Shown piece by piece: positions 1 to 64,000 of a stretch of DNA of 64,000 bases (positions within the stretch are counted from its first letter, which is position 1; each line of letters opens with the position of its first letter). Origin of the DNA: Oligoflexia bacterium (GTDB lineage: Bacteria > Bdellovibrionota > UBA1018); NCBI GenBank assembly GCA_031292385.1, contig JARLHE010000006.1, positions 104,376 through 168,375 on the forward strand, read 5' to 3'. The notes below the pieces were generated by a model. That model made no database searches and had not been told where the DNA came from. It worked only from the letters and a program-made list of their open reading frames with translations. The translations under genes and the position numbers were made by a program.

Positions 1-2711
1 GATTCATCGCCCGAGAACTGCTCGCGCTCGCCGCTCGCGCGCTCGGTCGTGCGATTGATTTCGTTCAGTCGTCGCTCACGGTCGCGAATCAAGGCGCGAC
101 CGGCCTCAAGCTCGCGAGCCAGGCTGGACGAACGCTCGCGCACCTGGGCTTCCGCCACTTTCAGGGCGCTCAGTTCCTCTTCAAGGGCGCGGAGCTCTTC
201 CAGCTTCATGCTCGAAGCTTTTTCGCCGGCTTCGATGCGCGCCTCGAGCTGCGCGCGCGCATGAGTGAACGAAGCAAGATCGTCTTCGATCGCCGAGCGT
301 TCCAGCGCCGCGCGCTCGGCTTCTTCGCGCAAACGCTCGAGTTCGCACCCGAACTCGCTCATTCTCCGCTCGTCTTCGCGAAAGGCGCGGTCCATCTGGT
401 GCACGTCCCGCTCAAGAGCCGCGCTTTCGACCTCGATCGTTTGAAGCTCGGCGCTCAGTGCCTGCAAAGCGGCGCGATGCGTTTCGATGCCGGTGCGAGC
501 CTCGACGACCACGGATTCGGTTTCGGCATGCTTCGATTCCGAAGTCGCGACCTGAGCGGCGATCTCGCTGATCATGTTCTTGCGGCGAACCAGGCTTGCG
601 CCGCCGTCGACGGCGACATTTCCGCCCCGGAGCGTTCCATCCGCGCCCAACGCGCTGCCGTCCATGCTGACGAGAGACCACTGGGCGATCCGGGATGCGC
701 CGTTATTGGCCAAAAAGCCCGAAAGCGGCGCGAGATCCTGAACCACGAGAACGCGCGAGATGGTTTCGGCCGCGCGCTTGCGCGCCCCGGCCTCGATCGA
801 GCCGTTGATCTTAACCAAGGACGAAAGCTCGCCCAAAACCTCAAAGCCGGCATCGCGCAACGCGCTCGTCACCGCTTGCGCGCTCAAAGGCGCCGCTTCA
901 TCGGAGCGGGAAATCGTGGCATCCAGGGCCTGAATCGCAACTCGGCCCTGGCGATCGGAGCGCACCTGGTTGATGGCTTGCAAAGCGGCATCACCCGTCA
1001 AGCTGATCAGGCTTTCGAGCCGGTTTTCCAACCAGCCTTCAAGCGCCGATTCGTAGCCAGGAGTCACTTCGAGCGCTTCAGCCAGCGAGAAAAACTCGCC
1101 CTGTTTGCCGTGCTCGCGTGCCCACTCGAGAGCGGCACGCGGGCCATCGCCGAAACCTTCGTGGGCGGCCGACAATTCCTCAAGGCTTTGCAGCCGGGAT
1201 TTCAGCTGCGTAAGGGCGCGCAGGGACTCATCCCGCTCGCGCTCGAGACGGCGCAAATTCTGCTCCTGCTCGCGAAGGGAGGTTTCGCGCGTCTTCTTTT
1301 CCGTCTTTAGCGTTTCGAGACGGATTTTCTTTTCTTCCATCGAGGATCTTGCAACGCTCAGCTCTTCGGTGGTCGAACGGATTTTTTCGTTTTGATCCTC
1401 AATCTGCTGCTCAACGCGCAAAATCTGCGCTTGCGCGCTTTCCGCGCGCCCCAAAAGCGATGCCGCGCGGGAATTCAAATTGGCGGAATTCTGGATTCCC
1501 GCCATCAGCTCGCGCTTGGCGGCATCGAGCTCGCGGCGAAGCGTCTCGGCCTCCGCACGCACCCCGTGCACGCGGTCATCCATCTCACAGGCTTGCGCGG
1601 CAGCCTGGGAATACACGGATTCCGATTCGGAGTTTTCCGTTTCGCGCTCGGCAAGGCGAGCGCGTTCGGTTTCGATCGAAACCAAAAGCTCGCTCTTCTC
1701 GGCATCAAGAGCTTCGAGCTGTTGATGAAGGTCGCTTCGGCGGCGGCGGGAAAGATCAAGCTCGCTCTTCTCGCGGGTCAACGAATCCGAAAGCACCTGC
1801 ACCTTGTTTTGCAGCTCCTCGGCGTCCTTCGCATCGGTCACTTGCTCGACGCGCTCGATCTCGATCGTGTTTTCAGCTACCTGAAGCTCGGCGCGCAGCC
1901 CGACCAGCTCCTGATCGAGCGCTTCTTTTTGTTTGCGAAGCGCTTCAAGCTTTTGCCGAAGAACCTGAATCTTACGGCGGCCCCAGGTCATCTCCTTGTC
2001 GAGCAACTCGTCTTTGTACTTTTTGTACTGACGGGCTTTCTGGGCCTGACGCTCGAGCGATCCGACATTGCGCTCGATTTCCTGGATGACGTCGGTCAAA
2101 CGAGCGAGATTGGCTTCAGTCGCCTCGACCTTGCGGAGCGATTCTTTTTTGCGGGCCTTGTATTTGGCGATACCGGCGGCTTCCTCGATCAGAAGGCGGC
2201 GCTCTTCCGGCTTCGCGTTCACGATCTTGCCGATCTGTCCCTGTTCGATGACCGAATAGCCCTTCGCACCGACACCGGTATCCATGAAGAGCTCTTGAAT
2301 GTCTTTGAGTCGCGCGGAGACGCCGTTGACGAAGTACTCGCCTTCGCCGCCGCGATAAAGCCGGCGGGTGACGGAAATTTCGCGCGTGCGAAGCGGAGCG
2401 GGAACATCCTGAACGGTCGCGCCGGCCGGTCCATCTTCCGTGTCCGGCACCTCGGTCTCGAGAACGAGAGTGGCCTCAGCCATTCCGAGCGGGGAATATC
2501 TCGAACTGCCGTTGAAAATCAGATCATCGGATCCGTTTCCACGCATGTGCTTGTAAGATTGCTCGCCCATGACCCAGAAAAAGGCATCAACGATGTTGGA
2601 TTTACCGCATCCATTGGGTCCGACGATCCCGGTAATTCCGTGATCAAAATGGATAATGGTTTTGTCTTTAAATGATTTGAAGCCTTGGATTTCTAGTCGT
2701 TTTACGCGCAT
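1..2711 (-). CDS. smc: Chromosome segregation protein SMC (C-terminus truncated by window edge)
   Basis: Reverse strand reads from ATG at 2711 as MRVKRLEIQGFKSF..., with Walker A IVGPNGCGKSN near 2600-2630, a long coiled coil and a hinge (GPRAALEWARE...LRGGNVAVDGGASLVRRKNMI). The long plus-strand ORFs here are antisense. Confidence 0.95.
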   Translation of the reverse strand, partial: MRVKRLEIQGFKSFKDKTIIHFDHGITGIVGPNGCGKSNIVDAFFWVMGEQSYKHMRGNGSDDLIFNGSSRYSPLGMAEATLVLETEVPDTEDGPAGATVQDVPAPLRTREISVTRRLYRGGEGEYFVNGVSARLKDIQELFMDTGVGAKGYSVIEQGQIGKIVNAKPEERRLLIEEAAGIAKYKARKKESLRKVEATEANLARLTDVIQEIERNVGSLERQAQKARQYKKYKDELLDKEMTWGRRKIQVLRQKLEALRKQKEALDQELVGLRAELQVAENTIEIERVEQVTDAKDAEELQNKVQVLSDSLTREKSELDLSRRRRSDLHQQLEALDAEKSELLVSIETERARLAERETENSESESVYSQAAAQACEMDDRVHGVRAEAETLRRELDAAKRELMAGIQNSANLNSRAASLLGRAESAQAQILRVEQQIEDQNEKIRSTTEELSVARSSMEEKKIRLETLKTEKKTRETSLREQEQNLRRLERERDESLRALTQLKSRLQSLEELSAAHEGFGDGPRAALEWAREHGKQGEFFSLAEALEVTPGYESALEGWLENRLESLISLTGDAALQAINQVRSDRQGRVAIQALDATISRSDEAAPLSAQAVTSALRDAGFEVLGELSSLVKINGSIEAGARKRAAETISRVLVVQDLAPLSGFLANNGASRIAQWSLVSMDGSALGADGTLRGGNVAVDGGASLVRRKNMISEIAAQVATSESKHAETESVVVEARTGIETHRAALQALSAELQTIEVESAALERDVHQMDRAFREDERRMSEFGCELERLREEAERAALERSAIEDDLASFTHARAQLEARIEAGEKASSMKLEELRALEEELSALKVAEAQVRERSSSLARELEAGRALIRDRERRLNEINRTTERASGEREQFSGDE

Positions 2712-2747
2712 TGGGAAATCACTCTAACAAGGCGCTCCGAAAAGGCA

Positions 2748-2783
2748 AGGGCCCGAGATGGGGATCAGCCATCATCGGGCCCA
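2748..2783 (-). terminator. Stem-loop terminator candidate upstream of smc
   Basis: Minus strand GGGCCCGATGATGG-ctgatc-CCATCTCGGGCCC followed by TTGCCTTTT. Confidence 0.5.
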
Positions 2784-2922
2784 TTTCCTTTTCTTTCAAA
2801 GAAAACAACCACTTATGGTCGTTAGTCGTGCCCCTTCCAAGGCTTCGCCAGCTGATTGATTTCAGTCCTGGCGATTCAATCATGCCTCCCGACAAATTTG
2901 CCCTGTCCGGGGATATAGGAAA

Positions 2923-3060
2923 CTATTTAATTTTGAGGAATTTGGCTGTCGCTGTTCCTGTTGGCCTAACAGGAATCCGGCAGTCCGTGAGCGCCGCAGA
3001 GCTCTTGCTACTCCTGGCCTTACGACCAGTTTCGACTACGCGGTTTTGCTCACGCTAAAG
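2923..3060 (-). ncRNA. Candidate structured RNA region upstream of smc
   Basis: Minus strand: CGTGAGC (3054-3048) pairs with GCTCACG (2992-2986), enclosing CTGGTC-GTAA-GGCCAG (3029-3014, GNRA-type loop). Next comes TTCCTGTT-AGGCC-AACAGGAA (2975-2955). Confidence 0.45.
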
Positions 3061-3147
3061 GTTGCGTGGAGGACCGGTCTCCAGCTGTTCAATGTGAAGC
3101 GCCAGACGAAGTGCGCGTCCTTTTGGGTATTTCGACGTTCTACTCAT
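3055..3147 (-). CDS. Putative 30-aa small ORF (MSRTSKYPKGRALRLALHIEQLETGPPRNL)
   Basis: ATG at 3147 preceded by GGAGG (3156-3152). Ends in TAG at 3057-3055, directly followed by a long stem. Below the ORF-track size cut-off. Confidence 0.4.
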   Translation of the reverse strand: MSRTSKYPKGRALRLALHIEQLETGPPRNL

Positions 3148-3242
3148 CTTACCTCCGATAAATTCATCCTATCGAAGTTGGTAACGCGCCGCAATATGCA
3201 ACATTTAGACAGACACTGAAGTCTCTCAACTAGCGAGATCTT

Positions 3243-4499
3243 TTAGAAAATCGAAACCATTCCGTAATTTTCTAAGACACGGCTTTCTTCGTCGGGCTCG
3301 GTTCGCTGACGAAGCCGATGAATTACCGCCTGAAGAACCCCAAGCTCGAATCGAGCGGCAAACCCAATGTTTTCCCTCATGAAAGAGAATAGTGCCTCTC
3401 TCGAAAACACCAGAACGATCGTGGGTTTGGTTGCCGTGACGGTTGCGGAAGGAAGCCCGCCATCAAACAAAGACATTTCACCCAAGATAGCGCCCTTGCC
3501 TTCCACCACGTAGGCGCCCTGGCCGACATCGACCGAAATCTCCCCGTTCACCACGATGTACATCTCCTCGATGAGCACGCCTTTACGAATCAGGATATCG
3601 CCTTCGGCGTAGTTACGGGTATCGCCAAAGCTCAAAAGACCGACGAGTTGATCGTCATCAAGATGCTGGAAAATGCGAAGCGCGCGAATGGCCCTCAACT
3701 TGACGAGCACATTGGGCGAGACGCGATTTTTTTCGGGGAGAACGGAATCGCCGTCAATATCGAGCAAAAGCGCGGTGACGTTGTCCCGCCCGCCGTGCGA
3801 AAGCGCGAACTCTTCAAGAAGCTTGGGGATGTCCTTTGACTTGGCGTTCGCGATCGGGGAAGTGATGACCCCTTCTCCGAAATAATCCGAAAGGCCGTCC
3901 GAGCAGATCAGCAGTCTTTCACCCGGCGCAAGCTCACGGACATATAGGGTCGCCTTCGTAACCGGTTGATGCCCGATCGCGGCGAACAAATTCGACGCGT
4001 AAGCGACTTTGCGCGCATCCGCGAAGGCTTTACCTTCGGCAAGCATCGAAGCGAGATAAGTATGGTCGCGGGTGAGCGGATGAAAAGCCCCTTCCCGCAC
4101 GCTGTAGACGCGAGCATCGCCCGCGTGAGCGATGAAAGCGAAACTGCGAGAGATCAAAACCACGGCGAGCGCCGCGAACACTCCGGCAGTATCGGATTCG
4201 TCTTTCGTTTTTTCGTAAACCACCGACGAAGTGTGCTCCAACGCTTGCCTGACCAGCCCCGCGAGCTCCTGCCGATGAGCCGCCGTTGTCGCCTGAGCGT
4301 GGCGATCGATCACGGCGCGATTCGTGCGCAAATATTTTTTCACTTCCTCACATGCCCATTCGGCGACTTGCCGGCCCCGAGGATGGGTCACGCCGTCCGC
4401 TACGGCATAAAGACCGAGTTCGGCATCTTCAAGATGAACATCCTCATTTTGCTGCCTGACCTTGCCTGGGTGGGTCGAGACGAAAAATTGAGTTTTCAT
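3243..4499 (-). CDS. PP2C-family serine/threonine phosphatase with C-terminal cyclic nucleotide-binding domain
   Basis: PP2C motifs (STHPGKVRQQNEDVHLE, AVADGVTHPRG, AHAGDARVYSVREG, ICSDGLSDY, GGRDNVTALLLD), then a cNMP-binding region (LVGLLSFGDTRNYAEGDILIRKG...GEMSLFDGGLPSATVTA). Confidence 0.9.
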   Translation of the reverse strand: MKTQFFVSTHPGKVRQQNEDVHLEDAELGLYAVADGVTHPRGRQVAEWACEEVKKYLRTNRAVIDRHAQATTAAHRQELAGLVRQALEHTSSVVYEKTKDESDTAGVFAALAVVLISRSFAFIAHAGDARVYSVREGAFHPLTRDHTYLASMLAEGKAFADARKVAYASNLFAAIGHQPVTKATLYVRELAPGERLLICSDGLSDYFGEGVITSPIANAKSKDIPKLLEEFALSHGGRDNVTALLLDIDGDSVLPEKNRVSPNVLVKLRAIRALRIFQHLDDDQLVGLLSFGDTRNYAEGDILIRKGVLIEEMYIVVNGEISVDVGQGAYVVEGKGAILGEMSLFDGGLPSATVTATKPTIVLVFSREALFSFMRENIGFAARFELGVLQAVIHRLRQRTEPDEESRVLENYGMVSIF

Positions 4500-4659
4500 A
4501 ATTCAAGTATGGGTGAAGCTTCGATTTGAGCCAAAGATTTTCTCGCACGGTTTGGAAATTTATAATGCATCGCATTCATCTTTTTCTTTTTGGTTTTGAG
4601 GCCTTTTTTGAGCCACTTTTGCGTCAAAAATCAGACATTATTTCCTGACTAAAATAGTC

Positions 4660-4686
4660 TAAAGTTCTTTAGTACCCGACCGATCT
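4660..4686 (+). promoter_or_regulatory. Sigma28 (FliA)-type promoter for flagellin
   Basis: TAAA (4660-4663), 15-nt spacer, ACCGATCT (4679-4686), resembling TAAA-N15-GCCGATAA. Confidence 0.65.
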
Positions 4687-4694
4687 GATCAGTG

Positions 4695-4776
4695 AATGAG
4701 TTGAACTACTGGAAGGGTTCCAGTAGCAGATAGATCGCAAGGGTGCAGTGTTCTGCGATCTATTACTTGACTCATT
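4695..4776 (+). ncRNA. Three-way-junction 5'UTR structure of flagellin mRNA
   Basis: Outer stem AATGAGTTGA (4695-4704)/TTGACTCATT (4767-4776). Hairpin 1 CTACTGGAA-GGG-TTCCAGTAG (4706-4726). Hairpin 2 ATAGATCGCA (4730-4739)/TGCGATCTAT (4754-4763). Confidence 0.7.
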
Positions 4777-4813
4777 GGGTCTATTATTTGGATTGGTGTA
4801 ACCAGGAGGAATT

Positions 4814-5647
4814 ATGGGTCTTCGTATCGCAACTAATACTCAGTCACTTGCTGCCCAGAGAAATTTGGGCATCAACAGCTTAGCTCAAAAGAATTCGCTC
4901 GAGAAGTTGGCTTCCGGCTCGCGCATTAACCGCGCTGCCGACGACGCCGCCGGTCTGGCGATTTCCGAAAAAATGAGAGCATCGATTCGCTCCGTCCGCC
5001 AGGACATCCGGAACGCGAACGACGGTATCTCGATGATTCAAACCGCTGAAGGGGCAATGAACGAAGTCGGAAATATCTTGATCCGCTTCCGCGAACTGTC
5101 GACCCAAGCGGCTTCCGACACGGTATCCAATACCGAACGCGGCTTCATCGACAAGGAAGTTCAACAGCTCAAGCAAGAAGTGGATCGTATCGCGAACTCA
5201 ACCGAGTTCAACGGCCACCATCTCTTGAACGGCGAAGGCGACGCCCTCGAAATCCAAGTCGGCTTGCACAACTCTCCGGAACTCGACCGTTTCAAATACG
5301 AAACGGCGAAGACGAACGTCACTCTCGACCATATGGGCCTGAGCGGCATTTCGACGAGCGACAAGGAAACCTCGCGCAGCAACCTGGACAAGGTCGACGA
5401 AGCGATTCGCGTTCTGTCCGGCAACCGCGCGGAACTCGGCGCTTTGCAGAACCGCTTTCAATCCAGCGTGAACAGCATGACGATCTATGACGAAAACATG
5501 TCAAGCGCTCGTAGCCGAATCTACGACGTCGACATGGCGTCCGAGACCGCCGAGCTGACCAAGAACAACATCCTCTCACAAGCGGGTGTTTCGGTTCTCA
5601 GTCAGGCGAATCAGAACAACATGATGGCCTTGAAGCTTCTCGGCTAA
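4814..5647 (+). CDS. fliC: Flagellin
   Basis: MGLRIATNTQSLAAQRNLGINSLAQKNSLEKLASGSRINRAADDAAGLAISEKMRA ... MASETAELTKNNILSQAGVSVLSQANQNNMMALKLLG; SD AGGAGG upstream. Confidence 0.97.
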   Translation: MGLRIATNTQSLAAQRNLGINSLAQKNSLEKLASGSRINRAADDAAGLAISEKMRASIRSVRQDIRNANDGISMIQTAEGAMNEVGNILIRFRELSTQAASDTVSNTERGFIDKEVQQLKQEVDRIANSTEFNGHHLLNGEGDALEIQVGLHNSPELDRFKYETAKTNVTLDHMGLSGISTSDKETSRSNLDKVDEAIRVLSGNRAELGALQNRFQSSVNSMTIYDENMSSARSRIYDVDMASETAELTKNNILSQAGVSVLSQANQNNMMALKLLG

Positions 5648-5679
5648 TCGACTCTGAACGCCAATCCGGAAAATAGATC

Positions 5680-5706
5680 GGGCTCCGCGACACCACCGCG
5701 GAGCCC
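5680..5706 (+). terminator. Hairpin after flagellin gene
   Basis: GGGCTCCGCG-acaccac-CGCGGAGCCC, a 10-bp perfect stem without an obvious T tract. Confidence 0.5.
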
Positions 5707-5853
5707 ACCCCGGAGCGCGACCAAGACTGCACAGATAGAATACATTACAGGTGTCTAAGGATTGTTCGGTCGTAGCACCTGTGTCCGATTTGACAGTTCC
5801 ATTAATATCAAGCATACGCTTAGCTGGCCCTTTGGTTGCATTGAGTTTTGATC

Positions 5854-6732
5854 ATGAAACCAAACCACGGACCGACTCGCTTTATCTCTTCTTCTCTCAT
5901 TCTTGCCATGGTCACGGTAAGCATCCCGAAATTGGCCTATAGCCGTGGCGCTCCAGCTCCAGTCCCCATCAGTCCGAATTACGTGAATGAACAGGCCGCG
6001 GGAGACGCGGCACAGACAATCAGCTACGGAACGCCGGCACCCCAGATCAAGCCCGTCTATCAAGACGTTACCCCGCTCAGCGCGCCGTCGCCCGTGCGGT
6101 CGTTCAAAAGCCTGAACGCCCACGTGGATCCGCTCTGGACCATGGATCCCGAGAATTCCTGCCACGAATTCATCGAAAACGTTCAACACCACCCCCGCGG
6201 TTGGCTCGCGCGCTTAGCCAGCTATTTCGACGGCAATCCGCTCAAGCGGAAAAGACAGCAACTTGCGTTGGCCTTGGCCGCGAACAAAACCGCGCAGGTT
6301 TCGGAATACGACGGAGTCCTCGTTTCGCCGAACCCGGCCCACAATGAGCTCGTCGATGCCGGCATCGGCGGCGCGATTGGCCTGGTCGGCGGTCCGATCG
6401 GCGTGATTGTGGGAGCATTGATCGGCGATGAAGTCGGCCGGGCCGAAAACCACAACTACGAGAGCCCAGAAAAGCTCAAAGGCCACCGCTTGGAGCGGCA
6501 GCATCGGCTAGCTTGCATCGACAGCTACGAAGCCCAAAACCAATTCGTGCCCGTCAACAGCTCCATGGCGATGACCGACTCAAGCCAAAACCCCAAGATC
6601 TATGAAGGCAATGCCTACAGGCATCCGCAAGCGCCTGCAGCCAGCGCGACTTCGGATCAAAGCCGAGTCGACCAGGCCGGGAACAGCATGATGACGCCGG
6701 AAGAGGTCTCGAACCTGGTCTCGTCCGATTGA
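5854..6732 (+). CDS. Secreted protein with glycine-zipper-like segment
   Basis: Signal-like N-terminus MKPNHGPTRFISSSLILAMVTVSIPKLAYS; DAGIGGAIGLVGGPIGVIVGALIGDEVGR. Confidence 0.65.
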   Translation: MKPNHGPTRFISSSLILAMVTVSIPKLAYSRGAPAPVPISPNYVNEQAAGDAAQTISYGTPAPQIKPVYQDVTPLSAPSPVRSFKSLNAHVDPLWTMDPENSCHEFIENVQHHPRGWLARLASYFDGNPLKRKRQQLALALAANKTAQVSEYDGVLVSPNPAHNELVDAGIGGAIGLVGGPIGVIVGALIGDEVGRAENHNYESPEKLKGHRLERQHRLACIDSYEAQNQFVPVNSSMAMTDSSQNPKIYEGNAYRHPQAPAASATSDQSRVDQAGNSMMTPEEVSNLVSSD

Positions 6733-9471
6733 TTATCTGCTAGCGCGCTTCGTCTTTTTCGCCGGGGATTTCTTCCCCGGCGATTTTTCTTTGCGCCCGC
6801 GGATCGCGGCTTGCGCCGCCGCGAGGCGGGCGATCGGGACCCGGTACGGAGAGCAGCTCACGTAATCGAGCCCGGCGCGATAGCAGAACTCAACCGACGA
6901 CGGATCGCCGCCGTGCTCGCCGCAGATTCCGACCTTCAAATCAGGACGCGTGGCGCGACCGTCTTGAATCGAGATCTGCATCAGGCGACCCACGCCAGTC
7001 TGGTCGAGCGAGGCGAACGGGTCGCGCTCGTAGATCTTGGCATCCATGTAATCCTTGAGGAACATGCCCGAATCATCGCGCGATAGACCGTACGCCGTCT
7101 GCGTGAGATCGTTCGTGCCGAAGCTGAAAAACTGCGCATAACGCGCGATTTCGTTCGAGGTCAGCGCGGCGCGCGGAAGCTCGATCATGGTTCCGATCAA
7201 ATAAGAGATCGACTTGACGTTGACCCCTTCTTTTTTGAAACGAGCCAATACCGCATCGGCCTCTTCAATGCAGTAATCGCCGACGAACTTCAGCTCGCGC
7301 CAATCGCCGACGAGCGGAATCATGATCTCCGGTACGATCTTGAATTTCTCGTCGCGGGCAAGCTCGCAAGCCGCTTCCATGATCGCGCGCACCTGCGTGC
7401 GATAGATCTCCGGATAGCTGACGCCAAGACGGCAACCGCGATGGCCGAGCATCGGATTCATTTCGTGCAGGCTTTCGGCCTTGCGCTTCAAGCGCTCGAA
7501 AGGAACGTCGATCTTCTTGGCCAGGGAATGTAGTTCGGCGTCCGAATGAGGGATGAACTCATGCAGCGGGGGATCGAGCAACCGAATGGTAACCGGCAAA
7601 CCCTTCATTTCGCGGAAAATACCCTTGAAATCGCCTTTTTGCATCGGAAGGATCTTGGCGAGCGCGCGGCTGCGGCCATCGGCCGTGTCGGCCAGGATCA
7701 TTTCACGGACCGCATCGATGCGGTCGGCCTCGAAGAACATGTGCTCGGTACGGCAAAGGCCGATGCCTTCGGCGCCGAAACCACGGGCGGTTTTCGCGTC
7801 GAGCGGGGTGTCGGCGTTCGTGCGGACTCCGATCGTTCGCGCGAGATCGACCCACTTCATCAGTTCGCGAAAATCCTTGTTCACCGTCGGGGTGATCGTG
7901 GGAATCTGGCCTTCGATCACCTCGCCGCTGCTGCCGTCGAGAGTTATGAAATCGCCTTCCTTGAAAATCCGGTTGCCGATGTGGAACTCGCGGCGCTCGT
8001 AACTGACCTTGATCGCGGCGCAGCCCGAAACACAGCACTTGCCCATTCCGCGCGCGACAACCGCCGCGTGGGAGGTCATGCCACCACGAGCGGTAAGAAT
8101 GCCCTGCGCGACCGCCATGCCGCCGATGTCTTCGGGCGAGGTTTCAAGACGGACCAGGATGACCTTGCGCTTGAACTCGTTTGCCCACTTTTCAGCGGTG
8201 TCCGGATCGAAAACGATCTGGCCGGTCGCCGCGCCCGGCGATGCCGGCAAGCCTTTCGCGATCACCGTCTTTTGCGCCGAAGGATCGAGCGTCGGATGGA
8301 GCAACTGGTCGAGCTGTTCCGGATTAATGCGAAGAATCGCTTCGTCCTTGGTGATGAGCTTTTCGCGGACCATGTCGACCGCGATACGAAGCGCGGCGGT
8401 AGCGGTACGCTTTCCGTTTCGGGTCTGCAGCATGTAAAGCTTGCCGCGTTCGATCGTGAATTCGATGTCCTGCATGTCACGGTAATGCTTTTCGAGCCTG
8501 CGATAAACGGCGACCAGCTGCTTATAGGCCTTGGGCATGACATGTTCGAGCGTCGGGAGCTCTTCAGCGCCCGGGTGCCGCGAGGCCTCGTTGATCGGCT
8601 GAGGCGTACGAATGCCGGCGACCACGTCTTCACCTTGGGCATTGATCAAGAATTCACCGAAAAACTTATTCTCGCCCGTCGAAGGATCGCGCGTGAAGGC
8701 GACACCCGTCGCGCAATCATCGCCCATGTTTCCGAAAACCATGGATTGAACATTGACCGCGGTGCCCCAGCTTTCGGGAATCGCGTTGAGCTTGCGGTAC
8801 GTGATCGCGCGCGGGCTCATCCAAGAACCGAAAACCGCGCCGACCGCCCCCCAGAGCTGCTCCCACGGATCTTCCGGAAACTGCTTGCCGTTGGCGCGCA
8901 CGATCTGCTTGAACGTTTTGACCAGTCCTTCGAGCTGCTCGGCCGTCAGTTCCGTATCGTTATGGACGCCGGCGACGTGTTTCAAGTCTTCGAGCGCGGC
9001 TTCGAAATGATTGGCGTGAATGCCCAAAACCACGTCGGAGTACATGGTGATGAAACGCCGATAGCTGTCATAGGCGAAACGCGCGTCTTTGGAACCGTCG
9101 ATCAGGCCCTGAATGGTTTCGTCGTTCAAACCGAGATTCAAAATCGTATCCATCATTCCGGGCATCGAGGCGCGCGCGCCCGAGCGGACCGAAACCAGAA
9201 GCGGATTTTTGCGGTTGCCGAATTTTCGACCCATCTGCTGTTCGACTCGCGCCAAGGCCTTGCGAACCTGGGCATCCAAGGCCTTGGGATAGGTGTTGCG
9301 ATTCGCGTAGAAGTGCGTGCAGATATCGGTCGAAATGGTGAAACCCGGAGGCACGGGAAGACCCAGCTTGGTCATGCCGTGGAGATTGGCGCCCTTTCCC
9401 CCCAGGAGATCGCGCTGCGTCTCCTGGCCATCCGCTACGCCGCCGCCGAAGCTGTAGACGAACTTAGACAC
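6733..9471 (-). CDS. ppdK: Pyruvate, phosphate dikinase
   Basis: [68 protein letters not shown] start at 9471 overlaps the glyQS stop. Confidence 0.95.
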
Positions 9472-10840
9472 GGTTCCAGTTTTTGAACTGGTCTTCGATG
9501 TAGCGAACGAGGTTTTCAACACTGATCCTTTCTTGGACCATGGTGTCGCGGTGGCGGATGGTGACGGTGTGGTTGGAGAGAGTGTCATAATCGATCGTGA
9601 CTCCGAAGGGTGTACCGATTTCGTCTTGTCGGCGGTAGCGTTTGCCGATAGATCCCGCGTCGTCGGTGGTCGCGCGGAATTTGGTTTTAACTTCGCCCAG
9701 AACCTTCTCTGTATACTCGACGAGTTCCGGCTTTTTCATCAATGGGAAAACGCCGACTTTGTACGGAGCGAACGACGGATGAAGCGCGAGCCAGGTGCGG
9801 TCGCCGTCGAAACGATAGGCGTCCGCCAAGGCGACCAGCAAAGTGCGATCGCAGCCCGCTGACGTTTCGACAATGTAAGGCAGATAGCGCTCTTTCGCCT
9901 GTTCATCGAAGTACTCGAGCTTTTTGCCGCTGAACTGCTGGTGGCGCGAGAGGTCGAAGTCCGTGCGGTTATGGATGCCCTCGAGCTCCTGCCATCCGAA
10001 CGGGAACTCATATTCGATATCGAATGCGGCCTTCGCGTAGTGCGCGAGCTCGCCGTCTTTATGCTGATGGAAGCGCAGCTTTTCTTTGCGGATCCCGTTG
10101 TCGAGATGCCACTGAATGCGCATTTCCTTCCATTTCTCGAACCACTCCATGTCGGTGCCGGGCTTGACGAAAAACTGCATTTCCATCTGCTCGAACTCAC
10201 GCGTGCGGAAAATGAAATTGCCGGGCGTGATTTCGTTACGGAACGCTTTGCCGATTTGCGCGATGCCGAACGGAACTTTCTGGCGGGCGGATTGCTGCAC
10301 GTTGTGGAAGTTGACGTAAATTCCTTGCGCGGTCTCCGGGCGAAGGTAAACGACGGCCGCCGAATCCTCGAGCGGGCCCATATGCGTTTTGAACATCAAA
10401 TTGAACTGGCGGGCTTCCGTGAGCTGGCAATCCGGGCCTTCGCCCGGTTTTTTGCTGGGCTTTTCCCCGCATTGAGCCAAGTCGAGCTTGTCGGCACGGA
10501 AGCGGCCTTTACATTTTTTGCAGTCGACCAGCGGATCGACGAAACCCGAAACGTGCCCCGACGCTTCCCAGACTTTCGGGTGCATCAAAATCGCGGCATC
10601 GAGTCCCTCGATGTCCTCGCGATCGGTCATGCTGCGCCACCAGCGCTCTTTCACGTTGCGCTTGAGCTCGATTCCCAAAGGACCGTAATCCCAGCAGGCG
10701 TTGATCCCGCCGTAAATCTCGCTGGAGGGAAAAACGAAGCCCCGTCGTTTACAAAGCGAAACGAGATCCGCCATGTCTTTCAGGTTCTGGACTGGAAGGT
10801 TCTGGGCCGGCCCCTTCGGGGTTTCAATCGAATCAGTCAT
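9464..10840 (-). CDS. glyQS: Glycyl-tRNA synthetase (homodimeric type)
   Basis: [87 protein letters not shown]. Confidence 0.95.
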
Positions 10841-10921
10841 GACTCAAGGGGATAGCAAACCAGGACGCTCCAGGCAATCGGGTCGTGCGTTTGACGCGCC
10901 GAGTGTGTTATGATTTGGAGC

Positions 10922-12475
10922 ATGAAATTGTTGGTGGTCGGCGGTGCGGGATATGTCGGGGGTACCACTTGTGCCTGGCTTTTGGACCAAGGGCACGAGG
11001 TTTGGGTTCTGGACGACCTGTCGACCGGGCATCGGGAGGCCGTGCTGGGGTACGGATTTGTCCAAGCCCGGGCTGGCGACCACAAAGCGGTGCTCGAGCT
11101 GCTGAAACGGGAAAAATTCAACGGGGTGATGCATTTCGCGGCCAAATCCCTGGTCGCCGAAAGTGTCGCGAAACCGGATCTTTACCGCGAAAACAACGTC
11201 CAGCAGACCCGACAGCTCCTCGAAACGATGCTCGAGGCCGGAGTCAGGGATTTTATCTTTTCATCGACCGCCGCGATCTTCGGCGATCCCAGCGTGGACC
11301 GGATCACCGAGGATTTGCCCAAAAAACCCAAAAACCCTTATGGCGAAACCAAGCTTGAAGTCGAGAAAATGCTCGCCGAGATGGCCGCTCGCGGCCTGCG
11401 TTCGGTCGCTCTCCGCTACTTCAACGCCGCCGGCGCCGAACCCGGCCAACGGGTCGGAGAATGGCACGAGCCCGAAAGCCATTTGATCCCCCGCATCCTC
11501 AAAAGCGTGGCCGAAAACCGTCCCGCCGAGATCTTTGGAAGCGACTACCCGACGCCGGATGGCACCTGTGTTCGCGATTACATCCATGTTTGGGACCTGG
11601 CCGCGGCCCACGAGGCCGCCCTCAAACGAATCCTCGCCGCACGTGACGCCAATCCGGAGAAAGGCAGCTTCGAGGCCTTTAATTTGGGCAGTGAAAACGG
11701 CTTTTCGGTTCTCGAAGTCGTCGACCAATGCGAAAAGGTCGTCGAAAAAAAGATCGTCCGGCAAATGCGCGAACGCCGGCCCGGCGATCCGCCCAGGCTC
11801 GTCGCGGATTCTTCGCTCGCCCAAAAAACACTCGGATTCCGCCCTCAGTTCAGCAAACTTCCCGAAATCATCGGTTCTGCGTGGAAATGGGAGCAGAAGC
11901 GGGCACGAAGCAAAACCATGCGCCGCGCGGTCTTTCTCGACCGCGACGGCACGATCAACGAAGATCCGGGCTATCTTTCCGATCCCGAGCAGTTGCGGCT
12001 TTTTCCGGGAGTGGACAAGGCCCTGGGGAAACTTCACGCCGCGGGTTATTTGCTCGTCGTGGTTTCCAACCAAAGCGGAGTGGGCCGGGGCCTGATCCCC
12101 GAAGGAGCGCTCGCTCATATCCACGCCAAGCTCGATCGGATCCTGGAAACCCACGGCACCCGCATCGATCGCTACGAGCTCTGCCTCCATCACCCTGAGG
12201 ACGGCTGCGATTGCCGTAAGCCCCAACCCAAGCTGATTCTGAACGCGGCCGAAGCGCTCGACGTCGATTTGAAGAAGTCCTACATGATCGGCGATAAGAC
12301 GTCCGACATCCAAGCCGGAATCCGAGCCGGCTGCAAAGGCACCCTGCTGGTTCGCACGGGCGAGGGCATAAAATCACGCGAAACCGGGGCCGCCTTCGTC
12401 GCGGCGTCCCTGGTCGAAGCCGCGAACTGGATTTTGGAACAAGACACTAAAGCGCTAGAAATCGCAGGCTCTTAA
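10922..12475 (+). CDS. Fused UDP-glucose 4-epimerase / HAD-family histidinol-phosphatase-like (GmhB-type) phosphatase
   Basis: N-terminal MKLLVVGGAGYVGGTTCAWLLDQGHEVWVLDDLSTGH...SLRYFNAAGAEP (GalE). C-terminal RRAVFLDRDGTINEDPGYLSDPEQLRLFPGV...LCLHHPEDGCDCRKPQPKL...MIGDKTSDIQAG (HAD/GmhB). One uninterrupted ORF. Confidence 0.9.
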   Translation: MKLLVVGGAGYVGGTTCAWLLDQGHEVWVLDDLSTGHREAVLGYGFVQARAGDHKAVLELLKREKFNGVMHFAAKSLVAESVAKPDLYRENNVQQTRQLLETMLEAGVRDFIFSSTAAIFGDPSVDRITEDLPKKPKNPYGETKLEVEKMLAEMAARGLRSVALRYFNAAGAEPGQRVGEWHEPESHLIPRILKSVAENRPAEIFGSDYPTPDGTCVRDYIHVWDLAAAHEAALKRILAARDANPEKGSFEAFNLGSENGFSVLEVVDQCEKVVEKKIVRQMRERRPGDPPRLVADSSLAQKTLGFRPQFSKLPEIIGSAWKWEQKRARSKTMRRAVFLDRDGTINEDPGYLSDPEQLRLFPGVDKALGKLHAAGYLLVVVSNQSGVGRGLIPEGALAHIHAKLDRILETHGTRIDRYELCLHHPEDGCDCRKPQPKLILNAAEALDVDLKKSYMIGDKTSDIQAGIRAGCKGTLLVRTGEGIKSRETGAAFVAASLVEAANWILEQDTKALEIAGS

Positions 12476-13256
12476 GCGTCGAGGGCTCAAAACTCGGCAA
12501 ATGATAGGCGAGAAGCCCTTGCAGGAAGCGAAAAAGCTCGATGTGCTCCTCTTTTGAAGCCCGTGCGAGCTGGGGCACCTGACGGATCGGCGTCCCGAGG
12601 CTCGTATAAAAATCGGCGATCACGAGCGCGCTGATCTTCAAAACGGAATGCTCGAAGCTCTGGCCCTGGCGCTCACGGACATGCCGGGTTCCTTGCGAAC
12701 GGCAATTCGGACAAATCCAGCCCGCATCGGCCACCATGCCGACCAGGGCCGCCTCGGGCGGGAGCTCTCCCAAGGGGCGCTGGCATTCCATGCACGAGGC
12801 GAGCAAGGGCTGGTTTCCGCTCCACTGCAAAATTTTTCCGATATAGCCGTTGAGCAGGGCGATTTCGATTCCGGTCCCCTCTTCAAGCCAGGCTAAAGCG
12901 TTCGAATGGACCCTGAACAGGTCACCGCTGTTCTCGATGCTGGGAGCGACCCGAAGAACGATCTCATTGAGGAGACTGGCGAGTGCAAGCCGGTCAAAAT
13001 TCCCCCGGAAGCCCTCGAAAGAACGGCGAATATGGGCTTGCTCCAGGCGCACCAGCTCGGCGTTCGGCTTTTGGACGAAATGCCATTCGCTCGCCGCGAA
13101 CGGCTCGAGCGCCCCGCCAAAGCGCCGGGACTGGACCGCATTTCGCGCCATGGCGGAAACAAGCCCATGGTGCTCGGTCAGCGCGGTGACGATCCGATGC
13201 CTCTCCTCGAAGGGAATCGATCGGAGAACGATGGCCAGATCCCGAACTTCTTGCAT
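12447..13256 (-). CDS. recO: DNA repair protein RecO
   Basis: MQEVRDLAIVLRSIPFEERHRIVTALTEHHGLVSAMARNAVQSRRFGGALEPFAASEW; C-terminal CMECQRPL...CPNCRS zinc motif. Confidence 0.85.
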   Translation of the reverse strand: MQEVRDLAIVLRSIPFEERHRIVTALTEHHGLVSAMARNAVQSRRFGGALEPFAASEWHFVQKPNAELVRLEQAHIRRSFEGFRGNFDRLALASLLNEIVLRVAPSIENSGDLFRVHSNALAWLEEGTGIEIALLNGYIGKILQWSGNQPLLASCMECQRPLGELPPEAALVGMVADAGWICPNCRSQGTRHVRERQGQSFEHSVLKISALVIADFYTSLGTPIRQVPQLARASKEEHIELFRFLQGLLAYHLPSFEPSTLKSLRFLAL

Positions 13257-13297
13257 ATCTTGTTTATTAGCATAGTTTGGATTAAACGGTATCTCAT

Positions 13298-13373
13298 GGG
13301 GCTGTAGCTCAGTTGGTAGAGCGTTGCGTTCGCAATGCAAAGGTCAGGGGTTCGACTCCCCTCAGCTCCACCA
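13298..13373 (+). tRNA. tRNA-Ala (anticodon CGC)
   Basis: GGGGCTGTAGCTCAGTTGGTAGAGCGTTGCGTTCGCAATGCAAAGGTCAGGGGTTCGACTCCCCTCAGCTCCACCA, canonical cloverleaf with encoded CCA. Confidence 0.97.
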
Positions 13374-13468
13374 TTTTCAAATGCCAATAATAAAAAAGAG
13401 TCGCTGACCGCAGGTTAGCGGCTCTTTTTTATTTGTATTTCAAATAGTGCAGCCGAGGGGAGTCGAAC
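13350..13468. repeat. Large imperfect inverted repeat containing the tRNA 3' end and its terminator
   Basis: 13350-13363 GTTCGACTCCCCTC recurs inverted at 13455-13468. Similarity continues through the flank into the AAAAAAGAGTCGCTGACC/GGTTAGCGGCTCTTTTTT terminator. Confidence 0.8.
13393..13432 (+). terminator. Rho-independent terminator of tRNA-Ala
   Basis: AAAAAGAGTCGCTGACCGCAGGTTAGCGGCTCTTTTTT. Confidence 0.85.
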
Positions 13469-13844
13469 GAGAATTTCCGGCCGCGGCGGACGCGACCTTA
13501 AGGAGCGTCCGGCGAGGCAAATCAGGCAGGGAGGCCTGATTTAGGAAATTGTCCGGCCCGGAGACGACTGAGCGTGACGCGAAGGAGGCGGAGGGCGACT
13601 CCCCCAGTCGAGTCGAGCGGCCCTTTTCGTGCGTAGGGTTTATTTCCGACAATCGCGAGGTCTGAGGGCAACACCATCCAGCGGCGTGTCCTAAATCCGA
13701 CCCTGCTGCTAGGGCCGAATCCCTTCCTGCTCTCCAATGTCGGGCCTCAAACCCGACACGCTCAGGGGAGAGCCATCTGGATCTGATTCATCTTAAAGCA
13801 TGATCCCAAGAAATTTGATAAGCACCAGGACACGGAGATAGATC

Positions 13845-14951
13845 GTGAGCATCGAAGAATACCAAAACCACTTCTTCCCCCATCTCACTCAATTAAGGGA
13901 GCTCTTGGAAGAAAAGCTTCAGCGGCTTGTCGACGGCGAGGGAATCGTCATTCACTCGCTGAACGGCCGAGTGAAGACGCCGGCCAGCCTGGAAAAAAAG
14001 CTCGCAAGGCCGGATCGCAACTACCAGCACCTGCTCGACGTGACGGACCTGCTCGCCTTTCGTGTCATCACCTATTCCGAGGACCTGATTTCCAGCGTAG
14101 CCAGGCTGATTGAAAGCACCTTTGACGTGGATTACGCGAAGTCGGTCAACAAGCTTCATCACGAGGATCTTCAGAAGTTCGGCTATAGATCGCTTCATTA
14201 CGTCTGCTCTTTGCCCAAGGATATCCGGGAAAAAGTCCCACAGCTTGAAAGGCATGTGCGGTTTGAAGTGCAGATCAGGACGATATTGCAACACGCCTGG
14301 GCCGAGATCGAACATGACCTCGGCTACAAAGCGACGGAACAGCTTCCAAGCGAGTTCCGGAGGCGCTTCAGTCAGATCGCGAGCCTTTTGGAGGTTGCGG
14401 ATAGGGAGTTCGACTCGATCCGCGCCGATCTCAAGCATTACGAGTCCAGACTGAATCGCGCGGATCTCGCGGAAGAAAAGGTGGAACTCGACAGCCTTTC
14501 GCTGCTGTCGATTTTAGGAAGGGATGAAATCTCCAAACTTGATTTGGAAATTTCCGAATTTCTTAACGCCCCGCTCACTGAAAGCGCGTTTTACCCCGAT
14601 TACCTTCTGCGTGCCATCCGCGCCGCCGGACTGAAACGAATCGGTGACGTTTTGAAAAGCGCCGGCAGGCAGCGCGAATTCTTCGGCTCGTTTCTTCCCG
14701 TCTATTTCGACTTTTCCAAAAATCATTGGCGCTTTGACAAAAGCTCCGTTTCCCACGTGCAAAGAGGCTATGGCCTGCTTTTCCTCGCGCATCTTCATAT
14801 CCTGGAGACGGAGGAGCTTTTCATTAACAAGGTAAATCGCCTCACCCAATTTTACAGGGAAATTGATTATCCGGACGATCCCGACAGCGCGAAGAACGCC
14901 GCGCGGTCGTTGGTGGCGGCACTTAAGGCGAGCAAGCTGATTCTGGAATGA
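13845..14951 (+). CDS. RelA/SpoT synthetase-domain protein (no HD hydrolase domain)
   Basis: GRVKTPASLEKKLAR, LLDVTDLLAFRVITY, FGYRSLHYV, FEVQIRTILQHAWAEIEHDLGYK; ~170-aa C-terminal extension of unknown type. Confidence 0.85.
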   Translation: MSIEEYQNHFFPHLTQLRELLEEKLQRLVDGEGIVIHSLNGRVKTPASLEKKLARPDRNYQHLLDVTDLLAFRVITYSEDLISSVARLIESTFDVDYAKSVNKLHHEDLQKFGYRSLHYVCSLPKDIREKVPQLERHVRFEVQIRTILQHAWAEIEHDLGYKATEQLPSEFRRRFSQIASLLEVADREFDSIRADLKHYESRLNRADLAEEKVELDSLSLLSILGRDEISKLDLEISEFLNAPLTESAFYPDYLLRAIRAAGLKRIGDVLKSAGRQREFFGSFLPVYFDFSKNHWRFDKSSVSHVQRGYGLLFLAHLHILETEELFINKVNRLTQFYREIDYPDDPDSAKNAARSLVAALKASKLILE

Positions 14952-15636
14952 GGCGCGCCCGCACCTTGTGCCGAAGCGACTCGGCGAAGACCGCCGGATC
15001 GTCGATCTCGTCGTACCGATCCAACCAAGTGAGCGTCGCGGTCTTGTTCTTCACCTTGGACAAGCCGGACATCTGGACCAAGAGATTGTCGTCGTCAATA
15101 TAGGCTGACTCGCGCGTCGGATGATATTGGATATGGAAAAGCTGCACGGGGATTTTCGACGCCTTCGCGATTTCGAAAATCCCGCGTTTCCAGGGTTTCG
15201 ATTCGTCGAGCGTCGTCGTTCCGGAAGGAAAGACCACCACTTTGTCGCCGCCGGGTTGGCTTAAGCGCTCGGCGACCGCTTCGCGAGCGGCGGAACGATC
15301 CGCGCCGCTTTTCCGGCTGACGAAAATGGTACCGATTCCCTTCGCGCCCACGCCGATCAATGGCCATTTGAGCAAATCGTCCTTCGCGATGAAAACCGCC
15401 GCGGCTTCCGACGCCATGACCACCGGAATGTCGAGATAGCTTACGTGATTGCCCACCAGGATGCAGGCCCCGTCGAGCGGCGGGCTGCCGTTGACCGTCA
15501 GCTCGAAGCCCAGCGTTTTCAAAACATCGGCGGCCCACTTTGGCTTGTAGCGCGATATGAGCGCTTGATCTCTCGTGACCAGCAAGCTGGCGTAAAGCGC
15601 GGTTTTGAAAAATGCGGTAGCGGCTCGGGTGGACAC
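14923..15636 (-). CDS. PlsC/OlsA-like lysophospholipid acyltransferase
   Basis: GACILVGNHVSYLDIPVVM (NHxxxxD), VVVFPSGTTTLDESKPWKRGIFEIA. Confidence 0.85.
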   Translation of the reverse strand: MSTRAATAFFKTALYASLLVTRDQALISRYKPKWAADVLKTLGFELTVNGSPPLDGACILVGNHVSYLDIPVVMASEAAAVFIAKDDLLKWPLIGVGAKGIGTIFVSRKSGADRSAAREAVAERLSQPGGDKVVVFPSGTTTLDESKPWKRGIFEIAKASKIPVQLFHIQYHPTRESAYIDDDNLLVQMSGLSKVKNKTATLTWLDRYDEIDDPAVFAESLRHKVRARLIPESACSP

Positions 15637-15641
15637 GGTGT

Positions 15642-16487
15642 TCAGCCTCCAAACATCCTTCTGCGTAGTCTCGGATCCATCACTTTTGTTTCAAGAACGG
15701 TGAGGAAGTCAATGCATTTGAAGTCGCGATCGATCGCGGGCAAGCCGGCGGCATAGCATCCGATATCGAAATAACTTTTGCAAAGCGACGGAAGCAGCGC
15801 TTGCGCCATCAGCGTCTCTTCCGAGGTCAACACGGAGCCTTGATCGCGCGAAAGGAGGGTCTCAAACTCCCGGAAGCGGTATTCATCGGTCGGGCGAACC
15901 CCCTTATCGGTCCGCACCTTTCCTTCGCGCTCCAGGTATCGGTACAGGATGGAGGCTTCACGTGGATCTTGAGTTTGAACCGACCCGCAGCCGAACAAGA
16001 CCTCGCTACCCGTCTTTGACATGTACTCCGCGATAGCGCGCCAAAGAATGAGGATCACCGCGCTTTTCCGAAACTCGCGGCGGACGCAGACGCGGCCGAT
16101 CTCAAGCTTCGCTTCCGGCATGGCGATCAACGCTTGGCAATCGAACTCCTGTTCGGAGTAAAATTTCCGCGCGAAAAGCGAGGAATTCAGGCGGCAAGTC
16201 GCGATCATCGAGCCGGAGGCCTCGTTAAAAATCGCGATATGATCGGCATTCGCGTCGAACTGATCGAAGTCGAGGCCCGCGCCCGTGCCACTGCCGACAA
16301 CCTCGGCTTGAAAGACCTCGTATCGCAGCGCCAAGGCTTGAACGAGCTCGCTCACCTGATTGATCGTCTTGACGGTCAGACCGCCCACTTTCATTTCGAT
16401 TTGAACCTTGGCGCGGAAGCTCCGGTCCAGTTCGGGAAAAACTCGCTCTTGACCCAATGCATTCAATGTCTGATTCATTGAATCCAT
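15642..16487 (-). CDS. GNAT-like/OlsB-type N-acyltransferase
   Basis: LALRYEVFQAEV...FDQFDANADHIAIFNEASGSMIATCRLNSS...KLEIGRVCVRREFR; adjacent to a PlsC-like gene. Confidence 0.65.
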   Translation of the reverse strand: MDSMNQTLNALGQERVFPELDRSFRAKVQIEMKVGGLTVKTINQVSELVQALALRYEVFQAEVVGSGTGAGLDFDQFDANADHIAIFNEASGSMIATCRLNSSLFARKFYSEQEFDCQALIAMPEAKLEIGRVCVRREFRKSAVILILWRAIAEYMSKTGSEVLFGCGSVQTQDPREASILYRYLEREGKVRTDKGVRPTDEYRFREFETLLSRDQGSVLTSEETLMAQALLPSLCKSYFDIGCYAAGLPAIDRDFKCIDFLTVLETKVMDPRLRRRMFGG

Positions 16488-16552
16488 CCTAGGCGATGCA
16501 CGGAGATTTTCAAATCGGCGTCAGGGTTCTAACAAAAATAAAACAAAATCCG

Positions 16553-17026
16553 TCATTCGAGCCGTATTTTCTTGAATTCGACCCCGCCGCTGGCGCAATC
16601 CACGATGATTTGGCGGGCGGCATCGCCTTGCGTGTCGGCGGCCTTGATTTTAAGGCCAAGCCCATCGAGCATTTTCCTCGCGGCATCGACGTTTTGCAGG
16701 CCCACGTGGTGCGAGTTTCGGACGACCAGCTGCTTCATCATATTCCCGCCGCCGGCCAGATGAACCTCGAGCTGATCATAATCGGCGGGCGAAACCTTCA
16801 TCATGATCAGAAGCGATTGAATCGCCTGATCGACGTATTTCGCGCCGAGTTCCGTGCATTTTCCCGGGGCGCTGGGCAGCAGGCAGTGCGCGAGGCCGAA
16901 AAGACCTTTCTTCTTCCATGAAAACGCGATCCCGACACAGGAGCCGAGGGTCGCCTTCAGGAGCTCCGGGCTTCGACCGATCTTGATCTCGCCGATTTTG
17001 ACGTGGAGTTCAGGCCGCTCGGTCAC
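16553..17026 (-). CDS. cheD: Chemoreceptor glutamine deamidase CheD
   Basis: LKATLGSCVGIAFSW...GLAHCLLPS...VHLAGGGNMM...NVDAARKML. Confidence 0.9.
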   Translation of the reverse strand: MTERPELHVKIGEIKIGRSPELLKATLGSCVGIAFSWKKKGLFGLAHCLLPSAPGKCTELGAKYVDQAIQSLLIMMKVSPADYDQLEVHLAGGGNMMKQLVVRNSHHVGLQNVDAARKMLDGLGLKIKAADTQGDAARQIIVDCASGGVEFKKIRLE

Positions 17027-17846
17027 TTTGAGTCACCCCGTCCCTCACATTCTCGTAAACGAGCGGCTCCTTGAACTTAAAAGGAGTTTTCAGGCTACCC
17101 AAAGATTCCGACTCACCGATCAGCAGAAGACCTTTATCCTTCGAAGCGCGGCTGACGAGGCGAATGACCTCCTCCTGGTCCTGCTTTTCAAAATAAATCA
17201 GCACGTTCCGGAGAAAGGTCACGTCGAAAAGATCATGCCTCGAAAAAGGCTTGAAAAGATTATGCGGCAAGAAGCTTACCTTCCTTCGCGCGAGATCGGC
17301 GACCCGGAATCCGTCGCCCTCGGGAAGAAAGTACTTTTCGAAAAGCGCCGGATTGCCCGCCCGAAGGGCATTGATGGAGCGGCCGCAATATCCGGCCTTT
17401 TCGGCGATCTTCAGCACTTCGGTGTCGATGTCGGTTCCGACGATCTCGTAGGTAAAGCCTGGTACGCTCTTCCGAAACTCTTCGCAGCTGATAGCGACGC
17501 TGTAAGCCTCTTCGCCGGAAGAAGCCGCGGCGGACCAAACGCGAAGGGTTTCCTGGGGATGCTCCTTCGCCCAGGCGGGGAGAAATTTTTTCGTGAAGTA
17601 ATCCCACACTCGCTGGGTGCGAAAGAAAGAAGTCTCGTTCGTGGTGACGAGATTGACGAAATTCTGCGTCTCGTCCGGGTTCCTCGCGAGATAATCGAGA
17701 TACTGGGGGTAGCAATCAAAGCCGAGCGCCTGGAGTCTTCGTCTCAGGCGGCCTTCCAGGAGCGTTTTCTTGCCTTTGTTCATCGTGATTCCGGTATGGC
17801 GATGAACCAGGGCAAGAATGATCTCCAGCGTTTCGTCGTCCATCAT
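17010..17846 (-). CDS. cheR: Chemotaxis protein methyltransferase CheR
   Basis: NLVTTNETSFFRTQRVWDYF, VWSAAASSGEEAYSVAI, DVTFLRNVLIYFEKQDQEEVIRL. Confidence 0.93.
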   Translation of the reverse strand: MMDDETLEIILALVHRHTGITMNKGKKTLLEGRLRRRLQALGFDCYPQYLDYLARNPDETQNFVNLVTTNETSFFRTQRVWDYFTKKFLPAWAKEHPQETLRVWSAAASSGEEAYSVAISCEEFRKSVPGFTYEIVGTDIDTEVLKIAEKAGYCGRSINALRAGNPALFEKYFLPEGDGFRVADLARRKVSFLPHNLFKPFSRHDLFDVTFLRNVLIYFEKQDQEEVIRLVSRASKDKGLLLIGESESLGSLKTPFKFKEPLVYENVRDGVTQSDRAA

Positions 17847-17868
17847 CGTCCCGCGACCCGCGACGCTA

Positions 17869-19392
17869 TCACGCGGCCTTCTCCTCTTTGATCCGGCCGA
17901 TCAGAGGCGCCACATCGAGCACGATCAAGGTACTGGCCCGGTCATCCGCCATTTTGATCTCGAGCACTTCACGGACGTCCTGCCGGACGGCTTGACCCAC
18001 GCCGTTCGTGAACACATCCGGAAGCTTCAATTTACTCTCCGCGCCGACGGAAACGATGCTCTCAACCGAATCGACGATCAAGCCGAACTGGTTTTCACCG
18101 TCTTGGAAAACAAGGATCTTCCGGTCCTGCGCGGAAACGTCCTCCGTCGCCTCGAGCTGATAAAGGCCCCTCGTGTCCACGACTGTGACCAGCTTGCCGC
18201 GCAAATTGATGACGCCTTTGACGAAACCGGGAACTCCCGGCATCGCCATGATCTCTGTGGAACAATCGATGATTTCCTTCACTTCCCGGATAGGAATGCC
18301 AAACAAATGCTTGAGTCGGAACACGAGATACGCGTCCCTGTTTCCGCCGCGACGAACGGCGGCCGAGTCGTTTTCGGCATCCTTGGTTTTGAACAGCTTG
18401 CCGTGTCCCCGCGTGATTTCGAGCACTTCTTCCCGGCTCAGCACTTCCTCATGATCGAGCAAGAAAACATCCCCTCTTTGCGGGATGGCCACGCAGCCCT
18501 TGAACATCCGAACCCGTTCCTTGGACAAAAGGGGAATCGCCATGATCGCATCGACTTCGTAGGAATCGATGCTCTCGACCGAATCGACCATCAAGCCGAA
18601 AAGCTTCTGCTCGACTTTCAATACTATGATGCGACGGTCCTGATCCTCGGATTTTTCGGGCGACGCCCCCCGAAAAAGCTTCGCGAAAGAGATGACCGGA
18701 ACGACCTGATCGCGGACATGGATCATCCCCAGGCAAAGCTCCGACGCCAGCGGCGAGTGCTGAAGCTCGGGAACCCGGACGATCTCGTGGATATCCTTGA
18801 TCTCGAAAGACATCTTCATGCCGCAAACGCAAAATGTGATGCATTTCTTACGGAGCGAATGCGAAGCGCTCAACCGCTCCTTCCGCCGGTCGACCTGCTC
18901 CCGGTACGCGGCCATTTGCGGGACGTTCTCGATTTTCACGAGCATTTCGGGATCGAGGATCTGGATCAACCTCTTTCCGCCACCCAGCTTGAGCATGCCT
19001 TTGACAACCTTGACCGATCGATCGTCGTATTGGAACTCGACCTTCTCCTCGTTTCGCGGCCGGAGAATCTCGCTCGTCGAATCGAAGATCAAGCCGACTC
19101 GCGAACCCTGGCTTTCGACGATCGCGATTTTCGCCGACTCCGAGCGCACCGGATTCTCGAACTTAAGCAGTCTCTTCAGGTCAATGACCGGAATGATCGC
19201 TCCCCGCAAATTGAAGACGCCCACGAGGAAGTCCGGAGCCAAAGGCATCGGGGTCAGAGCCCCCGGGAAATTGACCACCTCTTGCACGTGTCCGACATGG
19301 AGGGCAAACTCCGTCTTGTCCAGATAGAACGAGCCGAAAATATCGGCGTGCGATTCGGCCGATGCCTTTTTTACGACGTCATGATCGCTCAC
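17869..19392 (-). CDS. CheW-like protein with three tandem CheW domains
   Basis: Three consecutive CheW modules: GVFNLRGAIIPVIDL...GLIFDSTSEIL; GMIHVRDQVVPVISF...GLMVDSVESI; GVINLRGKLVTVVDT...GLIVDSVESIV. Confidence 0.88.
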   Translation of the reverse strand: MSDHDVVKKASAESHADIFGSFYLDKTEFALHVGHVQEVVNFPGALTPMPLAPDFLVGVFNLRGAIIPVIDLKRLLKFENPVRSESAKIAIVESQGSRVGLIFDSTSEILRPRNEEKVEFQYDDRSVKVVKGMLKLGGGKRLIQILDPEMLVKIENVPQMAAYREQVDRRKERLSASHSLRKKCITFCVCGMKMSFEIKDIHEIVRVPELQHSPLASELCLGMIHVRDQVVPVISFAKLFRGASPEKSEDQDRRIIVLKVEQKLFGLMVDSVESIDSYEVDAIMAIPLLSKERVRMFKGCVAIPQRGDVFLLDHEEVLSREEVLEITRGHGKLFKTKDAENDSAAVRRGGNRDAYLVFRLKHLFGIPIREVKEIIDCSTEIMAMPGVPGFVKGVINLRGKLVTVVDTRGLYQLEATEDVSAQDRKILVFQDGENQFGLIVDSVESIVSVGAESKLKLPDVFTNGVGQAVRQDVREVLEIKMADDRASTLIVLDVAPLIGRIKEEKAA

Positions 19393-19418
19393 GAAAAACC
19401 TCCTACCGAGCGACGAGC

Positions 19419-21086
19419 CTAGCTCTTCGTCTTGAACTTGACGTACGCGGCGTTCAGATCTTCCGCGCCCTGGTTAAGCCCCTTCGATGAGCTGGCGATC
19501 GTCTCCGACGCCGCCGCGGATTTCTCCGTCTGCTCGGCGACTTGTTGAATCGCGCTGCTGATCTCCTTGGCCGCTACGAGCTGCTCCTCGGCCGCGCAGG
19601 AAACCTCTGAGATCGCCTGCGTGGTCTTCTTGATGCCGTCCACGATCTTCTCGAAGGCCTCACCCGCTTCCTTGGAGATTTCGCTGCCCTGAGCGACGCG
19701 TTTGGCGGATTCGTTGATCAACTTCGAAATTTCCTTGGTCGCCTGAGACGAGCGCTCGGCGAGCTTTCTCACCTCGTCGGCCACGACCGAGAAACCCAAA
19801 CCATGCTCGCCGGCCCGGGCCGCTTCAATCGCGGCGTTGAAGGCCAGGAGGTTGGTCTGCCCCGCGATTTCGCTGATGACCTTGATGATCTCGCTGATAT
19901 CCTCGGACGACTTGCTGATCAATGCCATCGAATCGACCGCTTTGACGATCGCCTTCAAGCCGTGCTCGGCTTCCTGTTGGGTCGACTTGGCGACCGCATC
20001 CGTATTCTTCGAATTCTGCGCGATCGAATTGATGGAGGCGGTCAACTCCTCGATGGAAGCGTTCATCTCCTCGGTGGTCGCGCAAAGAGTCTGGGCTCCC
20101 GAAGCGACGCCCGCCGATTTTTCAGAAATCTCCTTGGACTGACTGGAGAACTGCCGCACGAGCGTACCGATGCTTTTTTCAAGTTCGGTATCGCGGTTTT
20201 TCTCTTCGGTGATGTCCTTCACCGACCCGGCCACGCGCAGGGGATTTCCCGCCTGATCGCGAAGCGTCGCACCCTGAGCGGCGAACCAGCGGTACTCGCC
20301 TGATTTCATCTGCAGCTGGTATTCGACTTTATAGGGGGTCTTGCCCGTCTTATCGGATAAGTGCGCGCCGAACGCGGCGAAGATGCGATCCTTGTCGTTG
20401 GGATGAAGGCGGGACGCCCAGCTGTTCATCACATTCGGAAAATCGTGCTCGTTGGCGAAACCGACCAGTTTACGGAACTGATCCGACCACCAGAACGGGG
20501 TTTCAGGTTTGATTTCGCCGTTGGCGGGATATTCCATGTCCCACAAGCCTTCACTCGAGCTTCGGCTCACGAGATCGAAACGAACCAAAGCCTGGTTCAG
20601 TTCCAAAGCCTTGCCCTTCTCTTCGGTGATGTCTTTCAGCGACCCGGCCACGCGCAAGGGATTTCCCGCCTGATCTCGAAGCGTCTCACCCTGAGCGGCG
20701 AACCAGCGGTACTCGCCTGATTTCATCTGCAGCTGGTATTCGACTTTATATGGGGTCTTTCCCGTCTTATCGGATAAGTGCGCGCCGAACGCGGCGAAGA
20801 TGCGATCTTTATCGTTGGCATGAAGGCGGGACGCCCAACTGTTCATCACATTCGGGAAATCCTGCTCATTGGTGAAGCCGAGCAGCTTACGGAACTCATC
20901 CGACCACCAGAAAGGGGTCTCGGGCTTGACTTCGCCGCTGGCGGGATACTCCATATCCCACAAGCCCACGCTTGAGCTCTTGCACACCAAATCGAAGCGT
21001 ATGCTCAAATCTTCGTGGTCCTTCTTATAGTCGACGGTGTTTTTGATTAAAGTCAGGTCGGAATTTAATTTTTCTGCGGCGCTCAA
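19419..21086 (-). CDS. Soluble methyl-accepting chemotaxis protein with two near-identical PAS/PAC domains
   Basis: MCP hairpin [39 protein letters not shown]; duplicated [27 protein letters not shown]...VAGS.KDITEEK; no transmembrane segment apparent. Confidence 0.93.
20224..21000 (-). repeat. Tandem ~417-bp (139-codon) PAS duplication in the MCP gene
   Basis: AACCAGCGGTACTCGCCTGATTTCATCTGCAGCTGG occurs at 20284 and 20701; flanks are nearly identical. Confidence 0.85.
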
Positions 21087-21235
21087 GAGTCGATACCTCG
21101 CACGGTGGCAATCAGTTGATAATGTCGGTCCAGTGGAAGGACCCTAAGACTATCGACCGCCGCGCCAAGAAACTTGAGTGGCGCGGAAGCACGCGTTTAT
21201 TATTAAATTTCGACTAAATAAGTGCTTTTGAGGAC

Positions 21236-23806
21236 TTAAAGCGGCGGCGGGGTGAGCAGCTCCAAAAGCTCTCTGCGGGAGAACGCCTTTAAGCCGACCG
21301 GTGACTCCTCGATCAGCGCGCCCGAAAGCTCGAGCTTGGATTCGATGATGCCCGCGATCCGGTCTTCGACCGTACCCGGGATCTGCAACTTGAAAACCTG
21401 AACGCCGCGGGTCTGGCCGATGCGATGAAGACGGTCGGTAGCCTGATTTTCCTTCGCGGGGTTCCACCAACGATCCAAATGAATGCATACGCTCGCGGCC
21501 GTGAGGTCGATTCCGAGACCTCCGGCAAGCAGGCTGCATACGAAGACTTTGCAGTCCGGATCATTCGCGAAGCGCTCGAGACGCGCGACGCGATCCTGCG
21601 AGTCGCCGCGCAGATCCTGATAGCCGATGCCGATCGTTTTCAAATGGTGGCCGATCAAATCGATCATGCCCAAGTACTGCGTGAAAATAACGACTTTCAG
21701 GCTCGATCCCACGGCCTCTTGAATGAGCTCGCTCACGGCCTCCCACTTGCCGCTTTCGGCTGGGTCGATGCTGCCGATCTTCTTCACCTTTCCGGAAGTG
21801 ATATCCGCAAGCCGCGGATGATCGCAGACCTGTTTCAGCCTCGTCAGCAAAGCGAGGATGTTCGCGTAATCGATCTTGCCGGCGCCCTCGAGATCCTCGC
21901 GCGCCTTGGCGGCCTCGGCCGAAGTGAGACAGAGACGGTAGGCCTTTTTCTGAGCCTGGGTCATTTCGCAAAGGATCATTTCCTCGGTCTTCTCCGGAAG
22001 CTCCTTCAGAACCTGGCTCTTGGTACGACGCAGAAGGAACGGAGAAACGAGCCGTTTCAAGGCTTGAGCTTTCTCGACCGACGGGGCATCGCGACCGGAT
22101 CCGTAAAGACGCTTGAAGCGCGGCAGCGAACCCAAATAGCCCGGAAGCAAAAACTCCATGATCGACCAAAGATCGGTCGATTGGTTTTCGATCGGCGTGC
22201 CGGTCATCGCGATCCGGAATTTGCTTTTCAGCATTCGCGTCGCGCGCGAGCTGATCGTGCTGGCGTTTTTGATCGCCTGCGCTTCATCGAGCGCGATCAC
22301 ATGCCAATCCAAATCACGAAGCGCGGCCTCGCGCTGAAGAATTCCGTAAGTGGTCAGCACCAAATGAAGCTCGCCTTTGGGCAGGGTTCGGGCGTTTCCG
22401 TGAAAAATTGTCCACTTCAATCCCGTGTCGTATTTACGGAGCTTTTGCCCCCAAGCCGCCAAAACGGACGTGGGCGCGATCACGAGCGAAGGGTGCTTCG
22501 GCCGCGAGCGGACTCCGCAGTAAATGGTGCTGAAGAACGCCAGCACCTGATGGGTTTTGCCCAAACCCATGTCATCGGCCAGGAGCGCCGCCAAACCTCG
22601 GTGATAGAGGCTCCACATCCAGGTCAGGCCGTTGACCTGGTAATCGCGGAGTTCGAACCCGTAATTGGCGTCCGGCATCGCGGGGGAGCGCTTTTTCTCG
22701 AAATTGCGCTTCCACTCGTGAAACGCCTCCCAATCGCTGTCGACCTGGAAATCGTCCACGCCCAACTCGAGACTCAAACGATACGCCGCGAGCGGATGAA
22801 GCGGATGCGATTCGTCGTCGTGAAGATAACCGAAGCCGTCGGGCGCGAACGCGGTGGTGACCGGCTTTCCGGGACGGGAAGTCGCGCCCTCCGGCGCCGC
22901 GATGCCGCTGCGGTTCACATACTGGGAAATCAGCGAAAGGGGCGTATAAAAACGGTAAATGACTCCGTCTTTCCAGACGTGGGTATTGCTGAGTCGACCC
23001 GCCAGCGACAGGTCATGAAGCTCGGCCGAGCTGATCCGGCAGGTGGAATTGCGGAACTCGTAAGTCAAAACCCGGCTTTTGTCGCTCTTCGCCCCGATTC
23101 TCAAAGTCGCGAGCTTCAACGGATCGGAATCGGTCCTGGCCTGGACCGATTCGTGAAGCACGATTTGCTTTTTATTCTCCATTTCGAGAATTCGCGCGAG
23201 CCCTTCGAGCGCCGTCTGGCCGGAATAAACCAGCTTGGCCGCGTCGACCGTTGTGAGAAGAGGGATGAAATCGCTCGCGAGCTGAAGCGTGAGCCCCTGG
23301 GCGGTTCTCCATGCGCGAAACTCGGGCGCCTTCACCAGCCGATTGAGCGTGATGACCGGCCGCTCTCCGGAATCGGGTTCGTAATAACGGATCGCGGGCT
23401 CAACCGTCACCGCCGACAATGCGCCGTCCTGAAAGATGCCGCGGACATAGGCGACGCCTTCGGCTTGGCGCGAACGCTCAGGCCCCGGCTCGGCGACCGA
23501 GGCCCCTAGTGTCGTGGTAACCACACGGGAACGAAGCAAACTGCCTCGTTCGACGATCCAGATGCAAAGCGCCGCGATGTGCTCGCACTTCAGGCGAGCG
23601 CGGCCCGCGTTCGGATCACAGCCGCAGCTCGCGCCGCCGATCGTGCCACGAACCATCTCGATGCGGACATCGCACTCCGAGACGAGCGCGTTGACCTTGC
23701 TGCCGTCCAACTTGACGTCTTGAACGCGGTCTTCGCGAAAAAGCGTCTGTCCGCGCTTCCACGTCGAGGTGTTGAATTCCCGCTTGAGTTGCGAGTAAAA
23801 GAGCAT
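21236..23806 (-). CDS. SNF2-family helicase with N-terminal SWIM zinc finger-like region
   Basis: LLADDMGLGKTHQVLAF, VIALDEAQAIKN, MTGTPIENQSTDLWSIMEFL, CIHLDRWWNPAKENQATDRLHRIGQTRGVQVFKL; N-terminal CGCDPNAGRARLKCEHIAALCIWI. Confidence 0.93.
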   Translation of the reverse strand: MLFYSQLKREFNTSTWKRGQTLFREDRVQDVKLDGSKVNALVSECDVRIEMVRGTIGGASCGCDPNAGRARLKCEHIAALCIWIVERGSLLRSRVVTTTLGASVAEPGPERSRQAEGVAYVRGIFQDGALSAVTVEPAIRYYEPDSGERPVITLNRLVKAPEFRAWRTAQGLTLQLASDFIPLLTTVDAAKLVYSGQTALEGLARILEMENKKQIVLHESVQARTDSDPLKLATLRIGAKSDKSRVLTYEFRNSTCRISSAELHDLSLAGRLSNTHVWKDGVIYRFYTPLSLISQYVNRSGIAAPEGATSRPGKPVTTAFAPDGFGYLHDDESHPLHPLAAYRLSLELGVDDFQVDSDWEAFHEWKRNFEKKRSPAMPDANYGFELRDYQVNGLTWMWSLYHRGLAALLADDMGLGKTHQVLAFFSTIYCGVRSRPKHPSLVIAPTSVLAAWGQKLRKYDTGLKWTIFHGNARTLPKGELHLVLTTYGILQREAALRDLDWHVIALDEAQAIKNASTISSRATRMLKSKFRIAMTGTPIENQSTDLWSIMEFLLPGYLGSLPRFKRLYGSGRDAPSVEKAQALKRLVSPFLLRRTKSQVLKELPEKTEEMILCEMTQAQKKAYRLCLTSAEAAKAREDLEGAGKIDYANILALLTRLKQVCDHPRLADITSGKVKKIGSIDPAESGKWEAVSELIQEAVGSSLKVVIFTQYLGMIDLIGHHLKTIGIGYQDLRGDSQDRVARLERFANDPDCKVFVCSLLAGGLGIDLTAASVCIHLDRWWNPAKENQATDRLHRIGQTRGVQVFKLQIPGTVEDRIAGIIESKLELSGALIEESPVGLKAFSRRELLELLTPPPL

Positions 23807-23818
23807 CCTTATACCGTC

Positions 23819-24805
23819 CTAAAGCCCAAAAGCGCCGAACCAGCGTTCGGCGAAAAGATAATATTCCCGATTATCCAGTGGATTGTCCGGCAGCCGCAAG
23901 CCTGGATTTCCTTTTTTACAAAGAGCCTCGGCGACCGCCGGCAGATGCTTCCTCTGCCATGTCGGGTTGGTCTTCCAGATGAAGGCCAGATCGAGGTTGC
24001 CCCCCCGACCGGCGGCCCGAACGGAATATTCGCCCAAGCCCGGAAACAGCGCGGCTAGGGCGCGGCCGACCTGCTTGGGATCGTAGAGCTCGAGATTCAG
24101 GTAAACGGCGAACGCGGCCGCATGGAGATAATTCTTGTACGCGCGGCGTGAGCCAATCTCCTGACGGACGGTCGAGCCCGGGTCGTACGTCGTGCCTGTG
24201 AGATAGAAAAGATTGGCGATCCGCGGGCCCAGCTCGTCGCCCAAGGCCATATCGAGCGCGATCACCAGGCTTTCCGCGAAATTGAGATAGCGCTTCAGAT
24301 CCTTCGGCTCGCGCGGCGCGGGCGGCATCACGCTCCACAAGGTGCGGTGGTTCTGTTCATGAAAAAGCGAGGTAACGAAAGCTCTCACGCCCAAAACGTG
24401 CCGAGAATTCCGCTTTTCGATCGGATCCAGCACGGACCAAAAATATTCGCTTTCAACTGGGCTGTAATCGACCCGGGCTTCCAGTAACGTCGGCGAGCCC
24501 AAGCTGCGGGGAGAGGAAACCATCGACGGCCGAAAAGATCCCCCCGACTCGAAAAACAACGAACGCGCCCTCGCGTACAGAGCGCTGAGCGAAAGCAGGT
24601 GCGCGTCGAAAGGCTGCTCTTCGACCCGCAAGCCGGCGATCTTGGGGCCGAGCTTCGGTTCTCCCGCCCGAGCGAGCAAGGCGATCCCCTGGCGGAGCGC
24701 TTGATTTTGCCGGGACGGAGCCGGCACCCGCCAATTTTTCTGGAGAAAAGTTCGAAGTCTCATCAAAAGAACCCGTATTTTAAACCCAATTGACCATTCG
24801 CGCAC
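23819..24805 (-). CDS. Conserved hypothetical protein
   Basis: Long ORF with coding character next to the SNF2 gene. EQNHR-containing segment; no family recognised. Confidence 0.6.
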   Translation of the reverse strand: MREWSIGFKIRVLLMRLRTFLQKNWRVPAPSRQNQALRQGIALLARAGEPKLGPKIAGLRVEEQPFDAHLLSLSALYARARSLFFESGGSFRPSMVSSPRSLGSPTLLEARVDYSPVESEYFWSVLDPIEKRNSRHVLGVRAFVTSLFHEQNHRTLWSVMPPAPREPKDLKRYLNFAESLVIALDMALGDELGPRIANLFYLTGTTYDPGSTVRQEIGSRRAYKNYLHAAAFAVYLNLELYDPKQVGRALAALFPGLGEYSVRAAGRGGNLDLAFIWKTNPTWQRKHLPAVAEALCKKGNPGLRLPDNPLDNREYYLFAERWFGAFGL

Positions 24806-24845
24806 TATGAAACTGCGATTAGTCGCCCGATACGGCGATTTTAAC

Positions 24846-27407
24846 CTAAGCCGACTCTTGAAGAAGCCGGATGGGTTTCTCGCGAAGCACCCGTCGGGTC
24901 GCGATCGTCGCGGTAACGACCGATAGCGCGGTCACCCCCAGAAGAGCCAGGAACGGGATCCGCCACGTGAAAATCCAGATCCCCTCGAAAAGCACCCGCG
25001 AGAGAATGAAGCTCACCAGATAACTGAGGGCGGTTCCGGTCATCGCGGCTCCGAAACCAAGAAGACCGAATTCGAGCTGGACGGCCGAACGGATCTCGAA
25101 AAATTTCGCGCCCAAAACCTTAAGCAGGTTGGTTTCCTGGCTGCGCATGCTTGCCTGATGATTGGCGATCGAGAAGAGAACGACAAATCCGGAAAACAGG
25201 GAGAGATAAGCCATGATCTGAATAGCCCAGGCCATCTGCCGGAAGATCTCGAGGATTTTCACGACCAGATCGCCGACATCGACCATCGAGATGTTCGGCA
25301 GGCGCGAAACCAGCGCGTCTTGAACGGCGAGCTTCTTGGCCATATCCAGGCGCGGAATCGTCGCAAGGTAGGTTTTAGGAGCATCTTCCAAGACCCCGGG
25401 CTGGAACAAAACAAAGAAATTCGGCTGAAACGCCGCCCAACGAACCTTCCTCAAATTCACGATCCGCCCGCGCGCCCGAAGGCCCTGGACGTCGAATTCA
25501 AGCACGTCGCCGATGTGGACGCCGATCCGTTTCGCGTACTGGCGCTCGACGGAAATTTCGGCCGGCTCGCCGCCGATCACGCTCCCGTTGAATTTTCCGG
25601 AAAACGGGCGCCCTTCGACGATCGATTCGGACTCCGAAAGCTGATCCCGCCAAGAGAGATTAAATCCCCGGTTTCTGGATCGGCTCTCGCGTTCCTCTTC
25701 GCGCGTTCCAAACCGGGGGGCCGACACATCCTTCACGAAGGGCTGGTCGTTGATCGCCGTCAGCCTGGCCCGGACCATGGGGGCGAGACCGGTGATCGTG
25801 AGCCCGCGATCCTTCAGAAATTCCTGAAGCGGCCCGACCTGATTTTCCTGAATATCGAACAAAAACAAACTGGGCGGATCGATGCCGCCAGGCTGAGTGA
25901 GCTCGGAGTTCAAGTTCACCTGGATCTGGGGAATCAAATTCAAAAGCAGCGATCCTAGGCCGATCGCCACGAAGCAGGAGATCGAGCTCAGCCGACTGCG
26001 CCGAAGGCTTCGCAGGGAAGCGCGAACCCAGAAGCGCTGCTCGGACTCTCCCGGATTGACGAGCGCAAGCCCCGCCGAGGCGATGAACGCCAGGAGGACG
26101 GCCGAGGCGAGGAAAATCCCGACGAATAACGAGCCCGTCAAAACCGAATGCGACTGCCACACCGACAGGGTCCAGTAGGCCAATATGATCGGAAAGAAAC
26201 CCGCGAAATTCGCGAACGAAACCCGGATGCTCGGATCAGCGCTTTCTTGAAAGAGCAGGGCCGGATTCATTCGAAGCACGGGCTTAAGCAGCCGGTAACC
26301 CACGAGCAAGCTGCCGACCGTGCTCATCAAGAGCGTCAGAAAAACCGTCCGGCCGGTGAGTTTAAGCTCGAGCGGAGTTTGCAAAAAATTCGTGACCACC
26401 CAACCCACCGTCGGAAGAACCGCCTGGCTTACGACCAGGGTCACCGCGCCCGCAAGAATGCCCAGGATCCCGATCTGAAAAAGATAGATCGCCCGCGTAC
26501 CGCGAGGCGTAACCCCCAAGCTCGATAAAATCGCGATTTCCTTGAGCCTGCGCGAAAGAAAGCTTCTGAAAAGGTAGCTCGATCCGATGTTGGCCAGAAA
26601 GAGCGCGACCAACGCGACAAGCCCCAGATAGTCGTTCAGATAACCGAGAAGGCGCCCCACCTCTTCACTCGCTTTGCGATGGGTCCTGACTTGAACCGCC
26701 GGATCCGTCAAAGCAAGATTCAGCCGCGAGCCGATGAGCTCCGCATCGTAGATCTGCGGCAAACGATAGAGCCGGTAAAAATACGCCGTGCTCCCCTTTT
26801 GGACCAGATGGGTATCGTCGAGATATTTCAAGCTGAGATAAAGGCGAGAAGCGAGGGAAAAGCCGCGCCACGCGGTTCCGCTGTCGCTCAGGATCGTATC
26901 GCCGACCCTGAAATAGGTATCGCCGATCTTAACCGATTGGCCGACCTTGACCCCAAGCTGAAGGCTCAGCTCGGGATCGATCCACGCCGTCGGGTAAGCA
27001 TCGAGAGTCCGCGGCGAACCGCCGATGATCTTGCCGCCCGATTTAAGCTCGATTTCTCCGTAAAACGGGTAAGTATCGTCGATCGCGGCGACTTCAACCA
27101 GGCGTGACGTCCGCTCGGAAGCCGCCATCGAATACATCTCGACCATCCGCCCTTCGAGGGTTCCCGGCGGCATGACCGCGGCAACCGCGCGCTCCTCTTC
27201 GGGCGTGAGCTGACGACGAGCCGAGATGCTCAAGTCCGCGGACAATAAATTGCGCGAGCGATCATCCAAGCTCTTATCGAACGCAACCTTAAAGGAATCC
27301 AAAATCACGAACCCGAGCAACCCCAGGGTCAGATTAAAGACGAAAAAAAGCGCGAATCGCTTGTTGTTGATGATTTCGCGCCACGCGAGTTTGATCCAGG
27401 TATCCAT
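24846..27407 (-). CDS. ABC transporter permease (FtsX/YbbP-like)
   Basis: Multiple TM segments; RRLKEIAILSSLGVTPRGTRAIYLFQIGILGILAG; two FtsX-like regions. Confidence 0.85.
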   Translation of the reverse strand: MDTWIKLAWREIINNKRFALFFVFNLTLGLLGFVILDSFKVAFDKSLDDRSRNLLSADLSISARRQLTPEEERAVAAVMPPGTLEGRMVEMYSMAASERTSRLVEVAAIDDTYPFYGEIELKSGGKIIGGSPRTLDAYPTAWIDPELSLQLGVKVGQSVKIGDTYFRVGDTILSDSGTAWRGFSLASRLYLSLKYLDDTHLVQKGSTAYFYRLYRLPQIYDAELIGSRLNLALTDPAVQVRTHRKASEEVGRLLGYLNDYLGLVALVALFLANIGSSYLFRSFLSRRLKEIAILSSLGVTPRGTRAIYLFQIGILGILAGAVTLVVSQAVLPTVGWVVTNFLQTPLELKLTGRTVFLTLLMSTVGSLLVGYRLLKPVLRMNPALLFQESADPSIRVSFANFAGFFPIILAYWTLSVWQSHSVLTGSLFVGIFLASAVLLAFIASAGLALVNPGESEQRFWVRASLRSLRRSRLSSISCFVAIGLGSLLLNLIPQIQVNLNSELTQPGGIDPPSLFLFDIQENQVGPLQEFLKDRGLTITGLAPMVRARLTAINDQPFVKDVSAPRFGTREEERESRSRNRGFNLSWRDQLSESESIVEGRPFSGKFNGSVIGGEPAEISVERQYAKRIGVHIGDVLEFDVQGLRARGRIVNLRKVRWAAFQPNFFVLFQPGVLEDAPKTYLATIPRLDMAKKLAVQDALVSRLPNISMVDVGDLVVKILEIFRQMAWAIQIMAYLSLFSGFVVLFSIANHQASMRSQETNLLKVLGAKFFEIRSAVQLEFGLLGFGAAMTGTALSYLVSFILSRVLFEGIWIFTWRIPFLALLGVTALSVVTATIATRRVLREKPIRLLQESA

Positions 27408-27416
27408 GGTTCGCGC

Positions 27417-28094
27417 TCAATCCGGAATTTGATAGGGGAAAAGTTTTCCGTCCCGCATCAGAAGGGCGCGCGAGCACAGCCGCACGAGGGCGTCGTTATG
27501 GGTCACGAGCAGCATCGTCGTGCCGCTTTCCTTGACGAGACCAAACAAGAGCTTCATCACCTGATCACCGGTTTTCGCATCCAAGCTGCCGCTGGGCTCG
27601 TCGGCGAGCAAAAGCTTGGGATTGATCACCAACGCCCTGGCGATGGCGACCCGTTGCTTCTCCCCGCCCGAAAGCTGGTAGGGGAAATGGGTTTTTCGAT
27701 GCCCCAGCCCCACTCTCTCCAGCGCGATCGCGGCCTTGGTGTACGCTTCGGGCGTCCTCATGATCTCGAGCGGCAGGCTCACGTTTTCGATCGCGGTCAG
27801 ATTCGACATCAAATGAAACTGCTGAAAGATAATGCCGACATTTCGCGAGCGGAAAATCGCGAGCTCCTCTTCCGTCATCGCGCCGAGTTCTTGGCCGGCG
27901 ACCTCGACAGTCCCCTTGGTTGGAGAATCCAGTCCCGCAAGCAAGGACAAGAGCGTCGACTTGCCGTTGCCGGACTGGCCGACGATCGCGACCGTTTCGC
28001 CGCTCTCCAACTGAAGGTCGAGCCCGCTCAGGACTTCAACCGGATACCCTCCCTGCATGAAGGTTTTATAAAGCTGTTTTGCTTCCACAATCAT
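27417..28094 (-). CDS. ABC transporter ATP-binding protein (LolD/YbbA-like)
   Basis: [54 protein letters not shown]. Confidence 0.93.
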
Positions 28095-28738
28095 AAAAGC
28101 GGCTCCAGGTACCTGAAAACATTCCGTGCCACGATGCTCGCCCCCTGCTCATTCGGGTGAATTCCGTCCTCTTGATTCAGCCGGGGTTCGCCCGCTACTT
28201 TTTCCAGCAGAAACGGCATCAAGGCAACCTTCTCTTCGCGCGCCAGCGCGGGGAATACGCCGTCAAAATCGCGATCATACGTTTTTCCGTAATTCGGCGG
28301 CGCTTTCATGCCTACCAACAAAACCCCCATTGCGTTTTCTTTGGCAAGACGGATTACGGCTCTCAAATTCGTTTTCATCTCGGCCGGGCTTAGGCCGCGC
28401 AGGCCATCGTTCGCTCCGAGCTCGAGGACCAGGACCTCCGAGACTCCCGCCTTGGGCCGTCCCTTAAGATACCACCTAAGGCGGCCCGGACCGCTCGCCG
28501 AAGTGGAACCCGAAATCCCCGCATCAATCACTTCGACGCCCGTGTAACCCCGCTCTTGCAAAATATTCTGCAAAACGGAAGGAAACGAGGCCTGTTTTGA
28601 AATTCCATAACCCTCGCTGATCGAATCGCCCAAAATCAAGACCCGCTTTTTCGCGCCGGCGTAACCGACCGCGCTCAATGCCAAACCGCAAAGCAGCGCC
28701 AAGGAAAGAAACTTCCGCAAATTGCCCTCAACGACCAA
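28091..28738 (-). CDS. tesA: TesA-like arylesterase/lysophospholipase L1 (SGNH hydrolase)
   Basis: ILGDSISEGYGI, ELGANDGLRGL, EDGIHPNEQGASIVARNV. Confidence 0.88.
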   Translation of the reverse strand: MVVEGNLRKFLSLALLCGLALSAVGYAGAKKRVLILGDSISEGYGISKQASFPSVLQNILQERGYTGVEVIDAGISGSTSASGPGRLRWYLKGRPKAGVSEVLVLELGANDGLRGLSPAEMKTNLRAVIRLAKENAMGVLLVGMKAPPNYGKTYDRDFDGVFPALAREEKVALMPFLLEKVAGEPRLNQEDGIHPNEQGASIVARNVFRYLEPLL

Positions 28739-29306
28739 GCATTCCGTCTTTCAGCTCGGAGTTAGGAGGATTCCCGAGCCAGGTTGAAAGCACGATCCGC
28801 TCAAAAGGCGCGCCGGCGACCTTGCCGACGAGCCGATCTCGGATAAAAACGTTGACGTAATCGGGACGGAAAACAAAGGTCATCGTATCGCCGTCTTTCA
28901 TCGCCGTCATCAGTCCGACCAGCTGATCGACCGAAGGCTTTGTCGATTCACAAAGGCTCCCGCAATTCCTTTCAAGCCCCTCTCGCCAGGCGTTTCGAAT
29001 CTGGTTCAAGCTCACATCGCGGAGAAACAAAAGCTCGACCTGCTTCATCTGGCTGGAGCTCAGGATTTCTTCCGCATCGGCTGATTTCTTCTCGAGATAG
29101 AGAGCAGCCCGGTAAACCTTGACCTTGAAAATGGTCGCCATGCGGGTGCCCACTCCGTTGAGAGATAAGGCCTTGTTTTCAACCTGAATCGCTTGAGGAA
29201 AAGACCTTTCGGCCGCGACGGCCCCAGCCGTTAAGCCCAGCGTCATAACAGCAAATAGGACAACAAATGGGGCGGCAACTGCGATCAGTGGCGTTCGAGC
29301 GTCCAT
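28728..29306 (-). CDS. Chalcone isomerase-like secreted protein
   Basis: NGVGTRMATIFKVKVYRAALYLEKKSADAEEIL...WREGLERNCG...GDTMTF. Confidence 0.7.
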   Translation of the reverse strand: MDARTPLIAVAAPFVVLFAVMTLGLTAGAVAAERSFPQAIQVENKALSLNGVGTRMATIFKVKVYRAALYLEKKSADAEEILSSSQMKQVELLFLRDVSLNQIRNAWREGLERNCGSLCESTKPSVDQLVGLMTAMKDGDTMTFVFRPDYVNVFIRDRLVGKVAGAPFERIVLSTWLGNPPNSELKDGMLGR

Positions 29307-29355
29307 TGGGTGGATATTACCATTTTTTCTCCGGTTAGTGTATTCGTTAACAGAT

Positions 29356-30753
29356 ATGAAAGAAAATCAATCGCGCCCTGCGCTTCCCGAAGTTGTTGAC
29401 TCCGTTTTATCGCTCATCGGCAACACGCCGATGATTCGCATCCGCGCCATCGACACAGGGCCGTGCGAGCTCTACGTAAAGCTGGAGAATCAAAATCCTG
29501 GCGGCTCCATCAAAGATCGAATGGCGCTCGCCATGATCGAAGCCGCCGAACGTGAAGGCAAACTGAAACCAGGCGGAACCATTGTCGAGGCCACGGCAGG
29601 AAATACCGGCCTCGGGCTCGCATTAGTCGCGTCCCAAAAGGGCTATCAGCTGATCCTGGTCATTCCCGACAAGATGAGCCAGGAAAAGATTTTTCACCTT
29701 CGCGCCATGGGCGCCCAAGTTATCCTGACGCGCTCGGACGTCAACAAAGGCCATCCGGAATATTACATGGACCTTGCGCGCACCATCGCCGAACAGCGCG
29801 GTGCCCTTTACGTCAACCAGTTCGAAAATCCCGCGAACCCCATCGCGCACGAACAGTCCACCGCGCCTGAAATTTGGGAACAGATGCATCATCGCCTCGA
29901 TGCGGTGGTCGCGGGCGTCGGTTCGGGCGGTACCCTCGCGGGCATCGCCCATTTTTTCAAAAAGACCGCTCCGAACGTCGAGGTGATCCTGGCCGATCCG
30001 GCCGGATCCGGCATCGCGGATATCGCGCATGGCAAGGCCCCAGGCTGCGGCGGAACGTATCTCGTGGAAGGCATCGGCGGTGGATTTCTTCCCCCGGTCG
30101 GCGATCTGAGCGGTGTGAAGACGACTTACACGATTCCCGACGCCGAAACGTTCGAAACCGCCCGAGAGCTTCTGCGCAAAGAAGGGATCCTCGCGGGATC
30201 CTCCGCGGGAACCCTGGTCGCCGCGGCTTTGCGCTACTGCCGCGCCCAAAAGCAACCCAAACGCGTCGTGACCCTGATCTGCGACAGCGGAAACAAGTAT
30301 CTATCCAAAATGTACAATGACTATTGGATGATCGATCAAGGCTTCATTCAGCGCGAGACCTTCGGGGATCTGCGCGATCTGATTTCGCGACGCCACTGGG
30401 AGGGCGCGACGGTGACGATCGGGCCCGACGACATGATTCAGGCCGCCTACCGGCGCATGAGGCTGTACGACATCTCGCAGCTCCCCGTGATCGAAAGCGG
30501 AAAAGTGGTGGGCATCCTCGATGAATCCGACATCCTCGCCGCGCTGACCGAGAACAAAGACGCCTTCGGGGGCCCGGTTCGCGCGACGATGACCAGTCAC
30601 GTGCAGACCGTGAGCTCCAAATCCGAGGTCGAAAGCCTGATCCCGATCTTCAAACAAGGGCGGGTCGCGGTTGTCGTCGATCCGCAAGGCGCCTTTTTGG
30701 GGCTGATCACGCAGATCGACCTGATCCACTTCATGCGCGCCAAACAGCGCTGA
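29356..30753 (+). CDS. Cystathionine beta-synthase with C-terminal CBS domains
   Basis: VKLENQNPGGSIKDRMALAMIE (PLP lysine), EATAGNTGLGLA, GVGSGGTLAGI; C-terminal paired CBS motifs. Confidence 0.93.
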   Translation: MKENQSRPALPEVVDSVLSLIGNTPMIRIRAIDTGPCELYVKLENQNPGGSIKDRMALAMIEAAEREGKLKPGGTIVEATAGNTGLGLALVASQKGYQLILVIPDKMSQEKIFHLRAMGAQVILTRSDVNKGHPEYYMDLARTIAEQRGALYVNQFENPANPIAHEQSTAPEIWEQMHHRLDAVVAGVGSGGTLAGIAHFFKKTAPNVEVILADPAGSGIADIAHGKAPGCGGTYLVEGIGGGFLPPVGDLSGVKTTYTIPDAETFETARELLRKEGILAGSSAGTLVAAALRYCRAQKQPKRVVTLICDSGNKYLSKMYNDYWMIDQGFIQRETFGDLRDLISRRHWEGATVTIGPDDMIQAAYRRMRLYDISQLPVIESGKVVGILDESDILAALTENKDAFGGPVRATMTSHVQTVSSKSEVESLIPIFKQGRVAVVVDPQGAFLGLITQIDLIHFMRAKQR

Positions 30754-31747
30754 GAAAGCGAAAACTCTTTTTGAATTCCGCGTGCGTCTTCGTACGCGGA
30801 AAAAAGAGCATCGCCTCGGTCCATTCACCCGCGCTCGCCGCGAGAAAAAGGCTGAAGCCGGCGTCCAGCGCCTTATTGAGACCCAACCCGGAGGCGTGAT
30901 CCATCGCGGGATCGTACCCGTCCGTGCCGTAACTGCGATAGAGGCTCGGAATCAGCCGCTCCAGGTCGAGGCTGCCGAACTGATCCTTGACGCAAATTCC
31001 GAAGAAATGTTCGTTCGACATCATGGAAAGTTTGATTTCCTCGATGTCGTCGAACTCGAAGGCTTCAATTCGGTCTTGCTGCTTTCGATATCGTTTTCCG
31101 CCCGGCCCGACGGGGGCGTTATAGATCGCGTTCAACAGAAGCTCATCGCACGCCTGCGCGACCTGATTGGCGAGCCGCGGAGCGACTCCCTGGCGCTGCA
31201 GCAGGTTTTTCAAGGCATCGATCGACAAAGCTCGATGGCTCGACTCCGTTAGCCTGACTTCCTGCTTTTTCTTGGCGCCCTTGCCAAAAAAGAACTCGAT
31301 CCCCATCGGTCGATTCGAAAGAACGCTTTCCACCAGCCGACTATAGATATCGACCGCGACGGCGTTGTCCTTCCGCAGGACGTTGTGAACGAAAACCTGA
31401 TGCTCATCATTGGTCACTTGCTCGATTTTGCTGGCCAGCTTATCGCTGATAGCGAAAACCCGTTGCGGGCCAACCAATTCAGACAGAAGCTTTCCGACCT
31501 TCCCGATGAAAAGGGGGTCTAAAGGGCTGTGGGCCCCCGGATGATCGACATCCCAAAGAATGACCGCATTGGGGAAGTCGAGAATCAGTTTTCGCAGATC
31601 TCCACCGGCTTCATATACGCGATGATAGCCGCACTTGATGCTCCGGCTGATATCAAGACCGAATTGCGCGTCGAGATCGCGGGGGGAGATCACAATAAGG
31701 TGGCTCTGCATTCCAAAAATTATGAGCCAAAAGCGACCCTGGAACAA
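30731..31747 (-). CDS. Uncharacterised HATPase-like regulatory protein (paralog of 40558..41514)
   Basis: QACDELLLNAIYNAPVGPGGKRYRK (N-box-like), VKDQFGSLDLERL, HASGLGLNKALDAG (G-box-like). Confidence 0.65.
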   Translation of the reverse strand: MFQGRFWLIIFGMQSHLIVISPRDLDAQFGLDISRSIKCGYHRVYEAGGDLRKLILDFPNAVILWDVDHPGAHSPLDPLFIGKVGKLLSELVGPQRVFAISDKLASKIEQVTNDEHQVFVHNVLRKDNAVAVDIYSRLVESVLSNRPMGIEFFFGKGAKKKQEVRLTESSHRALSIDALKNLLQRQGVAPRLANQVAQACDELLLNAIYNAPVGPGGKRYRKQQDRIEAFEFDDIEEIKLSMMSNEHFFGICVKDQFGSLDLERLIPSLYRSYGTDGYDPAMDHASGLGLNKALDAGFSLFLAASAGEWTEAMLFFPRTKTHAEFKKSFRFLSAVWRA

Positions 31748-31878
31748 TTCCGGATTTTATATAATGACCATATAGAAATCATGATTCGGGCAAAGTCCGG
31801 TTATCTTTCAACAAAAACAACGTGTGGACAATTCCGGTCGCCCATGTTACCAGGTGCGTTAGAAAAGGGGACGACTTG

Positions 31879-32274
31879 ATGAAAACAAACTACGGGATTT
31901 CTCTGTCATCGTTGTGTGTGGGTTTAACGGTTTTTGCGGGCGCATCCGCCTTTGCGGCCAACTCTGGTTCGAGCATGGCCTGCTCGGCAAATGCCCCAAC
32001 CGCGATTCGCTTTGAAATCGCATCTTTAGCTATCATTCGGGCCGGCGGGCCCGGCCTCGGCCAGGAGTTCAGCTCTGGCGCGAATGTCGATGATATTGAA
32101 GAGAAACTTTGTGCCGATGCCTCCGGCTATTCGCTTCGGGCTTCGAGAACCCGCTCAGGGTATACGGACGTCACCGTAAATTTCTCGAAAGAAGATTGCG
32201 GACAGACCCTTCTCATTACCAGCGAAGGCAAAATCGCCGACTCCGCCGGCGAAATCACCTGCAAGGCAAAATAA
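31879..32274 (+). CDS. Small secreted hypothetical protein
   Basis: MKTNYGISLSSLCVGLTVFAGASAFAANSG signal peptide; four cysteines in the remainder. Confidence 0.65.
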   Translation: MKTNYGISLSSLCVGLTVFAGASAFAANSGSSMACSANAPTAIRFEIASLAIIRAGGPGLGQEFSSGANVDDIEEKLCADASGYSLRASRTRSGYTDVTVNFSKEDCGQTLLITSEGKIADSAGEITCKAK

Positions 32275-32294
32275 CTCGGATTTAATCGGATTGA

Positions 32295-32320
32295 GGTCTC
32301 CGCCCTTCGGGGCGGAGGCC
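32295..32320. terminator. Hairpin between convergent genes
   Basis: GGTCTCCGCCC-TTCG-GGGCGGAGGCC, 11-bp stem with TTCG loop. Confidence 0.6.
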
Positions 32321-32337
32321 CGTCCATCTCAAGCGTC

Positions 32338-33375
32338 TTAGAACGACTCGTCAAAAACCACCGCGCTGCGGCTGGTCTCAAAGCCTTTCTTATATTCGGT
32401 CACGCGCTTTTCGAAGAAATTCGTCAATGGCTGCACATCCTGCAGAACCATGAACGCAAATGGGTTCTTCGACAGGTATTTACGCTTATAGCCCAGCTGC
32501 AAAAGGCGCTGATCGGCGACGTGCTCCAGGTATTGGCGCATGAGCTCGGGGGACATTCCGGTGACCCCGGACGATAGGGCATCCGTACAGAAAGCCATCT
32601 CCACTTCGATCGCTTCGGCCAACATTTCTTGGACGCGGTTTTCGAGCGACGCATCGAAAAGATGCGGGTACTCCTTGCGGATCGCGGCGATCGCCATATT
32701 GGCGCCGTCGATGTGCAGGCTTTCGTCGCGGAACACCCAGTTCGTCGCCGTAGCGAGGCCCGGAAGCAGACCCTTGCTGCGCAAGAAGAACACGTACGCG
32801 AAGGAACCGAAAAAGAAGAGCCCTTCCACGCAAGAGGCGAAGCAAATCAGGTTCTCGATGAACTGACGGCGCTTCGTATCGTTGTCGAGCTTATCGATCG
32901 ACTCGATGGAATCCATGTACTTGAAGCAGAAATCGGCCTTGAGCTTCACCGACGGCGTCGTCATATAGGCGTCGAAAGCCGCGCGACGCTCTTCCGGATC
33001 GGCAATGTAGTTGTCGACCAAAAGCAGGTACGTCTCGACATGAAGCATTTCGTCGAAAAGCTGCTTGCCCAGGAACATGCGATATTCGGGCGAATTGACG
33101 TGCTTGTAGAAATTAAGGACGAGATTATGCGCGACGATATTGTCGGCCGTGGCGAAAAACGCCACTAGGCGCTTCACCAGATGCGCCTCTGGCGGCGTCA
33201 GCTTATCGCGCAGATGCTCGTGATCGATCGAAAAATCGATTTCATCCGTCGTCCAGATGTTCTTGATCGAATTGCGATAGAGCTCGAAAAACTCCGGATA
33301 CTTCATCGGACGCAAAGTCAGATTGAGATCCGGGTTTAAAAGCATTTTTTTCTCGTCATTCAGACTCGCGCTCAT
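32338..33375 (-). CDS. nrdB: Ribonucleoside-diphosphate reductase beta subunit
   Basis: EHLRDKLTPPEAHLVKRLVAFFATADNIVAHNL, QLFDEMLHVETY, FFFGSFAYVFFLRSKGLLPGL, RDESLHIDG. Confidence 0.95.
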   Translation of the reverse strand: MSASLNDEKKMLLNPDLNLTLRPMKYPEFFELYRNSIKNIWTTDEIDFSIDHEHLRDKLTPPEAHLVKRLVAFFATADNIVAHNLVLNFYKHVNSPEYRMFLGKQLFDEMLHVETYLLLVDNYIADPEERRAAFDAYMTTPSVKLKADFCFKYMDSIESIDKLDNDTKRRQFIENLICFASCVEGLFFFGSFAYVFFLRSKGLLPGLATATNWVFRDESLHIDGANMAIAAIRKEYPHLFDASLENRVQEMLAEAIEVEMAFCTDALSSGVTGMSPELMRQYLEHVADQRLLQLGYKRKYLSKNPFAFMVLQDVQPLTNFFEKRVTEYKKGFETSRSAVVFDESF

Positions 33376-35693
33376 TGGCAGGCCTCACAGCTTCCTGGAT
33401 TTTCAAGCGAACACGCGACCGCGGCCTCGGGCTGGATCGTCTCCTCCGGGGCGGTCGTTTTCTTGATGGAAGTCTTCGCGCGCGAACGCAGATAATACGT
33501 CGTTTTCACGCCCTGCTTCCAAGCATACATATACATCGACGAAAGCTTGCCGACGCTCGGGTCTTCCATGAACAAGTTCAGCGACTGCGACTGGCAAATG
33601 AACGCGGAGCGCTCCACGGCCATGTCGATCAGATCCTTTTGCTGGATTTCCCACGCCGTTTTATAAAGATCGCGCAGCGATTGCGGGATCTGCTCGATCT
33701 TCTGGATCGAACCGTCGTTTTCGATGATCTTCGCGCGGATGTCCGCCTTCCAAAGATTGACGCGTTTCAGCTCGGAAATCAGATAGCGATTCACCTGCAG
33801 GAACTCGCCGCTCAGGGTCTCGCGCTTGAAGATGTTCGAAATCTGGGGCTCGATGCTCTCGTAGCTTCCCACGATCGAAGCGATCGTTGCCGTCGGCGCG
33901 ATCGCGATCAACAGGCTGTTGCGAATGCCGTTACGGGCGACCGCTTGCGCCAATTGGTCCCAATCAAAATGGGTTTCGGCGAAAGCCTTCTGATATTTCT
34001 TCGCCAACTGCACCTGCAATTCGGCCTCGGCATAGCGCGAATCCTTGAAATTAGCGAAAGGACCGAACTCCTTGGCAAGCTCCACGCTGCGGCTGACCGC
34101 GTGATAGTAAATCGTTTCTTGAATACGCGAAGACGTGCGACGCGCTTCGTCCGAGGAGAACGGGAGCCCCATTTTGAAAAAGACATCCTGAAGCCCCATG
34201 ATGCCCAAACCCACCGGGCGCCATTCGTGGTTCGAGTTCTCGGCTTCTTTCGTCGGATAGAAATTCCGATCGACAACGCGGTCCAAATAAGTCACCGCCG
34301 TGCGAGTGACTTTACCGAGACGTTCGTAATCAAAAGTTCCGTCCTTCTGAACGAAGGTAGGAAGATTGACGCTGCCAAGGTTGCAAACCGCGGTTTGCGA
34401 GGCCGAAGTCACTTCCAAGATCTCGGTACAGAGATTGGAGCTGTGAATGACATTGCCTTCCTTGCTGGTCTGAGCCGAGCGAAGATTCGAGCTGTCCTTG
34501 AAGCACATCCAGCCGTTGCCGGTTTCCGCCAAGGTCTGGGTCATGCGAGCGTAAATCGCGCGCGCGGAAACCTGCTTCAGCGCTTTTCCTTCACGCTCGT
34601 ACTTTTCGTAAAACTCCTCGAACCGGGGACCGTAAGAAGCCAGAAGCTCGGGAACGTCGTTTGGAGAAAAGAGGCTCCACATCGCATCTTGTTCCACGCG
34701 CTTCATGAAAAGATCCGGAATCCAGAGGGCCAGATTCAAATTATGAGTGCGGCGGCTTTCGGCGCCGGTATTGTTCCGGAGTTCCAAGAACGACTCAATG
34801 TCCGCATGCCACGGCTCGAGATAAACGGCGGCCGCGCCCTTGCGCTTGCCCCCCTGATTGACAGCGTGAACCGACGAATCGAAAACCTTGAGGAACGGGA
34901 TAATGCCGTTGCTGAGGCCGTTGGTGCCCTTGATCAAAGCGCCCGAAGCGCGAACCGGGGTCCAGTCGATGCCGATGCCGCCCGAGAATTTCGAAAGGCG
35001 CGCGCAATCGGTGATGGATTTATAGATCCCATCCAAGCTGTCCTCGCCGATCGTGAGCAGGTAGCAGCTGCTCATCTGCGGATGACGGGTGCCGGAGTTG
35101 AAAAGCGTCGGCGTCGCCGGCATGTAAAGGAATTGGCTGACGATGTCGTAAAGCTCGAGCGCTTCCGGGATCGTATCCGCGAGTCCCAGCGAGACGCGCA
35201 TGAACATCCACTGCGGGCGCTCGAGAAGTTTGCGGGTTTTTGGGTGACGCAACAGGTAACGATCAGCTACGGTCTTCAGGCCGAAGTACTCGAATAAGTC
35301 GTCGCGATCATGGCGAATGGCGTATTCGATGGTCTTGAAATCTTGTCCAGCGAGCTCGAAAACTTGAGAGCTGAGCAAACCTGCTTCAGCCGCGGCATGG
35401 ATATAGTCACGGAAGGCCATATCGCGCCCTACTTCTTTCAGAATATTTTCCGAAAGCATGCGGGCGGCGACTTTGGAGTAATTCGGCTCCTCAGCCATCA
35501 ACATGACGGCGGTCGAGATCGACAGGTCATCGAGCTCCTGGGTGGTGCTGCCTTCGTGCAGCCCGCTGATCGTCCTTTTTGCAATCTCCAGAGGCTCTAC
35601 TCCGTCGAGGCCTCGGCATGCGCGGTTGACTGCATGAAGGATTTTTTCGATCCGGACTTCTTCCTGGGTCCCATCTCTTTTAATCACCCGCAT
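33372..35693 (-). CDS. nrdA: Ribonucleoside-diphosphate reductase alpha subunit
   Basis: ATP-cone N-terminus MRVIKRDGTQEEVRIEKILHAVNRAC; SSCYLLTIGEDSLDGI, NLCTEILEVT, TYYLRSRAKTSIKK. Confidence 0.96.
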   Translation of the reverse strand: MRVIKRDGTQEEVRIEKILHAVNRACRGLDGVEPLEIAKRTISGLHEGSTTQELDDLSISTAVMLMAEEPNYSKVAARMLSENILKEVGRDMAFRDYIHAAAEAGLLSSQVFELAGQDFKTIEYAIRHDRDDLFEYFGLKTVADRYLLRHPKTRKLLERPQWMFMRVSLGLADTIPEALELYDIVSQFLYMPATPTLFNSGTRHPQMSSCYLLTIGEDSLDGIYKSITDCARLSKFSGGIGIDWTPVRASGALIKGTNGLSNGIIPFLKVFDSSVHAVNQGGKRKGAAAVYLEPWHADIESFLELRNNTGAESRRTHNLNLALWIPDLFMKRVEQDAMWSLFSPNDVPELLASYGPRFEEFYEKYEREGKALKQVSARAIYARMTQTLAETGNGWMCFKDSSNLRSAQTSKEGNVIHSSNLCTEILEVTSASQTAVCNLGSVNLPTFVQKDGTFDYERLGKVTRTAVTYLDRVVDRNFYPTKEAENSNHEWRPVGLGIMGLQDVFFKMGLPFSSDEARRTSSRIQETIYYHAVSRSVELAKEFGPFANFKDSRYAEAELQVQLAKKYQKAFAETHFDWDQLAQAVARNGIRNSLLIAIAPTATIASIVGSYESIEPQISNIFKRETLSGEFLQVNRYLISELKRVNLWKADIRAKIIENDGSIQKIEQIPQSLRDLYKTAWEIQQKDLIDMAVERSAFICQSQSLNLFMEDPSVGKLSSMYMYAWKQGVKTTYYLRSRAKTSIKKTTAPEETIQPEAAVACSLENPGSCEACQ

Positions 35694-36022
35694 GGGGACA
35701 GCTCCTCAAAAAATTTGTAATACAAAACCCTGGCGTGAGGCCCTTGGCAAAAACTCGCCTAGGCTTCGCACCTGGTTTGCTACCGGTTTTAGGGAAAAAA
35801 GAAGCTACTTATGCCGTAAAACTTCTCTTAGTTTTTTGAGTTTAGTCAAAATTCAAACAGCTGGTCAATCTTTGGTTAGGCAAAAAATTACTATCGAATT
35901 TCGCCCGTCAATTTTCGAAATGGAGTCGCGCCGTTATCGAAGTGAGTGTGTATAATACGTCGCGGTAATCGCTACCGTCACGGGCATCTTGATGCGCATC
36001 ATCAATTCCGGTATCCTGCAAA

Positions 36023-36928
36023 ATGGAACGTCCGATGTTGAATTCCGCAGTACCCTACACCAACCCGCTGCCCGCCCGATTGGGCGCTGATTTTCTTGGA
36101 AATATTCCCCATGTTCCGGGGGTTTACTTCTTTTTGGACCAGCACGAGCGCCCCCTCTACGTTGGAAAGGCGGTCGATCTCCAAAAGAGGCTCCGAAGCT
36201 ATTGGAAGTTACGCCCCGGATCAGAGCGCGATCATCTGCTCGAAATGATCGAATCCACGCATAAGCTCACCTGGAACGTCTGTGCGAACGAAACCGCCGC
36301 GATCCAACTGGAGTCCGAACTCATCCGCGACCTGCTCCCGCCCTACAACATCGCGGGCACATGGGAAACGCGCGACTTCTTCATCTCCTTGAGCTCCGAC
36401 AATTCTCCGGAATCCGCCCGCGCGCTTCGTTTCGAGCTCAAATTCGATGACGATGAGTTTTCAGAAAATATAGAAATTTACGGATGCTTCAAAAATGACG
36501 GATTCGCCAAGCGAGGATACCCCGCGCTTCTTCGTCTGCTGCACCTACTGGGAACGAAGGGCAGATGGTATCACCACCCGGCTGCCATCAGCCGGGCCTA
36601 CTTGCCGACCCGGCACGACATCTGGCTTCCAAAGGAGATGGCAAGCTCGTTGCGGAATTATATGCAGGGAAAAAACCTTACGCTTTTGCGCGAAATCTCG
36701 GTTCGGCTCATTGAAAACGAATCGGTCCCGCCTTTTCTGGCCAGCTCGATTCAACAGGATTTACTCATGGCTTCCGCATTTTTTCGCCGCACCTTAAAGG
36801 TCACGCGAAGAATCAAAAAGGAGGCGGGGATCCCACCGAGCCGCCCCCTTCCGATCGCGAAACTCCATGATCTCAATCAAAGGCGAAGCCTTAAAAAGCT
36901 CCGAAGTGTCCTGGGCCCCGTCCGGTGA
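36023..36928 (+). CDS. Stand-alone GIY-YIG endonuclease-domain protein (paralog 1)
   Basis: IPHVPGVYFFLDQHERPLYVGKAVDLQKRLRSYW ... ETAAIQLESELIRDLLPPYN. Confidence 0.85.
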   Translation: MERPMLNSAVPYTNPLPARLGADFLGNIPHVPGVYFFLDQHERPLYVGKAVDLQKRLRSYWKLRPGSERDHLLEMIESTHKLTWNVCANETAAIQLESELIRDLLPPYNIAGTWETRDFFISLSSDNSPESARALRFELKFDDDEFSENIEIYGCFKNDGFAKRGYPALLRLLHLLGTKGRWYHHPAAISRAYLPTRHDIWLPKEMASSLRNYMQGKNLTLLREISVRLIENESVPPFLASSIQQDLLMASAFFRRTLKVTRRIKKEAGIPPSRPLPIAKLHDLNQRRSLKKLRSVLGPVR

Positions 36929-36931
36929 ATA

Positions 36932-37306
36932 CTACTGGACGATCGACGCCTTGAATTCGTCGCCGGCGGAAGTGATCGCGGTGACAAGCGCCGCGGGTGT
37001 CGTCGAGCCCTTCGCGTAAGTGACCTCGACGATGTTCTTCTTTTTATCCCAAGTGACGTTCGTGACGCCGTTCACTTTCTTCAGATTGGCGTTGATTGAT
37101 TTTTCGCAGCTCGAACAGTGCAAGCCTTCGATGTGGATCCGGGCCTTTTGACCGTCGGCGGTCGCGGCCGTATCCGCGTGGGCGGAGCTAACCGGCAACG
37201 AATCGACGCTCGCGCTATGAGCGGAGTGATCTTTATCGCAAGTGAAAGCGATAGCGGGAACAAACGACGCAACGGCAATAACAGAGGCTAAAATTTTAGT
37301 TTTCAT
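36932..37306 (-). CDS. Secreted heavy-metal-associated (HMA) domain protein
   Basis: Signal peptide, then IHIEGLHCSSCEKSINANLKKVNGVTNVTWDKKKNIVEVTY. Confidence 0.85.
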   Translation of the reverse strand: MKTKILASVIAVASFVPAIAFTCDKDHSAHSASVDSLPVSSAHADTAATADGQKARIHIEGLHCSSCEKSINANLKKVNGVTNVTWDKKKNIVEVTYAKGSTTPAALVTAITSAGDEFKASIVQ

Positions 37307-37332
37307 ATTCAATACAGTATCAGAGGCGCATT

Positions 37333-37794
37333 CTATTCTTCAAATATCTTCGCGATAACGGCGTGCGAAAATCCGCGGCGAGCCAAGGCCGCGATCGCTT
37401 TTGATTTTTGCTTTCGATCGCAATTCTTGCCGAGAGCGCTCGGGTACCGCTTTTCAGCCACTCTTCTTGCCAGCTCGAGTTCCGAGGCGACCGCTTCCGG
37501 TAAAACTTCCTGGAAAATTTCGGCCATAGTTCCGCGCCCGATATCCACGCCCTTTTGCCGAAGCTTCATCATCACGTAAGCGGGCCCTTTGTCCCGATGA
37601 GCCTGATGGCGGGCGATCACGCGGGCGTAACGCTCGTCGCTGATCATGCCTCGCTCGAGCAGATCGCTCACGATGCGCCTCGATTCGTCCGCTGATGCGC
37701 CTTTTTTCCGTAGATAAGCCCGCATTTCACCCGACCCGTACTCCCGCACGGAAAGCCGATGAAGCGCGAGGGCCGCAAAGTCAATCTCGCTCAT
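37333..37794 (-). CDS. recX: RecX regulatory protein
   Basis: AALALHRLSVREYGSGEMRAYLRKKGASADESRRIVSDLLERGMISDERYARVIARHQ...GPAYVMMKLRQKGV. Confidence 0.85.
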   Translation of the reverse strand: MSEIDFAALALHRLSVREYGSGEMRAYLRKKGASADESRRIVSDLLERGMISDERYARVIARHQAHRDKGPAYVMMKLRQKGVDIGRGTMAEIFQEVLPEAVASELELARRVAEKRYPSALGKNCDRKQKSKAIAALARRGFSHAVIAKIFEE

Positions 37795-37811
37795 GACAAA
37801 AGACAGTATCA

Positions 37812-38708
37812 ATGAGAAGCTTGAAAAACCATGGCTCGAGAGCAATTTTCATGAAAGCCTTCGATAGGAAATTCGGAGCCGATTTCATTTCAGCTCTTCC
37901 GACCACGCCAGGCGTGTATTTCATCCACAGCGGAGACGGTCAGCTGATTTACATCGGCAAAGCCAAAAACCTGCGGCGGCGGCTCTCCCAATACCGAAAC
38001 GCCAAGCGCCGAAAAAAACACGCCAAAATGAAATCCATCATCGCCGACGCCGCGCGTATCGAGTTTCAGCTCTGTGAAAGCGATCTCGCCGCGTCCCTTC
38101 TGGAAACCGAGCTCATTCAAAAGCACCGGCCACGATGGAACGTCGAGGGCGCGTTTTTCTTTTTGTATCCTATGCTGGGCGTTCGACGGCAAAACGAAAT
38201 CACCTCGTTTTGCTACACGACCGAGCCAAACCGCTTTCCCGAGTTTCAATTTCACGGCGCGTACCGGTCGAGATTCCTCACGCGTGAGGCGTTTTTCGCG
38301 CTGATCGAGCTTCTGAGTTTTGTCGGGCATCGCATGCCCAAGCGAAAGAGGCCGACGGGACCGGCGCTCCCGAAATTTTCCTATCTCTACGAATTTCGAA
38401 GAATCGAGGCCGACTGGCTCGAGAAATGGTCCCGCCTACTTGCCGGCGAATCGATCGAAGCGGCGGAAGCCCTGGTGCTCGCGCTTGTCGAGAACGCGGG
38501 GGCTCGACGGTCTCCAGGCAAAATCCAAGAGCATTTGAACTCGATCCGAAGGTTTTGGCGACACGAGGCCTTGCCGCTTCGGCGGGCGATCGAAGCCACG
38601 AATTGCACGGAATTCCCAGTTCCCCAGACCTCCCGGGACAGCCTTTTCATTAAATCGCGCTGGCAAAGAAAGCTCACCGTCAATGAACGGATGGCGGCCT
38701 CGCGATGA
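37812..38708 (+). CDS. Stand-alone GIY-YIG endonuclease-domain protein (paralog 2)
   Basis: LPTTPGVYFIHSGDGQLIYIGKAKNLRRRLSQY ... DLAASLLETELIQKHRPRWN. Confidence 0.85.
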   Translation: MRSLKNHGSRAIFMKAFDRKFGADFISALPTTPGVYFIHSGDGQLIYIGKAKNLRRRLSQYRNAKRRKKHAKMKSIIADAARIEFQLCESDLAASLLETELIQKHRPRWNVEGAFFFLYPMLGVRRQNEITSFCYTTEPNRFPEFQFHGAYRSRFLTREAFFALIELLSFVGHRMPKRKRPTGPALPKFSYLYEFRRIEADWLEKWSRLLAGESIEAAEALVLALVENAGARRSPGKIQEHLNSIRRFWRHEALPLRRAIEATNCTEFPVPQTSRDSLFIKSRWQRKLTVNERMAASR

Positions 38709-39142
38709 GAGCGGTGATCCAGCGCGTGAACCAAGCCGAAGTCCATGTAAGCGGGCAACTAGTATCCTCGATCGGGCCCGGGATCGTGACCCTTTTGGGA
38801 GTCGCCCGCGGCGACACCGAAGCGAGCGCCCAGAAGCTGATCCGAAAAATCCTCGAGCTGCGGATTTTCGAGGACGAGCACGGCAAAATGAATCGCTCCT
38901 TACTGGACATCAATGGACAACATTTAATTATTTCCCAGTTCACGCTCTGCGCCGAAACTTCCTCGGGAAGACGGCCGTCCTTCATGAACGCCGAAAGCCC
39001 GGAGCTTGCAAAAAAACTATGGGAATACTCGATAAAAACCAGCCAGCTCGCGAAGGTAATGACAGTCGGAGGAATTTTTCAGGCTGACATGCAAGTCAAT
39101 TTGATCAACAATGGACCAGTAACCTTCGTATTAGAATCTTGA
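38705..39142 (+). CDS. dtd: D-aminoacyl-tRNA deacylase
   Basis: MRAVIQRVNQAEVHVSGQLVSSIGPGIVTLLGVARGD, ISQFTLCAETSSGRRPSF, FQADMQVNLINNGPVTFVLES. Confidence 0.95.
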   Translation: MRAVIQRVNQAEVHVSGQLVSSIGPGIVTLLGVARGDTEASAQKLIRKILELRIFEDEHGKMNRSLLDINGQHLIISQFTLCAETSSGRRPSFMNAESPELAKKLWEYSIKTSQLAKVMTVGGIFQADMQVNLINNGPVTFVLES

Positions 39143-39158
39143 TAAATGGAGAATTAGA

Positions 39159-39569
39159 ATGCCAGCGCTCAGCGAGTTACGCTTCTTGGTTGTCGACGAC
39201 ATGTTAACGATGCGAAAAATCATTTCGCAATCGCTGCGCGGTTTGGGCGTTACGCAGATCCAGGAGGCCAACGACGGCACGACGGCCTGGGCCATTCTCG
39301 AAAAGGGGCTCGACTCCCCGACTGCCCCGAATTTCATCGTGAGCGACTGGAATATGCCCCAGATGACCGGTCTGGAGCTGCTCAAAAAATGCCGCGCGCA
39401 TGAAAAGCTCAAATCCATCGCTTTTCTGCTGGTTACCGCCGAAGCCGAGGCCGCCCAGGTCAAGGAAGCCATCCTGGCCGGGGTCGATAACTACGTGGTA
39501 AAACCCTTTACCCCCGCGGCCCTTCAAGAAAAGCTGAACGCGGTTATGGCTAAGCGCTTCCCAAAATAG
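39159..39569 (+). CDS. cheY: CheY-like response regulator
   Basis: FLVVDDMLTMRKIISQSLRGLG, FIVSDWNMPQMTGLELLKKCR, LLVTAEAE, VDNYVVKPFTPAAL. Confidence 0.93.
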   Translation: MPALSELRFLVVDDMLTMRKIISQSLRGLGVTQIQEANDGTTAWAILEKGLDSPTAPNFIVSDWNMPQMTGLELLKKCRAHEKLKSIAFLLVTAEAEAAQVKEAILAGVDNYVVKPFTPAALQEKLNAVMAKRFPK

Positions 39570-39646
39570 CCGAGGCTGTGTTAGGAAGACCGTAATCCGG
39601 CGGATTTCAATCCGCCACCGAGTTCGAAAACACTCGGTGCTGAAGT

Positions 39647-39730
39647 GCCCAGGTGGTGGAATTGGTAGACACACTCGTTTCAGGGGCGAGCGCCAAAAGC
39701 ATGCTGGTTCGAGTCCAGTCCTGGGCACCA
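39647..39730 (+). tRNA. tRNA-Leu (anticodon CAG)
   Basis: GCCCAGGTGGTGGAATTGGTAGACACACTCGTTTCAGGGGCGAGCGCCAAAAGCATGCTGGTTCGAGTCCAGTCCTGGGCACCA. Confidence 0.96.
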
Positions 39731-39757
39731 AATTTTCACGTGAAGTGAAAATTTCCG
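39730..39757 (+). terminator. Hairpin after tRNA-Leu
   Basis: AAATTTTCAC-gtgaa-GTGAAAATTT, 10-bp stem. Confidence 0.6.
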
Positions 39758-40512
39758 AAGCGGCTCGGTCGCGGCGACGATCGGCGGTACAGTGAGCGGA
39801 AGCACCTCCAGCGGGACCATGGCGAAATTCGCCCCACGCGGTTCGTTCGACTCGATTCTGGAATTCCTCAGCCCGGATGCGTACGCATCGACCGCTTGCC
39901 CCACCTACAGCGCATCGCTTTTGGGCGCGGGAGAGCAAACTTACAATAACTGCAGCTTCTCCGGCTCGGAGGCGACGTGGAACGGCGGGCGTAACCGTCA
40001 ATCGCCTCGTCGCCAATGGCACAACCCGGACCGCGGCGTCCGGAGTCGTCGTGACCATCAATACCTCTGGATCTCCCTTGACCCCGTTCAACAGCAATAG
40101 CGCCCCCTCGGGCGGAAGCACCTGGACTCCCACAAGCCTAGCCATCAATGGGGTGAATCTCGCCGCCGCGACCTCCGATGGAACGGCGATCTTTAATCAC
40201 GTGATCACTACCAACTCGAATGATGGCGGCTTCGATCTGACGCTCTCGGGAAATACGGCGACCGGAAGGGTCATCGTTTACCATCAGCTCGCCCACGTCA
40301 AAGCGACCTCGACGATCAATGTAACTTTCAGCTCGGGATGCTGCTTGCCCACGAGCGGATTGATCACCACCCAATTCGACACCAGTGATGCGAGAGCACT
40401 CGCTAAATATAACGGCGCAACCGAAAACCTGTCTTTCACGGGTTGCGGAACCGCGACTTACACAGGCCCTGAAGGAAACACCGGCAACGTGACCCTCAGC
40501 CACTGCATTTGA
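39756..40512 (+). pseudogene. C-terminal fragment of an adhesin/surface-like protein with one frameshift
   Basis: One frame reads ...VAATIGGTVSGSTSSGTMAKFAPRGSFDSILEFLSPDAYASTACPTYSASLLGAGEQTYNNCSFSGSEATWNGG. The adjacent frame continues GVTVNRLVANGTTRTAASGVVVTINTSG...TLSHCI*. Frames join near 39985 at GGCGGGCG. Confidence 0.65.
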
Positions 40513-40557
40513 AACCCACCCCGAACAAGCGGTGCCGGGCCCGCCCCTGGCACCGCC

Positions 40558-41514
40558 CTATTTCTCGAAAATAAAGCTGAAAAAATGAAAAGAGCCCTGG
40601 AACTCCTTATAGCTCTTCGACCAGGGAGCAAAAATCCAGGCCTGGGTTTTTTTGGCGGCCCGAACCAGAAAGAGCACGCTAAGCCCTCCCTGGAAGGTCT
40701 GAAAAATTCCGAGACCGTGCTTCATCGAATACTCGGCGTTCTGATAATCGCGCGTGAAATGATATTGAACGTCCTTTCTCGAAAGCGATCCGAAATGGTC
40801 GCAAACCGAGATCGCGAAAAAATCAGGATGATTGATGAACTCGAGTTCCACCGACTCCTGGCCAACCAGAGCATGATCTTCGTTCTCGAGCGTCGAGGCA
40901 TCCGCCCGATAAGCGCGACCCGATGAGTCGCGGGGAGCGCGGTAAAGGGCGTTCATCAGGAGCTCGTCGGTCCCTTTCGCCACCTTCTTGCAGATTCGGT
41001 CCGGAACCTCTTTTTTTTCCAGAATGTTCTCAATCGCCTGAATGGCGGCCTTTCTCTGGTTCGTGCTCTTCAGCTCGATCTTCTTAACGCTCGCGCCATC
41101 CGCAAGGGCAGCATAAATTTCCGCGATCTTCGTATTGTAACAGGCGAATATCAGGCGGGCGATCGTCCGGGGGAAATTCTCGTCCTCGGTCCTAAGAAAA
41201 AAATGGCCGAAGACGTTCGAGCCCACCAACGCGGAACCCGTCACGATCTGCTTTGAACTGAACAGGAAAACCTGCTCTGGCGCGAGATATTGCGCGATCA
41301 ATCTCGTCTGAGTGGAAGCTTCATCCTGCCCCTGGCCATCGATGCTCCAAAGAAGAACCGTTTGAAGGCTGGAGGCGAAAAGATTGGTCAGCTCCTTCAA
41401 GCTCGCGCAGCTCGCAACCTCGACCCGGGCCTTCGCGGAGCAAATCTCCGCGACCTTTTTCCCCAGTTCGTGATCACCGGGTTGATCCGAAAATACGACA
41501 AGTCTCAACGGCAT
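40558..41514 (-). CDS. Uncharacterised HATPase-like regulatory protein (paralog of 30731..31747)
   Basis: KGTDELLMNALYRAPRDSSGRAYRA, VCDHFGSLSRKDVQYH, KHGLGIFQTFQGG. Confidence 0.65.
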   Translation of the reverse strand: MPLRLVVFSDQPGDHELGKKVAEICSAKARVEVASCASLKELTNLFASSLQTVLLWSIDGQGQDEASTQTRLIAQYLAPEQVFLFSSKQIVTGSALVGSNVFGHFFLRTEDENFPRTIARLIFACYNTKIAEIYAALADGASVKKIELKSTNQRKAAIQAIENILEKKEVPDRICKKVAKGTDELLMNALYRAPRDSSGRAYRADASTLENEDHALVGQESVELEFINHPDFFAISVCDHFGSLSRKDVQYHFTRDYQNAEYSMKHGLGIFQTFQGGLSVLFLVRAAKKTQAWIFAPWSKSYKEFQGSFHFFSFIFEK

Positions 41515-41528
41515 TCATTGAGTTTGAA

Positions 41529-42146
41529 TTAAATCGTACTGCCGGTCAACGCACGAGTCTGGATGCGGATCTCGAGTTCCAGAAAGCCGACGGTATCGCG
41601 ATCGGCATAAAGGCTTTCCCAGAAGCGGACATCATCCGCTCCCAATTTGCCTTGAGCTCGCATCGCGAAAAGGCATTGATCCACGGCAAAAAAGGAAAGC
41701 CGCCGGGACACCGCCGACCAGGGAAGCGAAGAAAGCTCGGCCCGCAGCGCTCCCAAATTCTGGATGAGCTGTTGGCGCTGTTCGTCGGTCACGTCCTGCC
41801 GAAACTCTGACCGAAGCGTCTCGGAATTGAGGCTATCGGCTAGTTCCCGGTCTGACCGGTCAACCCACTGGTTTATCGAATCGATCGACGACACAAGCGA
41901 GACGCCCAGGAACACCAAGGAAGCGACCGCGATCACCCGGGACGCCCGGCTCTTGGGATGCCGCAAGAAATAAGCAGCCGACGCCAATGGCCCGGTGATC
42001 ACGATCGCGATGATCCAGATCGCGCGAAGGATCGATGGCAAAGGCTTGTTTTTCGCGCAGCTATAAATCGCCGCGATCGGATAGATCAGAAGAAAATACA
42101 GGGACCCAACGAGCGCGATAAGGCCCAAGCCCCAGCTTAATGCCAC
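41529..42146 (-). CDS. Membrane-associated hypothetical protein
   Basis: N-terminal TM segments MALSWGLGLIALVGSLYFLLIYPIAAIYS...IWIIAIVITGPLASAAYFL. Confidence 0.6.
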   Translation of the reverse strand: MALSWGLGLIALVGSLYFLLIYPIAAIYSCAKNKPLPSILRAIWIIAIVITGPLASAAYFLRHPKSRASRVIAVASLVFLGVSLVSSIDSINQWVDRSDRELADSLNSETLRSEFRQDVTDEQRQQLIQNLGALRAELSSLPWSAVSRRLSFFAVDQCLFAMRAQGKLGADDVRFWESLYADRDTVGFLELEIRIQTRALTGSTI

Positions 42147-42149
42147 GAT

Positions 42150-42905
42150 TTAGGACTCGTCTCCGCGCAAAAGAGCGGCTGCGTATTCACGCTTCATCGT
42201 CGCGATATTGTCGATCGAGATTTCCTTAGGGCATGCGGCGCGACATTCGCCGATGTTCGTGCAGTTGCCGAACCCTTCGGCATCCATTTGACGAACCATG
42301 CGGAAAACGCGACGACCGCGCTCGACCTGGCCCTGCGGCAGAACGGCGAGCTGGGAAATTTTAGCGGCCGTGAAGAGCGATGCCGATGCGTTCGGGCAAG
42401 CCGCGACGCAAGCGCCGCAACCGATACAGGTCGCCGATTCCATCGCGCTGTCGGCGACCGGCTTGGAAATCAAAATGGCGTTGCCGTCGGGATGCGGGCC
42501 CGACTTAGCCGAGGTATAGCCCCCCGCCGCAATGATTCGGTCAAACGCCGTGCGATCCACGCAAAGATCGCGAAGCACCGGAAAAGCCTTAGCTCTCCAA
42601 GGCTCGATCACGATCGTATCGCCGTCCTGGAAATGGCGCATGTAAAGCTCGCAGGTCGTAGTCGCCATTTCTTTGCCATGCGCCTGGCCATTGATGACCA
42701 GCCCGCACGAGCCGCAAATCCCTTCGCGACAGTCGCTGTCGAATTCTACGGGAGCCTCGCCTTTTTTGATGAGTTGTTCGTTCAAGAGATCGAGCATTTC
42801 CAGGAACGACATGTCCGGAGTGATTCCCGAAAGCTGATAAGTCGCGAAACGACCCGAGTCTTGAGAGTTCTTTTGCCGCCAGATTTCCAGGTTGAGCGTC
42901 ATCAT
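42150..42905 (-). CDS. sdhB: Succinate dehydrogenase iron-sulfur subunit
   Basis: [51 protein letters not shown]. Confidence 0.95.
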
Positions 42906-42921
42906 AATCTTTTCTCTGTCC

Positions 42922-44844
42922 TCACTTGTAGCTGCGCTGAGCCAGATGAATGTTTTCGAAGGCCAGGGGCTCGACGTGACGGACCTCCTCCTGGTTCTCG
43001 CCCTTCCACTCCCAAGCCGCGACATGGCAGAACTTGTCGTCGTTTCTAAGCGCCTCGCCTTCCGGCGTCTGATACTCTTCGCGGAAGTGGCCACCGCAGG
43101 ACTCTTCGCGAATGAGCGCGTCTTTTGCCATGAGCTCGCCCAGCTGGAGGAAGTCCTCCACGCGGCCGGCGACTTCTAGATTTTTATTGATGCCATCGGT
43201 ATCGGCCGGAATTCGGAGATTTTCCTTAAATTCCTCGCGAAGCTTACGAATCATGTCGACCGCCGACTTCAGCCCTTTTTCATTGCGGGCCATTCCGACA
43301 TGCTCCCACATGACGTGTCCCAGCTCCCGATAGATTTCGAGCGCGGTTTTCTGGCCCTTTTTGCCCGTGGCGACGAGCCGATCGATCGATGCGCGCACGC
43401 CCGCCTCGGCTTCCGCGAAGGCCGGGTGCTGCGTATCGACCTTAGACAGAGTGGTCGAAGCGATATAATGACCGAGCGTGTACGGAATCACGAAATAACC
43501 GTCGCACAACCCCTGCATCAACGCCGAGGCGCCGAGACGATTCGCTCCGTGATCCGAGAAATTGGCTTCACCCAGGACGTGCAAGCCCGGAATGTTCGAC
43601 ATCAAGTTGTAATCGACCCAAAGCCCGCCCATCGTGTAGTGGACGGCCGGAAAGATGCGCATCGGGACCTTCCAGGGGCTTTCGTCGGTGATCTTTTCGT
43701 ACATATCGAAAAGATTTCCGTACTTGTCGCTGATGACCTTGTGGCCGTCGCGGGTGATCGCGTCTTTGAAGTCGAGATAAACAGCGAGTCCGCTCGCGCC
43801 GACCCCCAAGCCCTTATCGCAGGCTTCCTTGGCGTTTCTCGAAGCGACGTCACGTGGAACGAGGTTGCCGAAGCTCGGATACTTGCGCTCCAAGAAGTAG
43901 TCGCGCTTGTCGTCCGGAATAGTGCTCGGATCCTTTTTGCGATCCACCGGATCCTTGGGCACCCAGACGCGACCGTCGTTTCGCAAGCTTTCGGACATCA
44001 ACGTCAGCTTGGATTGGTGGTCGCCCGAAACCGGGATACAAGTCGGATGAATCTGCGTGAAGCAAGGGTTCGCGAATGCCGCGCCCTTCTTGTGCGCACG
44101 CCAGATCGCGGTCGCATTCGAGTTGAATGCGTTGGTCGAAAGAAAAAACACGCGTCCGTAACCGCCGGTCGCGAGCAAAACGGAATCGCCCGCGTAGCGC
44201 TCGATAGCGCCCGTGGTTAAGTTGCGGCAGATAATTCCCCGGGCCTTGCCGTCGACCAGAACGAGATCAAGCATTTCGCGACGGTCGAATACCTGAACCT
44301 TGCCCGCGTCGACTTGCCGCATGAGCGCTTGATACGCTCCGAGCAAGAGCTGTTGACCGGTTTGGCCGCGGGCGTAAAACGTGCGTGAAACCTGCGTACC
44401 GCCGAAGGAGCGGTTCGCGAGCTCGCCGCTGTACTCGCGAGCGAACGGAACCCCTTGGGCCACACATTGATCGATAATGTTCGGGCTCATCTGCGCGAGA
44501 CGATAAACATTGGCCTCGCGGGAGCGGAAATCGCCGCCTTTTACGGTGTCGTAAAATAGGCGATAAACGCTGTCGCCGTCGTTAGGGTAATTTTTGGCGG
44601 CATTGATTCCGCCCTGAGCGGCGATGCTATGCGCCCGGCGGGGAGAATCCTGAATGCAGAAAACCTGGACCTTATAGCCGAGCTCGGCAAGGGATGCGGC
44701 GGCGGAGGCGCCCGCAAGACCGGTGCCTACGACCAAAACCGTGTGCTTTCTTTTGTTGGTGGGATTCACCAACTTGATATCGCCCTTATGCTTGGACCAT
44801 TTTTCTTCCAACGGACCCGAAGGAATTTTCGCATCAAGATTCAT
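42922..44844 (-). CDS. sdhA: Succinate dehydrogenase flavoprotein subunit
   Basis: [82 protein letters not shown]. Confidence 0.96.
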
Positions 44845-44856
44845 TGTAGTCGCTCC

Positions 44857-45522
44857 TCAGAAGGCGAAATAAATATAAACCGGAATAAAAAGGAAACCCA
44901 CGGTCAGGGCCGCCGCGAGCAAGCCCCCGAAAATCCGCAGCTTCACTGTGGTATTGTGGCGCGTCAGGCCCGCCGATTGGAACGCGCTCCAAAAGCCATG
45001 ACGCAGGTGCAGTCCCAGAAAAAGCATCGCGGCGACATAGACCGCGACCCAAGCCGGATTCTTGAAAGTTTCAACGATCAGGCGATGAAGATCCCGCGCC
45101 TGCTCGCCGTGCATAGTCGTGACATAGCCCGCCTCGATCGCGGGGCCGAACCGAAACTGCCAGACATGCAAAAGCACGAAAGCAAGCAAGATTGATCCCG
45201 AAATCGCCATATTGCGCGACGAGATATTGCTCGGCGTCTCGCCGCCTTTGGAGCGCCAAACGCGGTATCCCTTGGGACGGGCGCTCAAGCTCGTTTTTTT
45301 AGCCGTCAAACCATAGACAATATGGGTCAAAAAAATCGCGACCAGGCCGACTTCCGCGACCAGAAGCAGCGATCCAAAGCTGTGCAGCTTGAAGGCATAC
45401 GCATTGAAAGGTTCGTCTGTATGGCTATAGAGAGTCAAATTTCCCAACAAATGAGTAATGACAAAACCTACAAGCGCCAAACCGGACAGCGCCATAATGA
45501 ATTTCTTTGCAACGGTAGTCAT
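44857..45522 (-). CDS. sdhC: Succinate dehydrogenase cytochrome b558 subunit
   Basis: KKFIMALSGLALVGFVITHLLGNLTLYSH; five TM-like segments; upstream of sdhA. Confidence 0.92.
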   Translation of the reverse strand: MTTVAKKFIMALSGLALVGFVITHLLGNLTLYSHTDEPFNAYAFKLHSFGSLLLVAEVGLVAIFLTHIVYGLTAKKTSLSARPKGYRVWRSKGGETPSNISSRNMAISGSILLAFVLLHVWQFRFGPAIEAGYVTTMHGEQARDLHRLIVETFKNPAWVAVYVAAMLFLGLHLRHGFWSAFQSAGLTRHNTTVKLRIFGGLLAAALTVGFLFIPVYIYFAF

Positions 45523-45633
45523 GAGTCGAAGGTCCACCTCTTGAGTTCGCTTATGCTAGTTCGCTTGTACTCGCGCTTTCGCGAAATCAGATCTATATTA
45601 AGTTTCAGTCAACATACCAGAAGGAGCCCTTTT

Positions 45634-46188
45634 ATGCTACGTCGTCGAATTTTATTCATCGCAACCGCATCGATTTCAGCCTGCATCGCCATTGGCGCAA
45701 CGTCTTGCACGAAGTCTGAGACGCCCCAAGCCCCAACGACGTCTCCGGCTCAACCCGCCGCTCAAACCTCAGTCGCTCAAACAGCCGCTGCCGCACAGCA
45801 TGCCGCACCCGGAAAGGTGGAGCAGGAAATCACGATCAGCCCGGATGGAGATAACCTCTACTGGGCAACCAAGAAATTGGAAGTCAAAGCCGGCTCAACC
45901 GTGAAGCTCACGCTGAAGAACACGGCCTCGACCACGGCTGGCATGCCGCACAATTGGGTTTTGACGAAGCCCGGAACCGACCAACAGGTCGCCACAGACG
46001 GAATGCAGGCCGGCGAAGACCATAACTGGGTCGCTGAAGGACCGAACGTCATCGCCCATACCGCCCTGGCTAAACCCGGAACCGAAGCATCCGTCACTTT
46101 CGTAGCGCCCCCGGCAGGTGAGTACACCTACATCTGCACCTATCCGGGCCATGCAACGACGATGAACGGCAAACTCATCTCGAAGTAA
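45634..46188 (+). CDS. Azurin/plastocyanin-like cupredoxin lipoprotein
   Basis: Lipobox ATSC; KLEVKAGSTVKLTLKNTASTTAGMPHNWVLT...GEYTYICTYPGHATTMNGKLISK. Confidence 0.88.
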   Translation: MLRRRILFIATASISACIAIGATSCTKSETPQAPTTSPAQPAAQTSVAQTAAAAQHAAPGKVEQEITISPDGDNLYWATKKLEVKAGSTVKLTLKNTASTTAGMPHNWVLTKPGTDQQVATDGMQAGEDHNWVAEGPNVIAHTALAKPGTEASVTFVAPPAGEYTYICTYPGHATTMNGKLISK

Positions 46189-46237
46189 CTTGATCTTCTT
46201 GATTGGCGCCGGTCAATCCAGTATAGAATTGGAACAT

Positions 46238-46471
46238 ATGCTTACTCCAAAACGCCTTATTCCTGTTGCGATTGTTGGACTGTTCGTTCTTGCTGGAGCC
46301 GGCGCCGTCGTTGGCAACTGGGTCGAAGGCATCTGGGATAGCTCAGTTCGCGTTGAAGGCCAGTACGCAGACAAACTCAAAACACCGGTCGCACGGACCT
46401 ATCTGCCTAAAGATAGCTACATTTGCGATCCAAAGCAGCAGAAGCCGTGGCTCGGCTGCAGCATTCGTTAA
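46238..46471 (+). CDS. Small membrane-anchored hypothetical protein (77 aa)
   Basis: MLTPKRLIPVAIVGLFVLAGAGAVVGNWVEGIW...YLPKDSYICDPKQQKPWLGCSIR between cupredoxin and ctaA. Confidence 0.5.
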   Translation: MLTPKRLIPVAIVGLFVLAGAGAVVGNWVEGIWDSSVRVEGQYADKLKTPVARTYLPKDSYICDPKQQKPWLGCSIR

Positions 46472-47418
46472 ATCCAAGCTCAAACGAGCGTTATCTCAAC
46501 TTCCATCAGTTCGCAGCCGCGGGTCTGATCCTTAATCTTTTTGTCATTCTCTGGGGCGCCTATGTCCGCGCCAGCGGTTCGGGCGCGGGCTGCGGCCAAC
46601 ATTGGCCTCTTTGCAACGGCCAAATTCTTCCGCAATCACCCCAGCTTCACACGATTATCGAGTTCATTCATCGTCTGAGCTCGGGAATGTGCCTGGTTTT
46701 CGCCGTCATACTTTACGGCTGGAGCCGCCGCAGGTTTCCCAAGGGCCACCTGGCCCGCAACGCCTCGGGGGCAACACTGGCATTTACGTTGAGCGAAGCC
46801 ATCGTCGGCGCAGGCCTTGTGCTTTTCGCGCTCGTCGCGCACGACCAATCCGCCGCGCGCGCCTTTTCGATCTCGATTCATCTCGTCAACACGCTCATTC
46901 TGCTGGCATGCCTCACGCTTGCGTATCGATGGTCCCACATAAAGCCCGATGATCGAAACACACGTCTCTCAATGCCGGCAAAACTAGGACCCTGGCTAAT
47001 CGGTTCACTTGTCTCGCTGACTTTGCTTGGCATCACGGGCGCGCTGACGGCGCTTGGCGACACGCTTTTCAAATCCAAGTCGCTCTCCGCCGGGATGGCT
47101 CAAGACTTCGCGAAGGGAAGCCACTTTCTCATTAAGCTCCGGATCCTGCACCCGGCGCTTGCCGTAGTGACGGCGGCCCTTCTCCTTCTCTTGCCCGAAA
47201 TCTGCGAACGAACCCAACCCGGCCTCACGCGGCTTCATCGGCCGGCAAAAATTCTTCAGGCTCTCGTGCTCGTGCAATTGGCGTTCGGCGCGCTGAACTT
47301 GACCTTCCTGGCGCCGACGTGGATGCAGCTCACGCACCTTCTGCTGGCCGATACGGTGTGGATTTGCCTCGTTTTGCTCGCGGCCAGCGCCTTCGAGACC
47401 ACCGCTGAAACCGCATAA
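46423..47418 (+). CDS. ctaA: Heme A synthase (CtaA/COX15); GTG at 46447 is an alternative start
   Basis: LFVILWGAYVRASGSGAGCGQHWPLCNGQ, IIEFIHRLSSGMCL; multi-TM. Confidence 0.9.
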   Translation: MRSKAAEAVARLQHSLNPSSNERYLNFHQFAAAGLILNLFVILWGAYVRASGSGAGCGQHWPLCNGQILPQSPQLHTIIEFIHRLSSGMCLVFAVILYGWSRRRFPKGHLARNASGATLAFTLSEAIVGAGLVLFALVAHDQSAARAFSISIHLVNTLILLACLTLAYRWSHIKPDDRNTRLSMPAKLGPWLIGSLVSLTLLGITGALTALGDTLFKSKSLSAGMAQDFAKGSHFLIKLRILHPALAVVTAALLLLLPEICERTQPGLTRLHRPAKILQALVLVQLAFGALNLTFLAPTWMQLTHLLLADTVWICLVLLAASAFETTAETA

Positions 47419-47450
47419 ATTTTGCATCGTTTCTACCCGGGTGGACATAA

Positions 47451-47888
47451 ATGCCCGGAAGAAAAAAGATAAACAAGAAAGCGCTTTTGACTTTAAGCGC
47501 GGTCGGTGCGCTGGCTGTGGTCGCCACACCGTCGCCAAACCCGATTGAGCGTTATAAAACGCATTTGCCGCCTCCCTTTTCCAGCTCGAACTCTGGCTTG
47601 ATGAACGAGCAGCAGCCGGGCCAAGCCCCTTCGGAGAGGGAGAAAGAACTCAACCCACTGCTTTCGCCCCAAATGCAAATGCAGCAGGAAAACGAGAACC
47701 GCAACCGTTCGGTCGCCAAGCCGAACCAAGGAATCGCGGGTTGGGCTGATACGAGCAAGTGGAGCGCGCCGGCTAACTCGGAGCCGGGCAGCCCCAGTAA
47801 CGCCCCGGGATCAAGCAACACCTCGCCCGAAAGTCGCGATCGCGATTTCGAAACTTTCGGACGAGCAATACCGTTTACTGGATCTTAG
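47451..47888 (+). CDS. Hypothetical secreted/low-complexity protein
   Basis: KKALLTLSAVGALAVVATPSPN leader; Q/N/S/P-rich. Confidence 0.45.
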   Translation: MPGRKKINKKALLTLSAVGALAVVATPSPNPIERYKTHLPPPFSSSNSGLMNEQQPGQAPSEREKELNPLLSPQMQMQQENENRNRSVAKPNQGIAGWADTSKWSAPANSEPGSPSNAPGSSNTSPESRDRDFETFGRAIPFTGS

Positions 47889-48417
47889 AAAAGGTACCGG
47901 TCAAATAAACCGGGACGTAGTCCGTCCAGCAATTTTGAATCGGAACCCCGCCCGGGTAGCCACCGGCCGCCGAGCATTGCGGGACCGGCTCATAGGTCTG
48001 CAACAGGCGAGCATGCACGACCCCGTTGCTTTGAAAGAAGAGTTCAAGCGAACGTCCGCTGAAGGAGACACAATCGTTCGGATCGAAATCGAAAGCAGCG
48101 CTAGTGATATGCGGATTCTGCTGGCCGTCTTTGGTTACGCCCACGGTCTTCAAACTGCCGATATGGGACTGGCAGCGTGGATCGAGCAGGTCCTGCTGGG
48201 CAGTCAGGCTTACGTAATTGCCCGAAAGTTGAGCCGTCAATACGTTCGAGTTATCGTCGAATATACCGGAATAGCTTCCCATCACGGCTTGAGCTTCCGG
48301 CAGGTACTGGGCGGGAATTTTCCCGTCGATGATTTGGATTTCCTTTTCACAGGCCGACGCCCCGAACACGGCCAGCATTAGGACTAAATACTTTACTGAT
48401 TTCTTGACTGATTTCAT
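47875..48417 (-). CDS. Hypothetical lipoprotein
   Basis: MKSVKKSVKYLVLMLAVFGASACEKE lipobox. Confidence 0.6.
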   Translation of the reverse strand: MKSVKKSVKYLVLMLAVFGASACEKEIQIIDGKIPAQYLPEAQAVMGSYSGIFDDNSNVLTAQLSGNYVSLTAQQDLLDPRCQSHIGSLKTVGVTKDGQQNPHITSAAFDFDPNDCVSFSGRSLELFFQSNGVVHARLLQTYEPVPQCSAAGGYPGGVPIQNCWTDYVPVYLTGTFSKIQ

Positions 48418-48519
48418 GCGCTTCTCCTTTTTCATTCCAATCTGTTTTTTATCGGAAACAGAGAAGTATAGCAAGCCGGCTGCTTGAAAAGCGAACTAAG
48501 TTCGTTTATGCTCTGAGGC

Positions 48520-49182
48520 ATGCCGCAGTACCAAAAAGAAGAAGTTCGCGACGCGATTTTAAGCACGGCCAAGCAGGAATTTTTGCGCAAAGGATTCCGC
48601 GACGCCAATCTGCGCGAAATCTCGCGGAAAGCAAAAGTCCCGGTCGGCAATCTATACAATTATTTCGACGATAAGAACCAACTCTTCGAGGAAGTGCTGC
48701 GCCCGCAGATAGAGGCCATTAAAAAAGCGCTTCAAGCGGGAAAGGCCCATGGCGCCGAGTCATCCGATGCGCCGACACATAGCTCAGCATGGCCTCTTGC
48801 CGAAGATGTCAGCCACGGCGTCAGCTACGTTATCGCCCACCGCGCGGAACTCGACCTCCTGATCAATCAGGCGCGCGGATCCTCGCTCGAAGACTTCCTG
48901 GAACAAATCGCTACCGACTATCAAAGAATCTGCATCGAATACTTTGAAGGCCTCGCGCGGAGCAATCCGCAGCGGCGCATTCAGCGGCCGTCGGAATTTT
49001 TTCTTCATTCGCTTTCCCACTTTTACATCAAAGCCGTGGCCGAGATGCTCGATCACGAGCTGAGCGATTCAGAGTTACGCGAGCAGGTAGAGGAGCTTCT
49101 GAACTTCAGTTGGAACGGGCTTGCCGCGCTGCTGGAGCCCCCAAAATCCAAAGACGTGCCCGCGAAAGGCGGAAAATCATGA
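48520..49182 (+). CDS. TetR-family transcriptional regulator
   Basis: VRDAILSTAKQEFLRKGFRDANLREISRKAKVPVGNLYNYFDDKNQLFEEVL. Confidence 0.9.
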   Translation: MPQYQKEEVRDAILSTAKQEFLRKGFRDANLREISRKAKVPVGNLYNYFDDKNQLFEEVLRPQIEAIKKALQAGKAHGAESSDAPTHSSAWPLAEDVSHGVSYVIAHRAELDLLINQARGSSLEDFLEQIATDYQRICIEYFEGLARSNPQRRIQRPSEFFLHSLSHFYIKAVAEMLDHELSDSELREQVEELLNFSWNGLAALLEPPKSKDVPAKGGKS

Positions 49183-49409
49183 CCATTTCGACTTTGGGAA
49201 AATTGCGGCGCGGACAATCCGGCATGATCGTTTCCGTCAAAACCCTCGAGACGCGCCTGCTCGAGATCGGTTTTCTCGAAGGCTCCCATGTCGAGATCGT
49301 GCACGAAGCCCCCTGGGGCAAAGACCCGATCGTGGTTCGGGTACGAGGCGCCCTGATCGCGTTGCGAAGACAGGAAGCGGATTTGGTCGAAGTGGAGATC
49401 CAGTCATGA
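49179..49409 (+). CDS. feoA: Ferrous iron transport protein A
   Basis: MTISTLGKLRRGQSGMIVSVKTLETRLLEIGFLEGSHVEIVHEAPWGKDPIVVRVRGALIALRRQEADLVEVEIQS; ATGA overlap with tetR. Confidence 0.9.
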   Translation: MTISTLGKLRRGQSGMIVSVKTLETRLLEIGFLEGSHVEIVHEAPWGKDPIVVRVRGALIALRRQEADLVEVEIQS

Positions 49410-51295
49410 CGACGATCGCGCTTGCCGGAAATCCCAACTGCGGCAAAACGGTACTTTTCAATATGCTGACGGGAAGCCGGCAAAAAGTCGGCAACTATCC
49501 GGGCGTCACGGTCGAAAAAAAGGAAGGTCCCGCGAAATGCCCTTCCGGGCGCACGGTCAACATTCTTGACCTGCCCGGAACCTGCAGCCTGAACGCCCGA
49601 ACACCGGACGAGGAAATCACCCGCAAAGTCCTGCTGGGCCAGCAAAAAGACGTGCCGATTCCCGACGCGCTGATCGCGGTCGTCGATGCGACCAACCTCG
49701 AACGCAATCTGGGTCTGGTTCTCGAACTGCGCGAGCTGGGCCTACCGATGGTCCTGGCCGTGAACATGATGGATCTGGCCGATCGACGCGGGCTCGAGCT
49801 CGACCTGAAGGAGTTATCGCGGAAACTCGGAGTGCCGGTGGTTCCCTCCGTCGCTGTGAAGAAAAAAGGCATCTCCGAGATTTTAGCGAAAATCGAGGAA
49901 CTGCTCGCGAGCGAAAAACAATGCCGGCCCGCCGCGCTTGCCGAGCCGACTGCTGAGAAGGTTCGGGCGCGCTTCGCGGAGGTCGACGCCATCCTCAGGG
50001 CGGCCACCCATAAGCGATCACGGCCCACCGAATGGACCGACCGTATCGATCGAATTGTTTTGCACCCGGTATGGGGCACGCTTTTGCTGATCGTCGTGCT
50101 GTCCCTGATGTTCCAAGCAATCTTCAGCTGGGCAAACATGCCTCAGGATTGGATCAAGGCCGGAATAAGCCGGCTAGCGGCGGCCGTCGGCCAGCTTCTC
50201 GGCGAAGGCCCCCTGAAAAGCCTCATCACGAACGGGGTGATCGCCGGCGTGGGCGCGGTATTGGTATTCCTGCCGCAGATCCTCCTATTGTTCCTTTTCA
50301 TTCTTTTTCTCGAAGACTCCGGCTATATGGCGCGCGCCGCGTTTCTCATGGACAAACTGATGGGAAAAGTAGGCCTGCACGGACGCGCGTTTATTCCGCT
50401 TCTCTCGTCCCATGCCTGCGCGATTCCGGGAATCATGGCCACGCGCACGATCGAGAACCGGCGTGATCGCCTCACCACGATCCTGGTCGCGCCGCTCACG
50501 ACCTGCTCGGCGCGATTGCCGGTCTATACGCTTTTGATCTCGGCATTCATACCGAACCGCGTCCTTTTCGGGCCGATCCGCCTTCAAGGCATCGTGATGT
50601 TCGGCCTTTACGCCGCGGGACTGATTTCCGCGCTTATCATGGCGATGGTATTCCGGGCGACCTTGCTGAAGGGAAAGAAGCCCCCGCTGCTGCTCGAGCT
50701 TCCGACCTATAAATGGCCGAGCTTTCGCAGCATTTTGCTGGGATTATGGGAAAGATGCTCACTTTTCCTGCATCGAGCGGGCACGGTCATTCTCACTTTG
50801 TCGGTGATTCTGTGGTTTCTGGTTTCTTATCCCAAACCGCCCGCCAATCTTCCAACGGATCCCGCGCATCCGCCTATTTCCTACAGTTTCGCAGGAAAGA
50901 TCGGGCAGACGCTCGAGCCCCTGGTTCGTCCCCTGGGTTTCGACTGGAGAATCGCGGTTGCGCTGATTCCGGGCTTCGCCGCGCGCGAAGTCATGATCAG
51001 CGCGCTGGGCACCGTGTACGCCGTCGAGGGCGATCATTCTCAAACGAATGCGAATGAAGAAGGCGCCACAGAGGCACTGGCCTACAAGTTGGCCAAGAGC
51101 TGGTCCCTGGCCACCGCGCTCAGTCTTCTGGTCTGGTACATTCTCGCCTGCCAATGCCTCTCGACTCTCGCCGTGACAAGAAGAGAGACCAATTCCTGGC
51201 GCTGGCCCGCCCTCATGCTGGGCTATATGACCGCGCTTGCGTATGCCGGATCTTTTTTAACATTCCATTTCGCCAGCTGGCTCGGCTGGGGATAA
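49406..51295 (+). CDS. feoB: Ferrous iron transport protein B
   Basis: [62 protein letters not shown]; polytopic C-terminus. Confidence 0.95.
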   Translation: [629 protein letters not shown]

Positions 51296-51308
51296 ACTGA
51301 GAATAACC

Positions 51309-51506
51309 GTGCTTTCCGTCGAGACCCAGAACAACGTCGTTTTTTTGGTAGCGGCCTTCGTCGTGGGCCTTCTGCTGCGGCGATTCTTCAAGAAGCAACT
51401 GGCTCCGGCGCTCTCCCGCTATTTTTTGAAGCGAGGCCGCGTCCGATGGGCTATGTGGTTCCGTTCGAAAAGCACCCATCATCCAGGCTGTAGGAACTGT
51501 CCATGA
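51309..51506 (+). CDS. FeoB-associated Cys-motif small membrane protein
   Basis: NNVVFLVAAFVVGLLLRRFF TM plus C-terminal HHPGCRNCP; directly after feoB. Confidence 0.6.
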   Translation: MLSVETQNNVVFLVAAFVVGLLLRRFFKKQLAPALSRYFLKRGRVRWAMWFRSKSTHHPGCRNCP

Positions 51507-53536
51507 ACCTTCTAAAATCGTTACGACTATCTAAAGTCACCCTCGGGCATGAAATGCTCTTTTTCGCAGGGCTCGTGGGGCTGGCCTCTGGCTTCGCCGC
51601 GATCGGCTTTTACTGGCTGCTCGATTATTCGACCCACGCGTTTCTGATCGCACGCCCGCAAGGCGTCAGTGTTTTAAGCGGCACCGCGATCGTGCTCTTC
51701 CCCGCGCTTGGTGGGTTGCTTTGCGGCCTGCTCCTTTTTTATTTCGCGCCCGACGCGAGCGGCGGCGTTCCGGAGGTCATTGATGCCTTCCACAATCGCG
51801 AAGGCGTGATCCGTAAACGCGTCTGGGTCATGAAATCGATCGCCTCTTCTTTGTGCGTCGGCTCGGGCGGTTCCGCCGGGCGCGAAGGCCCCGTCGTGCA
51901 AATCGGGGCATCGGTCGGCAGCACGCTCGCGAGGATTTTCATGATTCCCCAAAGCCGGGCACGTCTTCTGACCGCCTGCGGGGCGGCGGGCGGCATTTCG
52001 GCGGTTTTCAACGCGCCCATCGCGGGCGTTTTTTTCGCGGCTGAAATCGTCATGGGCGAATTCGAGATGAGCGACATGACTCTTCTATTCACCTCATCGG
52101 CGATGGCTTGCGCCATCTCCCGCACTTTCCTAAAAAACAACGCGGCATTCGATGTACCCACCTATGAGCTGCACTCCGGTTGGGAGCTAGGCCTTCAGAT
52201 CCTTCTGGGTGTTCTTTGCGCGGTCGTCGGAAAGGCTTTCATCGCATCCCTGCACAAATCCGAAATGACCTTCGCGCGGCTTAAAATCCACCCGGTACTC
52301 AAGCCGGCCCTGGGCGGATTGCTGGTCGGCATCATCGGATTGCTGGTGCCTGAGGTCTTCGGGACCAGCAGTGAAGTCTTGGAGAATATTTTTAACTCAC
52401 CCGCGATACCCGTCTGGCTTCTCACCTGGATGGCGGCAAAAATCATCGCGACCAGTTTGACCTTGGGCTCCGGCGGCTCCGGGGGAGATCTCATGCCCTC
52501 ACTCTTCATCGGAGGAGCGTTGGGTGCCACGCTCGGAAGCTTTGTTCACAGCGCTTTTCCCGCGTTGACGATGGCACCCGGTGCGTACGGGCTCATCGGC
52601 GCCGCCGCGCTTTTCTCGGCGATAGCGCAAGCGCCGATGACCTCCATCATTTTGGGCTTCGAAATGGGCAATAACTACGAGCTGATTTTACCGCTCATGG
52701 TCGCCTGTTCGATCAGCGCCGTGATTTCGAGACATATCCACGAGGGCTCGATTTATACGATCAAGCTGAAAGAGCGCGGCATCGATATCGCCCAGTTCCG
52801 CCATGTCAGCGCCCGCCGCGTGACCGCGGTCTTGCTGATCGTGATCGGCTCGTCGTTCATCTCACGACCGCTGCTTTCCGCCGAGGTGGAAACCAACGCG
52901 ATCGTGACTTCGAACGCGCCGGCGTGGGCGGATGCCGCCCGCTTCGAGAAAGTGACCGCGAAGATTCAGCGCGCGCTCGAATGGGATATCCGGCGCGTGC
53001 ACGTTTTCTGGTACACCGATCAGGCCGTCTTCGAGAAATCCCACGGCTACGGGCCGAGCGTGCTCGCCTACTCCTCGCATAAGGACAATTCGGTTCACAT
53101 CGGGCCCAAAGTCACCGCCGGTAATTTCGACGGAGTTTTTGGCCACGAATTGGTCCACGTCATTATCTTCCAAAAGTACAAGGACGCGATCCCCAAGTGG
53201 CTCGAGGAGGGCCTTGCCAACTATGTCGCCGGCTTCGACACGGTCGATTACTCCTGGCTGAAAACCAGAGTGGCGCAGGAAGGCGACGTAAGAGCGCTCA
53301 TCCATCCTTTTAAGGGCGTCGCTCAACTGGGGGGACCGGAACACGCGCGCTACCACTACATGGCCTCAAAAGCGCTGGTCGAGATGATCGTCGCCAATTG
53401 CAGCCTCAACGACCTGCTGCAATTATCCGTGGGAAAAAAACTTGAAACTTACTTGGACACCTTTTGCGGGATCCCGGACGTGAACTCATCCTTTAAGGCA
53501 TGGGTCGAATCGAAAGGCCGAGCGATTAAGCCTTAG
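51503..53536 (+). CDS. ClC-family chloride channel fused to a C-terminal HExxH metallopeptidase-like domain
   Basis: ClC motifs GSGGSAGREGPVVQIGASVGS and GSGGSGGDLMPSLFIGG. Then TM RRVTAVLLIVIGSSFISRPLL and GHELVHVIIFQKYKDAIPKWLEEGLANYVAG. Confidence 0.9.
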   Translation: MNLLKSLRLSKVTLGHEMLFFAGLVGLASGFAAIGFYWLLDYSTHAFLIARPQGVSVLSGTAIVLFPALGGLLCGLLLFYFAPDASGGVPEVIDAFHNREGVIRKRVWVMKSIASSLCVGSGGSAGREGPVVQIGASVGSTLARIFMIPQSRARLLTACGAAGGISAVFNAPIAGVFFAAEIVMGEFEMSDMTLLFTSSAMACAISRTFLKNNAAFDVPTYELHSGWELGLQILLGVLCAVVGKAFIASLHKSEMTFARLKIHPVLKPALGGLLVGIIGLLVPEVFGTSSEVLENIFNSPAIPVWLLTWMAAKIIATSLTLGSGGSGGDLMPSLFIGGALGATLGSFVHSAFPALTMAPGAYGLIGAAALFSAIAQAPMTSIILGFEMGNNYELILPLMVACSISAVISRHIHEGSIYTIKLKERGIDIAQFRHVSARRVTAVLLIVIGSSFISRPLLSAEVETNAIVTSNAPAWADAARFEKVTAKIQRALEWDIRRVHVFWYTDQAVFEKSHGYGPSVLAYSSHKDNSVHIGPKVTAGNFDGVFGHELVHVIIFQKYKDAIPKWLEEGLANYVAGFDTVDYSWLKTRVAQEGDVRALIHPFKGVAQLGGPEHARYHYMASKALVEMIVANCSLNDLLQLSVGKKLETYLDTFCGIPDVNSSFKAWVESKGRAIKP

Positions 53537-54146
53537 GTGCGGCCGCTGAAGCAGGCGCCGGCGATGTCGGCGGCGGTGTCGCCAAGAACTCCTGGATCTT
53601 CGCCTCCAAATTCCGGATTTTCGCCAGGTAAACCGCCTCGTTCGGCGGCGCTCGGCGCGCGATGGTCGTTCTCACCACTTGTTCCTCGAGCAATTTGTTC
53701 CGACGCTCAAGCTCAGCCACCCGCTCTCGCAGGTTCGAAAAATCGGCTTGCAGCTTGAGCTCCGACTCGGCCGGTTTCGACTCTTCGGGCCCGACCTCTG
53801 GCTTCGGCGGAGCGGTCAAGAACTCGATGGCCTGCGCTCGCGTCTCGAAGCAAAGAATCGTGGGCGGTTGGGCGAAGGCGTCGATCCTGGTCCTCAGTCC
53901 CGGCGTGATTCCAGCAAGCACGATTCGTCCCGAGAGCTCACGGGCGATCAAGTCGATGCTTGCGATCGTCCTCAAAACCTCGGCGGGCACGCTCTCGCTT
54001 TGCACGAGCTCCAAAACTATCTTATTTTTTCCCGTCTTCAGGATTTTTTGAATGCCCGCGCGCAGGACATTGACGTCGTGGGCGACGATCGGCCCAGTGA
54101 CGCTGAGGATCTCCGCGTTTTTTTCGGACGAAAGAGCGAGTTTCAC
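53526..54146 (-). CDS. STAS-like domain protein with C-terminal coiled coil
   Basis: GTG start overlaps the CBS gene stop. KLALSSEKNAEILSVTGPIVAHDVNVLRAGIQKILKTGKNKIVLEL, then coiled coil LRERVAELERRNKLLEEQV. Confidence 0.6.
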   Translation of the reverse strand: MKLALSSEKNAEILSVTGPIVAHDVNVLRAGIQKILKTGKNKIVLELVQSESVPAEVLRTIASIDLIARELSGRIVLAGITPGLRTRIDAFAQPPTILCFETRAQAIEFLTAPPKPEVGPEESKPAESELKLQADFSNLRERVAELERRNKLLEEQVVRTTIARRAPPNEAVYLAKIRNLEAKIQEFLATPPPTSPAPASAAAPKA

Positions 54147-54544
54147 GTCAGCCGCGCTCGGTAATAATACATACGGATGATGTCGCGTCGGGTGATGATG
54201 CCGACGAGTTTGTTTTGCTCGTCCACCACCGGCAACCGGCGAAACTTCTGATCCAGCATCTGGTGCACGACCTCGTCCAAATCCGTGCCCGTCGAGATCG
54301 TCCGCGCGCCCTTGGTGTATTCGAAAGGCGCGCTCAGATCGACCTTGTTCGCGGAGTCGACCTTGGCGATCTGGGCCATTAAATCGTATTCGGACACCAC
54401 GCCGACCATTTCCCGTTTCGCGTTTACGACCGGAATTCCGGTAATCCGGTGATTGATCAGCAGTTTGAGCACATCCTCGACCGGAGCGCCTTCCTGAATC
54501 GTGAGAACTTCCGTAGACATGATTTCTTGTGCGGTGGTCTTCAT
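54143..54544 (-). CDS. CBS domain pair protein
   Basis: AQEIMSTEVLTIQEGAPVEDVLKLLINHRITGIPVVNAKREMVGVVSEYDLM...FRRLPVVDEQNKLVGIITRRDIIRM. Confidence 0.92.
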   Translation of the reverse strand: MKTTAQEIMSTEVLTIQEGAPVEDVLKLLINHRITGIPVVNAKREMVGVVSEYDLMAQIAKVDSANKVDLSAPFEYTKGARTISTGTDLDEVVHQMLDQKFRRLPVVDEQNKLVGIITRRDIIRMYYYRARLT

Positions 54545-54545
54545 C

Positions 54546-55658
54546 ATGTTTAAATATAAAGTGCGATTGGAACAAATGGAAGCAGACTCGCTTACCACGC
54601 CCTTCCCTAGGCTTTTGGATGAATTCTTGAGGCCGGCGGCTCCGGACACGGTCCTGTTGCGCGTTCTCGCCGCCGCCGGCGACGAAACCGTGCGGGCAAG
54701 CGAGCTTCGCCCCTTAATCGACTCGGACACCGGCTATCGAAACTACCTCTTTGCTCAGGCATTCCTTTCGACCCGGATATCCGATTGGTTTGAAGAGAAC
54801 GCCAACAGCGCCGAGCGCGATAGAATCGCGCTGGAGCGCACGCTGGGGCTTTTGGGCAAGGCCCCCATTCGGAATATCCTGGCCTGCGCCAGGATCGAAC
54901 GAATCCTGGGTACCTCAACCGACCGCGACCTTCATGATGATCCCGAGCTGAAAATCAGCACACAGCCATCGACCCTGATACCGTATGCGCTCGAGGCGGA
55001 GAAAACCTGCCAAGACCGGCTTTGGCTCTCTCCTGAAACGGCGTTTTCCGCCGGCATCCACTACGACTGGATTGCCGCGGCCATCAAAAAGCGAGCGGGA
55101 TCGGCGGAGGAGAAATCGGCGGTTGCGAACGCATTCACAGAAGGCATCCTCACCGCCAAGATGGCCTACGCGCTCGGGGAGCGAACCAAGGAAATCAAAA
55201 CCGGAAAGTATCTATTCGCGACGGGACTGCTTCTTCCGATCGGAAAAGCCCTGATGATCTGTCTTTACCCCAAGGGCAAGGCCGCGGCTTCCTGGGCGGA
55301 ATTTCTTGCCGACGCCGACCGGGCGGCCGATCGCCGTTTTGACTACCTCCGTTTTCTCGAGCCCAAGAAATTTCCAGCCACTCATGCCGAGCTGAGCAGC
55401 CTCTTCGTGAATTTCGGCGGTGTTTTGAGCTCGCTCGAAAAGTCGCTTTGCTTTTATCAGGACCCGGAAGTTCTAAACAAGGTCAACCCGGACGATTATG
55501 ATCTTGCCGTTCTGCTTTCGTTGGCGACCCGGATGGCCGCGACCAAAAGCGGCGGCTTCAAAATCGAGCCCTTTCAAGATCGCTGGATGAAGGCCAACCA
55601 AATCACGGCCGGCGCGCTTCAGGCGGCCGCGGCCGATGCGTTAAGCGCAAAAAAATAG
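54546..55658 (+). CDS. Conserved hypothetical protein (possible divergent HDOD-like)
   Basis: Long alpha-helical ORF divergent from the CBS gene; ALERTLGLLGKAPIRNILACARIERIL. Confidence 0.5.
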   Translation: MFKYKVRLEQMEADSLTTPFPRLLDEFLRPAAPDTVLLRVLAAAGDETVRASELRPLIDSDTGYRNYLFAQAFLSTRISDWFEENANSAERDRIALERTLGLLGKAPIRNILACARIERILGTSTDRDLHDDPELKISTQPSTLIPYALEAEKTCQDRLWLSPETAFSAGIHYDWIAAAIKKRAGSAEEKSAVANAFTEGILTAKMAYALGERTKEIKTGKYLFATGLLLPIGKALMICLYPKGKAAASWAEFLADADRAADRRFDYLRFLEPKKFPATHAELSSLFVNFGGVLSSLEKSLCFYQDPEVLNKVNPDDYDLAVLLSLATRMAATKSGGFKIEPFQDRWMKANQITAGALQAAAADALSAKK

Positions 55659-55665
55659 CGCCCGC

Positions 55666-56018
55666 CTAATCCTTCCAGCGGCATTCGTCGCCCTGGAACA
55701 TCACGGAAAAGATGCGGCCGTCCCGGATATCAAAATACGTGGCGCATTTGATGTATTCCGGCTTGTTGCCTTGCACGCTCGCCAGCGCGCGCGGCGTTTC
55801 GCCGGAGCTGTACGGCTCATGCTTAAGTCGGGCGTAAACCAGAATCTGATCACCGCTACTCATCCGCTCCGTCGAGTCCGGCGCGCCCCATGCCTGAATC
55901 AGCTGCTCGGACCTTTGGCCTTGCCACGAGGTCACGCGTCTCTGATAGTTTCCGCCGGTCGCGCAGCCGGTTGCCGCCACCAACGCCAAAAGGACCGCCA
56001 TTTTTTCAATAGGCTTCA
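55666..56018 (-). CDS. Hypothetical lipoprotein
   Basis: MKPIEKMAVLLALVAATGCATGG lipobox; LIQAWGAPDSTERMSSGDQILVY. Confidence 0.7.
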
Positions 56019-56199
56019 TATATACAGCATAATGAAAAACTTGGCCGAACTCCAGGGCACCGAGGGCGTAAAATTTTTGGCGGCAACCGCTCCCCCGCCA
56101 TAGCAGATTCGTCTTTAAATACAACATATTAACTTTGCCGCTCGAATTCGTGATACCCTTATAGAAGCAGCTGAGTTTCGCAACAAAAGGGATTGCACA

Positions 56200-56826
56200 A
56201 TGAAAAGGATTTTCTCTGCTTTCTTGATCGTTACCGCCTCAATTTCAGGATCCGTCGACTCCCGCGCTGACGGCGTCTCAGCCGACTGGAACGCCCTGGT
56301 CTCGAAAGCCCAATACAACGTGAGCCAGCTGCGAGCGTACGCATTGGAAGGAGATCACAGCTGCGATCAGGTGGATTGCAATGCCGTCGGAGAAGGCATG
56401 GTGGAAATCGGAATCGTTCCGGGAACTATCGGGCTTGCCTCCGCCAGGAGCGGGAGCTCGCTCATGTCCATATCCGGCCTCATGGCCGGAGGATCCATGG
56501 TGCTATGGGGAACCATTCTGATGACTTTTTATCCCGATCGCGCGGACGCAGAGACGCCGGCGCAATACTATGAAACCAAAACCGGGTTCGCCAAGTTCCT
56601 TGCGATGCCGGCGACCGAGCAAAACGACTTCATCGCTCACCACCTCGATTTCGCGAACTGGATCAATTCGCAGCATTTTGAATTATTGCCGAAGGTGAGA
56701 TCCAATGTCGCCGCTTCGGCCGATCCGCGGATTTCAGAGCGTAAGACCCCCGGCGAAGACGTTGCCTCCCTGAGCTCAAGCGCCGTGAACGCGCCGGAAC
56801 AATCCAATGGAAAATCGGCGCAATAA
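56200..56826 (+). CDS. Hypothetical secreted protein
   Basis: MKRIFSAFLIVTASISGSVDSRADG signal peptide; overlaps downstream CDS by 20 bp. Confidence 0.6.
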   Translation: MKRIFSAFLIVTASISGSVDSRADGVSADWNALVSKAQYNVSQLRAYALEGDHSCDQVDCNAVGEGMVEIGIVPGTIGLASARSGSSLMSISGLMAGGSMVLWGTILMTFYPDRADAETPAQYYETKTGFAKFLAMPATEQNDFIAHHLDFANWINSQHFELLPKVRSNVAASADPRISERKTPGEDVASLSSSAVNAPEQSNGKSAQ

Positions 56827-57934
56827 GAGTGTTCGCCGATACCTCTATGTTTTTTTGAGCCTGTGCGCGTCGATTACGCTGCCCAAGCCCGCTCTTGCCG
56901 AAGTTACCGGACTATTGATGTGGACGCCCGACCCGAAGGGCATCACATACCTATTCCCGAAGATCAAAGGCAAGGATGCCGTCCAAGTGGCGGCGGATTA
57001 TCTTCGCCGCTTGAAATCAAGTCCCGTCTACGGCCCCATGGAAGACACCCAAGAGATCCGGCTGCAAGCGCCGCCACAATCCTTCCGCAATTTGCCCGAG
57101 GCAAGCTTCGATCATCCGCGAGTCGCGGTCCTGATCAACCGCCCCAAACAGATGACCGCTAAAAGCGCCTACATGAAGCTGGTTTTTAGTGCGTTCCAGC
57201 GCCGAGGCTCGCGCCTTTTCACGATACCGCTCGGGCTCGAAACGGTTCTTAGCCCTAAGGAAATGAAACAGGTCGAAGATTTGGTCGCGCGGGATTTCAA
57301 CGGGTTTCTGGGTGTCGGCGGAGACGACGTGCATCCCGCGCTCTACAACCAGTCGGACACCCGGCTTGCGACAGGCGATATCAGCTTGGAGAGAGACAGC
57401 CTGCAGCTTTCCATGATCAAAAATTATCTCAGTAAATCCAAAGGACGTCTTTTTCTGATCTGTCGATCCACTCAGCTCGGTGCCGTGGCGACTGGACGGA
57501 CCTTATACCCCGACATTCACGCGGCCGGCCTGACCCAGGTTCCGCAACGCATGGATCAGGCGAAAACGTCCGTCGTCTTGCGCGAAGTCGTGACGGACCC
57601 CAACAGCGAGCTCGCTCAAGCCGCCGGTTCAAGCCACTTCATTACCTCGAACTCCCACCACGCAGCGGTGAATCCGAACCGATCCCTGGTCACTTCGCCG
57701 AGTTCCAGTATTTCGGCTTACAACATCGAAGCCGATGGGACCCGCGGAAAGGTCGTCAAAGCGATCGATCTCCCGGCAAACGCAGGCATGGGAGTTCAGT
57801 TCCATCCCGAATTCGAGAACAGCCCTGAAGAAAGCCGGATTCTCGATTACGTGACGCAGGGATGGAAACTCGGGCGCGTCTCCCCGAAGCAGATCGTAAA
57901 CTGCCTCGTAAAGAGCATGGCAAAAGCCCGGTAA
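56807..57934 (+). CDS. Secreted class I glutamine amidotransferase-like (peptidase C26) protein
   Basis: Signal peptide; FLGVGGDDVHPALY, LFLICRSTQLG (nucleophile Cys), SNSHHAAVN, VQFHPEFE. Confidence 0.75.
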   Translation: MENRRNKSVRRYLYVFLSLCASITLPKPALAEVTGLLMWTPDPKGITYLFPKIKGKDAVQVAADYLRRLKSSPVYGPMEDTQEIRLQAPPQSFRNLPEASFDHPRVAVLINRPKQMTAKSAYMKLVFSAFQRRGSRLFTIPLGLETVLSPKEMKQVEDLVARDFNGFLGVGGDDVHPALYNQSDTRLATGDISLERDSLQLSMIKNYLSKSKGRLFLICRSTQLGAVATGRTLYPDIHAAGLTQVPQRMDQAKTSVVLREVVTDPNSELAQAAGSSHFITSNSHHAAVNPNRSLVTSPSSSISAYNIEADGTRGKVVKAIDLPANAGMGVQFHPEFENSPEESRILDYVTQGWKLGRVSPKQIVNCLVKSMAKAR

Positions 57935-57990
57935 CTGCTGCAAAAGCGCTGCTGCAAAAGCGCTGCTGCAAAAGCGCTACTGCAAAAGCG
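57935..57990. repeat. 14-bp tandem repeat x4 (CTGCTGCAAAAGCG)
   Basis: 57935-57948, 57949-57962 and 57963-57976 are identical; 57977-57990 is CTACTGCAAAAGCG. Confidence 0.97.
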
Positions 57991-58528
57991 TATCGACCGT
58001 CGACCCGAAGTCCGTCGTCCAATACCAACCGTAAGTGGAAGATGCGCTGTACGCGCGCCCCACCCCGATCACCGCGTAGCCCGAATCGAGCATGTTCGCA
58101 TTATGCGCGGCGGAGTTTTTCCACTGAGTGAAAGTGCTTTGCGCGTCCGCGTTTCCGGCCGCGACGTTCTCCCCTGCGGCGCTGTAATTTCCGTAACCGA
58201 ACGCCGCCATGCGGGTGAAAGGATCGCGCCCCAGGCTGTCGGTGTGGCCTAGATAATTGTTCGCGGCCATGTCCTGGCTCATCCACTTGCTGGATATCGT
58301 CAGATCCAACGAGACCTGCAGCTCCGCCAACCCCTGCGACACGCGGTACTGATTGATCAACACGACGAATGCCGCCTCTTCCGAGTCGAGGCTCACTGAT
58401 CCGGAAACCGTCGGCGAGCCGCTCGCTACCGGGCTTGCGGTGGCCGCGCCCTGGGACTGACACCCCGTTTGTGTAATTACAATGTAAGCAACAACCACGA
58501 TCAAGATCGCTCTTTGGATTTTATTCAC
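57977..58528 (-). CDS. CAP/SCP-family secreted lipoprotein
   Basis: Lipobox TGC; FVVLINQYRVSQGLAELQ, NNYLGHTDSLGRDPFTRMAAFGY, AGENVAAG, TQWKNSAAHNANML. Confidence 0.9.
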   Translation of the reverse strand: MNKIQRAILIVVVAYIVITQTGCQSQGAATASPVASGSPTVSGSVSLDSEEAAFVVLINQYRVSQGLAELQVSLDLTISSKWMSQDMAANNYLGHTDSLGRDPFTRMAAFGYGNYSAAGENVAAGNADAQSTFTQWKNSAAHNANMLDSGYAVIGVGRAYSASSTYGWYWTTDFGSTVDTLLQ

Positions 58529-58613
58529 TCGTTGTTGTACGAAGCCAGCGATGAAAAAGTCGCGCTGAAAACAAAATTTGCCCTACTCCGATTTTTGAAC
58601 TTATACTTCACTC

Positions 58614-59135
58614 ATGGTTGAGAAAGTTTTTTTGAAACTCTACCCTTCGCTCTACAAAAAATACCAGAAGCCGATCGCTCAGTACGTGCAATCGAAAGTG
58701 GACAATCCGGAAACCGCGGCTGAAATCACGCAAGAAGTTTTCCTGAAATTTTTCCGGTTCCGATCCAGCTATCAAGAAAAGTATGCGTTTTCGACCTGGC
58801 TTTGGACAATCGCGAAGAACACCGTCTCCGATCACCTGCGGTCGCAGTCGCGCAGCGCCCGATCCAGCGAGCTGATGAACCCAGAAGAACTGGCGTCAAA
58901 GGAGAAGTCCCCGGAGACTCTCACCTTAAGACGCGACCAGATTCGCAAATTTCTGGGCGCCATCCGGCATCTCACGCGGCTCCAGCGTCGCGTGCTCTGG
59001 ATGAGAGTCATTCGGCAGCTATCTTATGAAGAGATCGCCAAGAAACTCGGAATGAGCTTGAGCGCGGCTAAGAATCTCGCCTATCGCGCACGCCTCAATT
59101 TGGACATGAACGGATTAACTATCGCCGCCTGGTAA
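58614..59135 (+). CDS. RNA polymerase ECF-type sigma factor
   Basis: AAEITQEVFLKFFRFRSSYQEKYAFSTWLWTIAKNTVSDHLRSQ, LSYEEIAKKLGMSLSAAKNLAYRAR. Confidence 0.9.
   Translation: MVEKVFLKLYPSLYKKYQKPIAQYVQSKVDNPETAAEITQEVFLKFFRFRSSYQEKYAFSTWLWTIAKNTVSDHLRSQSRSARSSELMNPEELASKEKSPETLTLRRDQIRKFLGAIRHLTRLQRRVLWMRVIRQLSYEEIAKKLGMSLSAAKNLAYRARLNLDMNGLTIAAW

Positions 59136-64000: not shown

Follow-up and report, generated by a model that had tools for sequence, protein, structure and literature searches.

The C-termini of ClC proteins are cytoplasmic, as is established for the family. Among described systems, the first half of the protein studied here is closest to the ClcB-like voltage-gated chloride channel proteins (PRK01862, PF00654), which it resembles over the whole ClC core, with 36–41% identity to ClC-CBS proteins of other Bdellovibrionota and with the gating glutamate retained. 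It differs from them in being part of a fused ORF that lacks CBS domains and has a signal-peptide helix and a peptidase in their place. The second half resembles the Peptidase MA superfamily (PF13485) and the gluzincins of families M1, M9, M30 and M61 in its HExxH motif, in a Glu that follows 17 residues on in WLEEGLAN, and in its predicted gluzincin fold; however, the fused domain falls below the PF13485 cut-off, has 9–15% identity to structures, and belongs to no named family that we could find. The same invariant catalytic, Cys and N-terminal xxTN features occur in a family of periplasmic peptidases of the Bdellovibrionota. The members of that family are single-domain secreted proteins, whereas here the domain stands behind a ClC, with no separate ORF, and has kept the signal-peptide sequence. 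CLCA proteins are metalloproteases that were formerly named chloride channels (PMC3650047); the pairing of "chloride channel" and zincin is merely coincidental in their case, as they are not ClC transporters and no sequence relation to them was found or is claimed. We found no literature on a ClC-peptidase fusion or on this peptidase family.

One reading frame spans a ClC core and a peptidase-like domain

The stretch of DNA that we analysed (the window; 64,000 nucleotides) comes from the genome of an Oligoflexia bacterium, a 3.39-Mb draft in 62 contigs, where it occupies positions 104376–168375 of contig C27. As claimed in a first-pass annotation of the window, a single ORF of 677 codons runs from ATG to stop with no interruption (Table 1). 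When we searched 369 genomes of the phylum with the full protein, the sole full-length match was the protein itself. Full-length homologues exist for each of the two halves, and codon usage favours frame 0 on either side of the ClC/peptidase junction; on this evidence, the fused ORF is far beyond what chance would produce.

Table 1. Coordinates of the fused ORF, its parts and the genes upstream of it (positions in the window).
Feature	Position	Strand	Basis or remark
TetR-family regulator; opens the apparent operon	48520–49182	+	Pfam
FeoA	49179–49409	+	ATGA overlaps with TetR before and FeoB after
FeoB	49406–51295	+	TIGR00437, 520 bits
65-aa single-helix membrane ORF ending ...GCRNCP; weak, sub-threshold FeoB_associated match	51309–51506	+	Stop overlaps ClC start as ATGA
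Fused ORF: ClC core, hydrophobic segment and putatively periplasmic gluzincin-like domain	51503–53536	+	One uninterrupted ATG-to-stop ORF, 677 codons
ClC core, residues 1–430, without CBS domains	51503–52792	+	Pfam; aligned with 1kpl (a CLC structure)
Junction and signal-peptide/TM segment, residues 431–459: QFRHVSARR VTAVLLIVIGSSFISRPLLS	52793–52879	+	Alignment with about 30 standalone relatives; hydropathy
GTGA: GTG as candidate start of an ancestral peptidase gene, over a +1-frame TGA (would-be 4-bp overlap)	52820–52823	+	
Peptidase domain, 218 residues (A460 to end); HExxH 548–552, third ligand E569, Cys633/Cys655	52880–53533	+	

The ClC core is complete, as had been proposed. Voltage_CLC (PF00654) matches residues 70–410 above the cut-off and over the whole Pfam profile (positions 1–346 of 346; E = 1.4e-97, 327.5 bits). 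The gating glutamate of the GREGP motif is kept (GSAGREGPVVQIG), as is, by alignment to 1kpl, the Tyr equivalent to Y445 of CLC-ec1; in the same alignment, the position of the inner proton glutamate (CLC-ec1 E203) is occupied by Ile. The ClcB-like equivalog profile PRK01862 scores 299 bits, below its cut-off of 482 bits, and the match reaches profile position 436 of 577, with the C-terminal part absent. The nearest relatives, at 36–41% identity over residues 1–430, are ClC-CBS proteins (about 565–616 aa) from other families of the Bdellovibrionota. In these proteins a linker and a pair of CBS domains follow; here the frame reads QFRHVSARR-VTAVLLIVIG instead. Two CBS-less ClCs, one from the same genome (L047) and one from a peptidase-bearing locus (L081), end about 15–20 residues past a shared RRG motif, indicating that a core stopping at this point is complete. 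The relatives of the ClC in its own family (f1) reach no more than about 33% identity, whereas the best relatives of the peptidase include f1 members at 55–56% identity, suggesting that the ClC may have been acquired separately from the peptidase. The filter loop of the ClC (DASGGVPEV, residues 84–92, 51752–51778) is one residue short relative to those of its relatives (GHGVPEV) and of CLC-ec1 (GSGIPE).

The peptidase domain and its standalone relatives

The GHELVHV and EEGLANY motifs listed in the first-pass annotation are present, at residues 547–553 and within WLEEGLANY at residues 566–574, and their reading as a gluzincin-type Zn site was borne out. In an alignment of 42 peptidase sequences, the H, E and H of HExxH, the Glu of WLEEG, a His-Pro, a Tyr and two Cys are invariant; the zinc-site residues are H89, E90, H93 and E110 in domain numbering. 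Structure prediction likewise modelled the domain as a gluzincin (AlphaFold; pLDDT 94.2, pTM 0.91), with clostridial collagenase peptidase domains as the best Foldseek matches in the PDB (E about 1e-4, TM 0.54–0.59), followed by M1, M61 and M30 enzymes. A search for solved structures by sequence gave nothing credible. Peptidase_MA_2 (PF13485) matches residues 522–641 at 25–28 bits, under the gathering cut-off of 32.4, with an E-value of 1.6e-5 for the whole ORF and of 2.1e-6 for the sequence from the GTG, and all 30 of the peptidase relatives scanned match the same profile at E up to 1. Based on the fold matches, the invariant HExxH and Glu, and the lack of a named profile, we describe the family as gluzincin-like in its modelled fold and as unnamed in Pfam and NCBIfam. 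The domain is putatively active in proteolysis.

The relatives align over the whole domain, with 45–58% identity for the closer members and 37% for the most distant. Every intact relative found is encoded by its own ORF, usually of about 225–260 aa, and the family shares the motif HELxHxxxxQKYxxAIPxWLEEGLAN and the two invariant Cys. The Cys pair fits a periplasmic disulphide. That the relatives carry signal peptides and share two invariant Cys supports the earlier suggestion of an extracytoplasmic peptidase. A profile scan of GTDB contigs with the peptidase alignment found 51 loci, whose GenBank titles name Bdellovibrionales, Oligoflexia, Bacteriovoracaceae and a few loosely labelled MAGs. 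The host genome carries one copy of the peptidase, with no second found. In the peptidase tree, the nearest row is L099, from Bdellovibrionales RIFOXYD1, with modest support (84/82), a placement that is consistent with vertical descent. The family (window 52880–53533; L035–L045 and L078–L143) is nearly confined to the Bdellovibrionota, and we looked for a conserved gene neighbourhood of the peptidase among these relatives and found none.

The junction and the origin of the fused frame

The hydrophobic segment (residues about 440–460) and the GTG at 52820 are located as the first-pass annotation had described. The GTG occupies exactly the position homologous to the start of the standalone relatives. 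In relatives with an intact N-terminus, the signal peptide, as judged by eye and from the alignment, ends directly ahead of the conserved xxTN (...STAWA/IDPIETN, ...VVQA/GELQTN; slashes mark cleavage), and the fused ORF aligns in register with this cleavage region (SRPLLSA/EVETN), so that by analogy cleavage is predicted after A460. A single helix spans residues 429–452 in a full-length model; this model was made without ClC homologues and is poor in its ClC part, and only the peptidase and the junction helix were used. The A that follows the GTG creates a TGA in the +1 frame of the ClC, through which the ClC frame reads. A GTGA at the peptidase start with a TGA in the +1 frame suggests a once-overlapping gene pair that was joined by an indel, whether genuine or an assembly error.

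The probable explanation, in our view, is a lineage-specific event in which two ordinary genes fused by way of the signal peptide of the peptidase. Consistent with this, and with the idea of an ancestral gene fusion raised in the first-pass annotation, the relatives carry the peptidase as a separate signal-peptide gene. In the proposed ancestral state, a CBS-less ClC gene closing a feo operon would have overlapped a downstream periplasmic peptidase gene by GTGA; a small indel close to the stop codon of the ClC would then have destroyed the 4-bp overlap and joined the two genes in frame. The apparent operon has the order TetR-FeoA-FeoB-small ORF-ClC, and its genes overlap by 4 bp (ATGA) at three of the four upstream junctions, at 49179, 49406 and 51503.

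Alternatively, the indel may be an error of assembly or base calling, in which case the ClC would end at the TGA at 52821–52823 and a separate secreted peptidase, translationally coupled as its operon neighbours are, would start at GTG 52820. We regard such an error as unlikely, yet as an explanation to be taken seriously. The ATGA overlaps of TetR/FeoA, FeoA/FeoB and small ORF/ClC match a GTGA at the homologous standalone start, the peptidase is separate in all intact relatives with no second genome carrying the fusion, the CBS-less ClCs L047 and L081 stop shortly past the same RRG motif, and the assembly is a draft. However, an A is expected after a GTG by chance in about 1 case in 4, the longest homopolymer at the junction is 3, and rpoB and rpoC of the host genome are unbroken. 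Codon usage, too, points to frame 0 as far as about residue 434: over residues 430–439, frame 0 is favoured over +1 by 4.8 nats, as compared with a 5–95% range of -12.2 to 1.3 nats for true +1 frames in nine-codon windows. Over the last six codons (residues 434–439) the value is 1.4 nats, and the test is powerless there. Of the pattern that the first-pass annotation had set against a fusion, separate ORFs in relatives together with a frameshift here, the separate peptidase ORFs were found, but no frameshift is demonstrable at this junction; the loss of conserved catalytic residues that it had named as the other counter-sign does not apply, as these residues are invariant. Counting every reading that includes it, the fused frame is likely to exist in the organism.

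A lineage-specific fusion would have consequences for topology. The Arg-Arg and 13-residue apolar core of the former signal peptide would insert as an extra helix in an N-in/C-out orientation, as expected from the cytoplasmic C-terminus of the ClC, and would carry the peptidase into the periplasm, where the peptidases of the relatives reside. The peptidase would then either remain tethered to the ClC dimer or be released by signal peptidase after SRPLLSA. Release by signal peptidase I, which is possible since the cleavage region is kept, would give two products from one frame and leave the ClC with an extra C-terminal helix. We lean slightly towards a single-gene polyprotein of this kind, a ClC with a cleavable or permanently attached C-terminal periplasmic protease acquired through a captured signal peptide. 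Lasting tethering is possible from the sequence but not supported over release, and the kept cleavage region argues against it. The "membrane tether" of the first-pass annotation therefore stands as far as the hydrophobic segment is concerned; however, this segment corresponds to the cleavable signal peptide of a standalone peptidase, so the tether may not be permanent, and the earlier interpretation as a whole is partly supported.

An additional translation start at GTG 52820, from which a separate peptidase would be made and secreted as a second primary product beside the fusion, is improbable. The GTG is at the homologous position, the 238-aa product would fall within the family length of about 225–260 aa, and the basic n-region that this product would lack is missing from several relatives too; however, no Shine-Dalgarno-like sequence lies ahead of the GTG (cagttccgccatgtcagcgcccgccgc), and no same-frame upstream ORF ends there for coupled re-initiation.

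Recurrence and neighbouring genes

The search of the 369 order, class and phylum genomes, among which there is no other genome of the same genus, was also a search for the same architecture, and no second fusion was found in these genomes or at the 51 peptidase loci. GTDB contigs scanned with the full protein yielded no relatives, and plasmid records matched the ClC half only, no match there spanning 80% of the query. We found no ClC-peptidase operon in relatives: the sole ClC in the peptidase neighbourhoods that we fetched, L081, lies about 2 kb off with an opposite-strand gene between, and is only distantly related. It is very improbable that the protease and the ClC form a functional module in which they regulate each other (the protease, for example, sensing or processing something at the transporter): the one point in its favour is that both domains look intact and are physically linked, but the fusion does not recur and the two genes are not operon partners in relatives, so that, with no conserved peptidase neighbourhood either, a functional partnership lacks comparative support. 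We conclude that the fusion is probably real but also probably a one-off.

If the junction is real, the locus would be a clear case of an operon overlap giving rise to a gene fusion, with a signal peptide converted to an internal transmembrane segment, and would provide a ClC whose C-terminal extension is on the extracellular side, as opposed to a cytoplasmic CBS domain. The architecture is a singleton composed of parts of known kinds, with the peptidase family as a useful by-product. This small, highly conserved, unnamed family, brought to light here and found almost only in lineages related to predatory bacteria, may hold more lasting interest than the fusion.

The exact ATGA overlaps that link TetR, FeoA and FeoB suggest that the TetR-family regulator is co-transcribed with the ferrous iron transporter. 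A weak sigma-70-like match upstream of the TetR gene (48484–48512) is no better than expected by chance.

Downstream, the genes for a CBS-pair protein and a STAS-domain protein overlap each other by GTGA (53529–54676, minus strand) and are convergent with the fused ORF, whose 3' end they overlap. We rejected the CBS gene (54146–54676, minus strand) as a split-off CBS tail of the ClC, since it is encoded on the opposite strand from a start of its own, with the STAS gene following it. Elsewhere, the 3.4-Mb genome contains four ClC genes of differing subtypes (contigs C27, C32, C54 and C28).
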